NCBI GenBank assembly: GCA_024998565.1
Contig: JACOEM010000006.1
Location: forward strand, 62,001-126,000
DNA: 64,000 nucleotides
Direction: 5' to 3'
From: Nitrospira sp.
GTDB lineage: Bacteria > Nitrospirota > Nitrospiria > Nitrospirales > Nitrospiraceae
A program made the position numbers and the translations under genes. The notes under the pieces were generated by a model that was not told the origin of the DNA, made no database searches, and saw only the letters and a program-made list of their open reading frames with translations. Positions 1 to 64,000 of the stretch are shown here, one piece after another. The stretch's first letter is position 1; each line of letters starts with the position of its first letter.

Positions 1-528
1 GATTTTGACATCGGCGCGTGGATCGGCCAACTCCGATCGCTGGAGTTCGGCATTCTCCGGGTTGACCATGAGTCCTTTGAGGAGAGGCAGAAAGCCACCG
101 AGAATGACCTGTTGGCCGTTGCCGAAACCGAGGTCCGGGATCTTGGCGTCGCCAATGGACTGCCGAACGCCCGCGCTGCCACGGAATCCCCAAGGCGTGC
201 GCGCTTCGACCAGCGTATCGTTGAAGCCGACGCTTTGCGTTTTGGTGGTTCCTTTGTCGATAAATCGTTCGATTTCCGTATCGTTCACGAGGACGGGCTC
301 GAAAGCGCCCAGGGCTTTGAGCATTTTCCCGCGCGCCGAAGTTTTTTCGGTGCCGGCTCCCTTCAGCAGGGGATGGGACCGATCGATCCAGGCGTGGACT
401 TCGTTCAATGAGAGCGGAATGGGCGGGAGCGTGCGTGGTTTCGCCGTCTCGTCCGCCGACAGACCGGTGTCAGGCAGCGAGCAGAGTCCACAGGCGGCGA
501 GGGCAAGTACCCAGGCATGGATCTTCAT
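1..528 (-). CDS. TolC-family outer-membrane efflux protein, partial
   Basis: The gene starts at position 528 and runs off the left edge, so about 176 N-terminal residues are visible. A signal peptide (MKIHAWVLALAACGLCSL, then a small-residue region) is followed by LSLNEVHAWIDRSHPLLKG. This is the typical first helix of outer-membrane efflux proteins (OEP/TolC family), which form the outer-membrane duct for type I secretion or efflux. It lies 89 bp downstream of an HlyD-type adaptor on the same strand, so the two probably form one transport unit; an inner-membrane ABC or other pump would be expected further left or elsewhere. The family call comes from the N-terminal pattern only. Confidence 0.7.
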   Translation of the reverse strand, partial: MKIHAWVLALAACGLCSLPDTGLSADETAKPRTLPPIPLSLNEVHAWIDRSHPLLKGAGTEKTSARGKMLKALGAFEPVLVNDTEIERFIDKGTTKTQSVGFNDTLVEARTPWGFRGSAGVRQSIGDAKIPDLGFGNGQQVILGGFLPLLKGLMVNPENAELQRSELADPRADVKI

Positions 529-617
529 GAAACGCACTCCTTTCTGAGTATAAACAAGAGAGAACAAGGTCGAAGGAAATGAGCGCTTCGGACCGGCGGC
601 CGGTCGGAAGGGGCCTG

Positions 618-2072
618 TTACTTGGCCCCGCGACCGGCTTTCGGCAAGAGCGTATCGATCAAGCTCGGGGGCCGTTCCTGGTAGTCGGGCGGAAACAGAT
701 TGAAGCGGCGCCACAGCTCGTACCAGAGCGGGACACGATTGAGAATGACCCACCCCATGGCTTTGGTGCCCTGGCGGACATGTTCTTGCGGAGGCCAGGG
801 ACGTTCCTCCAGGTCGGGGACGACCCAGAAGCGGAAGTTGCCTTTTCCGTCGTCCACCTGGTCGATGACTTTGATGACGCCGTTGTAGGTACCGGCCATC
901 AGTTCCGGCCACGCCGGCAACGGGATGGCGGGAATACCGTAGAAGAGAATCTTGACCTTCCGGCCGACATTCAGCAAGGGCGCGTCGATACCGTCGGCGA
1001 CCATTTCGATGGCCTTGTCCGTGCTGCTCGGTGAAATTCTGACGAGTTTGTCCCCGGGACGCACGGTTTCGCCCGCGCCGGCCTGCGCCATTTTCACCAC
1101 GGTGCCGTCGATGGGAGAAAGAATGCGGCCGGCCACGCGCCGCTGGTTCGCGTTGGAGAGGCGTAACGAGACGTCCGCGACTTGATCGGCGGCTCGCGCC
1201 GCTTCTCCGATCGACGCATCGCGGGCCGCTTCAGCGTCGAGGAGACGTTGGAGCACTTCCGCGCTTATTTGTTCGCGTCCGAAACTTAAGGCTTTCATAC
1301 TCTGTTCGGCCGCACTCAAATTGGCCTGTGCGCCTTGCAGGTCGGCCTTACTGGCCAGGGCAGATTGAATAGTGAGTTCCAGTTCGCGTTGGGAGACCAG
1401 GCCTTGTTGCGCCAATTGCTGGTGCCGTTCGACGTTGAGCTCGGCAGTGGCGACGGCAATCTTGGAGGCTTCGATTTTCTGCCTTGCTTCGCGCACCTTG
1501 CTTTCCGCCTCGAGGACGCGGGCACCTGCCGAAGGGACGGCCGCCTTCACGAGGTTTTGCATTTCTTTGATCCGCTTATCGAGTTGATCGGCTCGGCTCA
1601 ACGCCGCCTTCCGGGTGTCCTCCAAGGCTTTCTTGCGTTGTTCAAGGAGGCTCAAGAGATCCGGGGCCATGAAGTTCGGATCGTAGTCATCGAGTTCGAG
1701 AATCACATCGCCGGTCTTGACTCGTACACCTTCGAAGACGTGCCATTTTCTGATGCGGCCGGTGATCTGGGCTTCGACGTCCTGCGGCCGTTCGAACGGT
1801 GTGTAGGCCGACAGTTGTCCGGTCACGGTGATGGTTTGTGTCCAGGGTACGAATGCGACGATGAGGATGAAGAAGCCGACCAAGAGAATGGCCAGCCGGG
1901 AGGAGAAGCGAAGCCGCTCGGGAATCTGGACCGCCTCCCACGACTGGAGCTGGGTCGATGTCGCAAGATCATCGACCGCCATTTCATCCAGGCCGGTGCG
2001 CTGGGTGACCAGGGAGCGAATTCTGCTTTTGAGCCCTTCACGGATCCGCTGCACGTGTCCCCTCCAGGGCAC
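618..2072 (-). CDS. HlyD-family membrane fusion (periplasmic adaptor) protein
   Basis: A 484-residue adaptor linking an inner-membrane transporter to an outer-membrane TolC channel. A cytoplasmic N-terminus of about 55 residues precedes one membrane helix (LAILLVGFFILIVAFVPW, about 60-77). Next come a first biotinyl-lipoyl half (ITGRIRKWHVFEGVRVKTGDVI), a long charged coiled coil (about 145-285), and the second lipoyl half with beta-barrel (GRILSPIDGTVVKMAQAGAGETVRPGD). The long cytoplasmic tail before the helix is more like ABC-exporter (type I secretion) adaptors than RND adaptors, which usually begin with a lipobox or signal. The downstream TolC gene on the same strand supports an operon. 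The substrate cannot be told. Confidence 0.85.
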   Translation of the reverse strand: MPWRGHVQRIREGLKSRIRSLVTQRTGLDEMAVDDLATSTQLQSWEAVQIPERLRFSSRLAILLVGFFILIVAFVPWTQTITVTGQLSAYTPFERPQDVEAQITGRIRKWHVFEGVRVKTGDVILELDDYDPNFMAPDLLSLLEQRKKALEDTRKAALSRADQLDKRIKEMQNLVKAAVPSAGARVLEAESKVREARQKIEASKIAVATAELNVERHQQLAQQGLVSQRELELTIQSALASKADLQGAQANLSAAEQSMKALSFGREQISAEVLQRLLDAEAARDASIGEAARAADQVADVSLRLSNANQRRVAGRILSPIDGTVVKMAQAGAGETVRPGDKLVRISPSSTDKAIEMVADGIDAPLLNVGRKVKILFYGIPAIPLPAWPELMAGTYNGVIKVIDQVDDGKGNFRFWVVPDLEERPWPPQEHVRQGTKAMGWVILNRVPLWYELWRRFNLFPPDYQERPPSLIDTLLPKAGRGAK

Positions 2073-2230
2073 AGCCAGTGACAGAAAAATTCACAGCGTA
2101 TCATAGTGGATTGCGGAGGACTTGGTCAATTCAATGAGGGGTTCCGCCGGGGTGCGGCTTGACCCTTCGACCGGAGAACGGCTAAGGTTCGCCGCATCGT
2201 TCTTTCCTTCAGCCAAAGGTGGCCTCTCAC

Positions 2231-2785
2231 ATGTCAAAGAACAATACAGCGGTCCGGGCTTCTGTCGGGGTGCTGGGTGGAAGCAAGTCGGATTTCCCGA
2301 TCCTGGAAAAGGCCGTAGCCATGCTGAACGAACTCGGGATTCCCAACGAGCTCTTGGTGGTCTCCGCGCACCGCACTCCCGATCGCCTCTTCGCCTACGC
2401 GGAACAGGCGATCGACCGGGGCATCCAGGTCATCATTGCGGGCGCCGGCGGCGCCGCTCATCTTCCCGGAATGTTGGCGGCGAAGACTTCCTTGCCGGTG
2501 ATCGGGGTTCCCATCCCCACAGAGAATCTCAGAGGATTGGACTCGCTGTTGTCCATCGTGCAGATGCCCAGAGGCATTCCGGTGGCGACGGTCGCCATCG
2601 GGGGCGCGGAGAATGCCGCCATCCTGGCCGCGCAAATACTCGGACTCCGGTCGGCCGCCATCAGACAACGGGTCGAACAGTTTCGCGCCAATCAAACACA
2701 GTCGGTGCTCGACTCACAGGACGATGCCCGATTGTCTCCTCCCTTGCGGATGGGACGAAGCTCCCGGGCGAGCCGCCGGTCGTGA
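2231..2785 (+). CDS. purE: N5-carboxyaminoimidazole ribonucleotide mutase (PurE)
   Basis: Converts N5-CAIR to CAIR in de novo purine synthesis, in the cytoplasm. The N-terminus [17 protein letters not shown], then [13 protein letters not shown] and the glycine-rich [21 protein letters not shown] loop, are the class I PurE signature; the SAHRTP histidine is the expected active-site residue. I chose the ATG at 2231 because AAGGTGG lies just upstream. A GTG at 2219 is possible but sits inside that ribosome-binding site. The stop overlaps the start of purK (GTGA), so the two are translationally coupled. The length (184 residues) is slightly above the family norm because of a poorly conserved C-terminal tail. 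Confidence 0.95.
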
Positions 2786-3948
2786 ACGCGCCGGTCATCG
2801 ATCCCGGCGCGACGCTGGGTGTGCTGGGAGGCGGACAACTCGGCGCGATGTTCGCAACCGCGGCCCGGCGTCTCGGGTATGCGGTGGTCGTGTGGGATCC
2901 CGATCCAGAAGCGCCGGCCCACCGGTTGGCCGACTCCTCCCTTATCCGATCGTTTACAGACTCTGCCGCGCGTCAGGACTTTGTCGGGCGCGTGTGCGCC
3001 GTCACGTATGAATGGGAAAATGTGCCTGCCGATCTCTGCGAGCAGTTGGAGCGCGACGTGCCGGTCCGGCCCTCGAGCCGGGTGCTTCGTGTGATTCAAG
3101 ACCGAATCGAGCAGAAAACCTTTCTTCGAGCCCATGGCTTGCCTGTTCCGGCATTTCACGCGATCTCATCGCCGGAGGAGCTCAGCCGGCAGACGGTGCT
3201 GGAATATCCTCTGGTCTGTAAGACCGCGACGGCCGGGTACGATGGCAAAGGCCAATGGAAAATTGCGCGCGCAGAGGATTGCGCGGCCGTGCAGGAGGAT
3301 CTGACTCGAAGCCGACGCCCCGGTTCACGCTGGATTCTGGAAGCCTGGTTGCCTTTCGAACGCGAGGTGTCGATTCTGGTGGTGCGAAGCCTGGACGGGG
3401 CGGTGCGAACCTACCCGCTCGTCGAAAATGTGCATGAAGAAGGGATCCTTCGTCAGTCCACTGTTCCGGCCGATGTGCCGGCCGCGGTGGCCGATCAGGC
3501 TACGGTGATGGCACGGAGCGCAGTGGAGGCTTTGGACGGCGTAGGGGTGTTCTGCGTGGAGTTATTTCTCATGCCCGATGGCCGGCTACTCATCAACGAG
3601 GTCGCGCCCAGGCCGCATAACTCCGGGCACTATTCGTTGGACGCCTGTACGGTGTCGCAATTCGAACAACAGGTCCGCGCCCTCTGTGGGCTCCCGCTTG
3701 GCGAAGTGCGCCTGCTGAGCCCGACGGTTATGCTCAATCTCATCGGCGAGGAAGTTCTGCTTGCAACCGTGTCGCCCGCTGCGCAAGATCTACTTCGTGA
3801 GCCGGGCGCGGTGGTTCATCTCTATGGGAAGCGTGTGGTGCGCCCGAAACGGAAGATGGGTCACGTTTCTTTCCTGGCCGCCACCCGTGAAGCAGCCCTT
3901 TCCAAAGCATCGGTCTTCCGATCCCGCCTTGTCCTGCCTCACTCTTAA
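2782..3948 (+). CDS. purK: N5-carboxyaminoimidazole ribonucleotide synthase (PurK)
   Basis: ATP-dependent carboxylation of AIR to N5-CAIR, the step before PurE. The ATP-grasp protein starts with the PurK pre-ATP-grasp signature [22 protein letters not shown]. It continues with [20 protein letters not shown] (ATP loop), the VSILVVRS strand and [24 protein letters not shown], the metal/ATP-binding end of the ATP-grasp fold. The GTG start at 2782 overlaps the purE stop by 4 bp. The same frame is open for several hundred bases upstream, but that stretch overlaps purE and has no PurK similarity. Product 388 residues, normal for the family. Confidence 0.95.
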
Positions 3949-4195
3949 GCTTCCTGCGTCATGCGAGGCGTATCGATCGCAGTCGGCGCGCTGCTCATTC
4001 GCATCCGTTAGCGCAGCCCGTCTGACCCGGGTCCGTTCGTTTTTGTGATCCGCCGAGAACGATCCGGCCCTTCCTGAGCACCGGTCCGCTTGCGCCTCCT
4101 GATAATGCGACGACTTGCCGTCCGGTGCTGCACGGTACAGGACTTGCTGATCTTCCGGCTGGCTTCACACTCTTCCACCGAAGGCAGGCATAGTC

Positions 4196-6058
4196 GTGAG
4201 CGTTCCACTTCCCTCGTCCGATCTCGATCAAACCGGACGCCATCCCAACATCAGAGGCCTGGGGCGGTTGCTCGATCATTCCCGCACCCGCACGATTTTT
4301 CTGCAAAGCCTGGTGGCCGGTATCCTCTCGTACGAATTGTTGGTCAGTAACGAGACGATCTTCGGACATCGAGTGAGCCTCCTGGTGGCCGCCGGCCTGA
4401 TCCTGGTCAGCTGCGGCATCATGCTGTTGCCGCGAACCCTCCTTGAAAGCGCCTGGTTTCCCGGCGCGCTGATCAGCATCAATACGCTGTTCGTGACGGG
4501 GACGATTTATCTCTCCGGGACCGCCAGTTCGGAGCTGTACCTCACGTATTTTCTCCTCCTCTTGATCGCCTCATCGGCCCCGTCGCTCAGGCAACTGCTT
4601 GGTCTTTCGACAGTGATTTGCGCTGGCTACGGCGTCTTGGTCTACGAACATGCGATGCAGTCGGGCGGGCTCGAAGTGGGGCATCTCTTGGGCATTCCCG
4701 TGTTGCTGATCATGTCGGTCTTTTATGGATTAACGCTTGAAACGGTCGCCACCGAACGCCGCCGTAATCGCCTGTTGCAGGAGAATGTGCAGGGATTAAG
4801 GCAGTCGGGGCAGGTGTTGGAGGAACGACGGACGCAACTCGAAACCCGCGTGCAGGGATTGAAGCAGGGGTTGTCACGTGCGAATCAGGAAATTCGCCAG
4901 GGCATGGTGGAGCGGACCGGCTTGGAGCGGCAGCTTCGCGAAGCCCAGAAGTTCGAGGCGGTCGGCCGCCTGGCCTCCAAATTGGCCAATGAGTTCAACC
5001 AGGTTTTGGCGGTGATCGGGAGTCAAACCGGAGTCATTGTCTCAAAGTTGAAACCGGATGACCCGTTGCAGCGGCCGGTGGAGGAGATTTTTCGAAGCGG
5101 GGAGCGGGCGGCCACTCTGACGGCGCAATTGCTGGCGCTACGCGTTCAGGAGACGGCGATCCGGGATACCCTGTCGCTGAGCCCGGCAATCGAGTCGATG
5201 CGGGACACGTTTGAGGCATTGCTGCCGGGTCGCATCGATTTGCGGCTGGCGAACGAGTCGATTCCGGTCCTGGTGGAGATCGGGCATGACCGCTTGGAGC
5301 AGCTGCTATTGCACCTGGTCGCCAATGCGCGCGACGCGATGCCGAAGACGGGACGGGTGGAGATCGCGCTGGAAATCGTCACCGGCGAACTCCTTCCCGC
5401 CGAGCAACTGGAAAAGAATCCCCGGAAGCGCATGGCCCGGATTGCTGTAAGCGACAACGGCGGCGGAATGAACCTGGATGTGCAATCACAAATGTTCGAG
5501 CCGTTTTTCTCCACGAAGGACACCCACGCCGGCCTGGGACTCACATTGGTATACGGGATCGTCCGGCAATACGGGGGGACGGTCGAGGTGCAGAGTCAGC
5601 CCGGGCAAGGGACGACGGTACGGGTCTACTTTCCCCTGGTTGAACGGAACGGGGTGGTGCGGGATACGAGGGTGCTCAGCGGGGCCCTCTCAAAAGGGGC
5701 CGAGACCGTGTTGCTGGTGGAGGAAGATGAAATTACCCGAAAACTGGCTTCATCGACGCTCCAGACCCATCGCTACCAGGTGTTAGAGGCGGGGTCTGCT
5801 GTCGAAGCGTTGTTGGTGGCGCAGCAGCATCCCGGGCCGATTCACCTCACGGTCAGCCATCTCTCGATGCCGGAGATCAGCGGTCGGGAGTTGGCCAAGC
5901 GCCTGGTTCTCCAACACCCCAAGATGAAGGCGTTGTTTGTGTCGGGGTTCTCGGACGACACGATCGCGAGCCATCGGGTCAATAAGAAGTATTTCCTGCA
6001 GCAGCCGTATCGGCAGCACGATCTGGCAGGAAAGATTCGTGAACTGCTGGATGTGTGA
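4196..6058 (+). CDS. Degenerate membrane hybrid histidine kinase (ATPase domain intact, phospho-acceptors missing)
   Basis: 620 residues from a GTG start. Five or six membrane helices (about 30-190) precede a coiled coil (about 195-245), then a DHp-like helix, an HATPase_c domain (about 320-475) and a C-terminal receiver (about 500-618). The ATPase motifs are intact: N-box (LVANARDAMP), G1 (DNGGGM) and G2 (GLGLTLVYGIV). The catalytic positions for phosphotransfer are not. The usual A-H-D/E-F-N of this kinase class reads A-N265-E-F-N. In the receiver the phospho-acceptor Asp (usual TDVVMP) is H555 (VSHLSMP), and the conserved Lys before Pro is Q603. The acidic pocket EEDE remains. It is probably a signalling scaffold or allosteric regulator rather than a working kinase. 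It is not clearly in an operon with its neighbours. Confidence 0.85.
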   Translation: MSVPLPSSDLDQTGRHPNIRGLGRLLDHSRTRTIFLQSLVAGILSYELLVSNETIFGHRVSLLVAAGLILVSCGIMLLPRTLLESAWFPGALISINTLFVTGTIYLSGTASSELYLTYFLLLLIASSAPSLRQLLGLSTVICAGYGVLVYEHAMQSGGLEVGHLLGIPVLLIMSVFYGLTLETVATERRRNRLLQENVQGLRQSGQVLEERRTQLETRVQGLKQGLSRANQEIRQGMVERTGLERQLREAQKFEAVGRLASKLANEFNQVLAVIGSQTGVIVSKLKPDDPLQRPVEEIFRSGERAATLTAQLLALRVQETAIRDTLSLSPAIESMRDTFEALLPGRIDLRLANESIPVLVEIGHDRLEQLLLHLVANARDAMPKTGRVEIALEIVTGELLPAEQLEKNPRKRMARIAVSDNGGGMNLDVQSQMFEPFFSTKDTHAGLGLTLVYGIVRQYGGTVEVQSQPGQGTTVRVYFPLVERNGVVRDTRVLSGALSKGAETVLLVEEDEITRKLASSTLQTHRYQVLEAGSAVEALLVAQQHPGPIHLTVSHLSMPEISGRELAKRLVLQHPKMKALFVSGFSDDTIASHRVNKKYFLQQPYRQHDLAGKIRELLDV

Positions 6059-6073
6059 GTGGCCGAGTGCGTC

Positions 6074-6777
6074 CTAGTAGCGCCAGGATCTGGTGCGTCC
6101 GGGCGTGAAGAAGCGCACCTCCGGTCGTTTGAATAGGCCGATCAGAACCATCCCCGCAATGAATCCGCCGATGTGTGCGAAGAAGGCTACCCCTCCTCCC
6201 TGCGAACCGATGCTCGCGCCGCCGTTCAACAGCTGCATCACGAACCAGAACCCAGCACGATGCCGGCCGGCACATAGGTGGTGCCCACCACCGGGGCGAG
6301 CAGCAACACCCGGGCGTGGGGAAACAGCAGCAGATAAGCGCCCAGTACGCCGGAAATCGCGCCGCTCGCTCCCACCATCGGCACCGTGGAGGTCGGGTCG
6401 GTCAGGGCGTGGCTCAAGGCAGCCAGGACGCCGCACACCACGTAGAACACGATAAATCTTACATGGCCCATGATGTCTTCGATGTTGTTGCCGAAGACCC
6501 AGAGGTACAACATGTTGCCGATCAGGTGCATCCAACTGCCGTGCAGAAACATGCTGGTCAGCATCGTCGCGAACGCAGGCACTGCCGCGACCTCGGGCGG
6601 GAGCGTGGCGTGGCCGAAGACGACGGAGGGGATGGCGCCATATTGGTACACAAAGGCTTCGCCGGGAGCCGGGGCCAGCGAACTTTGGTAGAGGAACACG
6701 AGGCAACAGGCGGCGATGAAGGTGATGGTGACGACCGGTGTGTGTTCGGTCGGGTTATCGTCATTGAGGGGCAGCAT
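6074..6777 (-). pseudogene. Rhomboid-family intramembrane serine protease, interrupted by a frameshift
   Basis: Two overlapping reading frames together make one rhomboid protease of about 235 residues. The first frame (from 6777) carries the loop-1 region (FLHGSWMHLIGNMLYLWVFG) and the nucleophile motif GASGAISGVLGAYL. It then stops prematurely near 6238. The second frame continues with FWFVMQLLNGG and the catalytic-histidine helix AFFAHIGGFIAGM, ending at 6074. The switch falls at the CCC run at 6251-6253 (GGG on the coding strand); adding one base there would restore the frame. The family is a six-helix membrane protease cutting single-pass proteins. A sequencing or assembly error in the homopolymer is as likely as a real mutation, because both halves look well conserved. 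Confidence 0.8.
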
Positions 6778-6801
6778 GGCGATCCCTATCGGGGCGGCGC
6801 G

Positions 6802-7656
6802 TTACGGCGCCGGTCGAGGAAGTCGGGGATTGGAAGGGAGCGAACCGTCGGCTTGCAACGGGATGGAGAAACCGGCCGCATGCGTATGGCCTCCACCGCC
6901 GAATGATGCGGCGATCGATCCCACATCGGTTCCCTCCTCGCGGGAGCGCATGCTGTAGTACCGTCGTCCGTTGCGGTCATGCCAGATGAGACAGAATGGG
7001 TGCGCGGCGGAGAGTCGTTCGCCGATCTGACTGGTGAGGACTGCGCTTTGAACCGCGGGCACGGTCGCCCCTTCAAACTGCACCAGGGTCGCGTGTGACG
7101 CCAGTTTCGTGACCAGTTCGTTTTCGTAGCGGAGAATCGCCCGCCCCTCCCGCTCTAACTCCTGCTGCTCGAAGCTGCTCCAGAGCTGGAAATCGAACGG
7201 GTGTGAGGCGAGCGCGGCGCTGATCTCCCGGCTGTGCGGGAGCGCCCAGTTCCAGAGATCCTTGTCCTGAATGTAGCGCAAGAGCCAAGGAGCCGGTTCG
7301 TCATGGGCCCATTCCCATCCGAGCACTGCGCCGGACTTCTTCTGATCGAAGTAGGCGTAGGGCAGATCGGCCAGGGTTTGCTCGGCGGTGATGTGATGGT
7401 CCAGGACCACCAGGCTCGCTGCGTCCTTGGCGATGGCTTCGAGGGTCGGCCGGGCGTAACTGAAATCGACGATGACGATATGATGACCGGCCAGGTTGGC
7501 CGGCGGGCCTTCGCCATGTTTCACGGGGCGATATCCTGCGTTGGGGTAGCGCCGCCAAATGGCCCAGGCGGCACCGAACCCATCCGCACATTCCGCGTGA
7601 TAGAGAATCAGTGTAGGAGGAGAGGAGGCACGACTTCGCATGACGGCGGCGCTCAT
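6802..7656 (-). CDS. DHH/DHHA1-family phosphoesterase
   Basis: A 284-residue cytoplasmic protein of the DHH superfamily (RecJ, NrnA, oligoribonucleases, c-di-AMP/pApA phosphodiesterases). The metal-binding motifs are all there: HAECADGFGAAWA (about 22-34), IVDFSY (about 63), VVLDHH (about 84-89), and the DHHA1 signature GGGGHTHAAGF near the C-terminus. The compact size and single DHH-DHHA1 arrangement suit a nanoRNase or phosphodiesterase rather than RecJ. The substrate is not deducible. It starts 100 bp downstream of the LOG-family gene on the same strand, with a hairpin between them, so it may be separately transcribed. Confidence 0.85.
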   Translation of the reverse strand: MSAAVMRSRASSPPTLILYHAECADGFGAAWAIWRRYPNAGYRPVKHGEGPPANLAGHHIVIVDFSYARPTLEAIAKDAASLVVLDHHITAEQTLADLPYAYFDQKKSGAVLGWEWAHDEPAPWLLRYIQDKDLWNWALPHSREISAALASHPFDFQLWSSFEQQELEREGRAILRYENELVTKLASHATLVQFEGATVPAVQSAVLTSQIGERLSAAHPFCLIWHDRNGRRYYSMRSREEGTDVGSIAASFGGGGHTHAAGFSIPLQADGSLPSNPRLPRPAP

Positions 7657-7714
7657 AGGCTGACCACCTTAGCATGTCCGTTCATGGAGACTAAAGAGCA
7701 ATCTCTGGAGGGTA

Positions 7715-7745
7715 CGCGATGCCGGTTGGTGCGGCCGGCATCGCG
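7715..7745 (-). terminator. Perfect 11-bp hairpin between the LOG-family and DHH genes
   Basis: CGCGATGCCGG at 7715-7725 is exactly complementary to CCGGCATCGCG at 7735-7745, with a 9-base loop. It lies 12 bp beyond the stop of the LOG-family gene. There is no clear U-tract, so it may act as a Rho-assisted terminator or mRNA 3'-end stabiliser rather than a classical intrinsic terminator. Confidence 0.45.
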
Positions 7746-7756
7746 CGGGATTCCGG

Positions 7757-8812
7757 TTATGCCGTCGAGGGAAGCTGGTTCAGGTGGTTGATCAGTTGCC
7801 GGAGGCGTCCGGCATTCCGGCGGTTGAACGAGAAGGTCAATCGCGCGAGATCCTTCAGCCCCGGTTCATCGATTTCCTCGGGGAGCGACGGACGCTGCTC
7901 GAATGTCCCTTCCGTCAGCATATCGCTGAATTGTTGCTGCACGTCCTCAACCTGCGCCGCACTCAACGGGGTCTTTAGCCTGATGGCAAGCTGACGACCC
8001 ACGAACCGGAGCGAGTGATAGCGCCGGTAGAACGTGCGGATTTCCGTGACGGCATCTTCGACATTGTCGACGATGGTGAAGAGGGAGAGGTCCTCCGCGT
8101 TGATCAGACGTCGCTTCAGCAATTGGTCGGTGATGAAGGAATTCCAGTGATCCCAGTAGTCGCAGCCGGGCGCTTGGAGGCAGACGATCGGTTTGGGGTC
8201 GCTTTTGCCGGTTTGCACGAGGGTCATGATCTCGAATCCCTCGTCATGGGTGCCGAATCCGCCGGGAAACAGCGCGATCGCGTGGGATTCTTTTTGAAAC
8301 ATGAGTTTGCGGGTAAAGAAGTATTTGAACGTGACGAGCTTGGGGTCATCGGCAATGACGGCGTTGGCGCCTTGCTCGAAGGGCAGCATGATATTCACGC
8401 CGAAGCTATGCTCGCGGCCCGCTCCTTCCTGCGAGGCCCGCATGATGCCGTCCGCGCCGCCGGTGATGGTCATGTAGCCCTCTTCCACCATTCGCCGGGC
8501 GAATTGAAAGGCCAGCTGGTAGTTAGGGTCGTCCGCCGGTGTGCGGGCCGAGCCGAACACGCTGATCTTCAAGCGCTGCCGGTAGCCTTGGAATACTCTG
8601 AAGGCATGCCGCAGTTCTTTCAGTGCGCGATTGACGATTTTAAGGTCCAAGACATCCAGCTGCGATTCCGAGAGCCGGATCACGCCTGCGAGAATTTCCT
8701 TCATGAGCGCCGCCTGGATGTCATCGTCCGGACGGTCCAGCAGGGTAGTGAGTTGCGCGAGAATTTCGTCTTTGGTCGGGGTCGGCTTGGAGCGGGCGGC
8801 GGGGCTTTTCAT
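7757..8812 (-). CDS. LOG-family (TIGR00730-like) Rossmann-fold protein
   Basis: 351 residues. The central Rossmann domain has VFGSARTPADDPNY, the nucleotide-binding TGGADGIMRASQEGA, and the family hallmark PGGFGTHDEGFE (PGGxGTxxE), the catalytic motif of cytokinin-activating LOG/YgdH nucleotide monophosphate phosphoribohydrolases. The protein is longer than plant-type LOG (about 200 residues). It has helical extensions at both ends, like the E. coli PpnN/YgdH branch that cleaves nucleoside monophosphates. I infer a nucleotide phosphoribohydrolase; older annotations call such proteins lysine decarboxylase-like, which is misleading. It is followed by a hairpin and the DHH phosphoesterase. Confidence 0.85.
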   Translation of the reverse strand: MKSPAARSKPTPTKDEILAQLTTLLDRPDDDIQAALMKEILAGVIRLSESQLDVLDLKIVNRALKELRHAFRVFQGYRQRLKISVFGSARTPADDPNYQLAFQFARRMVEEGYMTITGGADGIMRASQEGAGREHSFGVNIMLPFEQGANAVIADDPKLVTFKYFFTRKLMFQKESHAIALFPGGFGTHDEGFEIMTLVQTGKSDPKPIVCLQAPGCDYWDHWNSFITDQLLKRRLINAEDLSLFTIVDNVEDAVTEIRTFYRRYHSLRFVGRQLAIRLKTPLSAAQVEDVQQQFSDMLTEGTFEQRPSLPEEIDEPGLKDLARLTFSFNRRNAGRLRQLINHLNQLPSTA

Positions 8813-8922
8813 GGATTGTCACCTAACGCACGGTAAACTCCGGACGCGTATCGTCGGAGAGAGTAGTCATAAAAATCATAACAAGCTGATGCGGATGAAG
8901 CAAAAGATTCATGGAACGGAGC

Positions 8923-9699
8923 TTAGGAGAGGCCGGAGGCACGCGGCAGATTTTGCAGCACCCAGGCGCGAATCTTCGACTCATCGGAGGAAGGGAGGGG
9001 TGCAAATTGGATGTCGACCCCGGGATAGCTCCCGAGCACACCCCGGTCTTCATGGAATTCCGGCTCGTAACTGCTGTTGAGAATGGTGCCGCGCACGGAG
9101 AAACTTAAGTCTGTTCCTGGAAGCATAAACGAAAGGACGATACTCGTGCCGGGCAGCAGCAGCGTGCGGCTCTCGATGAACGCGCCGACGTGGCTCAGCT
9201 GCCGGATTGTGGCGAGGTGTTTCGCTCCCTCGCCTTCACCGTTCGTCACGCGGATAGTGGCAGGCAGGCAGGTCTCGCATCGTTTGGGTGCCAGGGCCAG
9301 GTCTCGCGCCGTCAGGATGCCGACCGGCTGACCTTGTTTCGTGACGATCAATAGGGAGGCGCCGGTGGAGGCCATCACGCTGGTGGCGTCGTCGAGGATC
9401 TGATCACATTCGATGGAATGCACAGGCTTCGACATGATCGTGCGGACTTCCACGTCGTGCGGCTCCAGTCCCTGGGCGACGACCTTCATCACGATATCGG
9501 CGGAGGTCATGATGCCGAATGTGGTCTCGCTGTCTTTCACCAGCAGGCAGGGAATCCGCTCCCGGTCGAGGAGCAAGGCGGCTTCGCTGACAGAGACATC
9601 CCCGGGAACCTGTACCACACCGGGTGTCATCATGTGGGCCACCATAGGAATTGAGTAATGCGTCGGTTTGTCGCGGAGCATGGAGCCGGTTTTTGTCAT
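8923..9699 (-). CDS. CBS-pair protein with C-terminal PilZ-like domain
   Basis: 258 residues, cytoplasmic. Two CBS motifs are readable: MMTPGVVQVPGDVSVSEAA to GIMTSADIVMKV (about 22-75) and IMSKPVHSIECDQILDDA to GILTARDLALA (about 87-140). CBS pairs typically bind adenosine nucleotides. A short Cys pair (CETC, about 146-149) links to a C-terminal PilZ-like beta-barrel (LATIRQLSHVGAFIESRTLL ... SFSVRGTILN ... YPGVDIQF). The PilZ (D/N)xSxxG motif reads QLSHVG, and no clear RxxxR arm precedes it, so c-di-GMP binding is uncertain. The combination suggests a protein integrating energy charge with second-messenger signalling. It is monocistronic and divergent from the DUF692 gene. Confidence 0.8.
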   Translation of the reverse strand: MTKTGSMLRDKPTHYSIPMVAHMMTPGVVQVPGDVSVSEAALLLDRERIPCLLVKDSETTFGIMTSADIVMKVVAQGLEPHDVEVRTIMSKPVHSIECDQILDDATSVMASTGASLLIVTKQGQPVGILTARDLALAPKRCETCLPATIRVTNGEGEGAKHLATIRQLSHVGAFIESRTLLLPGTSIVLSFMLPGTDLSFSVRGTILNSSYEPEFHEDRGVLGSYPGVDIQFAPLPSSDESKIRAWVLQNLPRASGLS

Positions 9700-9860
9700 C
9701 GGTTAAGCCTGTTTCTCGCCGTGAGAGGGGCTGACGTGTCGGCCCGGCGACCACCACGTCGAAAGGAAGTATACCAGATCGATTTGCCGGGTTAGGTTCC
9801 CCATCTTCCCTTGTCAACCAAGAGGTTAGGCGCTTAGACTGCACATGAACTATAGTCAGT

Positions 9861-11369
9861 ATGGTTGCTTCAAAATATGCCAAACGCGATCTGATGCAAA
9901 GCGAATTCACACAACGTGCGAATGCCGTCCCCGCACATGGGTTGGGACTCTCGGTGGATGTTTATTCGCCTGACCTGTTGCACCTCGTCCACTCATTGCG
10001 GGACGAAGGCCTGCAGCCCGGGTACCTCGAGGTCTTCAAGGCGACCACCTCAGCCATGCAGTGGGTGCGGCGGCAGCTGCCGGATATGAAGCTTCCTTAC
10101 CATGGCGAAGGCTTGTGGATCACGCAGCCGGATTTCCCCCACAGTTGCTCCGGGACGCAAGGGGTCGCGGAGGCCTGCGCGCAAATCCTCGCCCTGCGGA
10201 GTGCCTGGTTGAATCACGAATGTGCGACGAAGCAGATGGCGGGGTATTCCTTCGGGACCTACTTGCCGCCGTTGTATACGGAACTGTCTGCCAGGATGAC
10301 GGCCGAGAACCTGGCCTATCTCCAGCGACAGGTGGATGAGCAGGCGCGCCGTCATGGGGCCGATCCCGCCCTCGTCCTCCTGGAAATGCCGCCGCTGACT
10401 TATTTTGGTTGCGGCTCTCTCGCCATCCCCGCGTTTTTTCGGGCCGTGACCGACAGGTTGGCCTGCGGTCTGGTGTTGGACATCGGGCACCTGTGGACGG
10501 TGTATCGTTACACGGGGGCCTGGCATAGTCAGACGTTGGAGGACTTCGCCACAGAATTTTTAGATGCTTTCCCGATGGAGCGGGTGATCGAAATTCATGT
10601 CGCCGGCTTGGCCGAGTTCACGGCGCAGGGTGTTGCTCAACACATGGTCGATGCTGAGGCCTTGCCCTATTGGATCGATGCCCATGGCGCCCCCATTCCT
10701 GGAGTTCTGTTCGATCTGCTGGCTCAGGTGTTGGCACATCCTCGCCTGACCTGTTTGAAAGGTGTGGCGCTGGAAGTCGATACGAAGCCGGTGGCTACCA
10801 TCGTTACAGAGTTCCGTCGGTTTTGTGACCGATTTGAATCAATGGTCACCAGCGTGTTGCAGGCCGGCGCGGCTCCATCGCTCACGCGACCAGCGGTGGA
10901 TGAACGCAGTGGAACACGTCAGCCTCTGGCAATGGATGAGCTGGCGACGTTGCGCGATCAGTACCAGGCCTATGTCCGCTTCGTCACAAGGGGGCAGCCC
11001 CTGCCGCTGTCGGAACATCTGTCTCTGCTCGGCGGATCGCTCGATGACCTCAATCGGTATCGCGAGACCTACTTGCCCCACGAGGTGCTGCACTGGGGTG
11101 GTGAGTTGCACGATATGTTTCCACGCACCTGCGCTTTGCTGACGGCAGCACAATTTTCGTTGGGCCGGTTCGTCCCGTTTTGGTTCAGCCGGCCCAGGCC
11201 GGACGAAGAGGACTATGACTTCTTTCTGCTCAAGATCGATCGCTTCGTCGAATTCGTGGTGAGCGATTGTCCCTCGGCTGCTGCCGTCGTCAGGGAGGAG
11301 GCGGAAGAACTGCGGGCGGCCTATCGCACGGCAAACGAGCCAACGGAATCGGCCGAGGTGCGCGCATGA
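9861..11369 (+). CDS. DUF692 (MbnB/TglH-like) multinuclear-iron enzyme fused to an unknown C-terminal domain
   Basis: 502 residues. The first about 320 residues follow the DUF692 TIM-barrel pattern: GLGLSVDVYSP, YLEVFKA, LPYHGEGLW, LLEMPPLTYFG, GLVLDIGHLWT and VIEIHVAG. These contain His, Glu, Asp, His and Glu/His residues at the strand ends where the family binds two or three irons. Known relatives (MbnB, TglH, ChrH) modify cysteines in ribosomal peptides. The C-terminal part (about 345-490) is acidic, helical and unfamiliar (HEVLHWGGELHDMFPRT). Its stop overlaps the start of the dihydrouridine synthase (ATGA), so the two are translationally coupled. A later ATG at 9894 is possible. I see no precursor peptide next to it. 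Confidence 0.7.
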   Translation: MVASKYAKRDLMQSEFTQRANAVPAHGLGLSVDVYSPDLLHLVHSLRDEGLQPGYLEVFKATTSAMQWVRRQLPDMKLPYHGEGLWITQPDFPHSCSGTQGVAEACAQILALRSAWLNHECATKQMAGYSFGTYLPPLYTELSARMTAENLAYLQRQVDEQARRHGADPALVLLEMPPLTYFGCGSLAIPAFFRAVTDRLACGLVLDIGHLWTVYRYTGAWHSQTLEDFATEFLDAFPMERVIEIHVAGLAEFTAQGVAQHMVDAEALPYWIDAHGAPIPGVLFDLLAQVLAHPRLTCLKGVALEVDTKPVATIVTEFRRFCDRFESMVTSVLQAGAAPSLTRPAVDERSGTRQPLAMDELATLRDQYQAYVRFVTRGQPLPLSEHLSLLGGSLDDLNRYRETYLPHEVLHWGGELHDMFPRTCALLTAAQFSLGRFVPFWFSRPRPDEEDYDFFLLKIDRFVEFVVSDCPSAAAVVREEAEELRAAYRTANEPTESAEVRA

Positions 11370-12550
11370 GTTTCTGGGCGAATCTGCCACAGCCTATTCT
11401 CGGATTGGCGCCGATGGATGGTGTGACCGATGCCGCCTTCCGGCGCGTGGTGGCCTCGCAGGGACGCCCCGACATCACCTTTACCGAGTTCACCAACGTC
11501 AATGAGATTTGTCGTGGACCGGACCATCTGCTGGAGTCGTTGATTTATAGCGAGGCGGAACGGCCGATTGTGGCGCAGCTGTATGGGAAAGATCCGGATC
11601 AGTTTTATCGCGCCGCGCAGGTAGTCTGCGAGCTGGGGTTCGACGGGCTCGATATCAACATGGGCTGTCCGTCGAAAAGCGTCGCGGCATCAGGGTCGGG
11701 CGCCGCCTTGATCAAAACACCGGACTTGGCCCATGCGATCGTGCGCGCCGCCCGGCAGGGGCTGGAAGATTGGGCCGCCGGTCAGTCGATCCACAGCCAG
11801 GGATTTAAACCCTCGCGCATCGAATTCATTCATACGCTGAACCATAGCCGCTCCGGTGTGCCGGTCGTGCCGCGCCGGCTCCTGCCGCTGTCCATCAAAA
11901 CGCGATTGGGGTTTGATTGTGTGGTGGTTGAGCGTTGGGTCGAACATTTGCTGGAGGTCCGTCCGGAGGCTATCACCCTGCACGGCCGGACGCTGCAGCA
12001 GATGTACCGGGGGGCGGCTGACTGGTCGGCCATCGCCGAGGCTGGCAAGCGTGCCCGTGGCACCGGCACGCTGATGCTGGGGAACGGCGATCTCAACACA
12101 TTGGTCGATGCGATGCGACGCGTGGCTGAGAGTAACGTGCAGGGCGTGTTGGTCGGCCGAGGCACGTTGGGGTCGCCCTGGTTCTTTCGTGAAAAGGAGC
12201 AGGCCAGGCGGGTGTTCAGCGAGCGGGGAGACCTGTCTGCCGTACCCGCCACCGCGTGGGAACCGCAGGTCTCGGTGAGCCATCGCATGCAAGTCATGCT
12301 CGACCACGCCAGGCAGTATGAGGCGATTGCCGGACTGGAACGGTTCCGGTCCATTCGCAAACATCTGGGTTGGTACTGCAAAGGATTTCCCCATGCCGCG
12401 GCGATGCGCGGCAAGATGTTCGGAGCGTCCAACGTGCAGGACGTCGAGCGGATCGTGGCTGAGTTTTGTCAGGACCTCATGCAGTCGGAGCGGGACGCGT
12501 CTGCCCCCACTCCGCTTGCGGCACAGACCTCTTCCATCTCCGCCGCGTAG
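11366..12550 (+). CDS. tRNA-dihydrouridine synthase family protein
   Basis: Flavoenzyme that reduces uridines in tRNA D-loops. The N-terminus PILGLAPMDGVTDAAFRRVV and EFTNVNEI start the FMN-binding TIM barrel. The signature GFDGLDINMGCPSKSVAASGSGAALI contains the catalytic Cys of the Dus family (NMGCPS). SIKTRLGF, ITLHGRTLQQMYRGAADW and VLVGRGTLGSPWF complete the FMN/substrate site. The C-terminal helical domain (FRSIRKHLGWYCKGF) is typical for tRNA binding. The start at 11366 overlaps the DUF692 stop by 4 bp. An insertion of about 35 residues between the Cys motif and SIKTR (containing LEDWAAGQ) makes it longer (394) than E. coli DusA-C. Confidence 0.9.
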   Translation: MSFWANLPQPILGLAPMDGVTDAAFRRVVASQGRPDITFTEFTNVNEICRGPDHLLESLIYSEAERPIVAQLYGKDPDQFYRAAQVVCELGFDGLDINMGCPSKSVAASGSGAALIKTPDLAHAIVRAARQGLEDWAAGQSIHSQGFKPSRIEFIHTLNHSRSGVPVVPRRLLPLSIKTRLGFDCVVVERWVEHLLEVRPEAITLHGRTLQQMYRGAADWSAIAEAGKRARGTGTLMLGNGDLNTLVDAMRRVAESNVQGVLVGRGTLGSPWFFREKEQARRVFSERGDLSAVPATAWEPQVSVSHRMQVMLDHARQYEAIAGLERFRSIRKHLGWYCKGFPHAAAMRGKMFGASNVQDVERIVAEFCQDLMQSERDASAPTPLAAQTSSISAA

Positions 12551-12553
12551 CCC

Positions 12554-13186
12554 ATGCGATTGATTCTCGCCTCCACCTCGCCGAGACGGCACGAATTGTT
12601 GACCCTCCTGGGGTTGCGCTTCGATGTCGTGGCCCCCCCGTTTGTCGAGCAGGTGGTGCCGAATAGGTCCGCCGAGCAGCAGGCGGTAGAATTTTCGGCA
12701 GGCAAGGCCAAATCCTGCATCGAGCTGTCCCCCGATGCGCTCATCCTCGGCAGCGACACCCTGATCAGCCTTGGCTCGGAGGTGCTGGGAAAGCCGGCCG
12801 ATTTGGCCGATGCTGAATCCATGCTCAGGCGTATGGCGGGACAGGTGCATAAAATTTTTACTGCGGTTGCACTGGCGGGACCCGGCATTGAGTCCTGTGA
12901 GGTTCAGGTCGCCACGGTATCGGTCACGATGAAACCCTTGAATGAAGAGGCCTTGGCCGCTTACCTGCGGACGGGGGACAGTCTGGGCAAGGCCGGCGCC
13001 TATTCCATTCAGGGTGGAGGTGCCGCACTGATCGAGCGGATCGAGGGCGATTACACGGCGGCCGTGGGATTGCCCCTTCGCATGGTCGCCGAGATGTTGC
13101 GCAAGCGTGGCATGGCCTGTCCGGTCGATGTCGATCAACTCTATGTTCGCAAGCCCTATCCCAACTGGAATCGGTTCAATTCGTAG
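12554..13186 (+). CDS. maf: Maf-like nucleoside triphosphate pyrophosphatase
   Basis: House-cleaning enzyme hydrolysing non-canonical or modified nucleoside triphosphates to monophosphates. The N-terminal LILASTSPRRHELLTLLG is the Maf P-loop-like signature. LILGSDTLISLG (usually D-T-v-v) and GKAGAYSIQGGGAALIERIEGDYTAAVGLPL are the two other conserved blocks, with the expected K, Q and D residues. 210 residues, standard length. It begins 3 bp after the dihydrouridine synthase stop and is therefore probably the last gene of the DUF692-dus-maf operon. Confidence 0.93.
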   Translation: MRLILASTSPRRHELLTLLGLRFDVVAPPFVEQVVPNRSAEQQAVEFSAGKAKSCIELSPDALILGSDTLISLGSEVLGKPADLADAESMLRRMAGQVHKIFTAVALAGPGIESCEVQVATVSVTMKPLNEEALAAYLRTGDSLGKAGAYSIQGGGAALIERIEGDYTAAVGLPLRMVAEMLRKRGMACPVDVDQLYVRKPYPNWNRFNS

Positions 13187-13279
13187 CAGGCATCTTGCCT
13201 CTTCAGCTGTGAGATTGAAAAGGCCTTCGCAATCCTTTTACAATGCGCCCTTGTTCAGTGACGCGTCAGGGAGGTACTC

Positions 13280-13951
13280 ATGCGCGCGAATCATAGCAGG
13301 GCAGGTCGGCATCGTCGGTCCCATGGAGTCATCGGGCTTGTCGTCGGAGCAATGGTGGTGGTCGGCGGTCCCGCGTGGGCGATCGATGTCAAGTTGTCCC
13401 CCGAAGAGGCGAAGAAAGCCCTGGAAGCCGGGCGGGCACCGATGGAAAAGGCGAATTCCCCGGAGGACGTGAAGAAGGTGTTGCAGCAGGCCTCGCTGGT
13501 CACGCGGGTGGGCGCGGACCCCGAGAAGGATCAATGTGGCGCGAGTGCCATCCTGCGCACCAAGCGGTATCGGCTGGAAGCATTCGGCCGACAAGAAGCC
13601 GCGGAGTCGAAGAAGCAGAAGAAAGATGTGCGCATGCCCGAGGAGTTCATTCAGAAAGTCGTGGACATGCCGAACATGGAAGTGGAAGTACAACTCTGCG
13701 GGGACGATGAGTACTTCGCGGAGAAGGCCGACGTCGTGTTCCAGCAAAAGGGAAAGAACATCCGCCCTGTGGACATTAGCCCGGCGGACCGGGGCAGGAA
13801 AAACGAGGGCGCAGGCCCGGCCTATCGGTCGCGCTTCACGGCCCGATTTGGATACGAGTCGTTTGATCCCAACGCCAAGACCTCGGTCATCGTCACGTTA
13901 CAGGACGGGCAGACCATGCAATTCGATGCCGACTTCTCCAAAGTGAAATAG
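13280..13951 (+). CDS. Exported protein of unknown function
   Basis: 223 residues with a basic N-terminus and hydrophobic core (VIGLVVGAMVVVGGPAWA), with probable signal-peptidase cleavage after AWA. The mature part is Lys/Glu/Gln-rich at first (EEAKKALEAGRAPMEKA), then holds two cysteines (QCGAS and LCGDD) that could form a disulfide. It ends in a beta-rich segment (RFTARFGYESFDPNAKTSVIVTL). A GGGAGG-type ribosome-binding site precedes the ATG. I recognise no family. It stands alone between maf and the pyruvate dehydrogenase operon; a periplasmic location is inferred from the signal peptide only. Confidence 0.75.
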   Translation: MRANHSRAGRHRRSHGVIGLVVGAMVVVGGPAWAIDVKLSPEEAKKALEAGRAPMEKANSPEDVKKVLQQASLVTRVGADPEKDQCGASAILRTKRYRLEAFGRQEAAESKKQKKDVRMPEEFIQKVVDMPNMEVEVQLCGDDEYFAEKADVVFQQKGKNIRPVDISPADRGRKNEGAGPAYRSRFTARFGYESFDPNAKTSVIVTLQDGQTMQFDADFSKVK

Positions 13952-14096
13952 ATGGCTCGCTCCGGTGCGGGCATCGCGCCCGCACCGGAATAGGCTGTGC
14001 TCTCACCCGTGTTTCTCTGCCGCTCTTTCACTCCATATTCTGCTCAGTGCTCATCCCGGAACATCCTGGTTGAGTCGCCTTGTCCCGGCATGCATA

Positions 14097-15074
14097 ATGA
14101 CCCACATGGACAAAGACGATCTGCTTTCCCTCTATCGTCAGATGTTGCTGATTCGCCGGTTTGAAGAAAAATCGGCGGAGATGTATGCGCTCGCCAAGAT
14201 TGCCGGATTTCTCCATCTCTACATCGGCGAAGAGGCGATTGCCGTCGGTGCGATCGCGGCGCTGAGGCCGGACGATTATGCGATCAGTGCCTATCGCGAC
14301 CATGGACATTGTCTGGCCCGCGGCTCTGATCCCGGGAAGGTGATGGCCGAACTGTTCGGCAAAGCAACCGGGTTGTGCCAGGGCAAGGGCGGTTCCATGC
14401 ATCTGGTGGACCTCGCCCACCGGTTCATGGGCGGTTATGCCATCGTCGGCGGGCACATTCCATTAGCGACAGGGTTGGCCTTTGCGACGAAATATCAGAA
14501 GCAGGATCTGGTGACCGTCTGTTTCTTCGGGGAAGGTGCCGTGCCGAGCGGGCAGGCGCATGAAGCATTCAATCTAGCGGCATTGTGGAAATTGCCGGTC
14601 ATCTTCATTTGCGAAAATAATCGATACGGGATGGGCACGCCGGTGCATCGGGCCGTGGCGTTGTACGAAAACGTGGCGGAGGCGGCGCGTTCTTACGGCA
14701 TCATGGCCGAGCGTGTGGACGGCATGGATGTGCTCGCGGTGCGGGCGTTGATGCGGACGGTGGTGGATCAGGTTCGCGCGGGGCACGGCCCGTTTTTCAT
14801 CGAGGCGATGACCTATCGCTTCATGGGGCACTCGATGGCCGATCCCTCGCATGGCCATTACCGGAGTAAGGACGAAGTCGAGGAACATCGTAAGCGGGAT
14901 CCGCTGGTGTTACTCAAGCAGCAGATCCTGAGCCTGGCGCTCTGCACTGAGGCCGACTTCAAGCCGGTTGAGCAGGAGGTCGGCGACATTGTGGCCGCGG
15001 CGGTGAAGTTCGCCGATGAAAGCCCGTTCCCCGACCCTGCGAGCTTGTATACCGACGTCATGGCGGAGGACTAG
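14097..15074 (+). CDS. pdhA: Pyruvate dehydrogenase E1 component, alpha subunit
   Basis: Thiamine-diphosphate-dependent decarboxylation of pyruvate, the first step to acetyl-CoA, as an alpha2beta2 heterotetramer with the next gene product. Diagnostic stretches are the N-terminal YRQMLLIRRFEEKSAEMY, YRDHGHCLARG, GKGGSMHLVD and the ThDP/Mg motif GEGAVPSGQAHEAFNLAAL ... ENNRYGMGTP (about 145-185). The phosphorylation-loop-like YRFMGHSMADPSHGHYRSKDE also matches. 325 residues from the ATG at 14097; a second in-frame ATG at 14106 is equally plausible because neither has a strong ribosome-binding site. The next gene follows after 8 bp. A related acetoin or branched-chain dehydrogenase cannot be fully excluded, but E2 and lipA context favours pyruvate. 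Confidence 0.9.
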   Translation: MTHMDKDDLLSLYRQMLLIRRFEEKSAEMYALAKIAGFLHLYIGEEAIAVGAIAALRPDDYAISAYRDHGHCLARGSDPGKVMAELFGKATGLCQGKGGSMHLVDLAHRFMGGYAIVGGHIPLATGLAFATKYQKQDLVTVCFFGEGAVPSGQAHEAFNLAALWKLPVIFICENNRYGMGTPVHRAVALYENVAEAARSYGIMAERVDGMDVLAVRALMRTVVDQVRAGHGPFFIEAMTYRFMGHSMADPSHGHYRSKDEVEEHRKRDPLVLLKQQILSLALCTEADFKPVEQEVGDIVAAAVKFADESPFPDPASLYTDVMAED

Positions 15075-15082
15075 AATCACCC

Positions 15083-16060
15083 ATGCTGTTGTCCTACCGA
15101 GAGGCGCTGAATCAGGCCATGCGCGAAGAAATGCGCCGCGATCCGCGCATCTTTTTGATCGGTGAAGAGGTGGGCTATTACCAGGGCGCCTTCAAGGTGA
15201 CCAAGGGGTTCGTCGAGGAATTCGGTCCGCAGCGGGTGGTCGATACGCCGATTACCGAAGCGGGCTTTACCGGCTTGGCCATCGGCGCGGCTATGGCGGG
15301 ATTGCAGCCGATCGTCGAGCTGATGACCATGAATTTCGGCATCGTGGCGCTGGATCAGATCGTCAACAACGCCGCCAAGATCCGCTACATGTCGGGTGGC
15401 CAACTATCTGTTCCCATCGTGATTCGTGGCCCCGGCAGCGCGGCGCATCAATTGGGGGCGCAACATTCGCAAAGCCTGGAAGCCTGGTTTTGCCATGTGC
15501 CGGGTTTGAAGGTTGTGGCGCCGGCTACGCCCCAGGATGCAAAGGGTCTTCTGAAGAGCGCGATTCGCGACAAGAACCCCGTTATTTTCATTGAGGCGCA
15601 ACTGCTGTATGGAACCAAGGGCGAGGTCCAAGACGGTGACTACACGATTCCGCTCGGTCAGGCCGAGGTGAAGCGGACAGGGGCGGATGTGACCGTCGTG
15701 GCCTATTCCAAGATGTTGCTGGTGGCGATGGAGGCGGCGGATCAGCTGAGTCGTGAAGGGCTCGATGTCGAGGTGATCGACCCACGCACGCTCAAACCCT
15801 TGGACCTCGACACGATCGTCACCTCGGTCAAGAAGACCGGACGTCTGGTGATTGTTGAGGAAGGGTGGCGATTTTGCGGGCTGGGCGCGCAGATTGCCGA
15901 CAGCATTTACTTGGCGGCGTTCGACTATTTGGATGGTCCCATCGTCCGCGTGACCGGCGAAGAGGTGCCCATGCCCTATAGCCGTCCGCTAGAAGACGCC
16001 GCCATCCCGGACGTGCCGCGGGTGATCGCCGCCGTCAAATCGGTTTGTGCTGCAGGATGA
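15083..16060 (+). CDS. pdhB: Pyruvate dehydrogenase E1 component, beta subunit
   Basis: Partner of the alpha subunit; contributes the rest of the ThDP site and the E2-binding surface. Transketolase central-domain motifs are FLIGEEVGYYQGAFKVTKG, RVVDTPITEAGFTGLAIGAAMAGL, PIVELMTMNFG and PIVIRGPG. The C-terminal domain has GADVTVVAYSKML, DVEVIDPRTLKPLD and LVIVEEGWRFCGLGAQIADSI. Length 325 is typical. It lies 8 bp after pdhA and 63 bp before the E2 gene, in the same operon. Confidence 0.92.
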   Translation: MLLSYREALNQAMREEMRRDPRIFLIGEEVGYYQGAFKVTKGFVEEFGPQRVVDTPITEAGFTGLAIGAAMAGLQPIVELMTMNFGIVALDQIVNNAAKIRYMSGGQLSVPIVIRGPGSAAHQLGAQHSQSLEAWFCHVPGLKVVAPATPQDAKGLLKSAIRDKNPVIFIEAQLLYGTKGEVQDGDYTIPLGQAEVKRTGADVTVVAYSKMLLVAMEAADQLSREGLDVEVIDPRTLKPLDLDTIVTSVKKTGRLVIVEEGWRFCGLGAQIADSIYLAAFDYLDGPIVRVTGEEVPMPYSRPLEDAAIPDVPRVIAAVKSVCAAG

Positions 16061-16123
16061 GGAACGGTCGCCGTATGGTCCACGCCGGTCGTCGGAGATG
16101 GTCTGCATCTTGGAGGAAGATCC

Positions 16124-17326
16124 ATGGCTAGTCGCGTCGTTATGCCCAAGCTCACGGATACCATGGAAGAGGGCGTGCTGCTGGCCTGGAAGAAGCGCGA
16201 AGGTGAACAGGTGCAGGCAGGCGAAGTAATTGCCGAGATCGAAACCGACAAGGCAGTCATGGATTTGGAGGCCTTTGCCCCCGGCATCCTGCGCAAGATT
16301 CTCGTGCGAGACGGTGAAACGGTACAGTCCGGCACCTTGATCGCGGTCATTGCCGAGGCTGATGAAGACATTACGTCGGCCTTATCCGACGGCGTGACGG
16401 CTGCGCCGTCGATCGGCAATGGTGCCAAAACCGGCGCTGTTCCGGGAGCGGCCCCTGCTCCACTTGCAGCGGCGCGTCCGGAGGGTATGCGTCCATTCGC
16501 CTCTCCGCGGGCGAAAGCCCTGGCGGCTGAACGGGGCATCGATCTCTCCACCCTCTCCGGCACCGGTCCTGGCGGACGAATTGTCGAAGAGGATGTCATG
16601 CAGGCGACTGCTCCGCCCGCGCAGGTGTTGCCGGCCGGAACCGACCAGCCATTGAGCCAGATGCGAAAAGCCATCGCCAGGGCGACGGTGCAGAGCAAGG
16701 CGCCGGTCCCCCATTTTTATCTGACCATCGAAATCGACATGGAGCAGGCGGAGCGCGTACGCGATCAATTCAAACAGAGCCGCCAGACTCATCCGTCTAT
16801 TACCGATCTGCTCATTAAGGCAGCGGCATTGGCGTTGCGTCGGCACCCGGAGATCAACGTCTCCTTTGCCGGCGACGCGATTAGACGGTTCGAGCAGATT
16901 GATATCGGGGTGGCCGTCGGCATGGAGGATGGTCTGATTACGCCGGTGATCCGAGATTGCGGGGCGAAAACGCTAACCGAGATTTCGACGGAGACCAAGT
17001 CGATGATCGAACGGGCCAGGCAGAAGCGCTTGCAACCGCAGGAATATACGGGGGCGACGTTTGCCATCTCCAATCTGGGGATGTTCGACGTGGATAACTT
17101 TATCGCCCTGCTCATGCCGCCTCAGGCCGCTGCGATCGCTGTGGGTGCGATTCGGGATGTACCGGTTGTGACCAAGGGGGTTGTGACGGCCGGGCGGCGG
17201 ATGAAGGTCACGTTGTCCTGCGATCATCGGGCGCTCGATGGATTGATGGGCGCGCAGTTTCTGAAAGAGTTCAAGCGTGTGCTGGAGCATCCGCAGGAAC
17301 TGGTGGCTCCGGTGGTGAAACCATGA
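16124..17326 (+). CDS. pdhC: Dihydrolipoamide acetyltransferase (pyruvate dehydrogenase E2)
   Basis: Core of the complex; transfers acetyl from E1 to CoA on a swinging lipoyl arm. Domains: one N-terminal lipoyl domain (about 1-78, lipoyl Lys 43 in ETDKAVMDLE), an Ala/Pro-rich linker, a peripheral subunit-binding domain (about 124-160, ASPRAKALAAERGIDLSTL ... GPGGRI), a second linker, and the catalytic domain. The catalytic His368 and Asp372 lie in CDHRALDG. 400 residues with a single lipoyl domain, like many bacterial E2 proteins. GGAGGAAG precedes the ATG. Its stop overlaps the lipA start (ATGA), tying synthesis of the lipoylation enzyme to its substrate. No E3 gene is present here. Confidence 0.93.
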   Translation: MASRVVMPKLTDTMEEGVLLAWKKREGEQVQAGEVIAEIETDKAVMDLEAFAPGILRKILVRDGETVQSGTLIAVIAEADEDITSALSDGVTAAPSIGNGAKTGAVPGAAPAPLAAARPEGMRPFASPRAKALAAERGIDLSTLSGTGPGGRIVEEDVMQATAPPAQVLPAGTDQPLSQMRKAIARATVQSKAPVPHFYLTIEIDMEQAERVRDQFKQSRQTHPSITDLLIKAAALALRRHPEINVSFAGDAIRRFEQIDIGVAVGMEDGLITPVIRDCGAKTLTEISTETKSMIERARQKRLQPQEYTGATFAISNLGMFDVDNFIALLMPPQAAAIAVGAIRDVPVVTKGVVTAGRRMKVTLSCDHRALDGLMGAQFLKEFKRVLEHPQELVAPVVKP

Positions 17327-18231
17327 GCTTCATTCACATCGATCCCCGGCCGACTGCTGCAGAAAATCAGCCGCCAGCTTCTCAACCTCGCCGCCTGCCG
17401 CCCTGGTTCAAGGTGAAGCTTCAGACCGGTCCGGATTATCACGACATTCGCAAGACCATGGACCGCCTCAACCTCCACACGATTTGTGAAGAGGCGCGTT
17501 GTCCGAACATGTGGGAATGTTGGAATGCCCGCACCGCGACCTTTCTGATTCTCGGCGACATCTGTACGAGGAGATGCCACTACTGCTCGGTCGCCACCGG
17601 CCGTCCGCATGCAGTGGATCGCGAGGAACCGTTGCGCGTGGCGGAGGCGGTCCAGGCCCTCAACCTGCGACATGCCGTGATTACGTCGGTGAACCGCGAT
17701 GAATTGGATGACGGCGGCGCGTCGGTGTTTGCCGAAACCATCCGCCACATCCGACGATTGATTCCCAGCTGCACGATCGAAGTGCTCATTCCGGACTTTG
17801 AAGGCAATGAAGCGGCGCTTGCCCTGGTCGCAGCCGAAAAGCCGGACATCCTGAATCACAACATCGAAACGGTGCGGCGCTTGTTCCCCTCAATCCGGCC
17901 GCAGGGGAAATATCAGCGGTCGATTGAGTTGCTGGGCCGGGCCAAGCAGATGGGTATGACGACCAAGTCGGGATTGATCGTCGGCATGGGCGAAACGACG
18001 GACGAGGCCCGTGAAGTCATGCGGGACCTGCGTTCGGTTGAGTGCGACATCATGACCATCGGCCAGTACCTGCAACCGACGAAGGAACATCTCCCAGTGG
18101 CGCGTTTCTACCATCCCGACGAATTCGCCGCCCTGAAAGATGAAGGCCTCGCCATCGGATTCTGTCACGTCGAATCGGGCCCGCTCGTCCGCAGCTCTTA
18201 CCACGCGGAACAACAAGTGTCGGGACGTTGA
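17323..18231 (+). CDS. lipA: Lipoyl synthase
   Basis: Radical-SAM enzyme inserting two sulfurs into octanoyl-E2. Both iron-sulfur sites are intact: the auxiliary cluster C55-x4-C60-x5-C66 (CEEARCPNMWEC) and the radical-SAM C81-x3-C85-x2-C88 (CTRRCHYC). DILNHNIETVRRLFPSIRP, TKSGLIVGMGET and the C-terminal SGPLVRSSYHAE (the conserved RSSY serine ligand) complete the family signature. 302 residues, 4-bp overlap with the E2 gene. No lipB is visible here, so octanoyl transfer must be encoded elsewhere. Confidence 0.97.
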   Translation: MSFIHIDPRPTAAENQPPASQPRRLPPWFKVKLQTGPDYHDIRKTMDRLNLHTICEEARCPNMWECWNARTATFLILGDICTRRCHYCSVATGRPHAVDREEPLRVAEAVQALNLRHAVITSVNRDELDDGGASVFAETIRHIRRLIPSCTIEVLIPDFEGNEAALALVAAEKPDILNHNIETVRRLFPSIRPQGKYQRSIELLGRAKQMGMTTKSGLIVGMGETTDEAREVMRDLRSVECDIMTIGQYLQPTKEHLPVARFYHPDEFAALKDEGLAIGFCHVESGPLVRSSYHAEQQVSGR

Positions 18232-18406
18232 AAATGACCTCCGGCGTCGCTCTCGCATCGTTCAAGCTCTCAGCGTACCGATCACTTGCACGTCTCGGCC
18301 CTTTCGTCTTCCAATTCGATACCCTTCCACTACTGGTCTGGACATACTGCGGCGATGTCTCGGCTGCCCTCAACGAAATCGATGATTCGGGTCGTCCGTA
18401 GGCCGG

Positions 18407-19444
18407 TTACCGTGTAGGCTTCGCTGCCATCGCGAGGAGTAACAGAGTATCGTCCTGCTGCAAACGGCCGGCTTGGTCCATCTCGAAGAACGACAGCATG
18501 GTCCCTCCGCGGTAGAGTCTGAGCAAGACGTCCGGCTTCAGATCCTCCGGCTTTTTCCCGATCTCATCGACGAGCACCGGGCGTTCGATTAGGCGGATTT
18601 TTCCACCTGCGGTGAGCAGGTCGCTGAAGCAATCCACCATGTGTCCATGATCGACGGCTGCGGCTAAAATATACCCGCCGAACGTCGCGGGCGACACGAT
18701 CGTATCGGCTCCGCCCTGGCGGAACAGTTTGACGTTCTCTTCTTGCTTGGCACTGACCACAATGCGTACGGTGGGGTTCAAATGTCTGGCAGTCAGAAGC
18801 ATCAGTGCATTTGAGTCGTCACGCCCGGCGGTGATGATGACCGCCTTGGCCTTGTGAATCGCAGCTTCTTTTAAGACGTCCTCCTGCGCTGCGTCGGCTT
18901 GAAATGACGCCACACCCATCGATCCGGCCAGATGAACGCGCTCCTCTAGTTGATCGATCACCAAGATCTGATCGGTCGGGACGCCGCGGGCCAGCAGTTC
19001 CTGCACCGTCGACTGCCCTGTGTGGCCGAATCCGCAGATGATGAGATGTTGGTTCAATGTTGCGTGAAGTTTCGCCATGCGGTACCCCTCCATGTACTGC
19101 CGAATGATCAACTGATAGGCGGTGCCAAGAAAAAGAAACCAGATTCCCAGTCGCACGGGAGTGACGACCAACGCGTCCAAGAGACGCGCGCGCGTCGACA
19201 CGGGAACGATGTCTCCATAGCCCACGGTTGTGACCGTGACCATGGTGAAGTACACCACGTCGACGAAGGAGACATGGCCGTCGATCTGATCCCGCAGGCC
19301 GTCTCGATCCAGCCAGAGAAGGAGAAGAATGAGACAGAAGAGGAGGAAGGCGATGCTGAGCCGTATCGTCAACATTTGAAGGGGGGACCAGGTGTTGGGC
19401 GTGACAATGACGCGCGGTTCCACAGTGTGCATCGCCTTAGCCAT
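18407..19444 (-). CDS. Two-helix potassium channel with RCK (TrkA-N/TrkA-C) domain
   Basis: Inner-membrane K+ channel gated by a cytoplasmic ligand-binding ring. TM1 (LSIAFLLFCLILLLLWL), a pore helix with the selectivity filter TVGYGD (about 72-78), then TM2 (LGIWFLFLGTAYQLIIRQY). The TrkA-N Rossmann domain (HLIICGFGHTGQSTVQELLARG, then VIDQLEERVH) and a TrkA-C-like end (GKIRLIERPVLVDEIGKK ... TLLLLAM) follow. This is the MthK/Kch-like layout. I favour the ATG at 19444 (AAAGGAG upstream); an in-frame ATG at 19540 would add 32 hydrophilic residues. It is convergent with lipA. Confidence 0.85.
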   Translation of the reverse strand: MAKAMHTVEPRVIVTPNTWSPLQMLTIRLSIAFLLFCLILLLLWLDRDGLRDQIDGHVSFVDVVYFTMVTVTTVGYGDIVPVSTRARLLDALVVTPVRLGIWFLFLGTAYQLIIRQYMEGYRMAKLHATLNQHLIICGFGHTGQSTVQELLARGVPTDQILVIDQLEERVHLAGSMGVASFQADAAQEDVLKEAAIHKAKAVIITAGRDDSNALMLLTARHLNPTVRIVVSAKQEENVKLFRQGGADTIVSPATFGGYILAAAVDHGHMVDCFSDLLTAGGKIRLIERPVLVDEIGKKPEDLKPDVLLRLYRGGTMLSFFEMDQAGRLQQDDTLLLLAMAAKPTR

Positions 19445-19648
19445 GGTCGACAGTGCTCCTTTGGTCTGATCTCGCGCGCAGTGGGCGTGCAGGATCTGCG
19501 TGGCGAGGATCCGTCGTGACGCCGATTTCGATTTGAGCATGCCCCCGGATCACAGGGTCTGTGCGGAGTCCGTTCCCGGACACTGAGGCATCCCAACGTG
19601 CGACCAACATCCTGCGGGGCTCCGATTGTGTGGGAATGATAGGCGACC

Positions 19649-20893
19649 TCACGAGCGGAAGGCCAGGATAAGAGACAGGAGAAGCAGATGTTGTTCCCGG
19701 GCCAGTCCGATCACGCCTGGAGCGACTTCGCCTTGTGTGAAGAATCCTCCCCCTGGCTGGGTGGACTCGTCGTACCGATGCTCCAACCGAATCACCGCGC
19801 TGGACGGCCTGTGGTCCAGTCTGTACTCCACGGTGGTCGTCATCGCCTTCAGGAGTTGTTCCGATCCCGAGATACGTCCGCTGCGGTCCCAGTAAAATTC
19901 CGGCCGCAGGGCGACGCTCCAAGGACCGCATACGTTCAACCTGGCATAGAAGGCTGCCGCCGTCCAGAAGGTGCGCGGGTGGCCTGGTTGTTCGGCGGCA
20001 TTCTCCGTCCCGAAGTCGTAGGCCAGCGCGAGGGTCAGCCGGTCGTGCTTCCACTCAACGATACTGTCGGAAAAGAACCGCCAGAACTGGAGCGACGTAT
20101 TGGATTGGTCCGGCCCATAATAAAGGTTTTCCGTGACGGTCCATTCCTTGCTCAATCGGTACGCGACCTGCGTGCCGTAGCTCATCTGATCGTTGGGATG
20201 GGAGAGGTAGTTGTACCCGTTGATGGCATACAGATTGACTTGCAGGCGGTCCGTCACGGGATATTGGGCCGCCACGCCGAACATGAAGTACGGGGCGTTG
20301 TCGGCCATGTAGCTTCGTGAGTAGTTCAGGTTGTCGAGCGCATAGACCGATTGGTATCCGATGTAGCTGTTGAATAACCCGACGGTGACGGTGAGCCCAT
20401 TGCCGAGCGGCGCCAGATAGGAGACATTGGCTCGTGAAATGTGACGGAGCAGATCCGCTCCATCCACCGGTGTGTCGCGGCCGGGGTTCGGCGAGGGCAC
20501 GAGTCCATTGGTGTCGTACCCGGCCTGTACTCCCAACTCCATCCCCCAGTGTGACGCGGCCGTCGAGTCCTTGCGCACATAGCCCATCGCCATGTTGGGG
20601 GCCAACTCATTGACTCTCGGGCTGGTGCTCTTGTTTCGCCAGAGATGGTTTTCCGGGAAATTGAAATCGAGCGCGTAGCTCAAGTCCAGAAACGCGCCAT
20701 AGTGCCAATCCGATGCCTCAGGCAATGACGCTGCCGCCGCGACGGGCGTGAGGCAGAGGCTCAGGCATGCCCACAGGCGCAGTGCGGCGACGAATGCGTG
20801 ACGCGTTCGCCTGTACCACGTTGCGCACTCGGGTGGCTTGCTGGAGGATGACGAGTGTCGGGAACCTTCTGCGGTGTCGCATGGTTCGCTCAT
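19649..20893 (-). CDS. Outer-membrane beta-barrel porin (BBP2/OmpL-like)
   Basis: 414 residues. A long N-terminal region, then a hydrophobic signal segment (ALRLWACLSLCLTPVAAAAS), and a mature part made of alternating aromatic/hydrophobic strands and Gly/Asn turns (YGAFLDLSYALDFNFPENHLWRN, GLTVTVGLFNSYIGYQS, WSVALRPEFYWDRSGRISG). The protein closes in LLLLSLILAFRS rather than a clear terminal Phe. This pattern fits the putative beta-barrel porin-2 family. Its start codon overlaps the stop of the mechanosensitive channel gene by 4 bp, so the two are translationally coupled, an unusual pairing of inner-membrane safety valve and outer-membrane pore. Confidence 0.65.
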   Translation of the reverse strand: MSEPCDTAEGSRHSSSSSKPPECATWYRRTRHAFVAALRLWACLSLCLTPVAAAASLPEASDWHYGAFLDLSYALDFNFPENHLWRNKSTSPRVNELAPNMAMGYVRKDSTAASHWGMELGVQAGYDTNGLVPSPNPGRDTPVDGADLLRHISRANVSYLAPLGNGLTVTVGLFNSYIGYQSVYALDNLNYSRSYMADNAPYFMFGVAAQYPVTDRLQVNLYAINGYNYLSHPNDQMSYGTQVAYRLSKEWTVTENLYYGPDQSNTSLQFWRFFSDSIVEWKHDRLTLALAYDFGTENAAEQPGHPRTFWTAAAFYARLNVCGPWSVALRPEFYWDRSGRISGSEQLLKAMTTTVEYRLDHRPSSAVIRLEHRYDESTQPGGGFFTQGEVAPGVIGLAREQHLLLLSLILAFRS

Positions 20894-22602
20894 GGCGTCG
20901 GGGGTTTCGGCGGAGACCCGCCCGGTGAGGGTTTCCCAAGGAGGCTCTCCAATGGGTCGATGCGAAAGGCCGGCGCTTGGTAGTTTGGCGGGAGGTAGGA
21001 GTCTGGAATTGTGGTTTTGTTGCCGTCGCGTACCTGGGCATAGTGCGGAGACAGAATTTCTACCCCGGCTTCATTGAAGGTATCCTGAATGTTCTGATGG
21101 AGATCCGAATAGGTGGCGGCCATCTTATTCGGGGCGCCCGTATACGCATTCAGCTCATAGACGACATAAAAGTCGTTGAGCGCCGTTTGCAGCACGAACG
21201 GCTCCGGGTCCGAGAGGATGTTTCTGGTGGCCAGCGCCGCTTTCTTGAGCAGCTCATGGACGGTCCGCCACGGGGCATCGTAGCCGAGGGTGACGGAGGT
21301 GTTGAGGATCAGCGGCGGCGCCGTCAACGACGTGGAACTGTAGTTGATGATGTGTGCGCCGAGAATGAGTGAGTTGGGAATCGTGATGTCGACGTTCTTG
21401 ATGGTCCGAACACGGGTCACGAGCAGGGTCTTCTCCGTCACGTCGCCGACGGTATCGGCGATCTTCACCCGGTCGCTGAGTTGGAACGGGCGCATGTAGG
21501 TCAGGATAATGCCGGCGATGGCATTGCTGACGGCGCCGGCAGAACCCAGGGAGAACAAGACGCCGAGAAATACCGAGACGCCTCGGAACGCTTCCGATTG
21601 AGAGCCAGGTATATAGGGGAAGATGGCCATGGCCGCAAATGCGATGATCAGAAAGCGGACGATCTTAAACGTCGGATCGGCCCAGTCGCGATGGAAGCCG
21701 GCAAACGTGATCGCTCCGCGCTGGATGCCGTTGAACATCATGCGGAACAACTTGATGACGTACCGTGTCACCATGATGATGACAACGATGGCCGCGAGGT
21801 TGGGCAACGCGCTGAGAAAGGCTTCGGCGATGGTGGAGAGCGTCGTCACCACGGCCTGGACGAGCGTGGAGGCGAGCTGCCGCGTCCAGGGGAACAGCCC
21901 CAGCACGGTGGTGAGGTAGATATAGAGGATCATGATCGTCAGCAGGAAGCGCAGGCCTCTGGCGATGGAGACGACCTGCCTTGTGAGCGTCTGGGCGGAG
22001 AAGACTTCGACCCGCTGAATCTTGATCGCTTTGATGTAGGTGTCCTGCCATTGCTCGATGCGGCTGTAGATTCTCGGAAAGATCTTATGGAGGACGAGCA
22101 GGATCGCAACGAAGACGGCAGTGGCTGCCACCGCCAGCGCGGCATCCGTAAGCAGCATCTCCGCGCTCAACTCTCGTTGAGCCCTCTGCAGCACGCTCTG
22201 TAGCTTGCCCGCGTATTCCTGCGCCAGATCCTGTCGATTTCGGCCCAAGGGCCTGGCATCTCCTTCGGTCACCGTCAACAGCACGAAGCCTTCGAGTGCG
22301 ATGTCGGTGCCGTGTTCGGTTTCAGCGGTGGTGATCGCAGTGAAGTTACTGAAGGGGTTGCTCGCGGCTTGCTCGAGTCGAGCCTGAATGGCCTGGGCGC
22401 GTTGCTGAGGGGTGAAGGACCCGACCTTCTGATGCAAGATGAAGAGGGGCTCTCCAAGGTAGACCACGGGCGCTTCGCGGATCTGCCGTGTCGGTGTTTC
22501 CGCGGAGAGTTGAGGGGGTGTTGCCGACACTTGGGCGAAAGAAGCACTTGGGAAGAGGAGTACGCAACACAGATACAGGCACCGTCCCAGGCAGGACTTC
22601 AT
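20890..22602 (-). CDS. MscS-family mechanosensitive ion channel with N-terminal periplasmic domain
   Basis: 570 residues. A signal peptide (CLYLCCVLLFPSASFAQ) and an approximately 130-residue periplasmic region precede about four or five membrane helices (first AALAVAATAVFVAILLVL). The MscS pore helix and beta domain follow (VSVFLGVLFSLGSAGAVSNAIAGIIL, PFQLSDRVKIADTVGDV), with TIPNSLILGAHIINYS and the VHELLKKAAL region of the C-terminal cage. It releases solutes on hypo-osmotic shock. The ATG at 22602 is chosen because GGAGG is correctly spaced; the frame stays open much further upstream but without coding character. The C-terminus ends in a Pro/Gly-rich tail. Confidence 0.88.
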   Translation of the reverse strand: MKSCLGRCLYLCCVLLFPSASFAQVSATPPQLSAETPTRQIREAPVVYLGEPLFILHQKVGSFTPQQRAQAIQARLEQAASNPFSNFTAITTAETEHGTDIALEGFVLLTVTEGDARPLGRNRQDLAQEYAGKLQSVLQRAQRELSAEMLLTDAALAVAATAVFVAILLVLHKIFPRIYSRIEQWQDTYIKAIKIQRVEVFSAQTLTRQVVSIARGLRFLLTIMILYIYLTTVLGLFPWTRQLASTLVQAVVTTLSTIAEAFLSALPNLAAIVVIIMVTRYVIKLFRMMFNGIQRGAITFAGFHRDWADPTFKIVRFLIIAFAAMAIFPYIPGSQSEAFRGVSVFLGVLFSLGSAGAVSNAIAGIILTYMRPFQLSDRVKIADTVGDVTEKTLLVTRVRTIKNVDITIPNSLILGAHIINYSSTSLTAPPLILNTSVTLGYDAPWRTVHELLKKAALATRNILSDPEPFVLQTALNDFYVVYELNAYTGAPNKMAATYSDLHQNIQDTFNEAGVEILSPHYAQVRDGNKTTIPDSYLPPNYQAPAFRIDPLESLLGKPSPGGSPPKPPTP

Positions 22603-23115
22603 TGTCGGCCTCCATGGAGTGTTCCCTACAGAACCGTGCGCGGAGTTCATATCACCGTGGTTGGTGTCGTGAAGGGCATTGCGGCGCGGTACTTTATCCG
22701 AGGACAAACACTTAATCAATCCGTATATTCCAGAGGTGGGCATGGCTTGTGAAGGCCGTGTTCGTGTGCTATCGGTAGGCATGCGGTGTCGTGTGCGGGC
22801 CATCCGGCAGTATCTCAATGTTGGTTCTCGCCTGGATGTGGTTGAGTATGCCGTTCGCCTTTGTCCTTCCTTGAAGGGGGCTGTCGGATCCGGGATCGAC
22901 GGGGCAGGGGGCGGTGAGCGGTGCAGCCGTGCGCAGGGTGCTGACACGCGGCGGATTCTGCCGAGGATCAGAAGGACCTCCCTGAGCATGACGACTCCCA
23001 CCCCATCACATCGTCCCAGACTAGGCTTGGAGTTGACTATGGAGAGAGAAGGCGCTCCACATTGTGAGTGTCGGACGTCTGGAATGGGCGACGCTCCAAG
23101 GCATGCGGTGTCGCG
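22603..23115. other. Long intergenic region between divergent mscS-like and antiporter genes
   Basis: About 510 bp separating two divergent genes. Several frames stay open because of the high GC content, but none has a convincing ribosome-binding site, a recognisable family or a plausible protein composition (Arg/Gly-rich). It should hold both promoters. I could not identify a confident -35/-10 or -24/-12 pair. Confidence 0.4.
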
Positions 23116-24348
23116 ATGACGCTGATGCACACCATCACGATTCTGGTCTGTTTGTCGGCCGGTTTCAGCTACCTCAATCACCGATATATCAAACTGCCGG
23201 TCACGATCGGTCTGATGGCCATCGCCTTGGCCATGTCGCTCGTGCTGCTGTTCCTGGGCAAGCTTGGGTATGGCATCGAGAGCCAGGCGAGGAGTTTCGT
23301 CCAGAGCATCGACTTCGGCGAGGCTCTCCTGCACGGCATGCTCAGTTTTCTGCTGTTTGCCGGGGCGCTTCACGTCAATCTCGACGATCTGCTCGAGCAA
23401 AAATGGTTCATCGGGACGTTGGCGTGCGGAGGGGTGCTTGTCTCCACGGCGATTGTGGGCTCGCTCACCTATCTGGGGTTAGAGTGGCTGGGACATCCGG
23501 TTCCGCTGATTGCCGCCTTTTTGTTCGGGGCCCTGATCTCACCGACCGATCCGATCGCCGTGCTGGGCATTCTGAAAAAGGCAAATGCGCCGAAGCGTTT
23601 GGAAATCAAGATCACGGGAGAATCGCTCTTCAACGACGGCGTCGGGGTCGCGGTGTTCCTGGTCCTGCTGGCCATGGCGGAATCCGGGCGAGTCACGCCT
23701 GGGGATGTGGGATGGTTGTTGCTGCAGGAAGCTGTCGGAGGCATCCTGCTTGGCCTCGTGTTGGGGTACGGCGCCTATCTGATGCTCAAGTCCATCGACC
23801 AGCATAATGTCGAGATCCTGATTACGCTGGCGCTCGTGATGGGTGGGTATGCGGTGGCTGATGTCTTGCACACGTCGGGCCCCATTGCCGTGGTCGTGGC
23901 GGGGTTGCTGATCGGGAACCAAGGCCGGCATTTGGCGATGTCGGACACCACACGGGAATATTTGGATACGTTTTGGGAGTTAATCGATGAGCTGTTGAAC
24001 GCCATTCTCTTTGTGTTGATCGGACTGGAAGTGCTGGTCTTAAGTTTTAGAGACGAATATCTCTTTGCCGGACTGTTGGCCATTCCTCTGGTGCTGTTCG
24101 CGCGCTTTATCAGTGTGAGTCTCCCCGTGCAGCTGTTTCGTTTGTTCGAGGATTTGACGAACCGCGCGACCTTGATCCTGACCTGGGGAGGCTTACGCGG
24201 TGGGATCTCCGTCGCTATGGCCCTCTCACTACCCGCCTCGCCGTATCGTGACGCGATCGTGACCATGACCTATATCGTGGTGGTTTTCTCCATTCTCGTT
24301 CAAGGACTCACCATCGAGCGGCTCATTCGAGCGACCGAAAAACTCTAG
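23116..24348 (+). CDS. CPA1-family cation/H+ (Na+/H+) antiporter
   Basis: 410 residues with about 12 membrane helices. Family signatures: LLFAGALHVNLDDL, the helix AAFLFGALISPTDPIAVLGIL with the ion-binding Asp pair region (SPTDP), the helix TGESLFNDGVGVAVFLVLL carrying the conserved ND, and TWGGLRGGISVAMALSLP. These are the standard CPA1 (NhaP/YjcE-type) motifs for Na+ or K+ exchange against protons. The ATG at 23116 is the most likely start; one codon set further (23125) is possible and no strong ribosome-binding site decides. Followed directly by a lipA-like gene fragment. Confidence 0.9.
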   Translation: MTLMHTITILVCLSAGFSYLNHRYIKLPVTIGLMAIALAMSLVLLFLGKLGYGIESQARSFVQSIDFGEALLHGMLSFLLFAGALHVNLDDLLEQKWFIGTLACGGVLVSTAIVGSLTYLGLEWLGHPVPLIAAFLFGALISPTDPIAVLGILKKANAPKRLEIKITGESLFNDGVGVAVFLVLLAMAESGRVTPGDVGWLLLQEAVGGILLGLVLGYGAYLMLKSIDQHNVEILITLALVMGGYAVADVLHTSGPIAVVVAGLLIGNQGRHLAMSDTTREYLDTFWELIDELLNAILFVLIGLEVLVLSFRDEYLFAGLLAIPLVLFARFISVSLPVQLFRLFEDLTNRATLILTWGGLRGGISVAMALSLPASPYRDAIVTMTYIVVVFSILVQGLTIERLIRATEKL

Positions 24349-24363
24349 CCTCATGAAGAGAAT

Positions 24364-24435
24364 GCTTCGAGCCGCCATGTCGAGCCGGAGCCGCTGGTGC
24401 GCAGATCCTACCAGGTGGAGCGACAGGTTCGCTGA
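24364..24435 (+). pseudogene. Remnant of a lipA 3' end
   Basis: Translated in this frame, the stretch reads ASSRHVEPEPLVRRSYQVER and then QVR before a TGA stop. This mirrors the C-terminus of the intact lipoyl synthase of this window (CHVESGPLVRSSYHAEQQV), including the conserved PLVR-SY core. Nothing upstream in the same frame resembles lipA; the antiporter ends 15 bp before. It looks like the eroded tail of a second lipA copy or a recombination scar. Confidence 0.5.
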
Positions 24436-24574
24436 AGGCCTCGTCTGAGTGTAGTCATGATTCCCTGTGTGGCAGTTAGAAGAAGATCGAGAGGTCACGC
24501 TGCTTCATGGTACGTGAGTGGGATCACGAGAGAAGCCGTTCCGCTTTCGCGTGAACCTCGTTTCCCGGAACCGC

Positions 24575-24619
24575 TTGGGCCTTCCGGCCCAATGAGAACT
24601 GCAGTCTCTTATCTGCAGT
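24575..24619. terminator. Two adjacent hairpins downstream of the ABC permease gene
   Basis: TTGGGCC-TTCC-GGCCCAA (24575-24592) is a perfect 7-bp stem with a tetraloop. ACTGCAG (24598-24604) pairs with CTGCAGT (24613-24619). They sit between the antiporter (plus strand) and the 3' end of the permease gene (minus strand) and could terminate from either side. No long T-tract is present. Confidence 0.45.
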
Positions 24620-24667
24620 CCCTTCGATTCTGTCAAGAATTGCTTGTAGGAGATTCAGATGGGCCCG

Positions 24668-25900
24668 CTACTCATAGTGCAGCGCTTCGATGGGATTCAT
24701 CCGCGAGGCCTTGTTCGCCGGGTAGAGGCCGAAGAAGATGCCCACGGCCAGCGAGAAGAGGAAGGCCACGGCCACTGCTTGCGACGAGATGATCGTGGGC
24801 CAGCCGATAAGGCGGGTCAAGAGTCGCGCGCCGGCGATCCCGAATATTACCCCGGCCACTCCGCCGATCGCCGTCAGGATGATCGCTTCCACCAGAAACT
24901 GCAGCAGGATGTGGGCGCGTTTGGCGCCGACGGCCATGCGGATGCCGATTTCCCTGGTGCGTTCCGTCACCGAGACCAATAGGATGTTCATGATCCCGAT
25001 TCCGCCGACGACCAGCGAGATGGAGGCGATGCTCAGCAGCATCACCATCATGGTCCGGCTGGCTCCGGCCACAGTTTTGGCAACATCCTCCATGGTGCGG
25101 ATCGTAAAGTCGTTCTCTTCGGCCGGGTGAATCCGGTGCCGTGCGCGCAGGAGTTCTTTAATCTCCTCCACGGCAGCCGGGATGCTGTAGCGGTGCTGGG
25201 TGGCGACCATGATGATGCCGACCGTGCCCAGAAATTTCGTGCCCAGCACTTTTCGCTCTGCGGTCGTGAACGGCAGGACGACGATGTCGTCCTGATCCTG
25301 TCCGGAGAGGGATTGGCCCTTGGACGAAAGAATGCCGATCACACGTAGCGGCACATTCTTGACCCGGATCTGCGCCCCGATCACTTCCTCTCCGCGCTCG
25401 AACAGATTGTCCGCGACGGTTTTTCCGAGCACCACGACTTTGGCCGCGGCGTCCTCATCCGCCTGGGTGAAGAAATTGCCGTCGGCTACCGGCCAGTTTC
25501 GAAGATCGGGAAAGGCGGTAGTGGTGCCGAGCGCGATGGTGTTCCAATTCTTATGTTCGTGGACCGCTTGGAGGACCGATCGAGAGGCATAGGTGACGAG
25601 GCTGATATCGCCGATGCGTTTTTCGATGTCGCGTGCATCGTCCACGGTAAGCGTCGAGACCGAACCGAGTCCGCCTCGTACGCCGCCCGTCGTGGTGGCG
25701 CCGGGGATGATGATGAGCACGTTGGTGCCGAGGCTGGCGATCTCGCGTTGGACCGAGGCGGTCGCGCCCTGCCCGAGACTCACCATGCCGACGACGGCGC
25801 CGACGCCGATGACAATGCCGAGCATGGTCAACCCTGCGCGTAGCGGATTGCGCCGGAGCACCCGCAGGGCGGATTGAATGGTCAGCCAGAGAAATCCCAT
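24668..25900 (-). CDS. MacB-type ABC transporter permease (no ATPase domain)
   Basis: 410 residues. TM1 near the N-terminus (PLRAGLTMLGIVIGVGAVVGMVSLG), a large periplasmic MacB_PCD region (ASVQREIASLGTNVLIIIPG ... VVLGKTVADNLF), and three C-terminal helices in the FtsX domain (SIASISLVVGGIGIMNILLVSV, VTERTREIGIRMAVGAKR, LFSLAVGIFFGLYPANKASR). The N-terminal ATPase domain found in E. coli MacB is absent, so an ATPase partner is needed. None is adjacent: the adaptor gene ends 10 bp upstream. The family exports macrolides, lipoproteins, toxins or peptides. The frame continues upstream inside the adaptor gene, but MGFLWLTIQSALRVLRRNPL is the expected N-terminus. Confidence 0.88.
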   Translation of the reverse strand: MGFLWLTIQSALRVLRRNPLRAGLTMLGIVIGVGAVVGMVSLGQGATASVQREIASLGTNVLIIIPGATTTGGVRGGLGSVSTLTVDDARDIEKRIGDISLVTYASRSVLQAVHEHKNWNTIALGTTTAFPDLRNWPVADGNFFTQADEDAAAKVVVLGKTVADNLFERGEEVIGAQIRVKNVPLRVIGILSSKGQSLSGQDQDDIVVLPFTTAERKVLGTKFLGTVGIIMVATQHRYSIPAAVEEIKELLRARHRIHPAEENDFTIRTMEDVAKTVAGASRTMMVMLLSIASISLVVGGIGIMNILLVSVTERTREIGIRMAVGAKRAHILLQFLVEAIILTAIGGVAGVIFGIAGARLLTRLIGWPTIISSQAVAVAFLFSLAVGIFFGLYPANKASRMNPIEALHYE

Positions 25901-25910
25901 ATCAGGCTCG

Positions 25911-27230
25911 TCACCGCATCTTCGGCCCGAACTCAAACCCGGGCGGGAGTTTTTCCTGGGCGCTGTCTTCCACTGAGGCAATCCCCACGATGGCGGCATC
26001 GCCCTCGCGCGCCTCGCCGGTCGTGATTTCCGTGAACAGCGAGTCCGCAATGCCCGTCGTGATTGGCGCCGCCCGCACACGACCTGTTGGCTCCAGCACC
26101 CAAAGCTGCGCCGTCTTGCGATCCACCGGCACGCCGGGCATACGAAATCGTAAGGCCGCGTTGGGGGCGCGGAGCGCATCTTCGTTGCGCGCCGTCACGA
26201 TGGTGATGTTGGCCGTCATGCCGGGCTTGAGTTTCAATTCGGGGTTTTCGACGGAGATGATGACGTCGTAGGTGACCACATTCTGGATGCTGACCGGGGC
26301 GTTCCGGACCTGCGTCACGACCCCGTGGAAAAACTCACGCGGGTACGCATCGACACGAAAGTCGGCGGAGGTGCCCTCGCTGACGCCGCCGATATCGGAT
26401 TCGCTGACATTGGCGATGACCTGCATGCGGGTGAGGTCCTGGGCGATCACGAAGAGGGTCGGGGTTTGAAAGCTGGCGACGACCGTCTGCCCTTCCTCTA
26501 CGTTACGGGAGACGACGGTGCCGTTGACCGGCGAAATAATGGTGGTGTAACCCAAATCCAATTCCGCAGACGACAGGGTGGCCTTGGCTTGGTCGACCTG
26601 TGCCTGAGACAGATCCACCTGTGCTTCGGCATCGCGATGGTTGGTTCTCGACAGATCCAGATCCGACTGGGCGACGAATTGTTGCTCCCGCAACGCAGCC
26701 ATGCGATTGAGCTCCAGTGTCCTCTGCGCGAGCATGTTGCGGGCTTTGGCCAATGTGGCTTTGGCGCTTTTGAGTGCGGCTTTGGCCTGGCTGACCTTGG
26801 CTTGATAGGGTTTCTGGTCGATGGAGGCGAGGACCTGGCCTTCCCGCACGATGGAGTTAAAGTCGGCGTAGATTTTCGCGATCTTTCCGGAGACCTGACT
26901 GCCGACCTGCACGGAGATGACGGGGTTCACGGCTCCCGTGGCCGTGACCAGTGAGGTGATCGGGCCGCGGTCGACGGGGAGGGTCTTATAGTGACCGGCA
27001 ACCGGGTTATTGGACCACCAATGCCACAATCCGAGAGCTAGGATCGCCAGAAGCCCCACCACCGCGAGGAGAAGCGGTATCCGCCGCTTTCTGCCGGGAT
27101 GGGGACCGGCGCCGACTCGGACAGGCACCTGATCATGGCCTTGACCTTGCACTACCGGAACAGGAACCAGCACGACCGGAGCCGGGCGGGTGGGCTGCCG
27201 CGGATTCTGTTCCGAGTGATCTGACTCCAT
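25911..27230 (-). CDS. MacA-like periplasmic adaptor protein
   Basis: 439 residues from the ATG at 27230 (GGGAGG at proper spacing; an upstream in-frame ATG at 27293 lacks a site). A Pro/Val-rich cytoplasmic N-terminus precedes one membrane helix (IPLLLAVVGLLAILALGLWHWW). Then come the MacA-type lipoyl half (VQVGSQVSGKIAKIYADFNSIVREGQVLA), an alpha-hairpin (about 125-205), the second lipoyl half (TTIISPVNGTVVSRNVEEGQTV) and a beta-barrel/membrane-proximal domain (KPGMTANITIVT). It forms the adaptor for the MacB-like permease encoded immediately downstream; a TolC-type channel is presumably supplied by another locus. Confidence 0.88.
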   Translation of the reverse strand: MESDHSEQNPRQPTRPAPVVLVPVPVVQGQGHDQVPVRVGAGPHPGRKRRIPLLLAVVGLLAILALGLWHWWSNNPVAGHYKTLPVDRGPITSLVTATGAVNPVISVQVGSQVSGKIAKIYADFNSIVREGQVLASIDQKPYQAKVSQAKAALKSAKATLAKARNMLAQRTLELNRMAALREQQFVAQSDLDLSRTNHRDAEAQVDLSQAQVDQAKATLSSAELDLGYTTIISPVNGTVVSRNVEEGQTVVASFQTPTLFVIAQDLTRMQVIANVSESDIGGVSEGTSADFRVDAYPREFFHGVVTQVRNAPVSIQNVVTYDVIISVENPELKLKPGMTANITIVTARNEDALRAPNAALRFRMPGVPVDRKTAQLWVLEPTGRVRAAPITTGIADSLFTEITTGEAREGDAAIVGIASVEDSAQEKLPPGFEFGPKMR

Positions 27231-27491
27231 AGAAGACCTCCCGTCTCGCCAGGGAAGACGCAAGAGAAGTGCCGATGCGGGATGGGTGTACAACCCGATG
27301 AAGTGGCGTGCTCACCTCATAGGTTTGGCGGCTCGAAGAATGGTCCGCGATTGACGTTGGGGCATTTCGCGACAGCAGGCGGCAATGACCTGCGGCAGGA
27401 CGCCCCTTGACCGCCCGGGAGTAAGCCGATTAGGCTGTGCGCGCACCGGCTGGAGCGTCGGTCCGATGAGAGACGTATGTGAGGGAGTTGT

Positions 27492-28871
27492 ATGACTGAG
27501 GAATGGGGCGCGGTCCTGGTGGTCGACGATGATGCCGACATGCGCAGCCTGCTGTGCGATGTCTTGCAGGGCCGCGGGCATCAATGCACGGGTGTCGGCA
27601 GTGGTGACGACGCACTTCAGCGGCTGAGTGAAGAAGATTATGCCGTGGTCCTGACCGACCTTCGCATGAAAGGCATGTTGGGCACGGAGCTGTTGGCGGA
27701 GGTGAAACACCGGTATCCCGATATCGGCGTGATCCTGATGACGGCCTTCGGATCTGTGGAGACGGCGGTCGAGGCGATCCGGCATGGCGCCAGCGACTAT
27801 CTGACCAAACCGGTGAAAACCGAGGAACTGGTGCGAGTGGTCGAGCGCGCGATCCGGGAAGCGGCGCTCCGGCGCGAAGTCAGCCGGCTACGGAAAGAGG
27901 TGCACAAGGAGTACAGCTTTCATCAAATTCTCGGCAAGAGCAAACCGATGCAGGCGGTCTTCGATCTGATTCGACGCGTGGCCGACAGTCCCACCAATGT
28001 GTTGATCACGGGAGAGAGCGGAACGGGAAAAGAACTGGTCGCCAAGGCCATTCATTACAACAGCGACCGGCGGGATGCGCCGTTTGTCCCGGTGAACTGC
28101 GCCGCGATCCCGGAGCAATTGCTGGAAAGTGAACTCTTCGGGCACATGCGCGGCTCGTTTACAGACGCCAAAATGGACAAGCGCGGGCTCTTTGAAGAAG
28201 CACAAAAAGGCACGTTGTTTCTGGATGAAATCAGCGAACTTCCGCTCATGCTCCAGGCAAAACTCCTGCGGGCGATTCAGGAACGGGAAATCCGTCGCGT
28301 GGGGGCGACCAAATCTATTCCCGTGGACGTGCGGATCATCGCCGCCACGAACTTGAACCTTGCCGAAGAAGTCAAGAATAAGCGATTCCGCGAAGATTTT
28401 TACTATCGTCTCAATGTGATCGAGTTGCGTCTTCCCCCGCTGCGGGAACGCCGGGAGGATATTCCGATTCTGGTCGATGCCTTCCTGAAGAAGTGCGCCG
28501 ACAGTAGGGGCAAGCAGGTCAAGGGCCTCAGCGAATCCGCCCTTGCCATGCTGGCCGACTATGCCTGGCCGGGGAATGTGCGGGAGTTGGAGAACGTCAT
28601 TGAGCGGGCCGTCACGCTGAGCCATGGGGACATGATCGGCGCGGACGATTTGCCGGTGCAGGTGCAAGGCTCCAGAGGCGATCGCCGGATTCTCGATGAA
28701 GCCGCGGAACGTACCCTGCCGCTGCACGAAGTGGAGAAAGAGTACATCGTGAAAATTCTGGAAAAGACGGGCGGCAACAAGTATCAGGCCGCGCATGTCC
28801 TGGGTATCGACCGGAAGACCCTGTATCGGAAGCTTGCCGAAATCGAAGGCAAACCACACTCAGACGCGTAG
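27492..28871 (+). CDS. NtrC-family sigma-54 response regulator with variant GSFTDA loop
   Basis: 459 residues: receiver (1-120, acidic pocket DDD, phospho-acceptor in TDLRMKG, Lys in YLTKPVK), AAA+ domain (about 140-375) and Fis-type HTH (KTGGNKYQAAHVLGIDRKTLYRKL). Walker A is GESGTGKE, Walker B GTLFLDEI, with the arginine-finger region RFREDFYYRLNVIELRLPPLRERREDI. The sigma-54 contact loop, normally GAFTGA, reads GSFTDA (residues 221-226). The remaining residues around it (GHMR-) are normal, so sigma-54 contact may be altered. A PAS kinase follows 36 bp downstream and is its likely partner; the two form a two-component operon. Confidence 0.93.
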   Translation: MTEEWGAVLVVDDDADMRSLLCDVLQGRGHQCTGVGSGDDALQRLSEEDYAVVLTDLRMKGMLGTELLAEVKHRYPDIGVILMTAFGSVETAVEAIRHGASDYLTKPVKTEELVRVVERAIREAALRREVSRLRKEVHKEYSFHQILGKSKPMQAVFDLIRRVADSPTNVLITGESGTGKELVAKAIHYNSDRRDAPFVPVNCAAIPEQLLESELFGHMRGSFTDAKMDKRGLFEEAQKGTLFLDEISELPLMLQAKLLRAIQEREIRRVGATKSIPVDVRIIAATNLNLAEEVKNKRFREDFYYRLNVIELRLPPLRERREDIPILVDAFLKKCADSRGKQVKGLSESALAMLADYAWPGNVRELENVIERAVTLSHGDMIGADDLPVQVQGSRGDRRILDEAAERTLPLHEVEKEYIVKILEKTGGNKYQAAHVLGIDRKTLYRKLAEIEGKPHSDA

Positions 28872-28907
28872 ATTCACCGTTTCACCCTCGCGCTGGGAGC
28901 CATCGGC

Positions 28908-31604
28908 GTGCAGCCCCTTCATCAGAAATCCCCGCTGTTCGAATACGGCCTTCCATTGTTGCTGACGGTCGGGATCTTCGTCCTGGATCTGTCGGCGCCT
29001 GCCGGCATCGACCTGTGGCTGCTCTATGCGATTCCGTTCACTCTGATCGCGGTGTCCTCACTCGGGCGGGTTCCCCGCTATTGTATGGGTCTGGTGGCGT
29101 TGCTGGCGCTCATCGGCCCTCTTGCGTCCTCCGCCGGGTCGCTGCCGCTTTCCTCATGGCTCAATCGTCTGCTGGGCATCGGGATCATGGGCGCCGTGGC
29201 CGCGCTGGTTGCCGGCCGTCGGTCTTCTCCTGCGAGCCCAGGCCTGTCGTCCCGGGCGGTGACGACGGTTCGGGCCGGGCGGCATCAACCGGAGGCAGGC
29301 GAGGTTTCGGACGCGGAAGCGCGGGCCCGGGCTGAAGCGGCGGTGGTCGGTGCGGTGGCCGGACAACGTCGTGCCGAAGCAGAACTGCATCAGGACAAAC
29401 TCCGCTTCGAAGGCATTGTGCACTCGGCGATGGATGCGATCATTACCATCGACGAAGCCCACAAGATCGTGCTGATCAACCAGGCGGCGGAACGGATGTT
29501 TCAGTGGGGCGCCGAGGAAGTGCTGGGGCGGCCGCTGGATCGACTGCTTCCCGAGCGTTTCCGCAGTGCCCATGATGAGCATATCCGGGAGTTCGGCCGT
29601 TCCGGTATCACGACGCGCCAAATGGGCGCGCTGGGCATGGTGATGGGGGTCCGGGCCAACGGAGAGGAATTTCCGATCGAAGCCGCGATCTCGCAGATCG
29701 GTGTGGAAGGGACGCGGTATTACACCGTCATCCTCCGCGACATTACCGAACGCAGACGGCTCGAGCAAGAGCTGGCGGAACGCGAGGCCCTGTTACGGGC
29801 GATTATTGAGGCCGAGCCCGAATGTGTGAAGTTACTCAATCTGGATGGCACCATCCGGACCATCAATGCTGCAGGCCTCGCCATGATCGAGGCGACGAGC
29901 GGTGCCGACGTCATCGGACGGGATGCCTGCCAACTGGTCACCGACGAATTTCGATCGGTCTACCGTAACCTGGTCGGCAAAGCCGGGCGGGGAGAAGCGG
30001 GACGATTGGAGTTTCAGATGGTCGGTCTCCTGGGGACTCACCGCTGGCTGGATACGCATGTGGTGCCGCTGCGATCGGCCGACGGCACCATTACGGCGGT
30101 CTTGGGTGTGACGCGCGATGTGACCGAGTGGAAAAAAACCGAGGCGCTGCTGCGCCAAAGCGAAGACCGGTATCGCCGGCTCCTGGCGGTCTTGCCGGAT
30201 GCCATTCTGGTTAACCGTGAGAACCGGATCATCTTTACCAACGAACAGGGGGTTCGGTTGTTCGGGGCCCGGTCGGGAGAGGAGATTCTCGGTAAGTCGC
30301 TGTACGACCTGGCGCATCCCGACTACCACGAGTTGATCGGTGAACGGATCAGGCATCTCCTGGGGCCCGGCAACACGGTACCTGAGGTCGAGGAAAAGAT
30401 CGTGCGCTTGGACGGGGTGAGTGTGGATGTGGCTGTCAGGGCTGCCCGGTTTCAGGATGAAGAGGGGTTCGGGATACTGGTCGTCTTGCGGGACATTTCG
30501 ATGCGCAAAGCGGCCGAGCAGAAGTTGAGGGAGAGCGAAGAGCGGCTTCAGAGTTTATTGGGAGCGATGGAGGATGTCATCTGGTCGTCGTCGCTGGATC
30601 TGTCCACGATGTTTTATGTCAGTCCGTCCGTGATGGAGATCTATGGCCGCCCGACCGAAGCATTTTTGGCCCGGCCCTCGTTATGGCTGGAGGCCGTTCA
30701 TCCCGATGATCGCGTGATTGCCGAACAGGCGCGACAGGCCCTCTCGACGTTGGGGGAGTTCGATGTGGAGTATCGCATCGTCAGACTCGACGGCGATCTG
30801 CGTTGGCTGCACGACCGCGGGCGGGTCATCAAGGATCCCGAAGGCCGTCCGTTGCGCATCGACGGCATTGCCAGCGACATCACGGAGCGGAAGCGGTTGC
30901 AGGCGCAACTTCGCCGGACGGAGCGCGTGGCCGAACTGGGAACGGTGGCATCCGGCATGGCGCATGAGATCGGCACGCCCATGAACGTCATTCTGGGACG
31001 GGCCGAATATCTGATGGAACGAACGAAGGAGGAGCCCGTCAGGAAGGGGCTCCAAACCATCGTCAGTCAGGTCGAACGAATTACGCGGGTGATGAATCAG
31101 TTGCTGGCGTTTGCCCGGCGCCGTCCGGTCGAACACCGTGCCTTGGACTTGCGCCAGACCATCGAGGACAACCTGGAAATTTTCCAGGAGCGCCTGTCGC
31201 ACAGCAACATCAGCGTAGAAACCTCGTTCGCCGACGCCTGCCCGTTGGTGCATGCCGATGCCGATCAGATGAGCCAGGTCTTGATCAACCTGGTGATGAA
31301 TGCGATCCATGCGATGCCCGGGGGAGGGGTCTTGAAGCTGGCACTGGCGCCGGACCGTGACATGGTCCGGTTGTCGGTGGCGGATACCGGTCACGGGATG
31401 CCCCGGGACGTGATCGCCAAGGTGTTCGACCCGTTTTTCACCACCAAGGAGTTCGGAAAGGGAACCGGGTTAGGTCTGACTGTGGTGAAGGGCATCATTG
31501 AGGAACACAGCGGAACGATTGAGGTGGAGAGTGAGCCTGAGCGGGGGACGACCTTCATCATTTGCCTACCGGTGCATACCAATGCCGACCCTCATCTTGG
31601 TTAG
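28908..31604 (+). CDS. Membrane-anchored sensor histidine kinase with four PAS domains
   Basis: 898 residues from a GTG start (GGGAG upstream). Four N-terminal membrane helices (about 10-105). PAS domains start near 165, 288, 420 and 541; several end with the classical DITERRRLE or DVTEWKKTE linker. The dimerisation helix has H686 in SGMAHEIGTPMNVILG, and an HATPase_c domain follows (N-box LVMNAIHAMPGGG, G1 ADTGHGMP, G2 GTGLGLTVVKGII). The GTPMN motif places it with NtrB/AtoS-type kinases that partner sigma-54 regulators. This agrees with the NtrC-type gene directly upstream and the lone receiver downstream. The signal is unknown; PAS domains suggest redox, heme, flavin or small ligands. Confidence 0.93.
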   Translation: MQPLHQKSPLFEYGLPLLLTVGIFVLDLSAPAGIDLWLLYAIPFTLIAVSSLGRVPRYCMGLVALLALIGPLASSAGSLPLSSWLNRLLGIGIMGAVAALVAGRRSSPASPGLSSRAVTTVRAGRHQPEAGEVSDAEARARAEAAVVGAVAGQRRAEAELHQDKLRFEGIVHSAMDAIITIDEAHKIVLINQAAERMFQWGAEEVLGRPLDRLLPERFRSAHDEHIREFGRSGITTRQMGALGMVMGVRANGEEFPIEAAISQIGVEGTRYYTVILRDITERRRLEQELAEREALLRAIIEAEPECVKLLNLDGTIRTINAAGLAMIEATSGADVIGRDACQLVTDEFRSVYRNLVGKAGRGEAGRLEFQMVGLLGTHRWLDTHVVPLRSADGTITAVLGVTRDVTEWKKTEALLRQSEDRYRRLLAVLPDAILVNRENRIIFTNEQGVRLFGARSGEEILGKSLYDLAHPDYHELIGERIRHLLGPGNTVPEVEEKIVRLDGVSVDVAVRAARFQDEEGFGILVVLRDISMRKAAEQKLRESEERLQSLLGAMEDVIWSSSLDLSTMFYVSPSVMEIYGRPTEAFLARPSLWLEAVHPDDRVIAEQARQALSTLGEFDVEYRIVRLDGDLRWLHDRGRVIKDPEGRPLRIDGIASDITERKRLQAQLRRTERVAELGTVASGMAHEIGTPMNVILGRAEYLMERTKEEPVRKGLQTIVSQVERITRVMNQLLAFARRRPVEHRALDLRQTIEDNLEIFQERLSHSNISVETSFADACPLVHADADQMSQVLINLVMNAIHAMPGGGVLKLALAPDRDMVRLSVADTGHGMPRDVIAKVFDPFFTTKEFGKGTGLGLTVVKGIIEEHSGTIEVESEPERGTTFIICLPVHTNADPHLG

Positions 31605-31817
31605 ACCTCCCACGTGTTCCTTCCTACCGTAAGAGACGAGTGATTGATCGGGCCGCGCCGGCGCCTCAGGCTCTGTGGCGCTTCGGGACAGGGCTTTTTC
31701 TGAAGGTGGGGTCTTTCTCGCCAGAGGCCGATGCATACGCCCCCTGTTTGCAAAAACCTTCGCGGCTGCTTGTCCAGTGAATACAAAGAGTTGCTCGCGT
31801 TCACGCGCCGGTGCGAG

Positions 31818-31832
31818 TGGCACATGGTTTGC
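31818..31832 (+). promoter_or_regulatory. Predicted sigma-54 (-24/-12) promoter for the lone receiver gene
   Basis: TGGCACATGGTTTGC matches the sigma-54 consensus TGGCACR-N4-TTGC at every defined position. GG is at 31819-31820 and GC at 31831-31832, the invariant 12-bp phase. A start about 12 bp downstream (near 31844) would leave a leader of about 30 nt before the GTG at 31874. This promoter rules out earlier start codons for that gene. Sequence match only, no experimental support. Confidence 0.7.
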
Positions 31833-31873
31833 GTTGTGTCGTCCCCATGGTGACCTATCCCGAGGGCTCGAAG

Positions 31874-32278
31874 GTGGAAAGTCGAACACCAGCCGTTCTT
31901 CTGGTGGTGGAAGATGATAAGGATATGCGGAGCTTGCTCTGCGATGAGTTGTGGGGAGAGGGATATCAATTGCGTGAGGCCAGCAACGGGGACGAGGGGC
32001 TGGCTGCGGTCATGCGAGCGGCCCCCGATCTGATCGTGACCGACTTAAAAATGCCGGCCGGTGGGTTTGACTATGTGCATCGGTTGAGACGCTGTGTGCC
32101 CGGTTGTCCGATTATCGTCATGACCGCCTTCGGTGATGCCCAGACCAAGGACGAGGCGATGAAAAACGGCGCGACGGCCTACTTCGACAAGCCGGTCAGG
32201 TTGTCGGAACTGAAGGCGACGGTCAGGCAACTCCTGCAACATCCAGGAGGCCGGTCCGAGGATGGACTGCTGCACTGA
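31874..32278 (+). CDS. Single-domain response regulator (receiver only)
   Basis: 134 residues consisting of one receiver domain. The acidic pocket is VVEDDKDM, the phospho-acceptor Asp lies in IVTDLKMP, the Thr in VMTAFGD and the Lys in YFDKPVR. It is closely similar to the receiver of the NtrC-type gene at 27.5 kb (both have DMRSLLCD), suggesting duplication and shared kinase recognition. I place the start at the GTG at 31874 because GAGGG lies at good spacing and because the upstream ATG at 31847 would be almost at the predicted transcription start. With no output domain it probably acts by protein contact or as a phosphate sink. Confidence 0.85.
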   Translation: MESRTPAVLLVVEDDKDMRSLLCDELWGEGYQLREASNGDEGLAAVMRAAPDLIVTDLKMPAGGFDYVHRLRRCVPGCPIIVMTAFGDAQTKDEAMKNGATAYFDKPVRLSELKATVRQLLQHPGGRSEDGLLH

Positions 32279-32310
32279 ACATTGGCAGTGGATACGTGTT
32301 TTCGCGAGGT

Positions 32311-32326
32311 CTCCCCCAAGGGGGGA
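32311..32326 (+). terminator. Short GC-rich hairpin after the receiver gene
   Basis: CTCCCC followed by CAAG-type loop and GGGGAG forms a compact GC hairpin about 33 bp beyond the stop of the lone receiver gene, followed by a T-containing stretch. A plausible intrinsic terminator, though without a continuous T-run. Confidence 0.4.
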
Positions 32327-32361
32327 GGGTTGTCTTCGTGGTCGCGGGCGTAGTACAAATA

Positions 32362-32386
32362 GGGCCTCTACAGTGTAGAAAGGCCC
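32362..32386 (+). terminator. Stem-loop upstream of the PAS-AAA-Fis activator gene
   Basis: GGGCCT (32362-32367) pairs with AGGCCC (32381-32386), enclosing CTAC/GTAG with a 3-base loop, about 34 bp before the activator start. It could be the second part of a terminator for the receiver gene or a leader element of the activator mRNA. Confidence 0.4.
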
Positions 32387-32419
32387 CTCTTGGTTCCCAT
32401 AGAAACGAGGAGTGATGAG

Positions 32420-33823
32420 ATGGCCGGATCTCACTCACAGGTAACGCCCCCTTCCCCCTTTGCCGATCCGATTCTGGCCGCTCGTTTGGAAGCGTTGAAG
32501 CAGTTGGCTGACGGGCTGACGGACCGCGTCGCCGTGATGGATCGTGAACTCAATGTGGTCTATGCCAATGACGCCGCGTGGGCGAAGTCCGGCGAGCCGG
32601 CCCCGGTCGCCAAGCCGGCCAAGTGCTTTCAATCCTTCGTTCAAATGACAGACCCCTGCGGGACTTGTCCGGCTGAGTCGGTCTTTAAGACGGGGGAAGT
32701 GCTCACGGTCTCCTGCAACGCGTCGGGCGATGGGACTGCCTGCGGTATGCACCAGGCGTTTCCGCTCGTCTCGTCGGCAGGAGAGGTGGCCTCGGTCCTC
32801 GTGCTGTTTCACAAGCGGTCGGAACCGCTCAGCATACCGGCGTCGCTGTCGCAGCAAAGGCCCGGTCGTTCGCGCCCGGAACGGACCGAATCGAGACTGG
32901 GCGATCTGGTCGGTGCGAGTCCGGCCATGAATCAGCTCTTTGAAATGATCCGGTTGGTGGCCGACAGTTCGGCGACGGTGTTGGTCCAGGGTGAAAGCGG
33001 CACGGGAAAGGAACTCGTGGCGCGGACCATTCACCAGACGAGCTATCGTCGTGACAAGCCTTTTGTGGTGGTCGATTGCGGGGCGCTTCCGGAAACATTG
33101 CTGGAGAGTGAGCTGTTCGGCCATGTCAAAGGCGCCTTTACCGGAGCAGCCGGGTCCAAGCCCGGTCTGTTTGAAGAAGCCGACGGCGGCACGATCTTCC
33201 TGGACGAAATTGCCGATACCTCTCCGACCTTCCAGGCTAAACTTCTTCGAGTCTTGCAAGAAGGCGAGATTAAACGAGTCGGCGGGACACAGCCGGTCAA
33301 GATCGATGTCCGTGTCATTTCTGCCACCAATAAGGATCTGACTGATTTGGTCAAGGCGAAGGCGTTTCGTCAGGACCTGTACTATCGGCTGGCCGTGTTG
33401 CCCGTTCATTTGCCGCCCTTACGTGACCGGAGGATAGACATTCCTCTCTTGGTTACAAAGTTTATTGCCGACTCCTGCCAGCGGCATCGGCAGGATGTGC
33501 GCCAGGTGACTGAAGAGGCGATGCGCGCCTTGACCGCTGCACCCTGGCCCGGGAATGTTCGGGAGTTGCAGCATTACATCGAGCGAGCCGTGGTGACCAC
33601 CATCCATACGGAGTTAACCTGTGCGGATCTGGTCGAGCTGGGGAGTCATCCTCAGGATACCGACCTCAGGACGGTCGGCCGGGGCGCGGCTCGACAGGCC
33701 GAGCGGGCTCGTATCCTTCAGGCGTTGCAGCAGACCTCCGGGAATAGGGTGCAAGCGGCTCGTGTCCTCAAAATCAGCCGGGCCAGTCTCTACAATAAGC
33801 TGCACGAACTCGGCATTCAGTAG
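32420..33823 (+). CDS. PAS-AAA+-Fis sigma-54 activator with Cys-rich PAS domain
   Basis: 467 residues, no receiver domain. The N-terminal PAS domain (about 15-125) carries C69, C80 and C83 in KCFQSF ... DPCGTCP plus C99 and C108. This PC-x2-CP pattern recurs in PAS domains suspected of binding a metal, heme or redox signal. The AAA+ domain has Walker A GESGTGKE, a canonical GAFTGA loop (238-243), Walker B GTIFLDEI and the R-finger region [23 protein letters not shown]. The C-terminal Fis HTH is [28 protein letters not shown] precedes the ATG. The next gene is the giant multicopper oxidase, whose upstream region holds a sigma-54 promoter, so I infer it is the activator of that operon. Confidence 0.93.
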
Positions 33824-34136
33824 CTCATCCTGTTTTCAGGCCCCCACCCGCTCCTTGCATCTATACGAATCTTCTTCAGAATCAGTCTGATCGCTCTTTC
33901 TTTCATGCCTGCTGAGCGATGAAGTTGTCCCATATCGCCCCAAAATTTATGATTCGATGTCCATCGATTTGGACAGTCTAAGTGGTTGTATTGTAAGTGT
34001 TCATCTCTGCCTCTCACTCTGCTGTCTAATCGCCTGGAAAACTGTGGCATTTCACGCCGGTTCAAAATTTCCTACCTAACTCTTCAACATCTTAAAAATA
34101 TAGAAGATTTCAGTCCGACTGGGACTACCCCTAGTG
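33824..34136. promoter_or_regulatory. AT-richer intergenic region with a possible enhancer (activator-binding) site
   Basis: This stretch between the activator gene and the oxidase promoter is visibly richer in A+T than its surroundings and holds no plausible gene. GTCCA-TCGATT-TGGAC at 33959-33974 is a perfect inverted repeat about 165 bp upstream of the -24 element. That is the usual distance for the upstream activating sequence of a sigma-54 enhancer-binding protein. Assignment to the neighbouring Fis-type activator is inference. Confidence 0.35.
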
Positions 34137-34151
34137 GGGCACATCAATTGC
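34137..34151 (+). promoter_or_regulatory. Predicted sigma-54 (-24/-12) promoter for the multicopper oxidase operon
   Basis: GGGCACATCAATTGC differs from the sigma-54 consensus only in the first base (G for T). GG (34138-34139) and GC (34150-34151) are exactly 12 bp apart. The flanks resemble the promoter at 31818 (GCACAT ... TTGCGTTGT in both). Transcription would begin near 34163, giving a leader of about 225 nt before the oxidase ATG at 34390. Confidence 0.65.
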
Positions 34152-34162
34152 GTTGTAGGGCA

Positions 34163-34389
34163 GTGCTGGTGAAGGTGCGGGTGATTAGGACCGGCCTCCG
34201 AATGACCTGCTCCCTCGAACTTTGAGGACATCCTTCACCAGCCCTTTTTCCTTTTGGGAGCGTTTCGTGGAGGGAAAAAGGAGAGGCCGGAGGAGCCGGG
34301 GTCCTGCCTGACGGAGGCCGGTCACACGACCACGTTTTTTAACCACTCCCGCGGAAGGGCGCGGGATTATAAAGGAGGGAGGCCGACAT
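34163..34389 (+). promoter_or_regulatory. Long structured 5' leader of the multicopper oxidase mRNA
   Basis: Within the predicted leader several perfect inverted repeats occur. 34165-34175 pairs with 34232-34242 (11 bp, GCTGGTGAAGG). 34191-34200 pairs with 34312-34321 (10 bp, CCGGCCTCCG). 34243-34251 pairs with 34273-34281 (9 bp). CGTGG at 34266-34270 pairs with CCACG at 34330-34334, directly before a T6 run. CCCGCG/CGCGGG lies at 34348-34365, just ahead of the ribosome-binding site AAAGGAGGGAGG. The first two stems cross, so they would be alternative or form a pseudoknot. This looks like a regulatory leader (attenuator, riboswitch-like element or protein-binding site). It matches no riboswitch class that I recognise. 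Confidence 0.45.
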
Positions 34390-37300
34390 ATGAGGTCTTC
34401 AGTGCAGTCAAAACGCAGGCGCATCAGTCGTAAAGCGATGCTGAGCCTGCAGGCGGCGCTGCTCTCGGGCAGTTTGCTCGCGGCGCCGTGGGTATTTGCG
34501 GCTGGTCCGGGCGATCAGTCGCATGAGGGGCATGCGACGCCGGTCGCCATGCCGGGCTGGACACAGACCCTGAAGGGTCAGACCGTGGTGGAAAACGCCA
34601 TGGAAGGTCGCGCCGGCAATGCAGAGAAGATGGAGATGCAGCATCACCGCCTGATGGAGAAGTTGGAACAGCAGGCGCAGACCGATGCGAAGGCGCAGCA
34701 GACCTCCGGTGCATTCAACGAAATGTCGATGATGCACCAGTATATGGGCCAGGACGGAAGCAGCTTCCTGCTGGCGTCCGATTCGTCGAAGGGCGAACCG
34801 GTGATGACGTCAGGGGGGAAATGCCCCGCCAATGCGCCGGTCAAGAAGTATGACGTGTCGATGATCAACATCGAAATCAGCTTGAACCGGTGGCTCGATT
34901 TCTATCCCGGGTACATGTATGTCCACACCGGGGATATCGACAAGGCGCGCGCCGAGGAAGCGAAGAACAAGGAAGCGCGCGAAAAGGATGGCTTTGATCC
35001 CGGTGCGGTGACAACCGGTAACCAAGGCGATGTCATTCAGCCGTTAGTGCTCCGTGCCAACCAGGGTGACTGCGTCAAGATGACGCTGCGCAATCAGATG
35101 GAGGGTGAGGACGGCAGCTTGGTCATCCAGGCCTCCAGCATGATCGTGAGTTCCACTGGAAAGCCCGCCACGACGACCAATCCGGACACGGTGGTCTCGC
35201 CGGGCAAGGCGCAGGAGTTCGAATGGTACATTCATCCGAACATGCAGGAAGGTGTGCGTCAGTTCCACTCATGGAGCCATGATCGCGAGTTGACGGTGTT
35301 GGGCCTCTTCGGCGCCTTCATCGTCGAACCGAAGGGCTCCAAGTACCTCGATCCGCTCGGCACGGGCGCCGCGCCCGACACGAACAGCGGATGGCAGGTC
35401 ATGATCGACAACGGGTCCGGACCGGACTTCCGCGAGTTCGTGTTGTTCTATCACGAGATCGGCGACGAAGCCTTCCGGCCGCTGAACAAGAAGGGTGATT
35501 TCTTGCCGCAGCGCGATCCGCTGACCGACGCCTATCGTCCGGGTGGCCGCGCGATCAACTATCGCAGCGAGCCGTTCGGCATCGATCAGATGCACTTACA
35601 GCATGAATACTTCGGCTTCGAAGATGAGTCGCTGGCCTACAGCGCCTACACCTTCGGTGACCCGCCCACCACGGTGGCCCGCGGCTACCTCGGTGATCCG
35701 GTCAAGTGGCGTTTGGTGCACGGTGGATCGGAAGTGTTCCACTCCCACCATCCGCACAGCGGAACCATCCGTTGGCAGCGCAGCCCGCGTGCCGATCAGG
35801 AAGAGCATTGGTTTAAGGGACAGGACGGACCGGTGAAGTATCCCGTGGTCCGGACGAAGTCCGATCGGGTGGACGTGGAAGTGGTTGGTCCGTCCGAAGC
35901 GCTCGACCTGGAACCGGAATGCGGCGGCGGTGGCTGTCAGCACCTGGCCGGCGAGTTCCTCTATCACTGCCACGTGGCGCACCACTATGTGGCGGGTATG
36001 TGGGGGTACGGCCGGTTCTACAATACGTTGCAGGTCGGCAATGCGCACACCGACACGATGCCGGATATGCGCGAGTTGCCGGATCGCTTGGGCCGTATGA
36101 AGCAGGGTGTCTCGTCGGATAAGTTGATCGGTACGACCGTCGACTGGTTCGGCAAGACCTTCAAGATCGTCGACAAGAGCCAGAAGACGAACTGGAAGTC
36201 CGATCCTGTGATCGTGAACATCAAGGATTGGGTCGAGATGTTTGTTCCGGCCCAGGGTCAACCGGGCCACACGAGCGATGAGAAGGGCCAGATCATGGCC
36301 TACGATTCGACGGTGTGGGACTGGAAGTGGGACGGCAACATTGCCCGCGGCGAGCGGGAGAGCACCGCTCCGAATCCGAAGTATGCGTGGGCTGCGAAGT
36401 GGGATGACAGCACCAGACCGGCGATCCTGTTCGATCCGACGACAGGAAAAATGGCCTGGCCGTTGTTCAAGCCGCACTTCGGCAAGCGCGTGCCGTTCTC
36501 GGCGAACCACAGCGGTGCGCCATGGTTGGAGCCGATTCACCAGGATGCCAACGGTGAGCGGACCTCCGAGCCGGCGATGCCGGGCGAACAGGGCCGTTGG
36601 AGCCTGTGCCCTGACAACGCCAACCGGAAGCATTACAACATTCACTTTGTCCGCATGCCGATCACCCTTGCCAAGAAGCAGGGGAAAGAGCCGGCCATGG
36701 TGGACAAGGATGGTCTGATCTACGTCCTTCACGAGGAAGAGCGTTTGACCAGAGCCAATGACGATCTGAAACTCCCCGCCGTCATCCGCGCCAACGTGTA
36801 TGACTGCGTGGACTTGTTGTTGACCAGCGAATGGGACGACGACGATTACACGAACTTCCAGTCGTCCAAGATCAACATCCATCCCCACTTCTTCCAGTTC
36901 GACACCGGGAACTCGGACGGTGTGATCTCCGGGATGGAGTACGAAATGTCGGTCCGGCCGTTCACCATGTGGGGGAAGAAGACCAAACATGGTTTGCCGG
37001 CGCCGATGGTTGCGAAGCTCACGGGCGAGGTGAAAGCCGGCGCCACCTCCATTAAGATCCAGATGGCGCCCGGCGCCACCGCGTTCCACGTCAACACCGA
37101 GTTGATGGTGGGCATGGATTGTTTGGAGAAGGGCAACGATCCGGCGGCCTCACTGCCGCGGGATAAGAGCTGTCAGGAAGTCGTCCGGGTCAAGGAGATC
37201 AAGGGCGATGTCGTCACGTTCTTCAAGCCGCTGAAGCACCATCACCCGGCGGGCGATCTCGTATCGCCGGAGTTTGTGCGCTATCGGTGGTGGGTGGACG

Positions 37301-39327
37301 TGGATATGGGAACGGTGTTCTGGCATGACCACGCGTTCGGCGCGACGACCTGGCCCCATGGCGGGTTCGGCGTGACGATCGTGGAGCCATTCGGATCCAC
37401 CTACCATGATCCGAAGAACGGCAAGTTGGTGTATAGCGGTCCGATCGCGGACATTCACAGCAACGAGCCGATCGGTGCCGGTGTCAGCGGCAGCTTCCGT
37501 GAGTTGATGGTCTCCATCCACGACACGGTTCCGCACACCGTCAACGTCATCGAAGCCGGCAATCCTCCCGGACAGCCGATCGAAGTGGCGTTGGAAGCAG
37601 GAAAGACGGTGTCCTTCCAGATGCCGGACAAGATCCTGAATGCGCCGAACAAGTACATCAACGGCGGCACGCACACGACCGGCAGCGGTTTCAACTTCCG
37701 CGCGGCTCCGTTTGCACAACGCCTGTCCAACAATCCTGACACGTCCAAGCTGTTCAGCAGCGCGATCCACGGTGATCCGGGCACGCCGCTTCTCCGGGCG
37801 TACACGGGCGACACCATGGTGTTCCGTCTGTTGCACCAGCTGATGAACGAATCCCACGTCTGGACGATCGCCGGACATACCTTCCTCACGGAGCGGTATG
37901 CGCCGGAAGCCAACCGGAAGAACTCGATTCACGTCGGGATCGCCGAGCGGTACGACCTCGTCACCAAGGCGGGTGGATTCCAGGGTATGCCGGGTGACTA
38001 CATCCACTTCAACGGCAGAACGTCACACTTCGCCGAAGGTGGATGGGGCATCATCCGCGTGCTCGACAAGGAAGTGGCGGACTTGAAGCCGCTGCCCAAG
38101 GGGACCAATCCTCTCGGGATTCCAGCGACTCCCAATTCCGTGTGTCCGTCGGATGCCCCGGTGAAGAGCTTCAACGTCGTGGCGTTGGATCGCCCGATGA
38201 AGCTCAATCCGAAGGCCCCGGATGCGATCGAGGTGGACTTCGAGCGGAAGATCGAAATGACCATGCCGGAAGGCAAGATCTTCGCGCTGGAGGAAGAAGC
38301 CGCGACCGTCGCGGGTAACGTGATGCCGAATCCGCTCACGCTGCGCGCCAATCTGGGCGATTGCATCAAGGTGAATCTGAAGAACAAGATGAAGGCGAGC
38401 CGGGCGTCGTTCTTTGCGCCGGGTCTGGCCTTCGATCCGAAAGACAGCCAGGGCTTGAACGTCGGCAACAATGCCGGCGATCAGACCGTGGCTCCGGGCG
38501 AAAGCCGCACCTATACCTACTACGCGCATCCTTCCAACAAGGAAACGACGTCGTTGGTGTGGGACGGTGGTAACATCGTCGTCAATCCGCGCAACGGATT
38601 GTACGGCGCGATCGTCATCGGTCCGAAGGGATCGCAGTATCGTGATCCAGTCACCGGTGCCGATGTGTCGCAGAAGAATACATGGCGGGCCGACGTCATC
38701 GTCGACACCACCTTGTCTGAAAATGCCGGCAAGCGGAACTATCGTGACGTGGCTCTCTTCTTCCAAGATGAGGACAACATCATCGGAACCGCGTTCATGC
38801 CCTATGTGCAGAACGTGGCCGGTTTGACGTCGGTGAACTACCGCGCTGAACCGTACAAGTTCCGCGAAGAACAAGGGTGCTCCTTGGGCAAAATCTTCCA
38901 GCCTTGCGCGGTTGATAAGCCCGAAGATCCCGTGACGCCTTTGATCGAGGCGCATGCGGGTGATGCGCTCCGTATCCATGTGATCGGAGCGAACAGCGAG
39001 CAGAACGGCATGTTCAGCGTCGAGGGCCACGAGTGGCCGATCGAGCCGTACATGGCGGGTGCCGACATGATCAGCGTGGTGGAGTATGCCGGATCTGAGA
39101 TCCTCGATGTCTTCATCCGTGGCGGTGCGGGCGGACCGTATCGTCAGGTAGGCGACTTCGTGTGGTCGAATGCACGGCTGCCCTACACGCAGTCCGGACA
39201 GTGGGGCTATCTGCGCGTGTTGCCGACCGGCGATGCGCGGATTCAGCCTCTCAGCGCAAGTGGAGCGGGTGCACGTCAAGCCGAAGTGCTGCCCGAGCCG
39301 CAGGCGATTCCGACTGCCATGAAGTAA
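34390..39327 (+). CDS. Giant periplasmic multicopper oxidase, three two-domain repeats, permuted copper motifs
   Basis: 1645 residues with a signal peptide (about 1-37, LLSGSLLAAPWVFA) and a Met/His-rich N-terminal stretch (MEMQHHRLM, MSMMHQYM). Three homologous units begin at C145, C740 and C1252 (G/S-x-CP followed by a K-x-Y/F-N/D-V strand). Each has a second cysteine in RANxxDC (C228, C806, C1325), a likely disulfide. Copper motifs: HSHHPH 451-456, HCHVAHHYVAGM 526-537 (type 1/3 motif with axial Met), HPH 831-833 and WHDH 978-981. Ordinary oxidases have the last two first. The third unit lacks such sites. Predicted to oxidise a metal or small substrate with O2 in the periplasm; a Mn(II)-oxidase role as in MnxG-like proteins is possible but unproven. 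Confidence 0.9.
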   Translation: MRSSVQSKRRRISRKAMLSLQAALLSGSLLAAPWVFAAGPGDQSHEGHATPVAMPGWTQTLKGQTVVENAMEGRAGNAEKMEMQHHRLMEKLEQQAQTDAKAQQTSGAFNEMSMMHQYMGQDGSSFLLASDSSKGEPVMTSGGKCPANAPVKKYDVSMINIEISLNRWLDFYPGYMYVHTGDIDKARAEEAKNKEAREKDGFDPGAVTTGNQGDVIQPLVLRANQGDCVKMTLRNQMEGEDGSLVIQASSMIVSSTGKPATTTNPDTVVSPGKAQEFEWYIHPNMQEGVRQFHSWSHDRELTVLGLFGAFIVEPKGSKYLDPLGTGAAPDTNSGWQVMIDNGSGPDFREFVLFYHEIGDEAFRPLNKKGDFLPQRDPLTDAYRPGGRAINYRSEPFGIDQMHLQHEYFGFEDESLAYSAYTFGDPPTTVARGYLGDPVKWRLVHGGSEVFHSHHPHSGTIRWQRSPRADQEEHWFKGQDGPVKYPVVRTKSDRVDVEVVGPSEALDLEPECGGGGCQHLAGEFLYHCHVAHHYVAGMWGYGRFYNTLQVGNAHTDTMPDMRELPDRLGRMKQGVSSDKLIGTTVDWFGKTFKIVDKSQKTNWKSDPVIVNIKDWVEMFVPAQGQPGHTSDEKGQIMAYDSTVWDWKWDGNIARGERESTAPNPKYAWAAKWDDSTRPAILFDPTTGKMAWPLFKPHFGKRVPFSANHSGAPWLEPIHQDANGERTSEPAMPGEQGRWSLCPDNANRKHYNIHFVRMPITLAKKQGKEPAMVDKDGLIYVLHEEERLTRANDDLKLPAVIRANVYDCVDLLLTSEWDDDDYTNFQSSKINIHPHFFQFDTGNSDGVISGMEYEMSVRPFTMWGKKTKHGLPAPMVAKLTGEVKAGATSIKIQMAPGATAFHVNTELMVGMDCLEKGNDPAASLPRDKSCQEVVRVKEIKGDVVTFFKPLKHHHPAGDLVSPEFVRYRWWVDVDMGTVFWHDHAFGATTWPHGGFGVTIVEPFGSTYHDPKNGKLVYSGPIADIHSNEPIGAGVSGSFRELMVSIHDTVPHTVNVIEAGNPPGQPIEVALEAGKTVSFQMPDKILNAPNKYINGGTHTTGSGFNFRAAPFAQRLSNNPDTSKLFSSAIHGDPGTPLLRAYTGDTMVFRLLHQLMNESHVWTIAGHTFLTERYAPEANRKNSIHVGIAERYDLVTKAGGFQGMPGDYIHFNGRTSHFAEGGWGIIRVLDKEVADLKPLPKGTNPLGIPATPNSVCPSDAPVKSFNVVALDRPMKLNPKAPDAIEVDFERKIEMTMPEGKIFALEEEAATVAGNVMPNPLTLRANLGDCIKVNLKNKMKASRASFFAPGLAFDPKDSQGLNVGNNAGDQTVAPGESRTYTYYAHPSNKETTSLVWDGGNIVVNPRNGLYGAIVIGPKGSQYRDPVTGADVSQKNTWRADVIVDTTLSENAGKRNYRDVALFFQDEDNIIGTAFMPYVQNVAGLTSVNYRAEPYKFREEQGCSLGKIFQPCAVDKPEDPVTPLIEAHAGDALRIHVIGANSEQNGMFSVEGHEWPIEPYMAGADMISVVEYAGSEILDVFIRGGAGGPYRQVGDFVWSNARLPYTQSGQWGYLRVLPTGDARIQPLSASGAGARQAEVLPEPQAIPTAMK

Positions 39328-39353
39328 GCGGGTCAGTCATGGCGTAACACCGG

Positions 39354-39388
39354 ATGGGGGAGCTGCCTGTATCACGCAGCTCCCCCAT
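39354..39388 (+). terminator. Intrinsic terminator after the multicopper oxidase gene
   Basis: GGGGGAGCTGC (39356-39366) pairs perfectly with GCAGCTCCCCC (39376-39386), extendable to 13 bp, with a 9-base loop. CTGCGTTTTG follows. It lies 26 bp beyond the oxidase stop. It would separate or attenuate transcription into the downstream cupredoxin/SUMF1 genes. Confidence 0.75.
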
Positions 39389-39489
39389 CTGCGTTTTGAG
39401 TTCCGGGGGAAGAAAAACGTGACGGCTTCCCTGTATGATCGAGAATATCTGTCGATCGCATCATGAACCAATCACAGAGGAGGCCGGAC

Positions 39490-40479
39490 GTGACACTGGG
39501 TATCACAATTCAGAGTGCACAGCAGACGAGGAAGAAGAGTTCTTTCGGGTGGGTCTTGGGATTGGCTACGGTGGCCCTCGCATCGTCTCTCGCGAGCAGC
39601 CCTGTATCGGCCTATGAAGAAGTCTCCGTATCCGATGGCGGGACACTGACGGGGATCGTGAAGTTGGAGGGGACGGTTCCGAAGCCGAAAGGGTACAACC
39701 TCACCACCCTGCCTGACCCGTTCTATTGCGGGCGCATTTCCGACGGAGAAGGCTGGCGTATTCTGCAACCGTTCAACGTCGGTCCGGGAGGCGAGTTTCG
39801 TGAAGTCGTCGTGTATCTAGAGGGAATCGAGACAGGGAAACCGTTCGCTGAAAAAGAGGTGCCGCAAATAGAAGCGAAGGATTGCCTCTTCCTGCCGTTT
39901 ACGACCGTCGTGCGGGACGATCAATCGGTCACCGTCGTCAACATGGACCCGGTGATGCACGACATTCAGGCCTACGAAACGTCGAATTTAGGGGCGCGTG
40001 TTCTGTTCAACGTGCCGCTTCCGATGAATCCGCAGCATCCACGCAATTTCAAGGATCGCACCGAGGCCGGGATGTATCACAAGCACATGGCCGGTCCGCC
40101 GATGAAAGAGTTGGTGAAACTCAGCAAAGGCCGCCGGATCTTCGTCATGCAGTGTGGATTTCATGCCTACATGGAGAGCTGGGGCGTGGCCATCACGAAT
40201 CCGTATTTTGCTAAGACGGACGAGCAAGGCCGGTTCACCATGACCGATGTGCCTCCGGGTACCTATAAGTTGGTCATCTGGCATCCCTATATCAGGACCG
40301 CGACGGAACAAACCGTCACCATCGGCCCGAAGGGCACCGTCGAGGCCACGATCAGAGTTCCGGCGCCGACCGGACGGCTGTATGCCAATGAGGTTCTGGA
40401 CCATGCGTATACTCGCTATAACGTGACCGAGGAAGCGAAGAAGGAAATCGATCCCCTGCTGCAAAAGCAAGCGCACTGA
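39490..40479 (+). CDS. Periplasmic cupredoxin-like protein with carboxypeptidase-regulatory-like domain
   Basis: 329 residues from a GTG start with AGAGGAGG six bases upstream (an ATG at 39463 lies before that site and is less likely). Signal peptide WVLGLATVALASSLASSPVSA. The mature part begins with a beta-sandwich (GTLTGIVKLEGTVPKPKG), then a plastocyanin-like segment with MDPVMHD and CGFHAYMESW. His, then Cys-x2-His-x2-Met, is the pattern of a type 1 copper site. It ends with a second Ig-like domain (TDEQGRFTMTDVPPGTYKLVIWHP) of the carboxypeptidase-D-regulatory type. A natural role is electron transfer to or from the neighbouring multicopper oxidase; this is inference from the motif and gene order. 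Confidence 0.8.
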   Translation: MTLGITIQSAQQTRKKSSFGWVLGLATVALASSLASSPVSAYEEVSVSDGGTLTGIVKLEGTVPKPKGYNLTTLPDPFYCGRISDGEGWRILQPFNVGPGGEFREVVVYLEGIETGKPFAEKEVPQIEAKDCLFLPFTTVVRDDQSVTVVNMDPVMHDIQAYETSNLGARVLFNVPLPMNPQHPRNFKDRTEAGMYHKHMAGPPMKELVKLSKGRRIFVMQCGFHAYMESWGVAITNPYFAKTDEQGRFTMTDVPPGTYKLVIWHPYIRTATEQTVTIGPKGTVEATIRVPAPTGRLYANEVLDHAYTRYNVTEEAKKEIDPLLQKQAH

Positions 40480-40522
40480 GCGGGGTCGCGCGAGTGCCGA
40501 AGTCTTCGTGAATCAGTGGACG

Positions 40523-40543
40523 CACTGATCCATCCGATCAGTG
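40523..40543 (+). repeat. Perfect 8-bp hairpin between the cupredoxin and SUMF1 genes
   Basis: CACTGATC (40523-40530) and GATCAGTG (40536-40543) flank a 5-base loop in the 83-bp spacer. It could be a processing site or a partial terminator within the operon. No T-run follows. Confidence 0.35.
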
Positions 40544-40562
40544 AGTCCGGAGTGATCGTGCC

Positions 40563-41495
40563 ATGAACATCTGGTTACCTGGGTTAATTCCGGCTCTCGT
40601 ACTGGGCATCGCCGCCGGACTGGTATTCGGCTCCGTTGCGCCGAGCCACGCCGACCATGAATTGCCGAAGCCTCCGCCGCTCTGGTCCCCGCTGGATGAT
40701 GTGGAGCGGCTGGCGTTGATCGAGGTGCCGGACGGGATGGTGCCGGTGCCGGCCGGTCCGTTCCTGATGGGAAGCGACCCGAAGTTCGATCGGGCCGCCG
40801 GACCGCAGGAACTGCCTCAGCACCAGGTCCATGTCGATGCGTTCAGCATCGACCGGTACGAGGTCAGCAATGTGAACTATCTGCGGTTCGTGCTGGCGAC
40901 CGGCGCGGCATGGCCCCACTACTGGCGAGCCCAGCCGTTTCCGGACAAGATGGCCAAACACCCGGTTATCGGTGTGTCCTGGCGGGAAGCTGATGCCTAT
41001 TGCCGGTGGCGCGGGGCCCGCTTACCGACCGAAGCGGAATGGGAAAAGGCGGCGCGCGGTGAAGACGGACGGATGTTTCCCTGGGGCAATGAGCCGGCCG
41101 GATGGATCAAGAGCAACATTGCCCATTCGGGCTCAAAGCGCGGAGCCAAGTATCCGCCGCTGGCGAATGTGGATCGTTACGACAACGGCGTGAGTCCTTA
41201 CGGCGTGCATCAACTGGCCGGTAATGTGAGTGAGTGGGTCTCAGATTGGTTCGATCCGGAATATTACCGGCGCCAGGAGAACCGCAATCCCCAGGGACCG
41301 GCGTCGGGACAGGACAAGGTATTTCGCGGTGGGTCATGGAATGAAGACCCCGAGGTCGCCCGTTCAGCCGGGCGTAACTCCGGGGGGCTGGATCACTGGA
41401 GTTATTTGACTGGGTTTCGTTGTGCAACATCGGACGAGAGTGGTCGTCAGCTTTCGTCCGTCGATCCTGAGCTTCTGCGGAAGGCGGATCGCTGA
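40563..41495 (+). CDS. Exported SUMF1/FGE-fold (NirV-like) protein
   Basis: 310 residues. N-terminal signal (LIPALVLGIAAGLVFGSVAPSHA) and a formylglycine-generating-enzyme sulfatase-modifying fold. Visible blocks are MVPVPAGPFLMGSD, IDRYEVSNVNYLRFV, HPVIGVSWREADAYCRWRGARLPTEAEWEKAARG, GVHQLAGNVSEWVSDWF, VFRGGSWNED and TGFRCA. True FGE has two active-site Cys; here only the one in GFRC is present, so it is probably not a sulfatase activator. NirV, encoded next to copper nitrite reductases, is a precedent for SUMF1-fold proteins beside copper enzymes. I infer a maturation or assembly role for the oxidase or cupredoxin in the periplasm. Confidence 0.85.
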   Translation: MNIWLPGLIPALVLGIAAGLVFGSVAPSHADHELPKPPPLWSPLDDVERLALIEVPDGMVPVPAGPFLMGSDPKFDRAAGPQELPQHQVHVDAFSIDRYEVSNVNYLRFVLATGAAWPHYWRAQPFPDKMAKHPVIGVSWREADAYCRWRGARLPTEAEWEKAARGEDGRMFPWGNEPAGWIKSNIAHSGSKRGAKYPPLANVDRYDNGVSPYGVHQLAGNVSEWVSDWFDPEYYRRQENRNPQGPASGQDKVFRGGSWNEDPEVARSAGRNSGGLDHWSYLTGFRCATSDESGRQLSSVDPELLRKADR

Positions 41496-41527
41496 GTTTT
41501 GACGGCAGGACAACGAGGAGGCCAAAC

Positions 41528-42490
41528 ATGAAAAGACCACGAACGGGGATCAGAAGGACACGAACACGATTGGCGCAGGCGCTCGTGATCGCAGCCGCGC
41601 TGTTCGCGCTGACTCCTGCCGCACGAGCGTTGGATACCCAGGATATTGTCGTTGAGTGGACCGAAGAAGGGAAGAAGATCGCGCAGGAGCGGGCCGCGAA
41701 GTGGAAGACTAAGGAAGAGATGGTCCTCATCCCGGCCGGCGAATTCCTCATGGGCAGCGATAAGAAAACGGATCGACTGGCCTACCGGAGCGAAATTCCG
41801 CAGCGGTCGGTCTATCTGGATGCGTTCATGATCGGCAAGTACGAAGTCACGGCGCTCGAGTACCTCAAATTTGTTCTGGCGACGGATCGTCTGCCGCAGC
41901 TGGATTGGCGGTACGATGGAGGAAACTTCCAGGACACGATGGCGCATCATCCGATCATGCATGTGAACTGGTACGACGCCGATGCCTATTGCAAATGGGC
42001 GGGGAAGCGGCTGCCGACCGAAGCTGAGTGGGAAAAGGCGGCGCGTGGCATTGATGGGCGGCTGTTCCCTTGGGGCAGTGAATATGCCGGTCCGACCCGG
42101 GCGAATTTCGGCAGAACCGGACTATCCGGGCCGGTGCGGGATCGACCCGAGCGGTTGTTGCTCTATCCGCCGATCATTTCTGTCGACAAGTACGAGAATG
42201 CGCTGAGCCCTTATGGGTTGTATCAGACCATCGGGAACGTGGCCGAGTGGGTGTCCGATTGGTACGACCAGGATTATTACAAGACGGCGCCCAACCGGAA
42301 CCCGAAAGGGCCGGAGACCGGTACTCAGAAGGCCTTCCGTGGCGGTGGCTGGATGGATAGCACCACGACGATGCGAGCGGCCATGCGGAACGGCACCGAT
42401 CCGAAGACTAAAATTAACTGGATGGGATTCCGTTGCGCGCAGGACGCCAAGGAGGACATGGGAGCGAAGGTCTCAATGGCGAAGGAGTAG
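41528..42490 (+). CDS. Second exported SUMF1/FGE-fold protein
   Basis: 320 residues, 32 bp after its paralogue and with an AGGAGG site. Signal peptide LAQALVIAAALFALTPAARA. A short charged helix (VEWTEEGKKIAQERAAKWKTKEEM) precedes the same fold: MVLIPAGEFLMGSDKKTD, IGKYEVTALEYLKFV, HPIMHVNWYDADAYCKWAGKRLPTEAEWEKAARG, GLYQTIGNVAEWVSDWYD, AFRGGGWMDS and MGFRCA. Again only one of the two FGE catalytic cysteines is present. The pair is presumably a tandem duplication with division of labour; they may form a heterodimer. Tandem hairpins after the stop mark the end of the operon. Confidence 0.85.
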   Translation: MKRPRTGIRRTRTRLAQALVIAAALFALTPAARALDTQDIVVEWTEEGKKIAQERAAKWKTKEEMVLIPAGEFLMGSDKKTDRLAYRSEIPQRSVYLDAFMIGKYEVTALEYLKFVLATDRLPQLDWRYDGGNFQDTMAHHPIMHVNWYDADAYCKWAGKRLPTEAEWEKAARGIDGRLFPWGSEYAGPTRANFGRTGLSGPVRDRPERLLLYPPIISVDKYENALSPYGLYQTIGNVAEWVSDWYDQDYYKTAPNRNPKGPETGTQKAFRGGGWMDSTTTMRAAMRNGTDPKTKINWMGFRCAQDAKEDMGAKVSMAKE

Positions 42491-42499
42491 TATGAGCGA

Positions 42500-42575
42500 G
42501 GGGCGGAGAGAAGGTCTTCCGCCCCCAAAGCCTATGGGCCGGTTCGTCTCCAGCTGGATCGGAGACGACCGGCTC
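42500..42575 (+). terminator. Tandem strong hairpins ending the oxidase/SUMF1 operon
   Basis: Hairpin 1: GGGGCGGA (42500-42507) with TCCGCCCC (42518-42525). Hairpin 2: CCGGTTCGTCTCC (42539-42551) with GGAGACGACCGG (42561-42572), one bulged T, extendable by three more pairs to about 42575. The first starts ten bases after the stop of the second SUMF1 gene. No T-tract follows, so Rho-dependent termination or 3'-end protection is likely. The rest of the spacer to 42820 shows no gene. Confidence 0.6.
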
Positions 42576-42820
42576 CCCGTCGCTCCGCTTGCTCGCCCTG
42601 ATGTTGTGTCGGCCGATGGCGGGCCGCTGAAGAAGCGTAGACAGCCCCCACTCCTTAGGCGCGGGCAGTCCGGAGGCATTCTGGCACACAGGAACGGCCG
42701 ACCGGAGGGGGACGGCCGGGCATGAAGGGTTCATCTGTATGCGCTGTGAAAGGTCCGGGTTGACCGTGTTTCGAGCAGTCTTCGAAAGCACGGTGTTGGA
42801 CTAGCGCTAGGAATCGACAA

Positions 42821-43534
42821 GTGGTGAAACGGAAGCCCTGCCTTATCGAAAATTGCGACACCTGCGGGCTTCGCGAGAAGGTCGTCCTGTGCGATATTTC
42901 CGGAAGCGATCTCGCCGAATTTCAGAAAATCAAACGCACGCTCGAGTACGCGCCTCACCAGACCGTCTTCTACGAAGGTCATCTGTGCTTGGGGCTCTAC
43001 CTGTTATGTTCGGGTAAGGTCAAGCTCACGCGCTCTTCGACGCGAGGCCGGCGGCAGATCGTCCGCATCTTGGGCCCTGGTGAGTTGATCGAGAAACACA
43101 TCTTCGGCGAGCGAGCCCTTCACGAAGTCACGTGCGAAACCTTGGAACCCTCCCAAGTCTGCGTCATCGACAAGGAACGCTACCTTGCCGTCATCCGCGG
43201 AAATCCTCAACTGGCGATCAAGCTGATCCAGCTCCTCAGCAATGAAGTCGGGGTCAATATGGATCATCTCGATCAATTCACGTTCAAAACCGCCCGCGAG
43301 CGATTAGCCGGCCTGCTGCTGGAACTCGGCGATCGATTCGGTAAAAAAAATGACGATCATGTCCGGGTTGGACTTACGCTCAAACGGGAAGAAGTGGCCG
43401 AGATGGCCGGGATTACGGTTGAAACCGCCATCCGCCTGCTGGGCGTCTTTCGCGATGAGGGAGTTCTCACCATCGATGGAAGAACCATCACCTTGCTGAA
43501 TCCGGACCGCCTCTCCCGAATTGCCGAGCGTTGA
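42821..43534 (+). CDS. Crp/Fnr-family regulator with four N-terminal cysteines
   Basis: 237 residues from tandem GTG codons (AGGAA upstream). The N-terminus has C7, C12, C15 and C24 (C-x4-C-x2-C-x8-C). This is not the E. coli FNR spacing but could hold an iron-sulfur cluster or another redox-active metal. The cyclic-nucleotide-fold beta-roll follows (QTVFYEGHLCLGLYLLCSGKVKL ... GPGELIEKHIFGE), then a long dimer helix and a Crp-type HTH (LKREEVAEMAGITVETAIRLLGVFRDEGVLTIDG). It is likely a redox- or O2/NO-responsive regulator. A hemerythrin gene lies next downstream, consistent with oxygen or NO sensing. Confidence 0.88.
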   Translation: MVKRKPCLIENCDTCGLREKVVLCDISGSDLAEFQKIKRTLEYAPHQTVFYEGHLCLGLYLLCSGKVKLTRSSTRGRRQIVRILGPGELIEKHIFGERALHEVTCETLEPSQVCVIDKERYLAVIRGNPQLAIKLIQLLSNEVGVNMDHLDQFTFKTARERLAGLLLELGDRFGKKNDDHVRVGLTLKREEVAEMAGITVETAIRLLGVFRDEGVLTIDGRTITLLNPDRLSRIAER

Positions 43535-43878
43535 CCGAACTCCTCTCACGTGATCAGTGATGCGTCCTTCGTGTATCGCGACAGGTGCGACGCGTCGTTC
43601 TCGATTCCAGGTTCGACATTCCGCACGCCTCAGGCTCTCCTTCATCTCGTCGTTCTCGTATGTTTCGTTCCTCTCGCCCCTTGCCGCATCCCCGTAGGTA
43701 TAGGTCCAATGGCCTATCCGAAACCTTGAGATAAATCATGTGCCGGACCGGCCGATCCCAGTGTGGGCCGCCGCCCTGTTGGATACAGTGCGCACGGCAT
43801 CACGGAGTTGCATTGCTCGCACGTAGGAGCTTCCGTCCATGGGATTCCGGAACGATGGTGTCTCAAGGTAGCAGGCGA
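43535..43878. other. Intergenic region upstream of the hemerythrin gene
   Basis: About 340 bp without a gene I can support. Frames open through parts of it are Arg/Cys-rich and lack ribosome-binding sites. It should carry the hemerythrin promoter and perhaps a Crp/Fnr operator, but I see no clear TTGAT-N4-ATCAA box. Confidence 0.3.
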
Positions 43879-44403
43879 ATGAGTCTCCCTGTCGATCCGG
43901 TGGCCCTGCTCGAGCGGGAGCATCGGATGATTCTGGACCGACTGGCGATGGTCGAAACGGCGATGAGTGTTCGTAACGTCAGGAACGGCACGGTGAAGCG
44001 AACGAACCGGGACACGCTACGAGAACTGCTCGAATTCTTTACCGGCCCCGTGGACGTGCACTTTAAACGGGAAGCAATGCTGGTGAGCGAACTGCGGCGA
44101 ATCCTGGGCCGGACGCAGGAGGAACAGGAACAGTTCCAGAGCTTCTTGGACGAACACCGGGCGCTGAAAGCCGACGCGACAGCGGTGATGAAGCAGCTGG
44201 AAAAAAGCCGGGCCGACGGTCAAGACGAAGCGGTGTCAAAGGCATTCGGCGGATTGCGGACGCTGACCGGAGAACTTCACGCGCTCATTCGTCGCTATCG
44301 CGAACAGATCGCCTGCGAGGAGCGGCTGCTGTTCGCCCTGGCCGAGATGCGGTTGACCGCCGAGCAGAGACGGCGAATCAGCCGGCAGATGTTGCAAGTG
44401 TGA
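43879..44403 (+). CDS. Hemerythrin HHE-domain protein
   Basis: 174 residues, cytoplasmic, four-helix bundle. Iron-ligand positions are visible as LLEREHRMILDRL (helix 1 His), HFKREAMLV (His ... Glu), FLDEHRALK (His/Glu) and ELHALIRRYREQIACEERLLF (His ... Glu). This corresponds to the H-HxxxE-HxxxH-HxxxxE layout of bacterial hemerythrin-like proteins, with some uncertainty in helix 3. Such proteins bind O2 or respond to NO or iron. I place the start at the ATG at 43879 (AAGG about ten bases upstream); an in-frame ATG at 43855 is possible. Confidence 0.82.
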   Translation: MSLPVDPVALLEREHRMILDRLAMVETAMSVRNVRNGTVKRTNRDTLRELLEFFTGPVDVHFKREAMLVSELRRILGRTQEEQEQFQSFLDEHRALKADATAVMKQLEKSRADGQDEAVSKAFGGLRTLTGELHALIRRYREQIACEERLLFALAEMRLTAEQRRRISRQMLQV

Positions 44404-44647
44404 CGTCGCGCATGAGCGGCAAGGGGCTGGGGCCGATGAGGGCCGCGACTCGCTGCGGTGAGGCAGGCGCGAGCGTCGCCGGGATGTTGGATGATCGAAG
44501 CAGGGCTCAGACGAGGAATGTCCACGATGTTCAGAAGAGTGACTCACATACTTTCGCTGCTCCTGCCTCAGGCCGGTGAGGACAAGACGGGGAGCCAACC
44601 CGGGCGCCAGTCAGGCGCGTCGGTGACACATGAAGGAGGAGACTATC

Positions 44648-45346
44648 ATGCGGGTTCGGAAAGTCGTGCGGAACATTGGAATGTGGGGTGCGGCGCTTGC
44701 GATCGCCGCGGTGTACGGTGTTGCTTGTGTGCAGCCGGCATCGGCTGAAGAAGGCACCGGCAACATGGTGTTCTTCAAGGGCGGATTCATGAATTTGAAC
44801 CAGGACCGGAGCGGGCAGATTTTTACGGATACGGCTGGCATCGCCGGTTCAAATGGAGGCAATGCCGGTTGGTATGCCGGAGCCGGCTTGGACCTGGTCA
44901 TGTCGAAGGATGTCTGGGGCGGAATGGACAAGACGTGGGTGGTCGGTGAAATCGGCCTGCAATTCAACAGCATCAATTCAAACCGTGTGAACAATGCCGC
45001 CGGAAGCATTGCCACCCGGACCTTAACCGACACCCTGGCCACGGATCCCCAGAAGGTACAGCTCACGATGGTCACGATCGATGTGGCGCCGAAGATCAAG
45101 TTCATGGAAGGCAGCGCATTCAGGCCCTGGGTCATTCCGATCGGTCTGGACATCCATGTGATCAGCCCTCCGTCGAATCGGACGCAGTATCTCGATCTCG
45201 GGGTGCAGTTCGGCGGTGGATTCGAATATGCGGTGTGGAAGGCCTTTAAGGTCGGGGTCGACGCCCGGTATCACCTGACGGCGCGACTGACCAACACCAA
45301 CAACGATTACTTCCAGGTCGGGCCGTATATCGGGATTTCGTTCTAG
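44648..45346 (+). CDS. Small outer-membrane beta-barrel protein
   Basis: 232 residues from the ATG at 44648, chosen for the AAGGAGGAG site (44632-44640). Signal peptide IGMWGAALAIAAVYGVACVQPASA. The mature part has repeated amphipathic strands (NMVFFKGGFMNLNQD, WYAGAGLDLVMSKDVWGG, WVVGEIGLQFNSINSN, VQLTMVTIDVAPKIKFMEG, YLDLGVQFGGGFEYAVWKAF) and ends in YFQVGPYIGISF, the C-terminal aromatic expected for the BAM-assembled barrel. Probably an eight- to ten-stranded OmpA/OmpW-like barrel of unknown role. Confidence 0.75.
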   Translation: MRVRKVVRNIGMWGAALAIAAVYGVACVQPASAEEGTGNMVFFKGGFMNLNQDRSGQIFTDTAGIAGSNGGNAGWYAGAGLDLVMSKDVWGGMDKTWVVGEIGLQFNSINSNRVNNAAGSIATRTLTDTLATDPQKVQLTMVTIDVAPKIKFMEGSAFRPWVIPIGLDIHVISPPSNRTQYLDLGVQFGGGFEYAVWKAFKVGVDARYHLTARLTNTNNDYFQVGPYIGISF

Positions 45347-45496
45347 GAGGGTCGACAGGCGATCAATACGACGCCCTGGGGCAGGATCGACAATTCGACT
45401 GTAGGCACAAGGAGTACGACGCTGCCATGTCGGTTGGTGCCGAGAGGCTGGGCGGCATGGCAGCGGTCCTGAATGCAGGACTCATGAGGTCGGACC

Positions 45497-46003
45497 TTGG
45501 TGACGATCGCGGTGTATCTTCCCGACGACGGCTCTTTGCCGCAGCCGTTGGGTGAGGCGTCAGCGCGACATGCGTTGACCCACTGCATCCAACACAGCGG
45601 GGCCGACCGTGTCCAAGTCGTCACCGTGGCGAATGTCTCGCAGCACATCGATGTGGCGCTGCAGCTCATCGGAGAATCCGTGCGGATCGCAGGATCCTGG
45701 GCAACGGTGAACGGACAACGGATGTCCAGCCTGGTGGCCTTGTGGAATCGATTGGATTGTTATCGGCAGAGCCTCGACGCCCCTGATCCGCAGGTGTTTT
45801 GCGCGAGCAAGGCGGCTGGCCTTCAGCCTATGTCCGGGTGCGAGGTGGTTTCATGCATGTCGCCCTGCCAGTTTCTCTGTCGCCAATGCGCGCAGATCGG
45901 GACACACCTTCTCACCGCGCTCGTTCATCCGGAGGCCCAGATGTTGGCCATATTGGGTGAAATCGGATGGCGTCCGAATCTGCGTCGTCCTCCTCAGCTC
46001 TAA
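45497..46003 (+). CDS. Unknown protein with C-terminal cysteine cluster
   Basis: 168 residues from a GTG start. Codon third positions are G/C-rich throughout, as in neighbouring genes, which favours a real gene. The N-terminus (TIAVYLPDDGSLPQPLGEASARH) is alpha/beta-like, and the C-terminal third has CEVVSCMSPCQFLCRQCAQIG (C-x4-C-x3-C-x3-C-x2-C), suggesting metal or cluster binding. No family recognised. The stop codon TAA coincides with the first bases of an inverted-repeat element, so the native C-terminus could have been longer. Confidence 0.5.
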   Translation: MVTIAVYLPDDGSLPQPLGEASARHALTHCIQHSGADRVQVVTVANVSQHIDVALQLIGESVRIAGSWATVNGQRMSSLVALWNRLDCYRQSLDAPDPQVFCASKAAGLQPMSGCEVVSCMSPCQFLCRQCAQIGTHLLTALVHPEAQMLAILGEIGWRPNLRRPPQL

Positions 46004-46205
46004 CAGGCTGCGAAAAATTCGATGGGAACGCAATACATTACGATCCACTCATGCGCCGTGTGGATTTGACAAGACCCCGCAGGATGCGCAAAAAGGCCGT
46101 CCAGCAAGGCCGCAGCAAGCGAAGGGGTGAATCGTACTCGCACCGTACGGTGAGCCCCTGAGCGCCGCGAGAACGCTGCTGGCGGACTTTTTCCGCATCC
46201 TGCTA
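46001..46205. repeat. Inverted-repeat element, family A (205 bp)
   Basis: The left end TAACAGGCTGCGAAAAA resembles the reverse complement of the right end (TAGCAGGATGCGGAAAAA, read from 46205 inwards). A second, better-matching arm lies inside (46079-46106 against 46176-46203, GCAGGATGCGCAAAAAGG versus GCAGGATGCGGAAAAAGT), so the ends look duplicated. The interior contains the perfect palindrome CACCGTACGGTG. The TAA at the left end is the stop codon of the preceding gene. No coding capacity for a transposase. Likely a non-autonomous (MITE-like) element. Confidence 0.65.
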
Positions 46206-46278
46206 AGCCACCCTCCCTTGCCGCTTCGGGCTCTCCTCAGTCATAGTGCGCCCGGTGTACGAGAAAAAGGAGGGTCTT

Positions 46279-46752
46279 GTGTTTGCACTGGTCTGGATTC
46301 ACTTGCTGGCGGCTATGGTATGGATCGGGGGGATGGTCTTCCTGTCCGTCGTGCTGGTGCCGGTACTGAAGCGGGACGGGGCATTTGCTCAGTATGCCCT
46401 GCTGTTTCGAACGGTGGCCTATCGGTTTCGAGCCGTGGTGTGGGGGGCGATGGGAATCCTCGTGGCCACCGGACTTACGCTGGCGGCCGGTCGATCGATT
46501 CCGCTGATGGACCCTTCCCGCTGGCCCACGATTTTTTCCGCGAAGATCGGATTGGTGGCGCTGCTGTTCACCCTGACGCTGCTGCACGATCTCGTGGTCG
46601 GACCGCGTGTGCGACGGAGCTTGGGAATCCCTGAAGCGGAGCGATCTGCGAGGGATCGGATGCTCCTGCGTTACTCGGTGCTCGTCCCGCGTATTTCATT
46701 GCTGGTCGCGCTGCTGGTGCTGTTGTTCGCCGTCGTCCTGGCCCGCACCTAA
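46279..46752 (+). CDS. CopD-like four-helix membrane protein
   Basis: 157 residues from the GTG at 46279, preceded by AAGGAGGG (46267-46274). A GTG at 46246 precedes that site and would add 11 charged residues. Four membrane helices: FALVWIHLLAAMVWIGGMVF, VVWGAMGILVATGLTLAA, IFSAKIGLVALLFTLTLLHD and LVALLVLLFAVVLA. The W-x-H-L-x4-W-I-G-G motif of helix 1 is that of the CopD/DUF2269-type family, where the conserved His may bind copper or heme. Role unknown; copper handling would suit a genome section rich in copper proteins. Its stop TAA is the first three bases of a following inverted-repeat element. Confidence 0.75.
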   Translation: MFALVWIHLLAAMVWIGGMVFLSVVLVPVLKRDGAFAQYALLFRTVAYRFRAVVWGAMGILVATGLTLAAGRSIPLMDPSRWPTIFSAKIGLVALLFTLTLLHDLVVGPRVRRSLGIPEAERSARDRMLLRYSVLVPRISLLVALLVLLFAVVLART

Positions 46753-46944
46753 CCCGCATTATTCATGAGCGTTTCTGATGCAATCGCGGATTCGCAGCTG
46801 CGACTGGCCTGTCGGCGGGCGGGCTCGCCGCTCGGTCGGTCGACATCCTGTTCAAAGATGCCTTCCTTCCTCACGCCTCCGCGCGACCGTCTCGCTGTGC
46901 GACTCCGCACTTTTTCGACGAACCGTCATGAATAATGCGGGCTA
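46750..46944. repeat. Inverted-repeat element with TAGCCCG ends, divergent interior (195 bp)
   Basis: Terminal repeats TAACCCGCATTATTCATGA (46750-46768) and, reading inward from 46944, TAGCCCGCATTATTCATGA: 18 of 19 identical. The ends match the 179-bp elements of this window apart from a GC-for-GG change, but the interior is different. Its first three bases are the stop codon of the CopD-like gene. Confidence 0.75.
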
Positions 46945-47031
46945 GAAGCTCGTCCGAGTCATGCCATTCTCCTGCGGCAAATGATCTACAGCCATCTGCG
47001 TCGTTCTAAGGATTATTCGGACAGACTCCTA
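46943..47031. repeat. Short inverted-repeat element abutting the previous one (89 bp)
   Basis: TAGAAGCTCGTCCGAGTCAT at the left end and TAGGAGTCTGTCCGAATAAT, read inwards from 47031, agree at 14 of 20 positions. It shares the TA at 46943-46944 with the right end of the 195-bp element. Interpretation as a separate third family is tentative. The remaining stretch to 47187 holds no gene that I can support. Confidence 0.4.
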
Positions 47032-47187
47032 GCAGGAGGACCACAAGGGGCATCCTCGTGGTTCGTGAAGCGTCGTTCGTCTCTCGCGGAAGCGCGGACG
47101 GCGGATGGGGGCGGGGCAGCAACGCGGCCGCCTGTTCAGCGTGTCCGCGCTGCTATCAGAAGTTCCTATCGTGTTACCGGAGCAGTC

Positions 47188-47366
47188 TAGCCCGGATCAT
47201 TCATGAATACCTGTTCCGGCGTCCGATCCTCTCGCCCGGCGAGGCTGTTCTCGTTCGGCCTCCTCGACGGACTGTCAGTACGCCTGCGTCGGCCTTACGT
47301 GTGAGCAGCCTCGGCGGGCTTCCGTCTCGAACGCCTCGCGACAGCATTCATGAATAATCCCGGCTA
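47188..47366. repeat. 179-bp palindromic MITE-like element, copy 1
   Basis: Ends TAGCCCGGATCATTCATGAA (left) and TAGCCGGGATTATTCATGAA (right, inward). The interior is an imperfect palindrome with GCCCGGCGAGGCTGTTCTCG on the left arm and a matching region on the right. The interior closely matches the copies at 49646 and 63806, all exactly 179 bp long. Its right-hand CTA is the stop codon (TAG on the minus strand) of the CHASE3 gene. No transposase. Confidence 0.85.
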
Positions 47367-48044
47367 GTGACGCTGGAACGCGTGGAGGAGGCGCTCAGCC
47401 TGTGCCTGGCTGGTGAGGGCCATTTTGAGTACGATGCCGCAGAGCGTGAAGACCACCGCATTCAGGAGGAAGAATACGGCGGCGAACGAGCCGGTCGTAA
47501 AGGCCCAGCTCTCGGAGTCTGACCGGTGGCGTTGCAGGACCCTGGTTTCCTCCTCCCTGATCTGCGCGGAGATATCGTGGATGGTCTCCATCGTCCGATT
47601 TTGCTGATTGACGGCCACGACCGACTTGGCATAAGGCAGCCCCTTGGTGCGGCGTGTCACGATGGCCTGGTCCAATTCTTCCGAACGTTGTTCGACCTGT
47701 GTGGCGAGATAGGCCACCCGGTCCTGCTGAACGGCATTGTCCCTGGTCAGTCCGCCGATTCTCCGGATCTGCGCTTCCAGGGTCGTGACCGCTTCGCGAT
47801 ACGTGGGCAGGTAGTCCTCGGACCCGGTAATAATGTAGCCCCGCTGGCTGGTCTCAGCTCCCGCCACGGTACTCATCATCCGCTCCAGCTCCAGCAGCAC
47901 CTGCTCGCTCCTCGTGGCCCAGTTATTGGAAGTCTTGAAGTGCACTAAGCTGAGAAAGCAGGCTGCGACGATAGACTCGACCGCTATAAATCCTACGGCA
48001 AGGGCGATGATCAGGCCTTTACCGGCAAAAAGACGATGGAGCAT
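47364..48044 (-). CDS. CHASE3-domain membrane protein, probably truncated sensor
   Basis: 226 residues. TM1 (GLIIALAVGFIAVESIVAACFL), a periplasmic helical CHASE3 domain (MMSTVAGAETSQRGYIITG, YLPTYREAVTTLEAQI, LTRDNAVQQDRVAYLA), and TM2 (SFAAVFFLLNAVVFTLCGIVL). Only about 20 cytoplasmic residues remain after TM2, and the stop codon is the terminal TAG of a 179-bp repeat element. CHASE3 proteins normally continue into HAMP, PAS, kinase or methyl-accepting domains. The output part was therefore probably cut off by the element's insertion, leaving a sensor without output. Confidence 0.8.
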   Translation of the reverse strand: MLHRLFAGKGLIIALAVGFIAVESIVAACFLSLVHFKTSNNWATRSEQVLLELERMMSTVAGAETSQRGYIITGSEDYLPTYREAVTTLEAQIRRIGGLTRDNAVQQDRVAYLATQVEQRSEELDQAIVTRRTKGLPYAKSVVAVNQQNRTMETIHDISAQIREEETRVLQRHRSDSESWAFTTGSFAAVFFLLNAVVFTLCGIVLKMALTSQAQAERLLHAFQRH

Positions 48045-48400
48045 GGGGAACCCTCCTCGATAATACGTCCATAATAGGAGTACCGGCCCTTCATCGGCTA
48101 TGTCAACCCGACAAATCCCACTAGGTATCCTAAGATCTGTCCAAGTGTTCGTTCGGGACCCAAGGCAATGACAGATCCATGCCCGACTTCAGTCTTGCAG
48201 CGGGACCGTGCCACTTCCCCGTACAGCCGTTTGTATGAGCTCCGGGTGAATCCAAATGATCTGTAATGGCTCTTAACAGGAGAGTGGGAACGAACCCTGC
48301 CTACTCCCGGACTTGGAGCAAGAACGGGTGACTCGCGGGAGGGACGGGATCATGCAACAAGGCAAGGACGATAGGGCACTACTTTGAAGGGAGGTGGATC
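48045..48400. other. Divergent promoter region between the CHASE3 and sulfide:quinone oxidoreductase genes
   Basis: About 355 bp with no supportable gene. It should contain promoters for both directions. A strong ribosome-binding site (GGGAGGTG) precedes the oxidoreductase ATG at 48401. I did not find a convincing -24/-12 or -35/-10 pair. Confidence 0.35.
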
Positions 48401-49648
48401 ATGGCAAAGGTCGTCATCATCGGCGCGTCCATCGGCGGGCTGCCGGCAGCCTATGAAGCCCGGGAATTATTGGCGAAAAAACACAAGGTGACGGTAATCT
48501 CCAATGTGGACTCGTTCCACTTCGTCCCTTCCAATCCCTGGGTGGCGGTCGGCTGGCGAACGAGGAAAGACATCAGTTTCGCCTTGGGTCCGGTGCTGGA
48601 GAAGAAAGGCGTGGAATACATTCATGCCATGGCCGAGCGGATTGAGCCCGAACAGAATCGAGTCATCACCTCGAAGGGCGAAGTCCCCTATGATTATCTG
48701 ATTATCGCCACCGGGCCGAAGCTGAATTTCGGGGCGGTGCCCGGGCTCGGGCCGAGCGGATACACGCAGTCGGTCTGCAATGTGGATCATGCCGAACAGG
48801 CCTGGGGCACCTATCAGGCGTTCCTGAAAGACCCCGGTCCTATCGTGGTAGGGGCGGCACAAGGGGCCTCTTGTTTCGGCCCGGCCTACGAAATGGCCTT
48901 CATTCTGGATGCCGATCTTCGCAAGAAGAAACTCCGGAAGAAGGTGCCGATCTATTTTGTGACCCCCGAACCGTATATCGGCCATATGGGGCTCGCAGGC
49001 GTGGGCGCCTCCCGCCGTTTGATGGAAGATGAGTTTGCCGATCATTCGATGAAACCTATCTGCAATACGGCGATCAAGGAAGTGCAGCCGGGCAAACTCT
49101 TGCTCGACGGAGGGCAGGAGATTCCGTTTCGGTACTCGATGATCATTCCGCCGTTCGCCGGCGTGGATGCAGTGGCCGGGACGCCGGGGCTCTGCAACCC
49201 TAAGGGGTTTGTGAATATCGATGCGTATCAGGCCAATCCGAAGTATAAAAATATCTATTCGGTCGGCGTCTGTGTGGCCATTCCACCGGTGGAGCAGACT
49301 CCGATTCCGACTGGGGCGCCCAAGACCGGGTACATGATCGAATCGATGGTGTCGGCGGCGGTGCACAACATCAAGGCCGATATCGACAACGATTCGAAAC
49401 GCGAGACCGCAACCTGGAATGCGATCTGTCTCGCCGACATGGGGGACACGGGTGTGGCCTTTGTGGCGTTGCCGCAAATGGCGCCGCGGAATGTCACATG
49501 GGCCAAGAAGGGCAAGTGGGTGCATCTTGCCAAAATTGCGCTGGAGAAGTATTTCTTGCGTAAGATGAAAAAGGGCGTCAGCGAGCCCTACTACGAGAAG
49601 GTGATTTTGAAGGCCATGGGGATTGCCAAGCTGGAAGGACCGGCCTAA
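48401..49648 (+). CDS. Sulfide:quinone oxidoreductase-type flavoprotein
   Basis: 415 residues. FAD-binding Rossmann start VVIIGASIGGLPAAYEA, second dinucleotide-like region YDYLIIATGP, and the FAD-contacting YSVGVCVAIPP. Cysteines C126 (SVCNVDHAEQAW), C158 (GASCFGPAYE) and C343 (AICLADMG) match the three redox Cys of classical SQRs in order and approximate spacing. C291 is extra. A C-terminal amphipathic helix (LAKIALEKYFLRKMKKG) suits peripheral membrane attachment. Predicted to oxidise sulfide and reduce quinone. The stop TAA is the first codon of a repeat element; a TauE/SafE exporter follows beyond that element. Confidence 0.82.
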   Translation: MAKVVIIGASIGGLPAAYEARELLAKKHKVTVISNVDSFHFVPSNPWVAVGWRTRKDISFALGPVLEKKGVEYIHAMAERIEPEQNRVITSKGEVPYDYLIIATGPKLNFGAVPGLGPSGYTQSVCNVDHAEQAWGTYQAFLKDPGPIVVGAAQGASCFGPAYEMAFILDADLRKKKLRKKVPIYFVTPEPYIGHMGLAGVGASRRLMEDEFADHSMKPICNTAIKEVQPGKLLLDGGQEIPFRYSMIIPPFAGVDAVAGTPGLCNPKGFVNIDAYQANPKYKNIYSVGVCVAIPPVEQTPIPTGAPKTGYMIESMVSAAVHNIKADIDNDSKRETATWNAICLADMGDTGVAFVALPQMAPRNVTWAKKGKWVHLAKIALEKYFLRKMKKGVSEPYYEKVILKAMGIAKLEGPA

Positions 49649-49824
49649 CCCGGACTATTCATGAATGCCTGCTCCGTCGTCCGATTCTCTCGCCCGGCGG
49701 GGCTGTTCTCGTTCGGCCTCCTCGACGGACTGTCAGTACGCCTGCGTCGGCCTCGCTTGCGAGAAGCCCCGGCGGGCTTCGGTCTCGAACGCCTCGCGAC
49801 GACATTCATGAATAATCCGGGCTA
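49646..49824. repeat. 179-bp palindromic MITE-like element, copy 2
   Basis: Ends TAACCCGGACTATTCATGAA and, inward from 49824, TAGCCCGGATTATTCATGAA. Interior arms CGCCCGGCGGGGCTG (left) and AAGCCCCGGCGGGC (right) pair. Nearly identical in length and interior to the copies at 47188 and 63806. The leading TAA is the stop codon of the sulfide:quinone oxidoreductase gene. Stretches open in its frames translate to Arg-rich sequence (for example ECRREAFETEARRG) and are not genes. Confidence 0.88.
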
Positions 49825-49874
49825 AACGATATGGGGACGGGGCATCGCGTGGCGACGATCGAGAAGGAACCGGC

Positions 49875-50672
49875 ATGATCGACCAGGCGTTGCGTTCCCT
49901 GCTGGCGGGCATCCCCATCGGTTTGCAACTGGGCGCGACGGGGACGGGTGGCGCGATTCTGGGCCTTCCCCTCATGGTCTACCTCGCCGGGATTCCCATG
50001 CAGCAGGCGGCGGCGATGTCGTTGATCATCGTGGCGACCTCGTCGCTGCTGGGCGCCTGGGAATACGGGCGGCAGGGACAGGTCAAGGCCAAAGCCGCCC
50101 TGGCGTTCAGTTGGACCGGTGCGATCGGTTCGTGGGCGGGCGCATTCGGACATCGCCTGGTTCGCGAGGAAATCCTGCTGGTGCTGTTCGGGCTCCTGCT
50201 GCTGCTGGTGAGAGGGGCGATGACTCGCTATCGTCACATGCCGTCCGGCCCTGACGGGGAAGAAAGTTGTGCGACCCGCTTTCCCCGCACCTGTTGGCTG
50301 AAGGTCGGCGGCATCGGACTGGCGGTGGGAACCATGAACGGTTTGTTCGGAGTCGGTGGCGGATTCATGGTTGTCCCGGCCCTGATCCTCATTCTCGGGT
50401 TCCCGACCAGGTTGGCGATCGGAACGTCGCTCAGCATCATCGCCTGTATCTCCATCGGCGGGGTGGTCGGCCATCTCCAATTCGGGCGGATCAACTGGCC
50501 GCTCACGGCATGGGTATTGACAGGGAGTCTGGCGGGGATGCTTTTGGGGGTGCGGGTCGGCACCTGGCTTTCTCCGGCCACGATGGGTCGCATTACGGCC
50601 TTCATCACGGTCTCGATCGCGGTCAGCATGATCGTGGTGAATCTGGTGAAGTTATGGGGTTCACAAATATGA
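49875..50672 (+). CDS. TauE/SafE-family membrane exporter
   Basis: 265 residues with about eight membrane helices in two homologous halves. Each half has the family's glycine-rich motif: GATGTGGAILGLPLMVYLAGIPMQQAAAMSLIIV and MNGLFGVGGGFMVVPALILILGFPTRLAIGTSLSII (G-x-G-G-G and P-x2-A-x2-T/M-S-L). The family exports sulfite, sulfoacetate or other organosulfur anions. Its position after a sulfide:quinone oxidoreductase suggests disposal of sulfur oxyanions, though a repeat element separates the two. GAAGGA precedes the ATG. Confidence 0.88.
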   Translation: MIDQALRSLLAGIPIGLQLGATGTGGAILGLPLMVYLAGIPMQQAAAMSLIIVATSSLLGAWEYGRQGQVKAKAALAFSWTGAIGSWAGAFGHRLVREEILLVLFGLLLLLVRGAMTRYRHMPSGPDGEESCATRFPRTCWLKVGGIGLAVGTMNGLFGVGGGFMVVPALILILGFPTRLAIGTSLSIIACISIGGVVGHLQFGRINWPLTAWVLTGSLAGMLLGVRVGTWLSPATMGRITAFITVSIAVSMIVVNLVKLWGSQI

Positions 50673-50807
50673 ACTGTATTGACGGGAGGCTTGTTCTGTC
50701 GGACGCTCAGCAACAGGCTCTCGTGGGATGGTCCCTGCTCCGCGACGGCGCGCGAAACTGACGGGGATGTGTTCCCCATTGCATGCTCCTGTGGGCCACA
50801 CGAATCG

Positions 50808-51833
50808 ATGATGCGGTACCCGCATTCCCTCCTGGTCACCCTCTGCCGCCCCGCCTTGTGGGGCGTGCTGGCAAGTCTGATGTGGGGGTCGGATCGGCCG
50901 GCGCAAGCCGAGTGGTCGGCCGTCGCTGAGCAGAAGACGAGCTATACCTCCGATGCCTTTCAGTTTTCTTCCGCGCGTCGTCTCCGCCTGACGGAAGATC
51001 CTTCCCAACCGACGGTGGTCTCCGCCGACAAGCCGGAGGATGTGATTTGGGAGCCGGCGCTGGAGGTGGTGCACTCAACGTCCACGGCGCAGGGGAAGAA
51101 TGAACTCTCGGTGAAGGCCCAGGGGGCGATCTACACCAATAATCCCATCTTCAACCATGCCGACTACCGCATCCAGGACCGATTTTCGCTCGACCGGGCG
51201 ACCTCGCTATTGGTGCGGTATCGGTATGTGCCCAATCTCTTCCTGGGACCCAATTTTGAGCGGCGCACCGGCACCCGCTCGATTCAGGAAGAGCGGGTCA
51301 GCTCGCACCATTGGCGCGCCGAAATCGAACGCCGCTTGACGGACAGCGTCACAGGCACGCTGATTACCCGGTACGGGCTCAGGCGGTACAACGACTCATT
51401 TGCGGAACGGAATACGAATTTTTTTACCCTCGGCCCCCGCGTCGACTACCGTGCCATGGAGTGGCTCACGGTGACGCTGACCTATCTCTATGAACGGGGG
51501 CTGGCTGACGGTCACAAGGACACGCAGTTTGCGGACGACGTGTCCTATTACCTCCATATGGTGTCGGCCGGTACGGAGTTTCGGCTCAATCGGCAATGGG
51601 ACCTCGGGTTCACCTACATTCACCGGCGAAAAACATTTACCAGCGGCCTCGCCGGCGACACGCACGTGGGCCGGTTCGATGCCACGCACCAGGGCATCGC
51701 GGAGCTGCGGTATCACATGTCGGCGGCCGCGACGGTGATGCTGTCCTTTCAATACGGCAAACGTACCTCGACGAATGCCCTCCGGGACTTTCAGGACTCG
51801 ATTTTTTCTATCGGCGGGCAATATCGCTTCTAA
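50808..51833 (+). CDS. Outer-membrane beta-barrel protein
   Basis: 341 residues from tandem ATG codons at 50808. Signal segment LWGVLASLMWGSDRPAQA. The mature part is a regular series of amphipathic strands (ALEVVHSTSTAQGKNELSVKAQG, SLLVRYRYVPNLFLGP, GTLITRYGLRRYND, LTVTLTYLYERGLAD, WDLGFTYIHRRKTF, ATVMLSFQYGKRT) ending in IFSIGGQYRF with the terminal Phe required for outer-membrane insertion. About 12-14 strands could be formed. No specific family recognised; it is probably a porin or surface barrel. Confidence 0.75.
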   Translation: MMRYPHSLLVTLCRPALWGVLASLMWGSDRPAQAEWSAVAEQKTSYTSDAFQFSSARRLRLTEDPSQPTVVSADKPEDVIWEPALEVVHSTSTAQGKNELSVKAQGAIYTNNPIFNHADYRIQDRFSLDRATSLLVRYRYVPNLFLGPNFERRTGTRSIQEERVSSHHWRAEIERRLTDSVTGTLITRYGLRRYNDSFAERNTNFFTLGPRVDYRAMEWLTVTLTYLYERGLADGHKDTQFADDVSYYLHMVSAGTEFRLNRQWDLGFTYIHRRKTFTSGLAGDTHVGRFDATHQGIAELRYHMSAAATVMLSFQYGKRTSTNALRDFQDSIFSIGGQYRF

Positions 51834-51993
51834 TCGTTCGCGGACGGGACGGCGGCGCTCACGTTGCTGCCGGGGCGAAAAGAGAGTGTGTGCCGGAGAT
51901 GAGGGAAGCCCTTGATTCATGGGGGACTTCTCCTTTTGGCGAATCCTTTTTCCCCCTGCTTACTCATATGGTGTAAGAAAGGGGGGGCGGCAC

Positions 51994-52182
51994 ATGAGAC
52001 TCAATGAATGGCTGCGTTTGATCGCCGGGGTGTTTGTCCTGGGCGCGGTCGTGCTGGGCGCCACAGTACATCCCTACTATAATTATTTTGCCGCGTTCGT
52101 CGCGGCGAATCTGATCCAGTCGTCATTCAGCGGCTGGTGTCCGATGATGGCTCTCTTGCGGAGGCTGGGTGTTCAGGAATAA
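51994..52182 (+). CDS. Small DUF2892-type inner-membrane protein
   Basis: 62 residues (MRLNEWLRLIAGVFVLGAVVL ...), two membrane helices, ending in SFSGWCPMMALLRRLGV. The NxxxR start and the G-x-CPM-L-R-LG end are the DUF2892/YgaP C-terminal signature; the Cys is conserved in this family, which often accompanies rhodanese or sulfur genes. A GGGGGG-type site precedes the ATG at 51994. Its 3' end overlaps the adaptor gene by 14 bp, so it is probably the first gene of the RND operon. Confidence 0.8.
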   Translation: MRLNEWLRLIAGVFVLGAVVLGATVHPYYNYFAAFVAANLIQSSFSGWCPMMALLRRLGVQE

Positions 52183-53257
52183 CGACGCGTCTGTGAAGGC
52201 GGGATGGCTTGTGGTCGCTCTCCTGGTAGCGGCGGGCTGTGGGCAGTCCGAGCAGCCGCCGCGGAGCGGAGAGGCTCCGTCGGCGACAGCCGTTCAGCCT
52301 GCCCTCCAGCTGGCGGTGATCGAGGTGAAGACCAGTCAGGTCCCGGTGACGGTCGAAGTAACCGGGCAGGTGACGGCGGTCTATCAAGCCACGTTGGCCA
52401 GCCGCATACAGGGTACCATCGACAATCTGTTGGTCCGCGAAGGCAGCATCGTACGCAAGGGACAGACCCTGATGGTGCTGGACAATCGTGACTTGCAGGC
52501 CGAGTTATCCCGGGTGACGGCGGAGCTCGACAATGCCAAGGCACACCAGGCTCGGATGGAAGACCTCTACCGGAAGGATGCGGTCTCTAAGCAGGAGTTG
52601 GAGAATGCCACGCGCGGGCTGCGGGTGGCCGAAGCCGCTCGCAAGGCTGTCCTGGCGCAGTTGAGCTACACGATCGTGAAAGCGCCGTTCGATGGCGTCA
52701 TCACAGAGAAGAAGGTTGAGATCGGGGAGCTGGCCTCCCCGGGGCAGCCGTTGCTCAGGATGGAAGATCCCGAACAGCTCCGTCTGGAAGCGACCGTGGC
52801 CGAAAGCGATGTGCGGGTTGTGTCGGTCGGGTCGTCGGTCTCGGTCGTGATCGATGCGTTGGGTGCCGATCCTCTCAAGGGGAAGGTGTCGCAGATTCTT
52901 CCTGCCGGCGATCCGCAAACCCATACCTTCACGATGAAGGTGGACCTTCCCAAAACGGGCGGGCTCAAGTCGGGCATGTTCGGTCGGCTCCGCCTGGAAA
53001 AAGGGATGAATACGACGCTGCTCCTCCCGAAGTCGGCCTTCATCGAACGGGGCGAGCTGGCCAGCCTGTTTGTGGTCGGGAGCGACCGGGTGGCTCGTCT
53101 TCGATGGGTCAAGATCGGCCGTACGCTGGAGCAGGGGGTTGAAGTCCTCTCCGGTGTGGACGCCGGTGAGCGAGTCATCGTGGACGGGGCCAAGGGCAGG
53201 GACGGCGCGTTCGTGCAGGATATGACGGCGGTGGCATCGCCGCCTCAGGGATCGTGA
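52169..53257 (+). CDS. RND efflux periplasmic adaptor lipoprotein
   Basis: 362 residues from a GTG start (GGAGG upstream), overlapping the DUF2892 gene. Lipobox VAAGC (Cys at about 24) anchors it to the inner membrane. Lipoyl half (YQATLASRIQGTIDNLLVREGSIVRKGQTLMVLD), a short alpha-hairpin (about 95-150, with DLYRKDAVSKQELENA), second lipoyl half (IVKAPFDGVITEKKVEIGELASPGQPLLR) and beta-barrel/MP domains (GKVSQILPAGDPQTHTFTMKV ... GMFGRLRLEKG) are the AcrA/MexA-type order. It couples the RND pump and TolC-type protein encoded downstream. Confidence 0.93.
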   Translation: MFRNNDASVKAGWLVVALLVAAGCGQSEQPPRSGEAPSATAVQPALQLAVIEVKTSQVPVTVEVTGQVTAVYQATLASRIQGTIDNLLVREGSIVRKGQTLMVLDNRDLQAELSRVTAELDNAKAHQARMEDLYRKDAVSKQELENATRGLRVAEAARKAVLAQLSYTIVKAPFDGVITEKKVEIGELASPGQPLLRMEDPEQLRLEATVAESDVRVVSVGSSVSVVIDALGADPLKGKVSQILPAGDPQTHTFTMKVDLPKTGGLKSGMFGRLRLEKGMNTTLLLPKSAFIERGELASLFVVGSDRVARLRWVKIGRTLEQGVEVLSGVDAGERVIVDGAKGRDGAFVQDMTAVASPPQGS

Positions 53258-53266
53258 CTCGCCCAA

Positions 53267-53369
53267 AGAGCCTATAGCTCATGGCGTATGGCAGGGGCGA
53301 AAAAAGGCTGATCCGTCGAATGGCGTCAAATCCCATCCATACGCTATAAGCCATATGCTATCAGCTCCC
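53267..53369. repeat. Intergenic palindromic repeat overlapping the RND pump start codon
   Basis: The left arm around 53267-53292 (GAGCCTATAGCTCATGGC ... CGTATGG) matches the reverse complement of the right arm 53334-53369 (GAGCTGATAGCATATGGC ... CGTATGG), with a 6-base gap difference. The right arm contains ATATGCTATCAGC, whose ATG (53355) is the only sensible start of the RND pump gene. Confidence 0.55.
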
Positions 53370-56300
53370 CCACAGTCCCCGGCTCCCCTTGGAGTAAGCG
53401 GCCGCCTCGCGGCGCTCTTCGTCGGCAGCAAACTCACCCCATTGATCATCATCGCCAGTCTCCTGCTGGGGCTGTTTGCCATTGTTCTGACCCCGCGCGA
53501 AGAAGAGCCGCAGATCGTGGTGCCTATGGCCGACGTCTGGCTCTCGTTTCCCGGGGCCTCCGCGAAGGTGGTCGAAGAGCAGCTCACCAAGCCCATCGAG
53601 CGCAAGTTGTCAGAAATCAAGACCGTCGAATATGTCTACTCCATCTCCCGTCCCGGCGGGGCGTTGATCATCGTCCGCTTTTATGTCGGCGAACCGATGG
53701 AACAGAGTCTGGTGGATCTCTACGACAAATTGATGTCGAACCAGGATCTGCTGCCGCCGGGCGCACAACCGTTTCAAGTCAAACCGAGGGATGTGAACGA
53801 TGTGCCGATCGTCACCCTGACCCTGTCCAGTGAAAGATATACGGATTTTCAGTTGCGGCAACTGGGCGATCAGGTCTTGGAAGATGCGAAGAAGGTCCCC
53901 GGCACTGCCGCTGGTTTCGTGGTGGGCGGTCGCGGCCGCGAGTTGCGTGTGCAGATCGATCCGTCACGCTTGAAGGCCTATGGCCTCACGCCGCTGCGGG
54001 TCGCCGGCGTCATTCAGGGCGAAAACCTCGCGTTGCCCACCGGCCGGTTCGAAAGCCGGAATGAAAGTTTTCTGGTGGAGACCGGCCGGTTCATCCGCTC
54101 GAAAGAGGATCTGGAGGGGGTCGTTGTCGGCGTCAACGAACAACGGCCGGTGTACCTTCGCCAGGTGGCCGAGGTGACCGATGGACCGACCGAAGCGACC
54201 AGTTATGTGTGGCATGGCGAGGGGCCCGGCGCTGCGCATGACACGGTAGACGTAAACGGTGAAACGAATACTCCCGCGTCTCACCTTGTACCGTTCACGT
54301 CTCACGAAAATCAGGCCGTCACCGTGGCGATTGCTAAACAGGCCGGCACCAACGCCGTGACGATTGCGCAGGGCGTCATTCGAAAAATCGAGGAACTCAA
54401 AGGAACCCTGATTCCCGACGATGTGCGGGTGACGGTCACGCGCGATTACGGAGAAACCGCCGATGAAAAAGCCAACGAGCTGCTCTGGCATCTCCTGATC
54501 GCCGTGGTCGCCGTCGTGGTGTTTCTCGGACTGACACTGGGGCTGCGTCCTGCACTCGTGGTCTCCATCGCCATTCCGCTCACGCTCGCCCTGACCCTGT
54601 TCATTTCCATGCTCATCGGCTACAGCATCAACCGCGTGACGCTGTTCGCGTTGATCTTTTCCATCGGCATACTCGTGGATGACGCCATCGTGGTGGTGGA
54701 GAACACCTACCGGCATCTCACGCTGCGGATTCGCCCGCACCGCGAAGCCTCGCTGTTTGCCGTCGACGAGGTCGGCAACCCGACGATTCTGGCCACCCTG
54801 ACGGTGATTGCCGCGCTCCTGCCCATGGCGTTTGTTTCGGGCTTGATGGGGCCCTACATGCGGCCCATCCCGGTGAATGCGTCGATTGCCATGTTCGTGT
54901 CTCTGCTCGTCGCGTTCATTGTCATCCCCTGGTTCTGCCAGACCTGTTACCGGCCCGGTGTACACATGGCCGGGGTCGATCACGACTCGTTCGAGGGCAG
55001 CCGCAGTTATCGCCTGTATCAGCGGCTCCTGGCTCCGGTGTTGTCCCATCCGGTCGTGGCCTACCTGGTGTTGGCGGTCATTGCGCTCTTGCTGGTCGGG
55101 TCGGTTGCGCTGTTCTATACCCGGGCGGTGGTGGTGAAGATGCTACCGTTCGACAACAAGAGCGAGCTGCAGCTGGTGATCGATATGCCGGAGGGCACGA
55201 CGCTTGAGGAAACGGCCCGGGTGACGAAGGCCTTGACGCAGTACGTGCGAACGATTCCGGAGACCCGCGATTACCAGGCCTATGTCGGCACGGCCTCGCC
55301 GTTCAATTTCAACGGACTGGTGCGGCACTACTATCTGCGCGACCAACCGTACGAGGCCGACATTCAAATCAATCTGGTCGCCAAAGAACGACGGAAGACG
55401 CAAAGTCATGACATCGCGCAACGGATTCGTTCCGCGGTGCAGGACATCGGGCGGCCCTTCGGAGCGAATGTGAAAGTGCTGGAGGTGCCACCCGGCCCGC
55501 CGGTGCAATCTGTGCTGGTGGCGGAGATCTATGGGCCCGACTACGAGCGGCAGAGGGCGATTGCGCGAGAGGTCCGCGGACTGTTCGAGACGACAGCCGG
55601 CGTCGTCGATGTCGATGACTACCTCGAAGCCGACCAGGTGAAGTATGTGTTCAGCGTGGATCGCGCGAAGGCGGCGCTGGCCGGGATTCCGTCGGAGGAA
55701 ATCGTCCGGACGTTACGACTGGCATTGGAAGGCGCCGACATAGGACTGGTGCACATTCCCAAAGAGAATCGGCCGGTGCAGGTGCGACTACGCCTGCCGG
55801 TCATCGAACGGACCGGTTTGGAGCATCTCGGGGAGATTTCGTTGCGAACCACTGCCGGCCACATGGTGCCGTTGTCTGAGCTGATTCGAGTGGAACAGAC
55901 CGTGCGGGATACAGCGATCTATCACAAGAACCAAAAGCCGGTCGTCTATGTGATTGCGGATGTCGGAGGAGTAGGCCCGGACAAAGGTGAGAGTCCGGTC
56001 TATGGTGTGATGGGCATCGGGAAGAAACTGGAGCAGCTGGTGTTGCCGGAAGGATATGCATTGACGCAGCACTATGCCGTGCAGCCCTGGTCGGAACAGC
56101 GGTTTGCGATGAAGTGGGACGGCGAATGGCACATCACCTATGAAACATTTCGCGATATGGGCATCGCCTTTGCGGCGGCGCTGCTGTTGATCTATTTGCT
56201 GATCGTGGCGCAGTTCCAATCGTTTCTCACGCCGGTCGTCATCATGGCGCCCATTCCGCTCACACTCATCGGCATTCTCCCCGGTCACTGGCTCACCGGC

Positions 56301-56702
56301 TCTTATTTCACGGCCACGTCGATGATCGGGTTTATCGCCCTCGCCGGTATCATCGTGCGCAATTCGATTCTGCTGGTCGATTTCATCCAACATCAGGAGG
56401 CGGAGGGGGTCTCGCTGTTGGAGGCCGTGATCCGCGCGGGCGCGATCCGCACGCGTCCCATTCTGTTGACGGCTGCGGCATTGATGGTCGGGGCGTTCGT
56501 GATTATTCTCGACCCGATTTTCCAAGGGTTGGCGGTCTCGCTGTTGTTCGGCGTCGGCGCCTCGACGGTTCTGACGCTGGTGGTCATTCCCGTGCTCTAC
56601 TACCTGTGGATCGGCGGCCCTCCAAATTCGCCTGCCGGACTCATGCCGAAACCCGAGCACGCAGAGCTGCCGCAGCCGGTCGCGGGAAGCCAACCTCGAT
56701 GA
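53355..56702 (+). CDS. RND multidrug/metal-type efflux pump (AcrB/HAE1-like)
   Basis: 1115 residues, 12 membrane helices, two large periplasmic loops. TM1 LTPLIIIASLLLGLFAIVL, then EEEPQIVVPMADVWLSFPGASAKVVEEQLTKPIERKL (porter domain start), and TM4 SIGILVDDAIVVVEN with the proton-relay Asp pair. TM helices in the C-terminal half include LLLIYLLIVAQFQSFLTPVVIM and GFIALAGIIVRNSILLVDFI. Length exceeds AcrB (about 1050), partly through a segment near residues 297-317 encoded by an embedded palindromic repeat. The DDAIVVVEN motif indicates a drug/organic-compound branch rather than CzcA-type metal exporters. It lies between its adaptor and TolC genes. Confidence 0.93.
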   Translation: MLSAPPQSPAPLGVSGRLAALFVGSKLTPLIIIASLLLGLFAIVLTPREEEPQIVVPMADVWLSFPGASAKVVEEQLTKPIERKLSEIKTVEYVYSISRPGGALIIVRFYVGEPMEQSLVDLYDKLMSNQDLLPPGAQPFQVKPRDVNDVPIVTLTLSSERYTDFQLRQLGDQVLEDAKKVPGTAAGFVVGGRGRELRVQIDPSRLKAYGLTPLRVAGVIQGENLALPTGRFESRNESFLVETGRFIRSKEDLEGVVVGVNEQRPVYLRQVAEVTDGPTEATSYVWHGEGPGAAHDTVDVNGETNTPASHLVPFTSHENQAVTVAIAKQAGTNAVTIAQGVIRKIEELKGTLIPDDVRVTVTRDYGETADEKANELLWHLLIAVVAVVVFLGLTLGLRPALVVSIAIPLTLALTLFISMLIGYSINRVTLFALIFSIGILVDDAIVVVENTYRHLTLRIRPHREASLFAVDEVGNPTILATLTVIAALLPMAFVSGLMGPYMRPIPVNASIAMFVSLLVAFIVIPWFCQTCYRPGVHMAGVDHDSFEGSRSYRLYQRLLAPVLSHPVVAYLVLAVIALLLVGSVALFYTRAVVVKMLPFDNKSELQLVIDMPEGTTLEETARVTKALTQYVRTIPETRDYQAYVGTASPFNFNGLVRHYYLRDQPYEADIQINLVAKERRKTQSHDIAQRIRSAVQDIGRPFGANVKVLEVPPGPPVQSVLVAEIYGPDYERQRAIAREVRGLFETTAGVVDVDDYLEADQVKYVFSVDRAKAALAGIPSEEIVRTLRLALEGADIGLVHIPKENRPVQVRLRLPVIERTGLEHLGEISLRTTAGHMVPLSELIRVEQTVRDTAIYHKNQKPVVYVIADVGGVGPDKGESPVYGVMGIGKKLEQLVLPEGYALTQHYAVQPWSEQRFAMKWDGEWHITYETFRDMGIAFAAALLLIYLLIVAQFQSFLTPVVIMAPIPLTLIGILPGHWLTGSYFTATSMIGFIALAGIIVRNSILLVDFIQHQEAEGVSLLEAVIRAGAIRTRPILLTAAALMVGAFVIILDPIFQGLAVSLLFGVGASTVLTLVVIPVLYYLWIGGPPNSPAGLMPKPEHAELPQPVAGSQPR
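54245..54305. repeat. In-frame palindromic repeat inside the RND pump gene
   Basis: The left arm 54245-54266 (GGTAGACGTAAACGGTGAAA ...) agrees with the reverse complement of the right arm 54284-54305 (GTGAGACGTGAACGGTACAA ...) at 16 of 22 positions. The region also has the direct repeat CGTCTCAC. Translation (DTVDVNGETNTPASHLVPFT) is unlike the surrounding porter domain, suggesting an intragenic insertion that kept the frame. Confidence 0.5.
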
Positions 56703-56948
56703 GCCGAAGCTGATTTCGTCCTGCCGGTCTGCCGCCATCTGCCACAACCCCGCGAGGAAGCCTGTAGCGAACCTCCACGATTCGGCGCGACGCCGGTCTC
56801 CGATCGACGACGATCCGCCCGTTCCATCGGCGATGATGCGGGCTTGGATGTCGAGGCGTCGGAGGGTGTCATCTTTGCACATCGATACGCTGTGGACGGG
56901 GATGTCGGAATGGTCCGTCTGCCTGTTCAGCGTTGAAAGGAGGGTACC

Positions 56949-58307
56949 GTGAGGCGGTTATGGAGACGCTGTGTATTGGTGCTGGTGTGTTCTGTCTTCA
57001 TCGTCCTGCCATGGATTTCCAGCCCGGCGGCCGAGCCGACACCAGGGCCGCCCGAACTGCGATTGAGTTTGCACGAGGCGATTCAGGCAGCCATCGACAA
57101 CAATGCGAATGTGCGGTTGTTGAAAGAGCGGATCGTGGCGGCCCAATCGGCGGCCAGCACCAGCCTGGGGGCACTATTGCCGAACGTATCCGGGTTCATG
57201 AGCGGGAGCAATCAAACCGTCAATCTCGCGGCCTTTGGATTTCCACCTGACAGATTGTCCGGTTTGGGGCTGCAGCGACCCGTGACCGAACCGTTCGATG
57301 TCTACAATGCACGGGCCAGTCTCGTGCAGAACCTATTCAGCCTGAGTCTGATTCAACGCTGGCGGGCGGCGAAAACCGGCGTCGATGTGGCGGGATTTGA
57401 AGCCGAAGTCACCAAGCGCGACGTGATGGCTACGGCGGGACTCTTGTATATGGAAGCCTCCCGGGCTGCAGCGGCGGTGAAGGCCCGGCTGGCGGATCTC
57501 GAACTTAGTCAACAACTGTTGAAACTGGCGCAGGATCGTAAGCAGGCGGGTGTCGCCACGGGGCTGGATGTCACGCGTGAAGAAGTGCAGCTGGAAAATA
57601 CACGTCAGCGACTCCTTGTGGCCCAGAACGATCACGAGAGCGCGAAGCTGAACCTCATCCGTGCGTTGGGTATTGATTTTAACGTCACCGTCACCTTGAC
57701 CGACGAGCTCACCCTCGCCACCGTCGAATCTCAAACTCCCGAAACGGCCCTGTCGGTAGCCCGCGAGAATCGCGCCGAACTGAAGGCGCAGCTCACACGC
57801 CAAAAGCTGGCGTCGCTCAGTCTCAGTTCCGTGACCAGTGAGCGGATTCCTTCTCTGTCCTTGAACGGCGACTACGGGTGGATCGGGCTCAAGCCGGATG
57901 AAGCCTTGGCGACGCGATCCGTCGGGCTGATGCTGTCGGTGCCCATCTTCGACGGCGGACAACGGGAGGGACGGATTTCAGAAAGCCGGAGTCGTGTGCG
58001 GCAGGAACTGATCCGTATGAAGGACGTCTCGGATCAGGTGACACTTGAAGTCCGAAATGCGCTGCTCACGCTCGACTCATCCACGCAGCAAGTGGCGGTG
58101 GCCGAGAAAGGATTATCCCTGGCGATGAAGGAACTGACCTTTGCGCGGGACCGGTTCGCTGCCGGACTCGCGACCAATATTGAAATTACGAACGCCCAGA
58201 CCTCGGTGGCGCGCGCGCGTGACAATCTGATCGAAGCGCTGTTCCGCTTCAATGCGTCCCGCATCAATCTTGCGCGGGCGAAGGGCGAAATCGAGCAATT
58301 GTTCTGA
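56949..58307 (+). CDS. TolC-family outer-membrane channel of the RND system
   Basis: 452 residues from a GTG start with AAAGGAGGG upstream. Signal peptide VCSVFIVLPWISSPAAEP. The first OEP repeat has LRLSLHEAIQAAIDNNANVRLLKERI, the central region LLYMEASRAAAAVKARLADLELSQQLLKLAQDRKQAGVATGLDVTREEVQLEN, and the second repeat LSVARENRAELKAQLTRQ and ELTFARDRFAAGLATNIEITNAQTSVARARDNLIEALFRFNASRINLARAKG. Both repeats have the classical helix-strand order. It lies 246 bp after the pump gene; the spacer has no gene. Completes the adaptor-pump-channel set. Confidence 0.93.
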   Translation: MRRLWRRCVLVLVCSVFIVLPWISSPAAEPTPGPPELRLSLHEAIQAAIDNNANVRLLKERIVAAQSAASTSLGALLPNVSGFMSGSNQTVNLAAFGFPPDRLSGLGLQRPVTEPFDVYNARASLVQNLFSLSLIQRWRAAKTGVDVAGFEAEVTKRDVMATAGLLYMEASRAAAAVKARLADLELSQQLLKLAQDRKQAGVATGLDVTREEVQLENTRQRLLVAQNDHESAKLNLIRALGIDFNVTVTLTDELTLATVESQTPETALSVARENRAELKAQLTRQKLASLSLSSVTSERIPSLSLNGDYGWIGLKPDEALATRSVGLMLSVPIFDGGQREGRISESRSRVRQELIRMKDVSDQVTLEVRNALLTLDSSTQQVAVAEKGLSLAMKELTFARDRFAAGLATNIEITNAQTSVARARDNLIEALFRFNASRINLARAKGEIEQLF

Positions 58308-58393
58308 CTCCGCGCATGCCATCGTGCTCAACCATGCCGGATAAATCGCCGGCCGGTATAGTGTGCACCTTGTAGAGCCATAGGAGGCGAACC

Positions 58394-58732
58394 ATGGAAG
58401 TGGTCAACGCACGAGAGGCCGATCTCACGGAGAATCCTCATCAGGTCAAGGCGAGTCGGTTGTACGACACGGAGCATGCCCAGGTCGTTCATATCACGTT
58501 GGAACCGGGTGAATCGCTCAAGAAGCACGTGACACCCGTCGATGTCTTTTTCTATGTCCTGGAAGGACGAGGGATCGTCGAGATTGGAGACGACACGAAG
58601 GAAGTCGGGCCGGACATGCTCATTCCCAGCCCGGCTCGCATTCCGCACAGGTGGTCCAACCGGAGCGACAAGCCGTTTCGCGTGCTGGTGGTCAAGGTTC
58701 CGCGCCCGACCGAAGCCACGAAGTTGCTGTGA
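58394..58732 (+). CDS. Small single-domain cupin
   Basis: 112 residues, one beta-barrel. Cupin motif 1 is THEPGESLKKHVTPVDVFFYVLEGRG-like (LEPGESLKKHV ... VFFYVLEGRGIVEIGD), and motif 2 is GPDMLIPSPARIPHRWSN with a conserved His. Motif 1 has one His plus D/V-F-F-Y, so metal binding may rely on fewer ligands than usual. Cytoplasmic; function not deducible. AGGAGG precedes the ATG. It is alone between the TolC gene and a glycosyltransferase. Confidence 0.85.
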   Translation: MEVVNAREADLTENPHQVKASRLYDTEHAQVVHITLEPGESLKKHVTPVDVFFYVLEGRGIVEIGDDTKEVGPDMLIPSPARIPHRWSNRSDKPFRVLVVKVPRPTEATKLL

Positions 58733-58989
58733 GAGACCGATTGGGTCAGCAGTGACAGGTGCGTGATGAATTTGGTGCCAGAGCGCCGCCGCTCTGGCTA
58801 TTTCCCCGTCGGTCTGGCATGCTTTTCCGCCGGATCGAAGCGCCGGGTTCCATGCCCGGTGCATCATTCTGCGCAGGCGAAGAAACCCGCCCTATACGTC
58901 GTGCCATAGGATCGTCTTCTTCGGGAGGCGCTTGTGATGGAACAGCCGTGACGTGCGTGGGCATATCGGACAACGGGGGGAGTGCTGAG

Positions 58990-60699
58990 GTGTTGGTCGA
59001 ACAGATGATGAACCGGGACGGAGCGGATGAGCGGCCGCAGTCGAATACCGCCATTCGCCGGTACGTTGAAATTGCGCTGCTGGCGTTGGTCGGCGGGTGG
59101 GCCTATTTTGCCAATCTCCATCTGTCGTTATTGGAGGGGAGCGAAGGACTGTATGCCGGCATTGCGGGAGAAATGGGGCGCCGGCGTGAATTCTTCGACC
59201 TGACCTATCACGATGTGCCGTACTTCAATAAGCCACCGCTGTTTTTTTGGTTGCTCAACTTCTCGACATCGATATGGGGCGATCACGAAGTGGCCTTGCG
59301 TCTGCCCGGCTCGCTGGCTGCCGTGGGCACCATCATCCTAACCTATGTGCTTGGAGCCAGGCTGGTGTCTCCGACTGCGGGATTCTGGGCGGCGCTGGTC
59401 GTCGCCACCAGCCATGTATTTCTTTGGTACGGACGTCGCGTGCTGTTCGATTCGACCCTCACATTTCTGGTCACACTCGCCCTCTTCGCGTGGATTCAGG
59501 TGCAACTGCTGGGGCGAAGCTCACGCTGGTATCTGCTCGCCTTCATCAGCATGGCGCTCGGTGCGATGTTGAAAGAGATGCACGGGTTTTTTCTGCCGTT
59601 GCTCGTGATGGCGCTGTATGCCGCCATTCAGCGCGATACGCGGATGCTGAAAGACAGATACTTCTGGGCCGGTCTGGCCTTGGCTGTCGCGATGATAGGG
59701 ACATACGCGCAGATGCTGGGGCCCGGGTATCAGCACCATTTTCGAATCGGCAAAGCCATCGAATCGACGTGGAATACCGGATTCATCGGCAAAACCGGCC
59801 CGGCCACCGACGGGCATCCCCTCTATTGGTATCTGGGAATGATGTGGGCCGACTTTTTCCCCTGGTGCGCGGTGCTTCCGTCGGCGCTCCTGTTGCTCCG
59901 GGCCCAACGCCCGTTTCGGGCTCATCCCACGGAGTTGCTCCTATTGGTTTGGGTGTTAGGCCTCTTTACGGCCTTCAGCCTGGCGACCCTCAAGCGGGAG
60001 CCCTATTTGACGACGATCGTGCCCGGTATCGGCTTGATGATCGGGTACTACTATCACCGGCTGTTTTCGTCGGCTGAGGACTCTGCTGCGATGACGCCCC
60101 TGCTCCGCCTGTTGCTGGGTGTATTGGCCGTGACGTTCGCCGCCGGGATGTTCTTCGGCGCAGCCCCGCTTCGCCGACGCTGGCTGGTGTCGTCCCCCAT
60201 GGTGTCTCCGATGTTCATTGTAACGATCGTCTCATTGGCCGGCGTGCTCCTCTATGCCGTGGTCCGATCTCGATTACGTCTGGCACTCGGCATGGTCGGA
60301 GCCCTGGCGATAGCCTATGTGGTGCTGGTGGTGAACTACGTGTTTCCCGCGATCGATCAGGCCGCATCGCCCCGAAAGGCCGTGGAGGAAATCAAAACCC
60401 TGGCTCTGGGCACTCAGCCCGCCCTGTTCATGTATATCCCGGGGTGGCCGAAGAATGAAGATGCCCTGTATTATCTGAAGCGGGACAATGTGGTGCCGGA
60501 TCTACCGAGTCAGGATGCGGTGCGTGATGCGGTGCGCACACATGGGACCATCCGGGTGGTGACTGAGGAGCAACATGCCGCTGCGCTGCAAGCACAAGCG
60601 GGGTTGGTCGTGGGAACGCTGCAGGAGTTTCGACAACCCGGCCGCAAACATCTATTCTTGCTTTCTGTGCAGGAACAGACCTCAGCTCCGGTGCTGTGA
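58990..60699 (+). CDS. ArnT/PMT-type membrane glycosyltransferase
   Basis: About 569 residues from the GTG at 58990, chosen for GGGAG at 7-base spacing; the longer open frame back to 58759 has no membrane or family features. The first helix is followed by EGSEGLYAGIAGEMGRRREFFDL and VPYFNKPPLFFWLLNFST. This matches the DE-x-R-YA ... YxxKPPL periplasmic loop of polyprenyl-phosphate sugar transferases (ArnT, PMT), with E-G-S-E in place of the usual D-E. Ten to twelve helices follow, with LKREPYLTTIVPGIGLMIGYYYHRL, similar to the L-K-R-x-Y-L-L-P motif. It probably transfers a lipid-linked sugar to a lipid A or protein acceptor. Confidence 0.85.
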   Translation: MLVEQMMNRDGADERPQSNTAIRRYVEIALLALVGGWAYFANLHLSLLEGSEGLYAGIAGEMGRRREFFDLTYHDVPYFNKPPLFFWLLNFSTSIWGDHEVALRLPGSLAAVGTIILTYVLGARLVSPTAGFWAALVVATSHVFLWYGRRVLFDSTLTFLVTLALFAWIQVQLLGRSSRWYLLAFISMALGAMLKEMHGFFLPLLVMALYAAIQRDTRMLKDRYFWAGLALAVAMIGTYAQMLGPGYQHHFRIGKAIESTWNTGFIGKTGPATDGHPLYWYLGMMWADFFPWCAVLPSALLLLRAQRPFRAHPTELLLLVWVLGLFTAFSLATLKREPYLTTIVPGIGLMIGYYYHRLFSSAEDSAAMTPLLRLLLGVLAVTFAAGMFFGAAPLRRRWLVSSPMVSPMFIVTIVSLAGVLLYAVVRSRLRLALGMVGALAIAYVVLVVNYVFPAIDQAASPRKAVEEIKTLALGTQPALFMYIPGWPKNEDALYYLKRDNVVPDLPSQDAVRDAVRTHGTIRVVTEEQHAAALQAQAGLVVGTLQEFRQPGRKHLFLLSVQEQTSAPVL

Positions 60700-60756
60700 G
60701 CGGGGCGAGCGACGCGCCGTTCGATGCCAGGTTAATTGCGGTGTCATGTTTTGATC

Positions 60757-60791
60757 CCTTGGCTCTGTTGCATTCTGCCACAGAGCCAAGG
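60757..60791. terminator. 12-bp hairpin downstream of the glycosyltransferase gene
   Basis: CCTTGGCTCTGT (60757-60768) pairs exactly with ACAGAGCCAAGG (60780-60791), loop 11 bases, 58 bp after the stop. There is no T-run on the plus strand. The rest of the 60700-61016 spacer shows no gene. Confidence 0.55.
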
Positions 60792-61016
60792 AGTCCCTCT
60801 GTAGCAGTCCTCCCCGATTCCGGCCTCTCGTCTCATACTCTCGAATATCCTTCTCCGGTCTTGCTGTAAGCTTTCGGCTGCCTCTGCGCCGAGAAGGAGG
60901 AAGGTTCCATCCTTGCACTTCCGATCTGGATGGCGCCGATCTTCGGCCAGTCATCGGCGCGTTAGCGATTCCGGATGGGCCCAGGCTGAGTGACCCTGTT
61001 GAGCAAAGGAGCAAAC

Positions 61017-61442
61017 GTGCATCCGATTCATCCGATGGTCGTCCATTTTCCTATTGCATTGCTGTTGGCAAGCACACTGTTCGATGCGTTGGCGTTTCGA
61101 TGGCGGACTGAACAGTTCCGGGAGACCAGTTTATCCCTCCTGATCCTCGGTATTCTGGCAGCCGGAGCGGCGGTGCTCACCGGGCACTTCGCCGAGGAGG
61201 CGGTGGAGCGCAGCGGCATCCCGAAACAGGCCATTGAAATTCATGAGGAGCTGGGCGGCTCGGTGTTCTGGATATTTCTCGGCCTGCTCGGGTTGCGGCT
61301 GGCCTCCTTTTGGGGCTGGATTCGCGAACAGCCGAGGCTGGTGCTGGTCATCGGCCTGAGCGGCGGGCTATTGTTGTTGATTGCGAGTTATTTCGGCGGG
61401 GATCTGGTCTATCGATTCGGTGCCGGCGTCCTGCCACGTTGA
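61017..61442 (+). CDS. DUF2231-type membrane protein
   Basis: 141 residues from a GTG with AAAGGAG (61005-61011) upstream; the open frame a few codons earlier precedes that site. The start VHPIHPMVVHFPIALLLASTLFDALAF is the DUF2231 signature (HP-x-H-P-x2-V-x-F-P-x-G/A-L). Four membrane helices with GHFAEEAVERSG and a conserved HEELGGSVFWIFLGLLGLRL follow. The histidines H2, H5, H10 and the one in HEELG could bind heme or metal. Function unknown. Confidence 0.85.
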   Translation: MHPIHPMVVHFPIALLLASTLFDALAFRWRTEQFRETSLSLLILGILAAGAAVLTGHFAEEAVERSGIPKQAIEIHEELGGSVFWIFLGLLGLRLASFWGWIREQPRLVLVIGLSGGLLLLIASYFGGDLVYRFGAGVLPR

Positions 61443-61492
61443 GTGCGGTTCAAGGGTCGGGTGTGCCTGCGGCACTTTCGGAGGGAACTCAC

Positions 61493-62647
61493 ATGACGAC
61501 ACGTATCATGATGTTGTTGCTCCTGTGCATGCTGCCTGCCACGGCTCAGGCCGATGAACCGTCGTCTCGCGCGCCGTGGAAGGAGCGGGCCGTGTTACGC
61601 GCGGGGCAGGTTGTGCAGGGGGACTATTTCGCCTTCGGCCCGCATGTGGAAATTTCCGGCATCGTCAACGGCGATCTCTATGCCGCCGGTGGTGAGGTGC
61701 TGATCGATGGAGTGGTCAACGGCGATGTGATCGTGGCGGGAGCCAAAGTGATCCTGTCCGGCACCGTGGCTCAGGATGCCAGAATTGCCGGTGCGCAGGT
61801 GACGGTGAGTGGAACCATCGGGAGGAATGCCACCCTCGGCGGCGCAGACGTGCATCTGACCGAGACGGCCAAGGTGCGGGACAACCTCATCGCCGGCGGA
61901 GGCCATGTGCAACTTGCCGGGTCTGTGGGTCGGGATGCGAGGGTCGGTGCCTGGAAGGCGACGCTTTCAAACCAGATTGAGCGAGATTTGATCGTGGCGG
62001 CGGGGTCGGTGCGTCTCACCTCGAAGGCCGCGGTCGGTGGCAGGCTGAGGTACTGGGGTGAAGCGGCCCCCTCCATCGATGAAGAGGCGACGGTTCGGGG
62101 CCCGATTACGCAACGGCCGTTGCCCGAAGGGTGGAGCATTGAACGGGCGCGCCAGGGGCTCGTCGGCATCCGGCTCATGGCTGCATTCATCGGATTCGTC
62201 TCGACGTTGATCTTGGGATTGGTGCTCTTACGGGTCTACCCGCTGTTTGCCAGGCGGGCCACCGCGATGATTCGTGAACGTCCGACAGCCGCTCTCGGTT
62301 GGGGCACGGCCGCTCTGGTCGCGACGCCGGTGATAGCGCTGAGTTTCGTTGTTACCTTGTTTGCGCTTCCGATCGGCTTGTTTCTGCTCGCCCTGTATGG
62401 CGCGACGGTCTATCTGGCGAGAGTCTACGCCATCACCTATGTGGGACAAATGCTGATTCGCCGGCAGGATGATTCGTCGTCGCTTGCCTGGCCCTTCGTG
62501 GCGGGGCTGGTCCTGTATTCGGTGCTGTCGCTCATTCCGGTGGTCGGAGGGCTGTTGACGTTGTTGACGGTGCTGTTCGGGCTGGGTGCGCTGCTGGTCA
62601 GTAAAAAAGAACTCATTACGGCGTTGCGCGAACAGAATCAGGTCTAA
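61493..62647 (+). CDS. Exported polymer-forming (bactofilin-like) membrane protein
   Basis: 384 residues, start at 61493 (GGAGGG upstream). Signal peptide IMMLLLLCMLPATAQA. About 200 residues of right-handed beta-helix-like repeats follow (ISGIVNGDLYAAGGEVLIDGVVNGDVIVAGAKVILSGTVAQDARIAGAQVTVSGTI), the hallmark of polymer-forming cytoskeletal/DUF8173-like proteins. The C-terminal half has four helices (MAAFIGFVSTLILGLVLLRVYPLF, ALGWGTAALVATPVIALSFVVTLFALPIGLFLLALYG, LVLYSVLSLIPVVGG). The repeat domain would lie in the periplasm. Role unknown, possibly envelope organisation. Confidence 0.8.
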   Translation: MTTRIMMLLLLCMLPATAQADEPSSRAPWKERAVLRAGQVVQGDYFAFGPHVEISGIVNGDLYAAGGEVLIDGVVNGDVIVAGAKVILSGTVAQDARIAGAQVTVSGTIGRNATLGGADVHLTETAKVRDNLIAGGGHVQLAGSVGRDARVGAWKATLSNQIERDLIVAAGSVRLTSKAAVGGRLRYWGEAAPSIDEEATVRGPITQRPLPEGWSIERARQGLVGIRLMAAFIGFVSTLILGLVLLRVYPLFARRATAMIRERPTAALGWGTAALVATPVIALSFVVTLFALPIGLFLLALYGATVYLARVYAITYVGQMLIRRQDDSSSLAWPFVAGLVLYSVLSLIPVVGGLLTLLTVLFGLGALLVSKKELITALREQNQV

Positions 62648-62686
62648 GGCGCGAGTCGAAGCGGCGAATGAAGCGCGGTCAACCAA

Positions 62687-63808
62687 ATGGCTAACCAGCA
62701 GCAGCCGGCGGGTGTGACGTGGCTGGAGGGCCGGACGCTCCGTTGTCGGGGAGCCTGGACCATGCCCGATGTGGCGCCGGTTGAACGTGCGCTCAGAGGA
62801 ATGGCTTGGCCCGCTCGAAACCCGCTGGTCTTTGAGACGAGCGGCATTGAGGCCTTCGATACCGGCGGGGCGGTCGTGTTGTATCGCGCATTGATGGACG
62901 CCAGGCGGCAGGGGTGCGAGGTCTCGATCGAAGGCCTGCGGCCTGATTATGCGCAGCTGATGAGTCTGGTGTCGTCCCATTGGGCCGCGATGGTGGCTGA
63001 GGTCGCCCCGCGGTCGAACGGGAGTGAACGGTTTCGGGTGTCGATCCGGAATCGTGTCGCCCAGGGCGCCCGGGCGCTGGAGTTTCTCGGGGAGAGTGCG
63101 ACGGCGCTGGTGCGATTGGTGGCGTCGCCCGGTCGCATGCGTTGGCGCAGTTGCCTGAATAGCCTTCGACTGGACGGGGTCAATGCGTTGCCGATCACCG
63201 GACTGCTGACGTTTCTCATTGGTGTGGTGATTGCCTACCAGGGCGCCGAGCAGCTACGGAAGTTCGGAACGAATATTTTTATCGTGGATCTGGTGGGCAT
63301 CTCGCTGTTGCGGGAAATCGCCCCGCTGATTGCCGCGATTCTGATCGCCGGGCGGTCCGGGTCGGCCTATGCGGCGCAGATCGGCACGATGAAGGTGACC
63401 GAGGAGCTGGATGCGCTGCAAACCTTCGGCCTGTCGCCGATCGAGCTGTTGGTGTTGCCGCGGGTCCTGGCATTGGTCGTGGCGCTGCCGCTTCTGACGG
63501 CCTATGCCGATGTGCTGGGTGTCTTCGGCGGCATGTTGATCGCGTCGAATCAGCTCAACGTGAGTTTCACCGCCTTTCTTTCGCGCTTTGAGGAGGCCGT
63601 GGCGCTACGACATATGCTCATCGGTCTCGGCAAGGCGCCCTTCTTTGCTGTCATCATCGCGCTGGTCGGCTGTTATCAGGGGTTCCAGATTCGCGGCGGG
63701 GTGGATGATGTGGGCCGGCATACGACGATCAGTGTGGTGCAAAGTATTTTTCTCGTCATCATCTTCGATGCGATTTGCAGCATCTTGCTCAACTGGTGGG
63801 ACCTATAG
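62687..63808 (+). CDS. MlaE-family ABC permease with N-terminal STAS-like domain
   Basis: 373 residues. An N-terminal STAS-like domain (about 10-100; LVFETSGIEAFDTGGAVVLYRALMDARRQGCEVSIEGL) is fused to an MlaE/YrbE permease: GVVIAYQGAEQLRKFGTNIFIVDLVGISLLREIAPLIAAILIAGRSGSAYAAQIGTMKVTEELDALQTFGLSPIELLVLPR, then GGVDDVGRHTTISVVQSIFLVIIFDAICSILL. In E. coli these are separate proteins (MlaB and MlaE) of the phospholipid transporter; the fusion is common in other phyla. ATPase (MlaF) and MCE (MlaD) partners would be expected downstream, outside the window. The TAG stop is the first codon of a repeat element. Confidence 0.92.
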   Translation: MANQQQPAGVTWLEGRTLRCRGAWTMPDVAPVERALRGMAWPARNPLVFETSGIEAFDTGGAVVLYRALMDARRQGCEVSIEGLRPDYAQLMSLVSSHWAAMVAEVAPRSNGSERFRVSIRNRVAQGARALEFLGESATALVRLVASPGRMRWRSCLNSLRLDGVNALPITGLLTFLIGVVIAYQGAEQLRKFGTNIFIVDLVGISLLREIAPLIAAILIAGRSGSAYAAQIGTMKVTEELDALQTFGLSPIELLVLPRVLALVVALPLLTAYADVLGVFGGMLIASNQLNVSFTAFLSRFEEAVALRHMLIGLGKAPFFAVIIALVGCYQGFQIRGGVDDVGRHTTISVVQSIFLVIIFDAICSILLNWWDL

Positions 63809-63984
63809 CCCGGACCACTCATGAATACCTGCTGCGTCATCCGATACTTTCGTCCGGCAGGGCGTTTCTCGTTCGGCCTCCTCAACGTATCGCGGATACG
63901 CCTGCGTCGGCCTCGCTTGCGAGACGCCCTGGCGGACTTCGGTCTCGGATGCCTCGCGACGGCATTCATGAGTAATCCGGGCTA
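63806..63984. repeat. 179-bp palindromic MITE-like element, copy 3
   Basis: Ends TAGCCCGGACCACTCATGAA and, inward from 63984, TAGCCCGGATTACTCATGAA. Same length and overall interior as the copies at 47188 and 49646, with more substitutions. Its leading TAG is the stop codon of the STAS-MlaE permease gene. If the mla partner genes lie to the right, the element interrupts that operon. Confidence 0.85.
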
Positions 63985-64000
63985 CCAAGATGTTTGAAAT

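Follow-up and report, generated by a model that had tools for sequence, protein, structure and literature searches.

A probable pseudo-hybrid histidine kinase of the Nitrospiraceae with drifting phosphoacceptor sites and an invariant ATP-site core

The window analysed here, a stretch of 64,000 nucleotides, belongs to a 4.13 Mb genome whose named relatives are Nitrospira, including Candidatus Nitrospira defluvii at 97% protein identity. A gene that follows purE and purK, and faces a convergent rhomboid gene, encodes a membrane sensor that looks like a hybrid histidine kinase (Table 1). The GTG start of this gene is backed by an N terminus conserved in the orthologues of the genus, and no competing long ORF occurs on the reverse strand of the same interval. 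A promoter scan detected no sigma-70-like site, and the one weak terminator-like site that it gave after purK was not informative. The downstream rhomboid-family gene (6074-6777, reverse strand) is split over two frames (ORFs 6238-6777 and 6074-6706), whereas close relatives, L009, L041 and L042 among them, have it in one uninterrupted frame; the copy in the window appears to be frameshifted, by mutation or by assembly error.

A Pfam search of the protein recovered HATPase_c at 78 bits and Response_reg (PF00072) at 44-48 bits and did not detect HisKA, which scores 42 bits in L003, an intact paralogue encoded in the same genome. For the membrane domain the same search returned no credible family, and neither a second copy of this domain at E<=1 nor a partner sharing it was found in the genome. 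An AlphaFold2 model built with 18 close sequences of the genus reached a mean pLDDT of 45, too poor for judging the ATP pocket.

Table 1. Features of the pseudo-hybrid histidine kinase gene (positions in the window; aa, residues of the protein)
Feature	Position	Strand	Remarks
Pseudo-hybrid histidine kinase gene	4196..6058	+	620 aa, GTG start
Membrane domain, about six hydrophobic helices, aa 30-187	4283..4756	+	Helices counted by hydropathy and on a low-confidence model
Coiled-coil signalling helix, aa 191-244	4766..4927	+	Lowest dN/dS, together with the receiver
Degenerate DHp domain, aa 245-325	4928..5170	+	Below Pfam HisKA detection
Asn265 (AAT), phospho-His position	4988..4990	+	14 residue types among 103 orthologues
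Glu266, H+1 acid	4991..4993	+	Kept in 99/103 although His is not
HATPase_c domain, aa 355-486	5258..5653	+	N, G1, F and G2 boxes
Asn377, N box	5324..5326	+	Invariant, 103/103
Asp420, G1 box	5453..5455	+	Invariant, 103/103
G2 core GLGL, aa 446-449	5531..5542	+	Preceding Gly replaced; lid shortened by two relative to most paralogues
Pseudo-receiver, aa 503-618	5702..6049	+	Fewest changes per site of all domains
Glu509-Glu510 acidic pair	5720..5725	+	Second residue Pro, Ala or Val in genera g2 and g30
His555, receiver phospho-Asp position	5858..5860	+	Pro in g6, Asp in most of g30
Gln603, receiver Lys position	6002..6004	+	Arg in g2 and g30, Gln/His in g6
PYRQ motif, aa 604-607, near-invariant, after the lost Lys	6005..6016	+	Likely start of receiver helix 5

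Alignment with paralogues from the same genome revealed that the motifs ANEFNQ (265), VSHLSMP (555) and LQQPY (603) stand where the paralogues carry AHDFNN, (T/S)D(V/L/M) and (Q/P)KP, respectively, which confirmed the first-pass annotation in placing Asn265, His555 and Gln603 at the phospho-His, the receiver Asp and the receiver Lys. A shifted alignment or a displaced acceptor was rejected as an explanation: the alignment is ungapped around the sites and no other His lies within residues 258-275 of this protein, so that an error of register is excluded. The acidic pocket of the receiver, also described as normal in that annotation, is indeed acidic, but its pair is Glu509-Glu510 where the paralogues have Glu/Asp-Asp. 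At H+4, where Asn or Thr belongs to the HisKA phosphatase motif, the protein has Gln269 instead of Asn. A His at H+4 was considered as a substitute acceptor; it is present in 31/103 orthologues (g2, g30 and a few others) and absent from most, and is therefore not a conserved replacement. Most g2 and g30 orthologues (L062-L102) have this H+4 His (ANELSHL) together with a residue other than His at the normal position.

The phospho-His of an active HisKA-type hybrid kinase is thus missing from the DHp domain (Asn265; His in only 17/103 orthologues), as is the receiver set of acidic pair, Asp and Lys (Glu-Glu, His555 and Gln603). What is present instead is a PF00072 profile match in which phosphorylation-site residues are missing (His555, Gln603), that is, a pseudo-receiver, and an evolutionarily maintained histidine kinase fold from which the phospho-His is absent, that is, a pseudo-histidine kinase; both are recognised categories (PMC12632262). 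Among bacterial HisKA domains 0.9% are devoid of the His and among receivers 2.0% of the Asp (PMC12632262), so the combination of both losses in one protein is uncommon. Residue comparison strongly indicates that a normal His-Asp relay is absent within this protein, and likewise within its Nitrospiraceae orthologues.

The arrangement of purE, purK, the kinase gene and the convergent rhomboid gene recurs in almost every one of the roughly 100 orthologue stretches that carry enough flanking sequence, from several genera, and is also kept around orthologues of 35-39% identity; a locus order shared even at this distance identifies these genes as orthologues and not merely as related kinases. A match at E<=1e-90 was obtained in 106/175 genomes of the family Nitrospiraceae. 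Outside the family, an order-level sample gave matches only of the generic hybrid-kinase level, so that the family of proteins looks Nitrospiraceae-specific, as far as sampled. About 40% of the family genomes searched do not have the gene and one has a broken copy, which indicates that it is useful but dispensable, rather than essential, across the family. Inspection of 20 loci from genomes without a strong match (L172-L191) showed purK followed by rhomboid in 18, with a gap under about 1 kb and no match to the gene, a pattern that suggests repeated clean deletion; one of the 20 had no rhomboid gene within the stretch. In L185 (genome G135) a transposase-like ORF, judged by eye to resemble IS1595, and frame breaks disrupt the orthologue.

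The fates of the relay residues were followed on a 103-sequence tree obtained by quick searches under a simpler LG+G4 model, on which the parsimony counts depend. Site 265 underwent 27 parsimony changes among 14 residue types, at about the 95th percentile of sites over the 103 tips. His265 is found in 16/27 orthologues of the window's genus and in almost none outside it. The genus ancestor is reconstructed with His265 (P ~0.98), about five parsimony changes within the 27 genus sequences lead to Asn, Asp, Gln, Tyr and Leu, and a model permitting regain fits 3.6 log units better than one in which a His root loses the residue irreversibly. As 16 of these 27 orthologues have His, the window's protein lost it recently, in one of about five such events within the genus. 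The H+4 residue drifts as well (Q, H, A, E, S, T) and is non-canonical throughout the genus.

The receiver has been disabled along different routes. In the window's genus Asp is replaced by His and Lys by Gln; in g6 Asp has become Pro, and Lys has become Gln or His; in g30 the second acidic residue is Pro (or Ala/Val) and Lys is Arg, with Asp mostly kept; g2 shows the acidic and Lys changes of g30 and a variable Asp site. None of the 103 orthologues combines Asp555, Lys603 and the acidic pair, and the only one with His265 and Asp555 together is without Lys and the acidic pair. This old disablement, different from genus to genus, together with the late loss of His, contradicts the earlier proposal of a concerted loss of both acceptors. 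Nor are Asn265, His555 and Gln603 fixed among orthologues, as had been thought possible; orthologues with the normal residue do occur for His265 within the genus, but none has a complete receiver set. Asn265 therefore arose late, in the N. defluvii clade, in a protein whose receiver had long been disabled. The paralogue L003 served as control: its 30 orthologues, from nearly the same genomes, retain the receiver Asp and Lys in 30/30 and the His in 26/29. In three members of the L003 family from the genus (L215, L216 and L217), HDFNN has changed to QDFND or RDFND with the receiver Asp and Lys retained, apparently an independent loss of the phospho-His in a second hybrid kinase.

The nucleotide site has behaved differently from these drifting acceptors, and the claim that it is retained stands. 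Asn377, DxGxG and GLGL, the cores of the N, G1 and G2 boxes of the HATPase domain, are all present, and among the 103 orthologues Gly422 and Gly424 are invariant, with Gly446 and Gly448 found in 102. Calling these boxes normal is accurate for the cores and too generous for their surroundings. The first N-box Asn is His373 (CheA likewise has His at this position), the first Gly of the G2 GxGxG has been replaced in the main genera by His or Asn, and in 100/103 orthologues the ATP lid lacks two residues relative to most paralogues. Since the solved kinase ZraS has an identical lid length, the short lid alone is not evidence of a disabled site; the changes at the first G2 Gly and the first N-box Asn suggest that the protein, like DivL, may bind ATP only weakly. 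The nucleotide-site residues can also be conserved for the stability of the fold.

Pairwise Nei-Gojobori comparison within the genus, where dS is near 1 and the values are therefore approximate, gave a dN/dS of 0.077 for the whole gene, with 0.095 for the membrane domain, 0.082 for DHp and 0.065 for HATPase, and the lowest values for the receiver (0.043) and the coiled coil (0.039). Purifying selection thus acts on the pseudo-receiver and the coiled coil as well as on the nucleotide pocket. Over the 103 sequences the receiver was the most conserved domain, with 6.7 changes per site against 8.6-10.7 in the others; the conservation of this pseudo-receiver, together with the nearly fixed PYRQ stretch, would fit a role in binding. 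Such figures bear on the possibility that the gene is under relaxed constraint and slowly decaying, the acceptor residues being the first to go. Its deletion between purK and rhomboid in most of the 20 checked loci without it and the broken copy in L185 point in this direction, but a genus dN/dS of about 0.08, low in every domain, indicates a gene that is not decaying, and 56 positions, including the ATP-site core, are invariant among the 103 sequences, synteny is near-universal and none of the 27 genus copies contains an inactivating stop. Decay is accordingly the least probable of the explanations considered. The first-pass preference for selection on a pseudokinase role over decay is borne out by the invariant nucleotide residues beside drifting acceptors, the low dN/dS and the conserved locus.

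Two further explanations leave the protein a more conventional chemistry. In the His-bearing species of the genus the protein might be an active kinase that serves a separate response regulator, an activity lost recently only in the N. defluvii clade and in a few other lineages; His265 in over half of the genus orthologues, the His of the genus ancestor, the presence of the ATP boxes and an Asn codon in the window's own clade that is one base away from His (CAT/AAT) speak for it. However, five independent losses among 27 sequences in which Glu266, Asn377 and Asp420 never change, the non-canonical H+4 residue throughout the genus, and the near-absence of His outside the genus, with the gene constrained even where His is missing, make this unlikely. 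Roughly the same modest weight is given to a module that acts on a response regulator solely as a phosphatase, or that reads a phosphorylated receiver as DivL reads DivK~P, and that does not target a kinase. Pseudo-histidine kinases can keep phosphatase or response-regulator-binding roles and Glu266, the H+1 acid, is kept in 99/103 orthologues, whereas the replaced and variable H+4 Asn/Thr makes activity by the HisKA phosphatase motif unlikely but does not count against pure binding.

As relay residues are incomplete in all relatives while those of the ATP pocket barely change, the protein is most likely a non-catalytic regulator of other signalling proteins. A regulatory pseudokinase operating without phosphotransfer is judged probable, and only marginally less so the fuller description of an old, vertically kept hybrid pseudokinase with six transmembrane helices that regulates an active partner. 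That this direct partner is itself a kinase is put forward tentatively, as less likely than not, and a functional requirement for nucleotide binding is somewhat more doubtful still. Briefly, the membrane domain would sense a signal, the DHp domain and coiled coil would dimerise, and ATP or ADP bound by the HATPase domain would switch its conformation; by docking on the active partner, for which a CckA-type hybrid kinase is the likeliest candidate, DHp and the conserved pseudo-receiver would raise or lower that partner's kinase or phosphatase output.

Among known systems, CckA comes closest by sequence to the DHp-CA-REC part: CckA models gave the top matches among curated profiles, and 5idj, a structure of CckA, was the top structure match. 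The score of 256 bits lies far below the NCBIfam equivalog cut-off of 1000, and the relay residues are not intact, in contrast to CckA, which functions as a kinase and retains its His, Asp and Lys, so that the pseudokinase would derive from the CckA-type hybrid kinase class without being a CckA. RocA of group A Streptococcus has six transmembrane helices, acts through CovS and can dispense with its own His (PMC7028121); its architecture is similar, with six predicted helices and DHp and CA domains, and it signals independently of a phospho-His, as is proposed here, but it has no receiver and a CA domain missing several kinase residues, unlike the invariant ATP-site core and dead receiver found here. 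DivL of Caulobacter, which senses DivK~P, binds TNP-ATP weakly and controls CckA (PMC4211667), resembles the present protein in a phospho-His replaced within a histidine kinase fold and a loss kept across a clade. It differs in its PAS sensors, absence of a receiver, mostly fixed Tyr and weak nucleotide binding; the Nitrospira protein has a transmembrane domain, Asn265 and a receiver, and the site drifts through 14 residues in its orthologues. The receiver-like protein Osp inhibits CckA (PMC9430884), and Osp and the pseudo-receivers of ShkA and CikA have a receiver fold that regulates a kinase without a working phospho-site (PMC12632262, PMC9430884), although those of ShkA and CikA sit in proteins with a working His and Osp is a single domain. 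The CckA-like DHp-CA-REC part and the precedents of RocA, DivL and Osp together favour a membrane-tethered regulator acting on an active CckA-type kinase.

In the open-access literature we found no hybrid kinase that has lost both phosphotransfer sites across a whole family while its ATP-site core is invariant, although such a protein may still have been described, and judged by title and abstract the papers retrieved for a Nitrospira pseudokinase were all on other subjects. Few bacterial pseudo-histidine kinases have been characterised, and in DivL and RocA the nucleotide site is lost or weakened. A more specific proposal, which we hold to be rather improbable, is an allosteric receptor reading ATP/ADP, in which the Bergerat pocket would sense nucleotide and the pseudo-receiver would pass the output to an active kinase, giving nitrifiers a receptor kept family-wide without a phosphotransfer step. 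Taken together, about 100 orthologues at one locus, with drifting acceptors and a fixed ATP-site core, provide a natural comparison that separates the ATP pocket from phosphotransfer, and since the receiver is disabled differently by genus and His-bearing and His-less versions occur in one genus, a role of the kinase fold without phosphotransfer is directly testable in this family.
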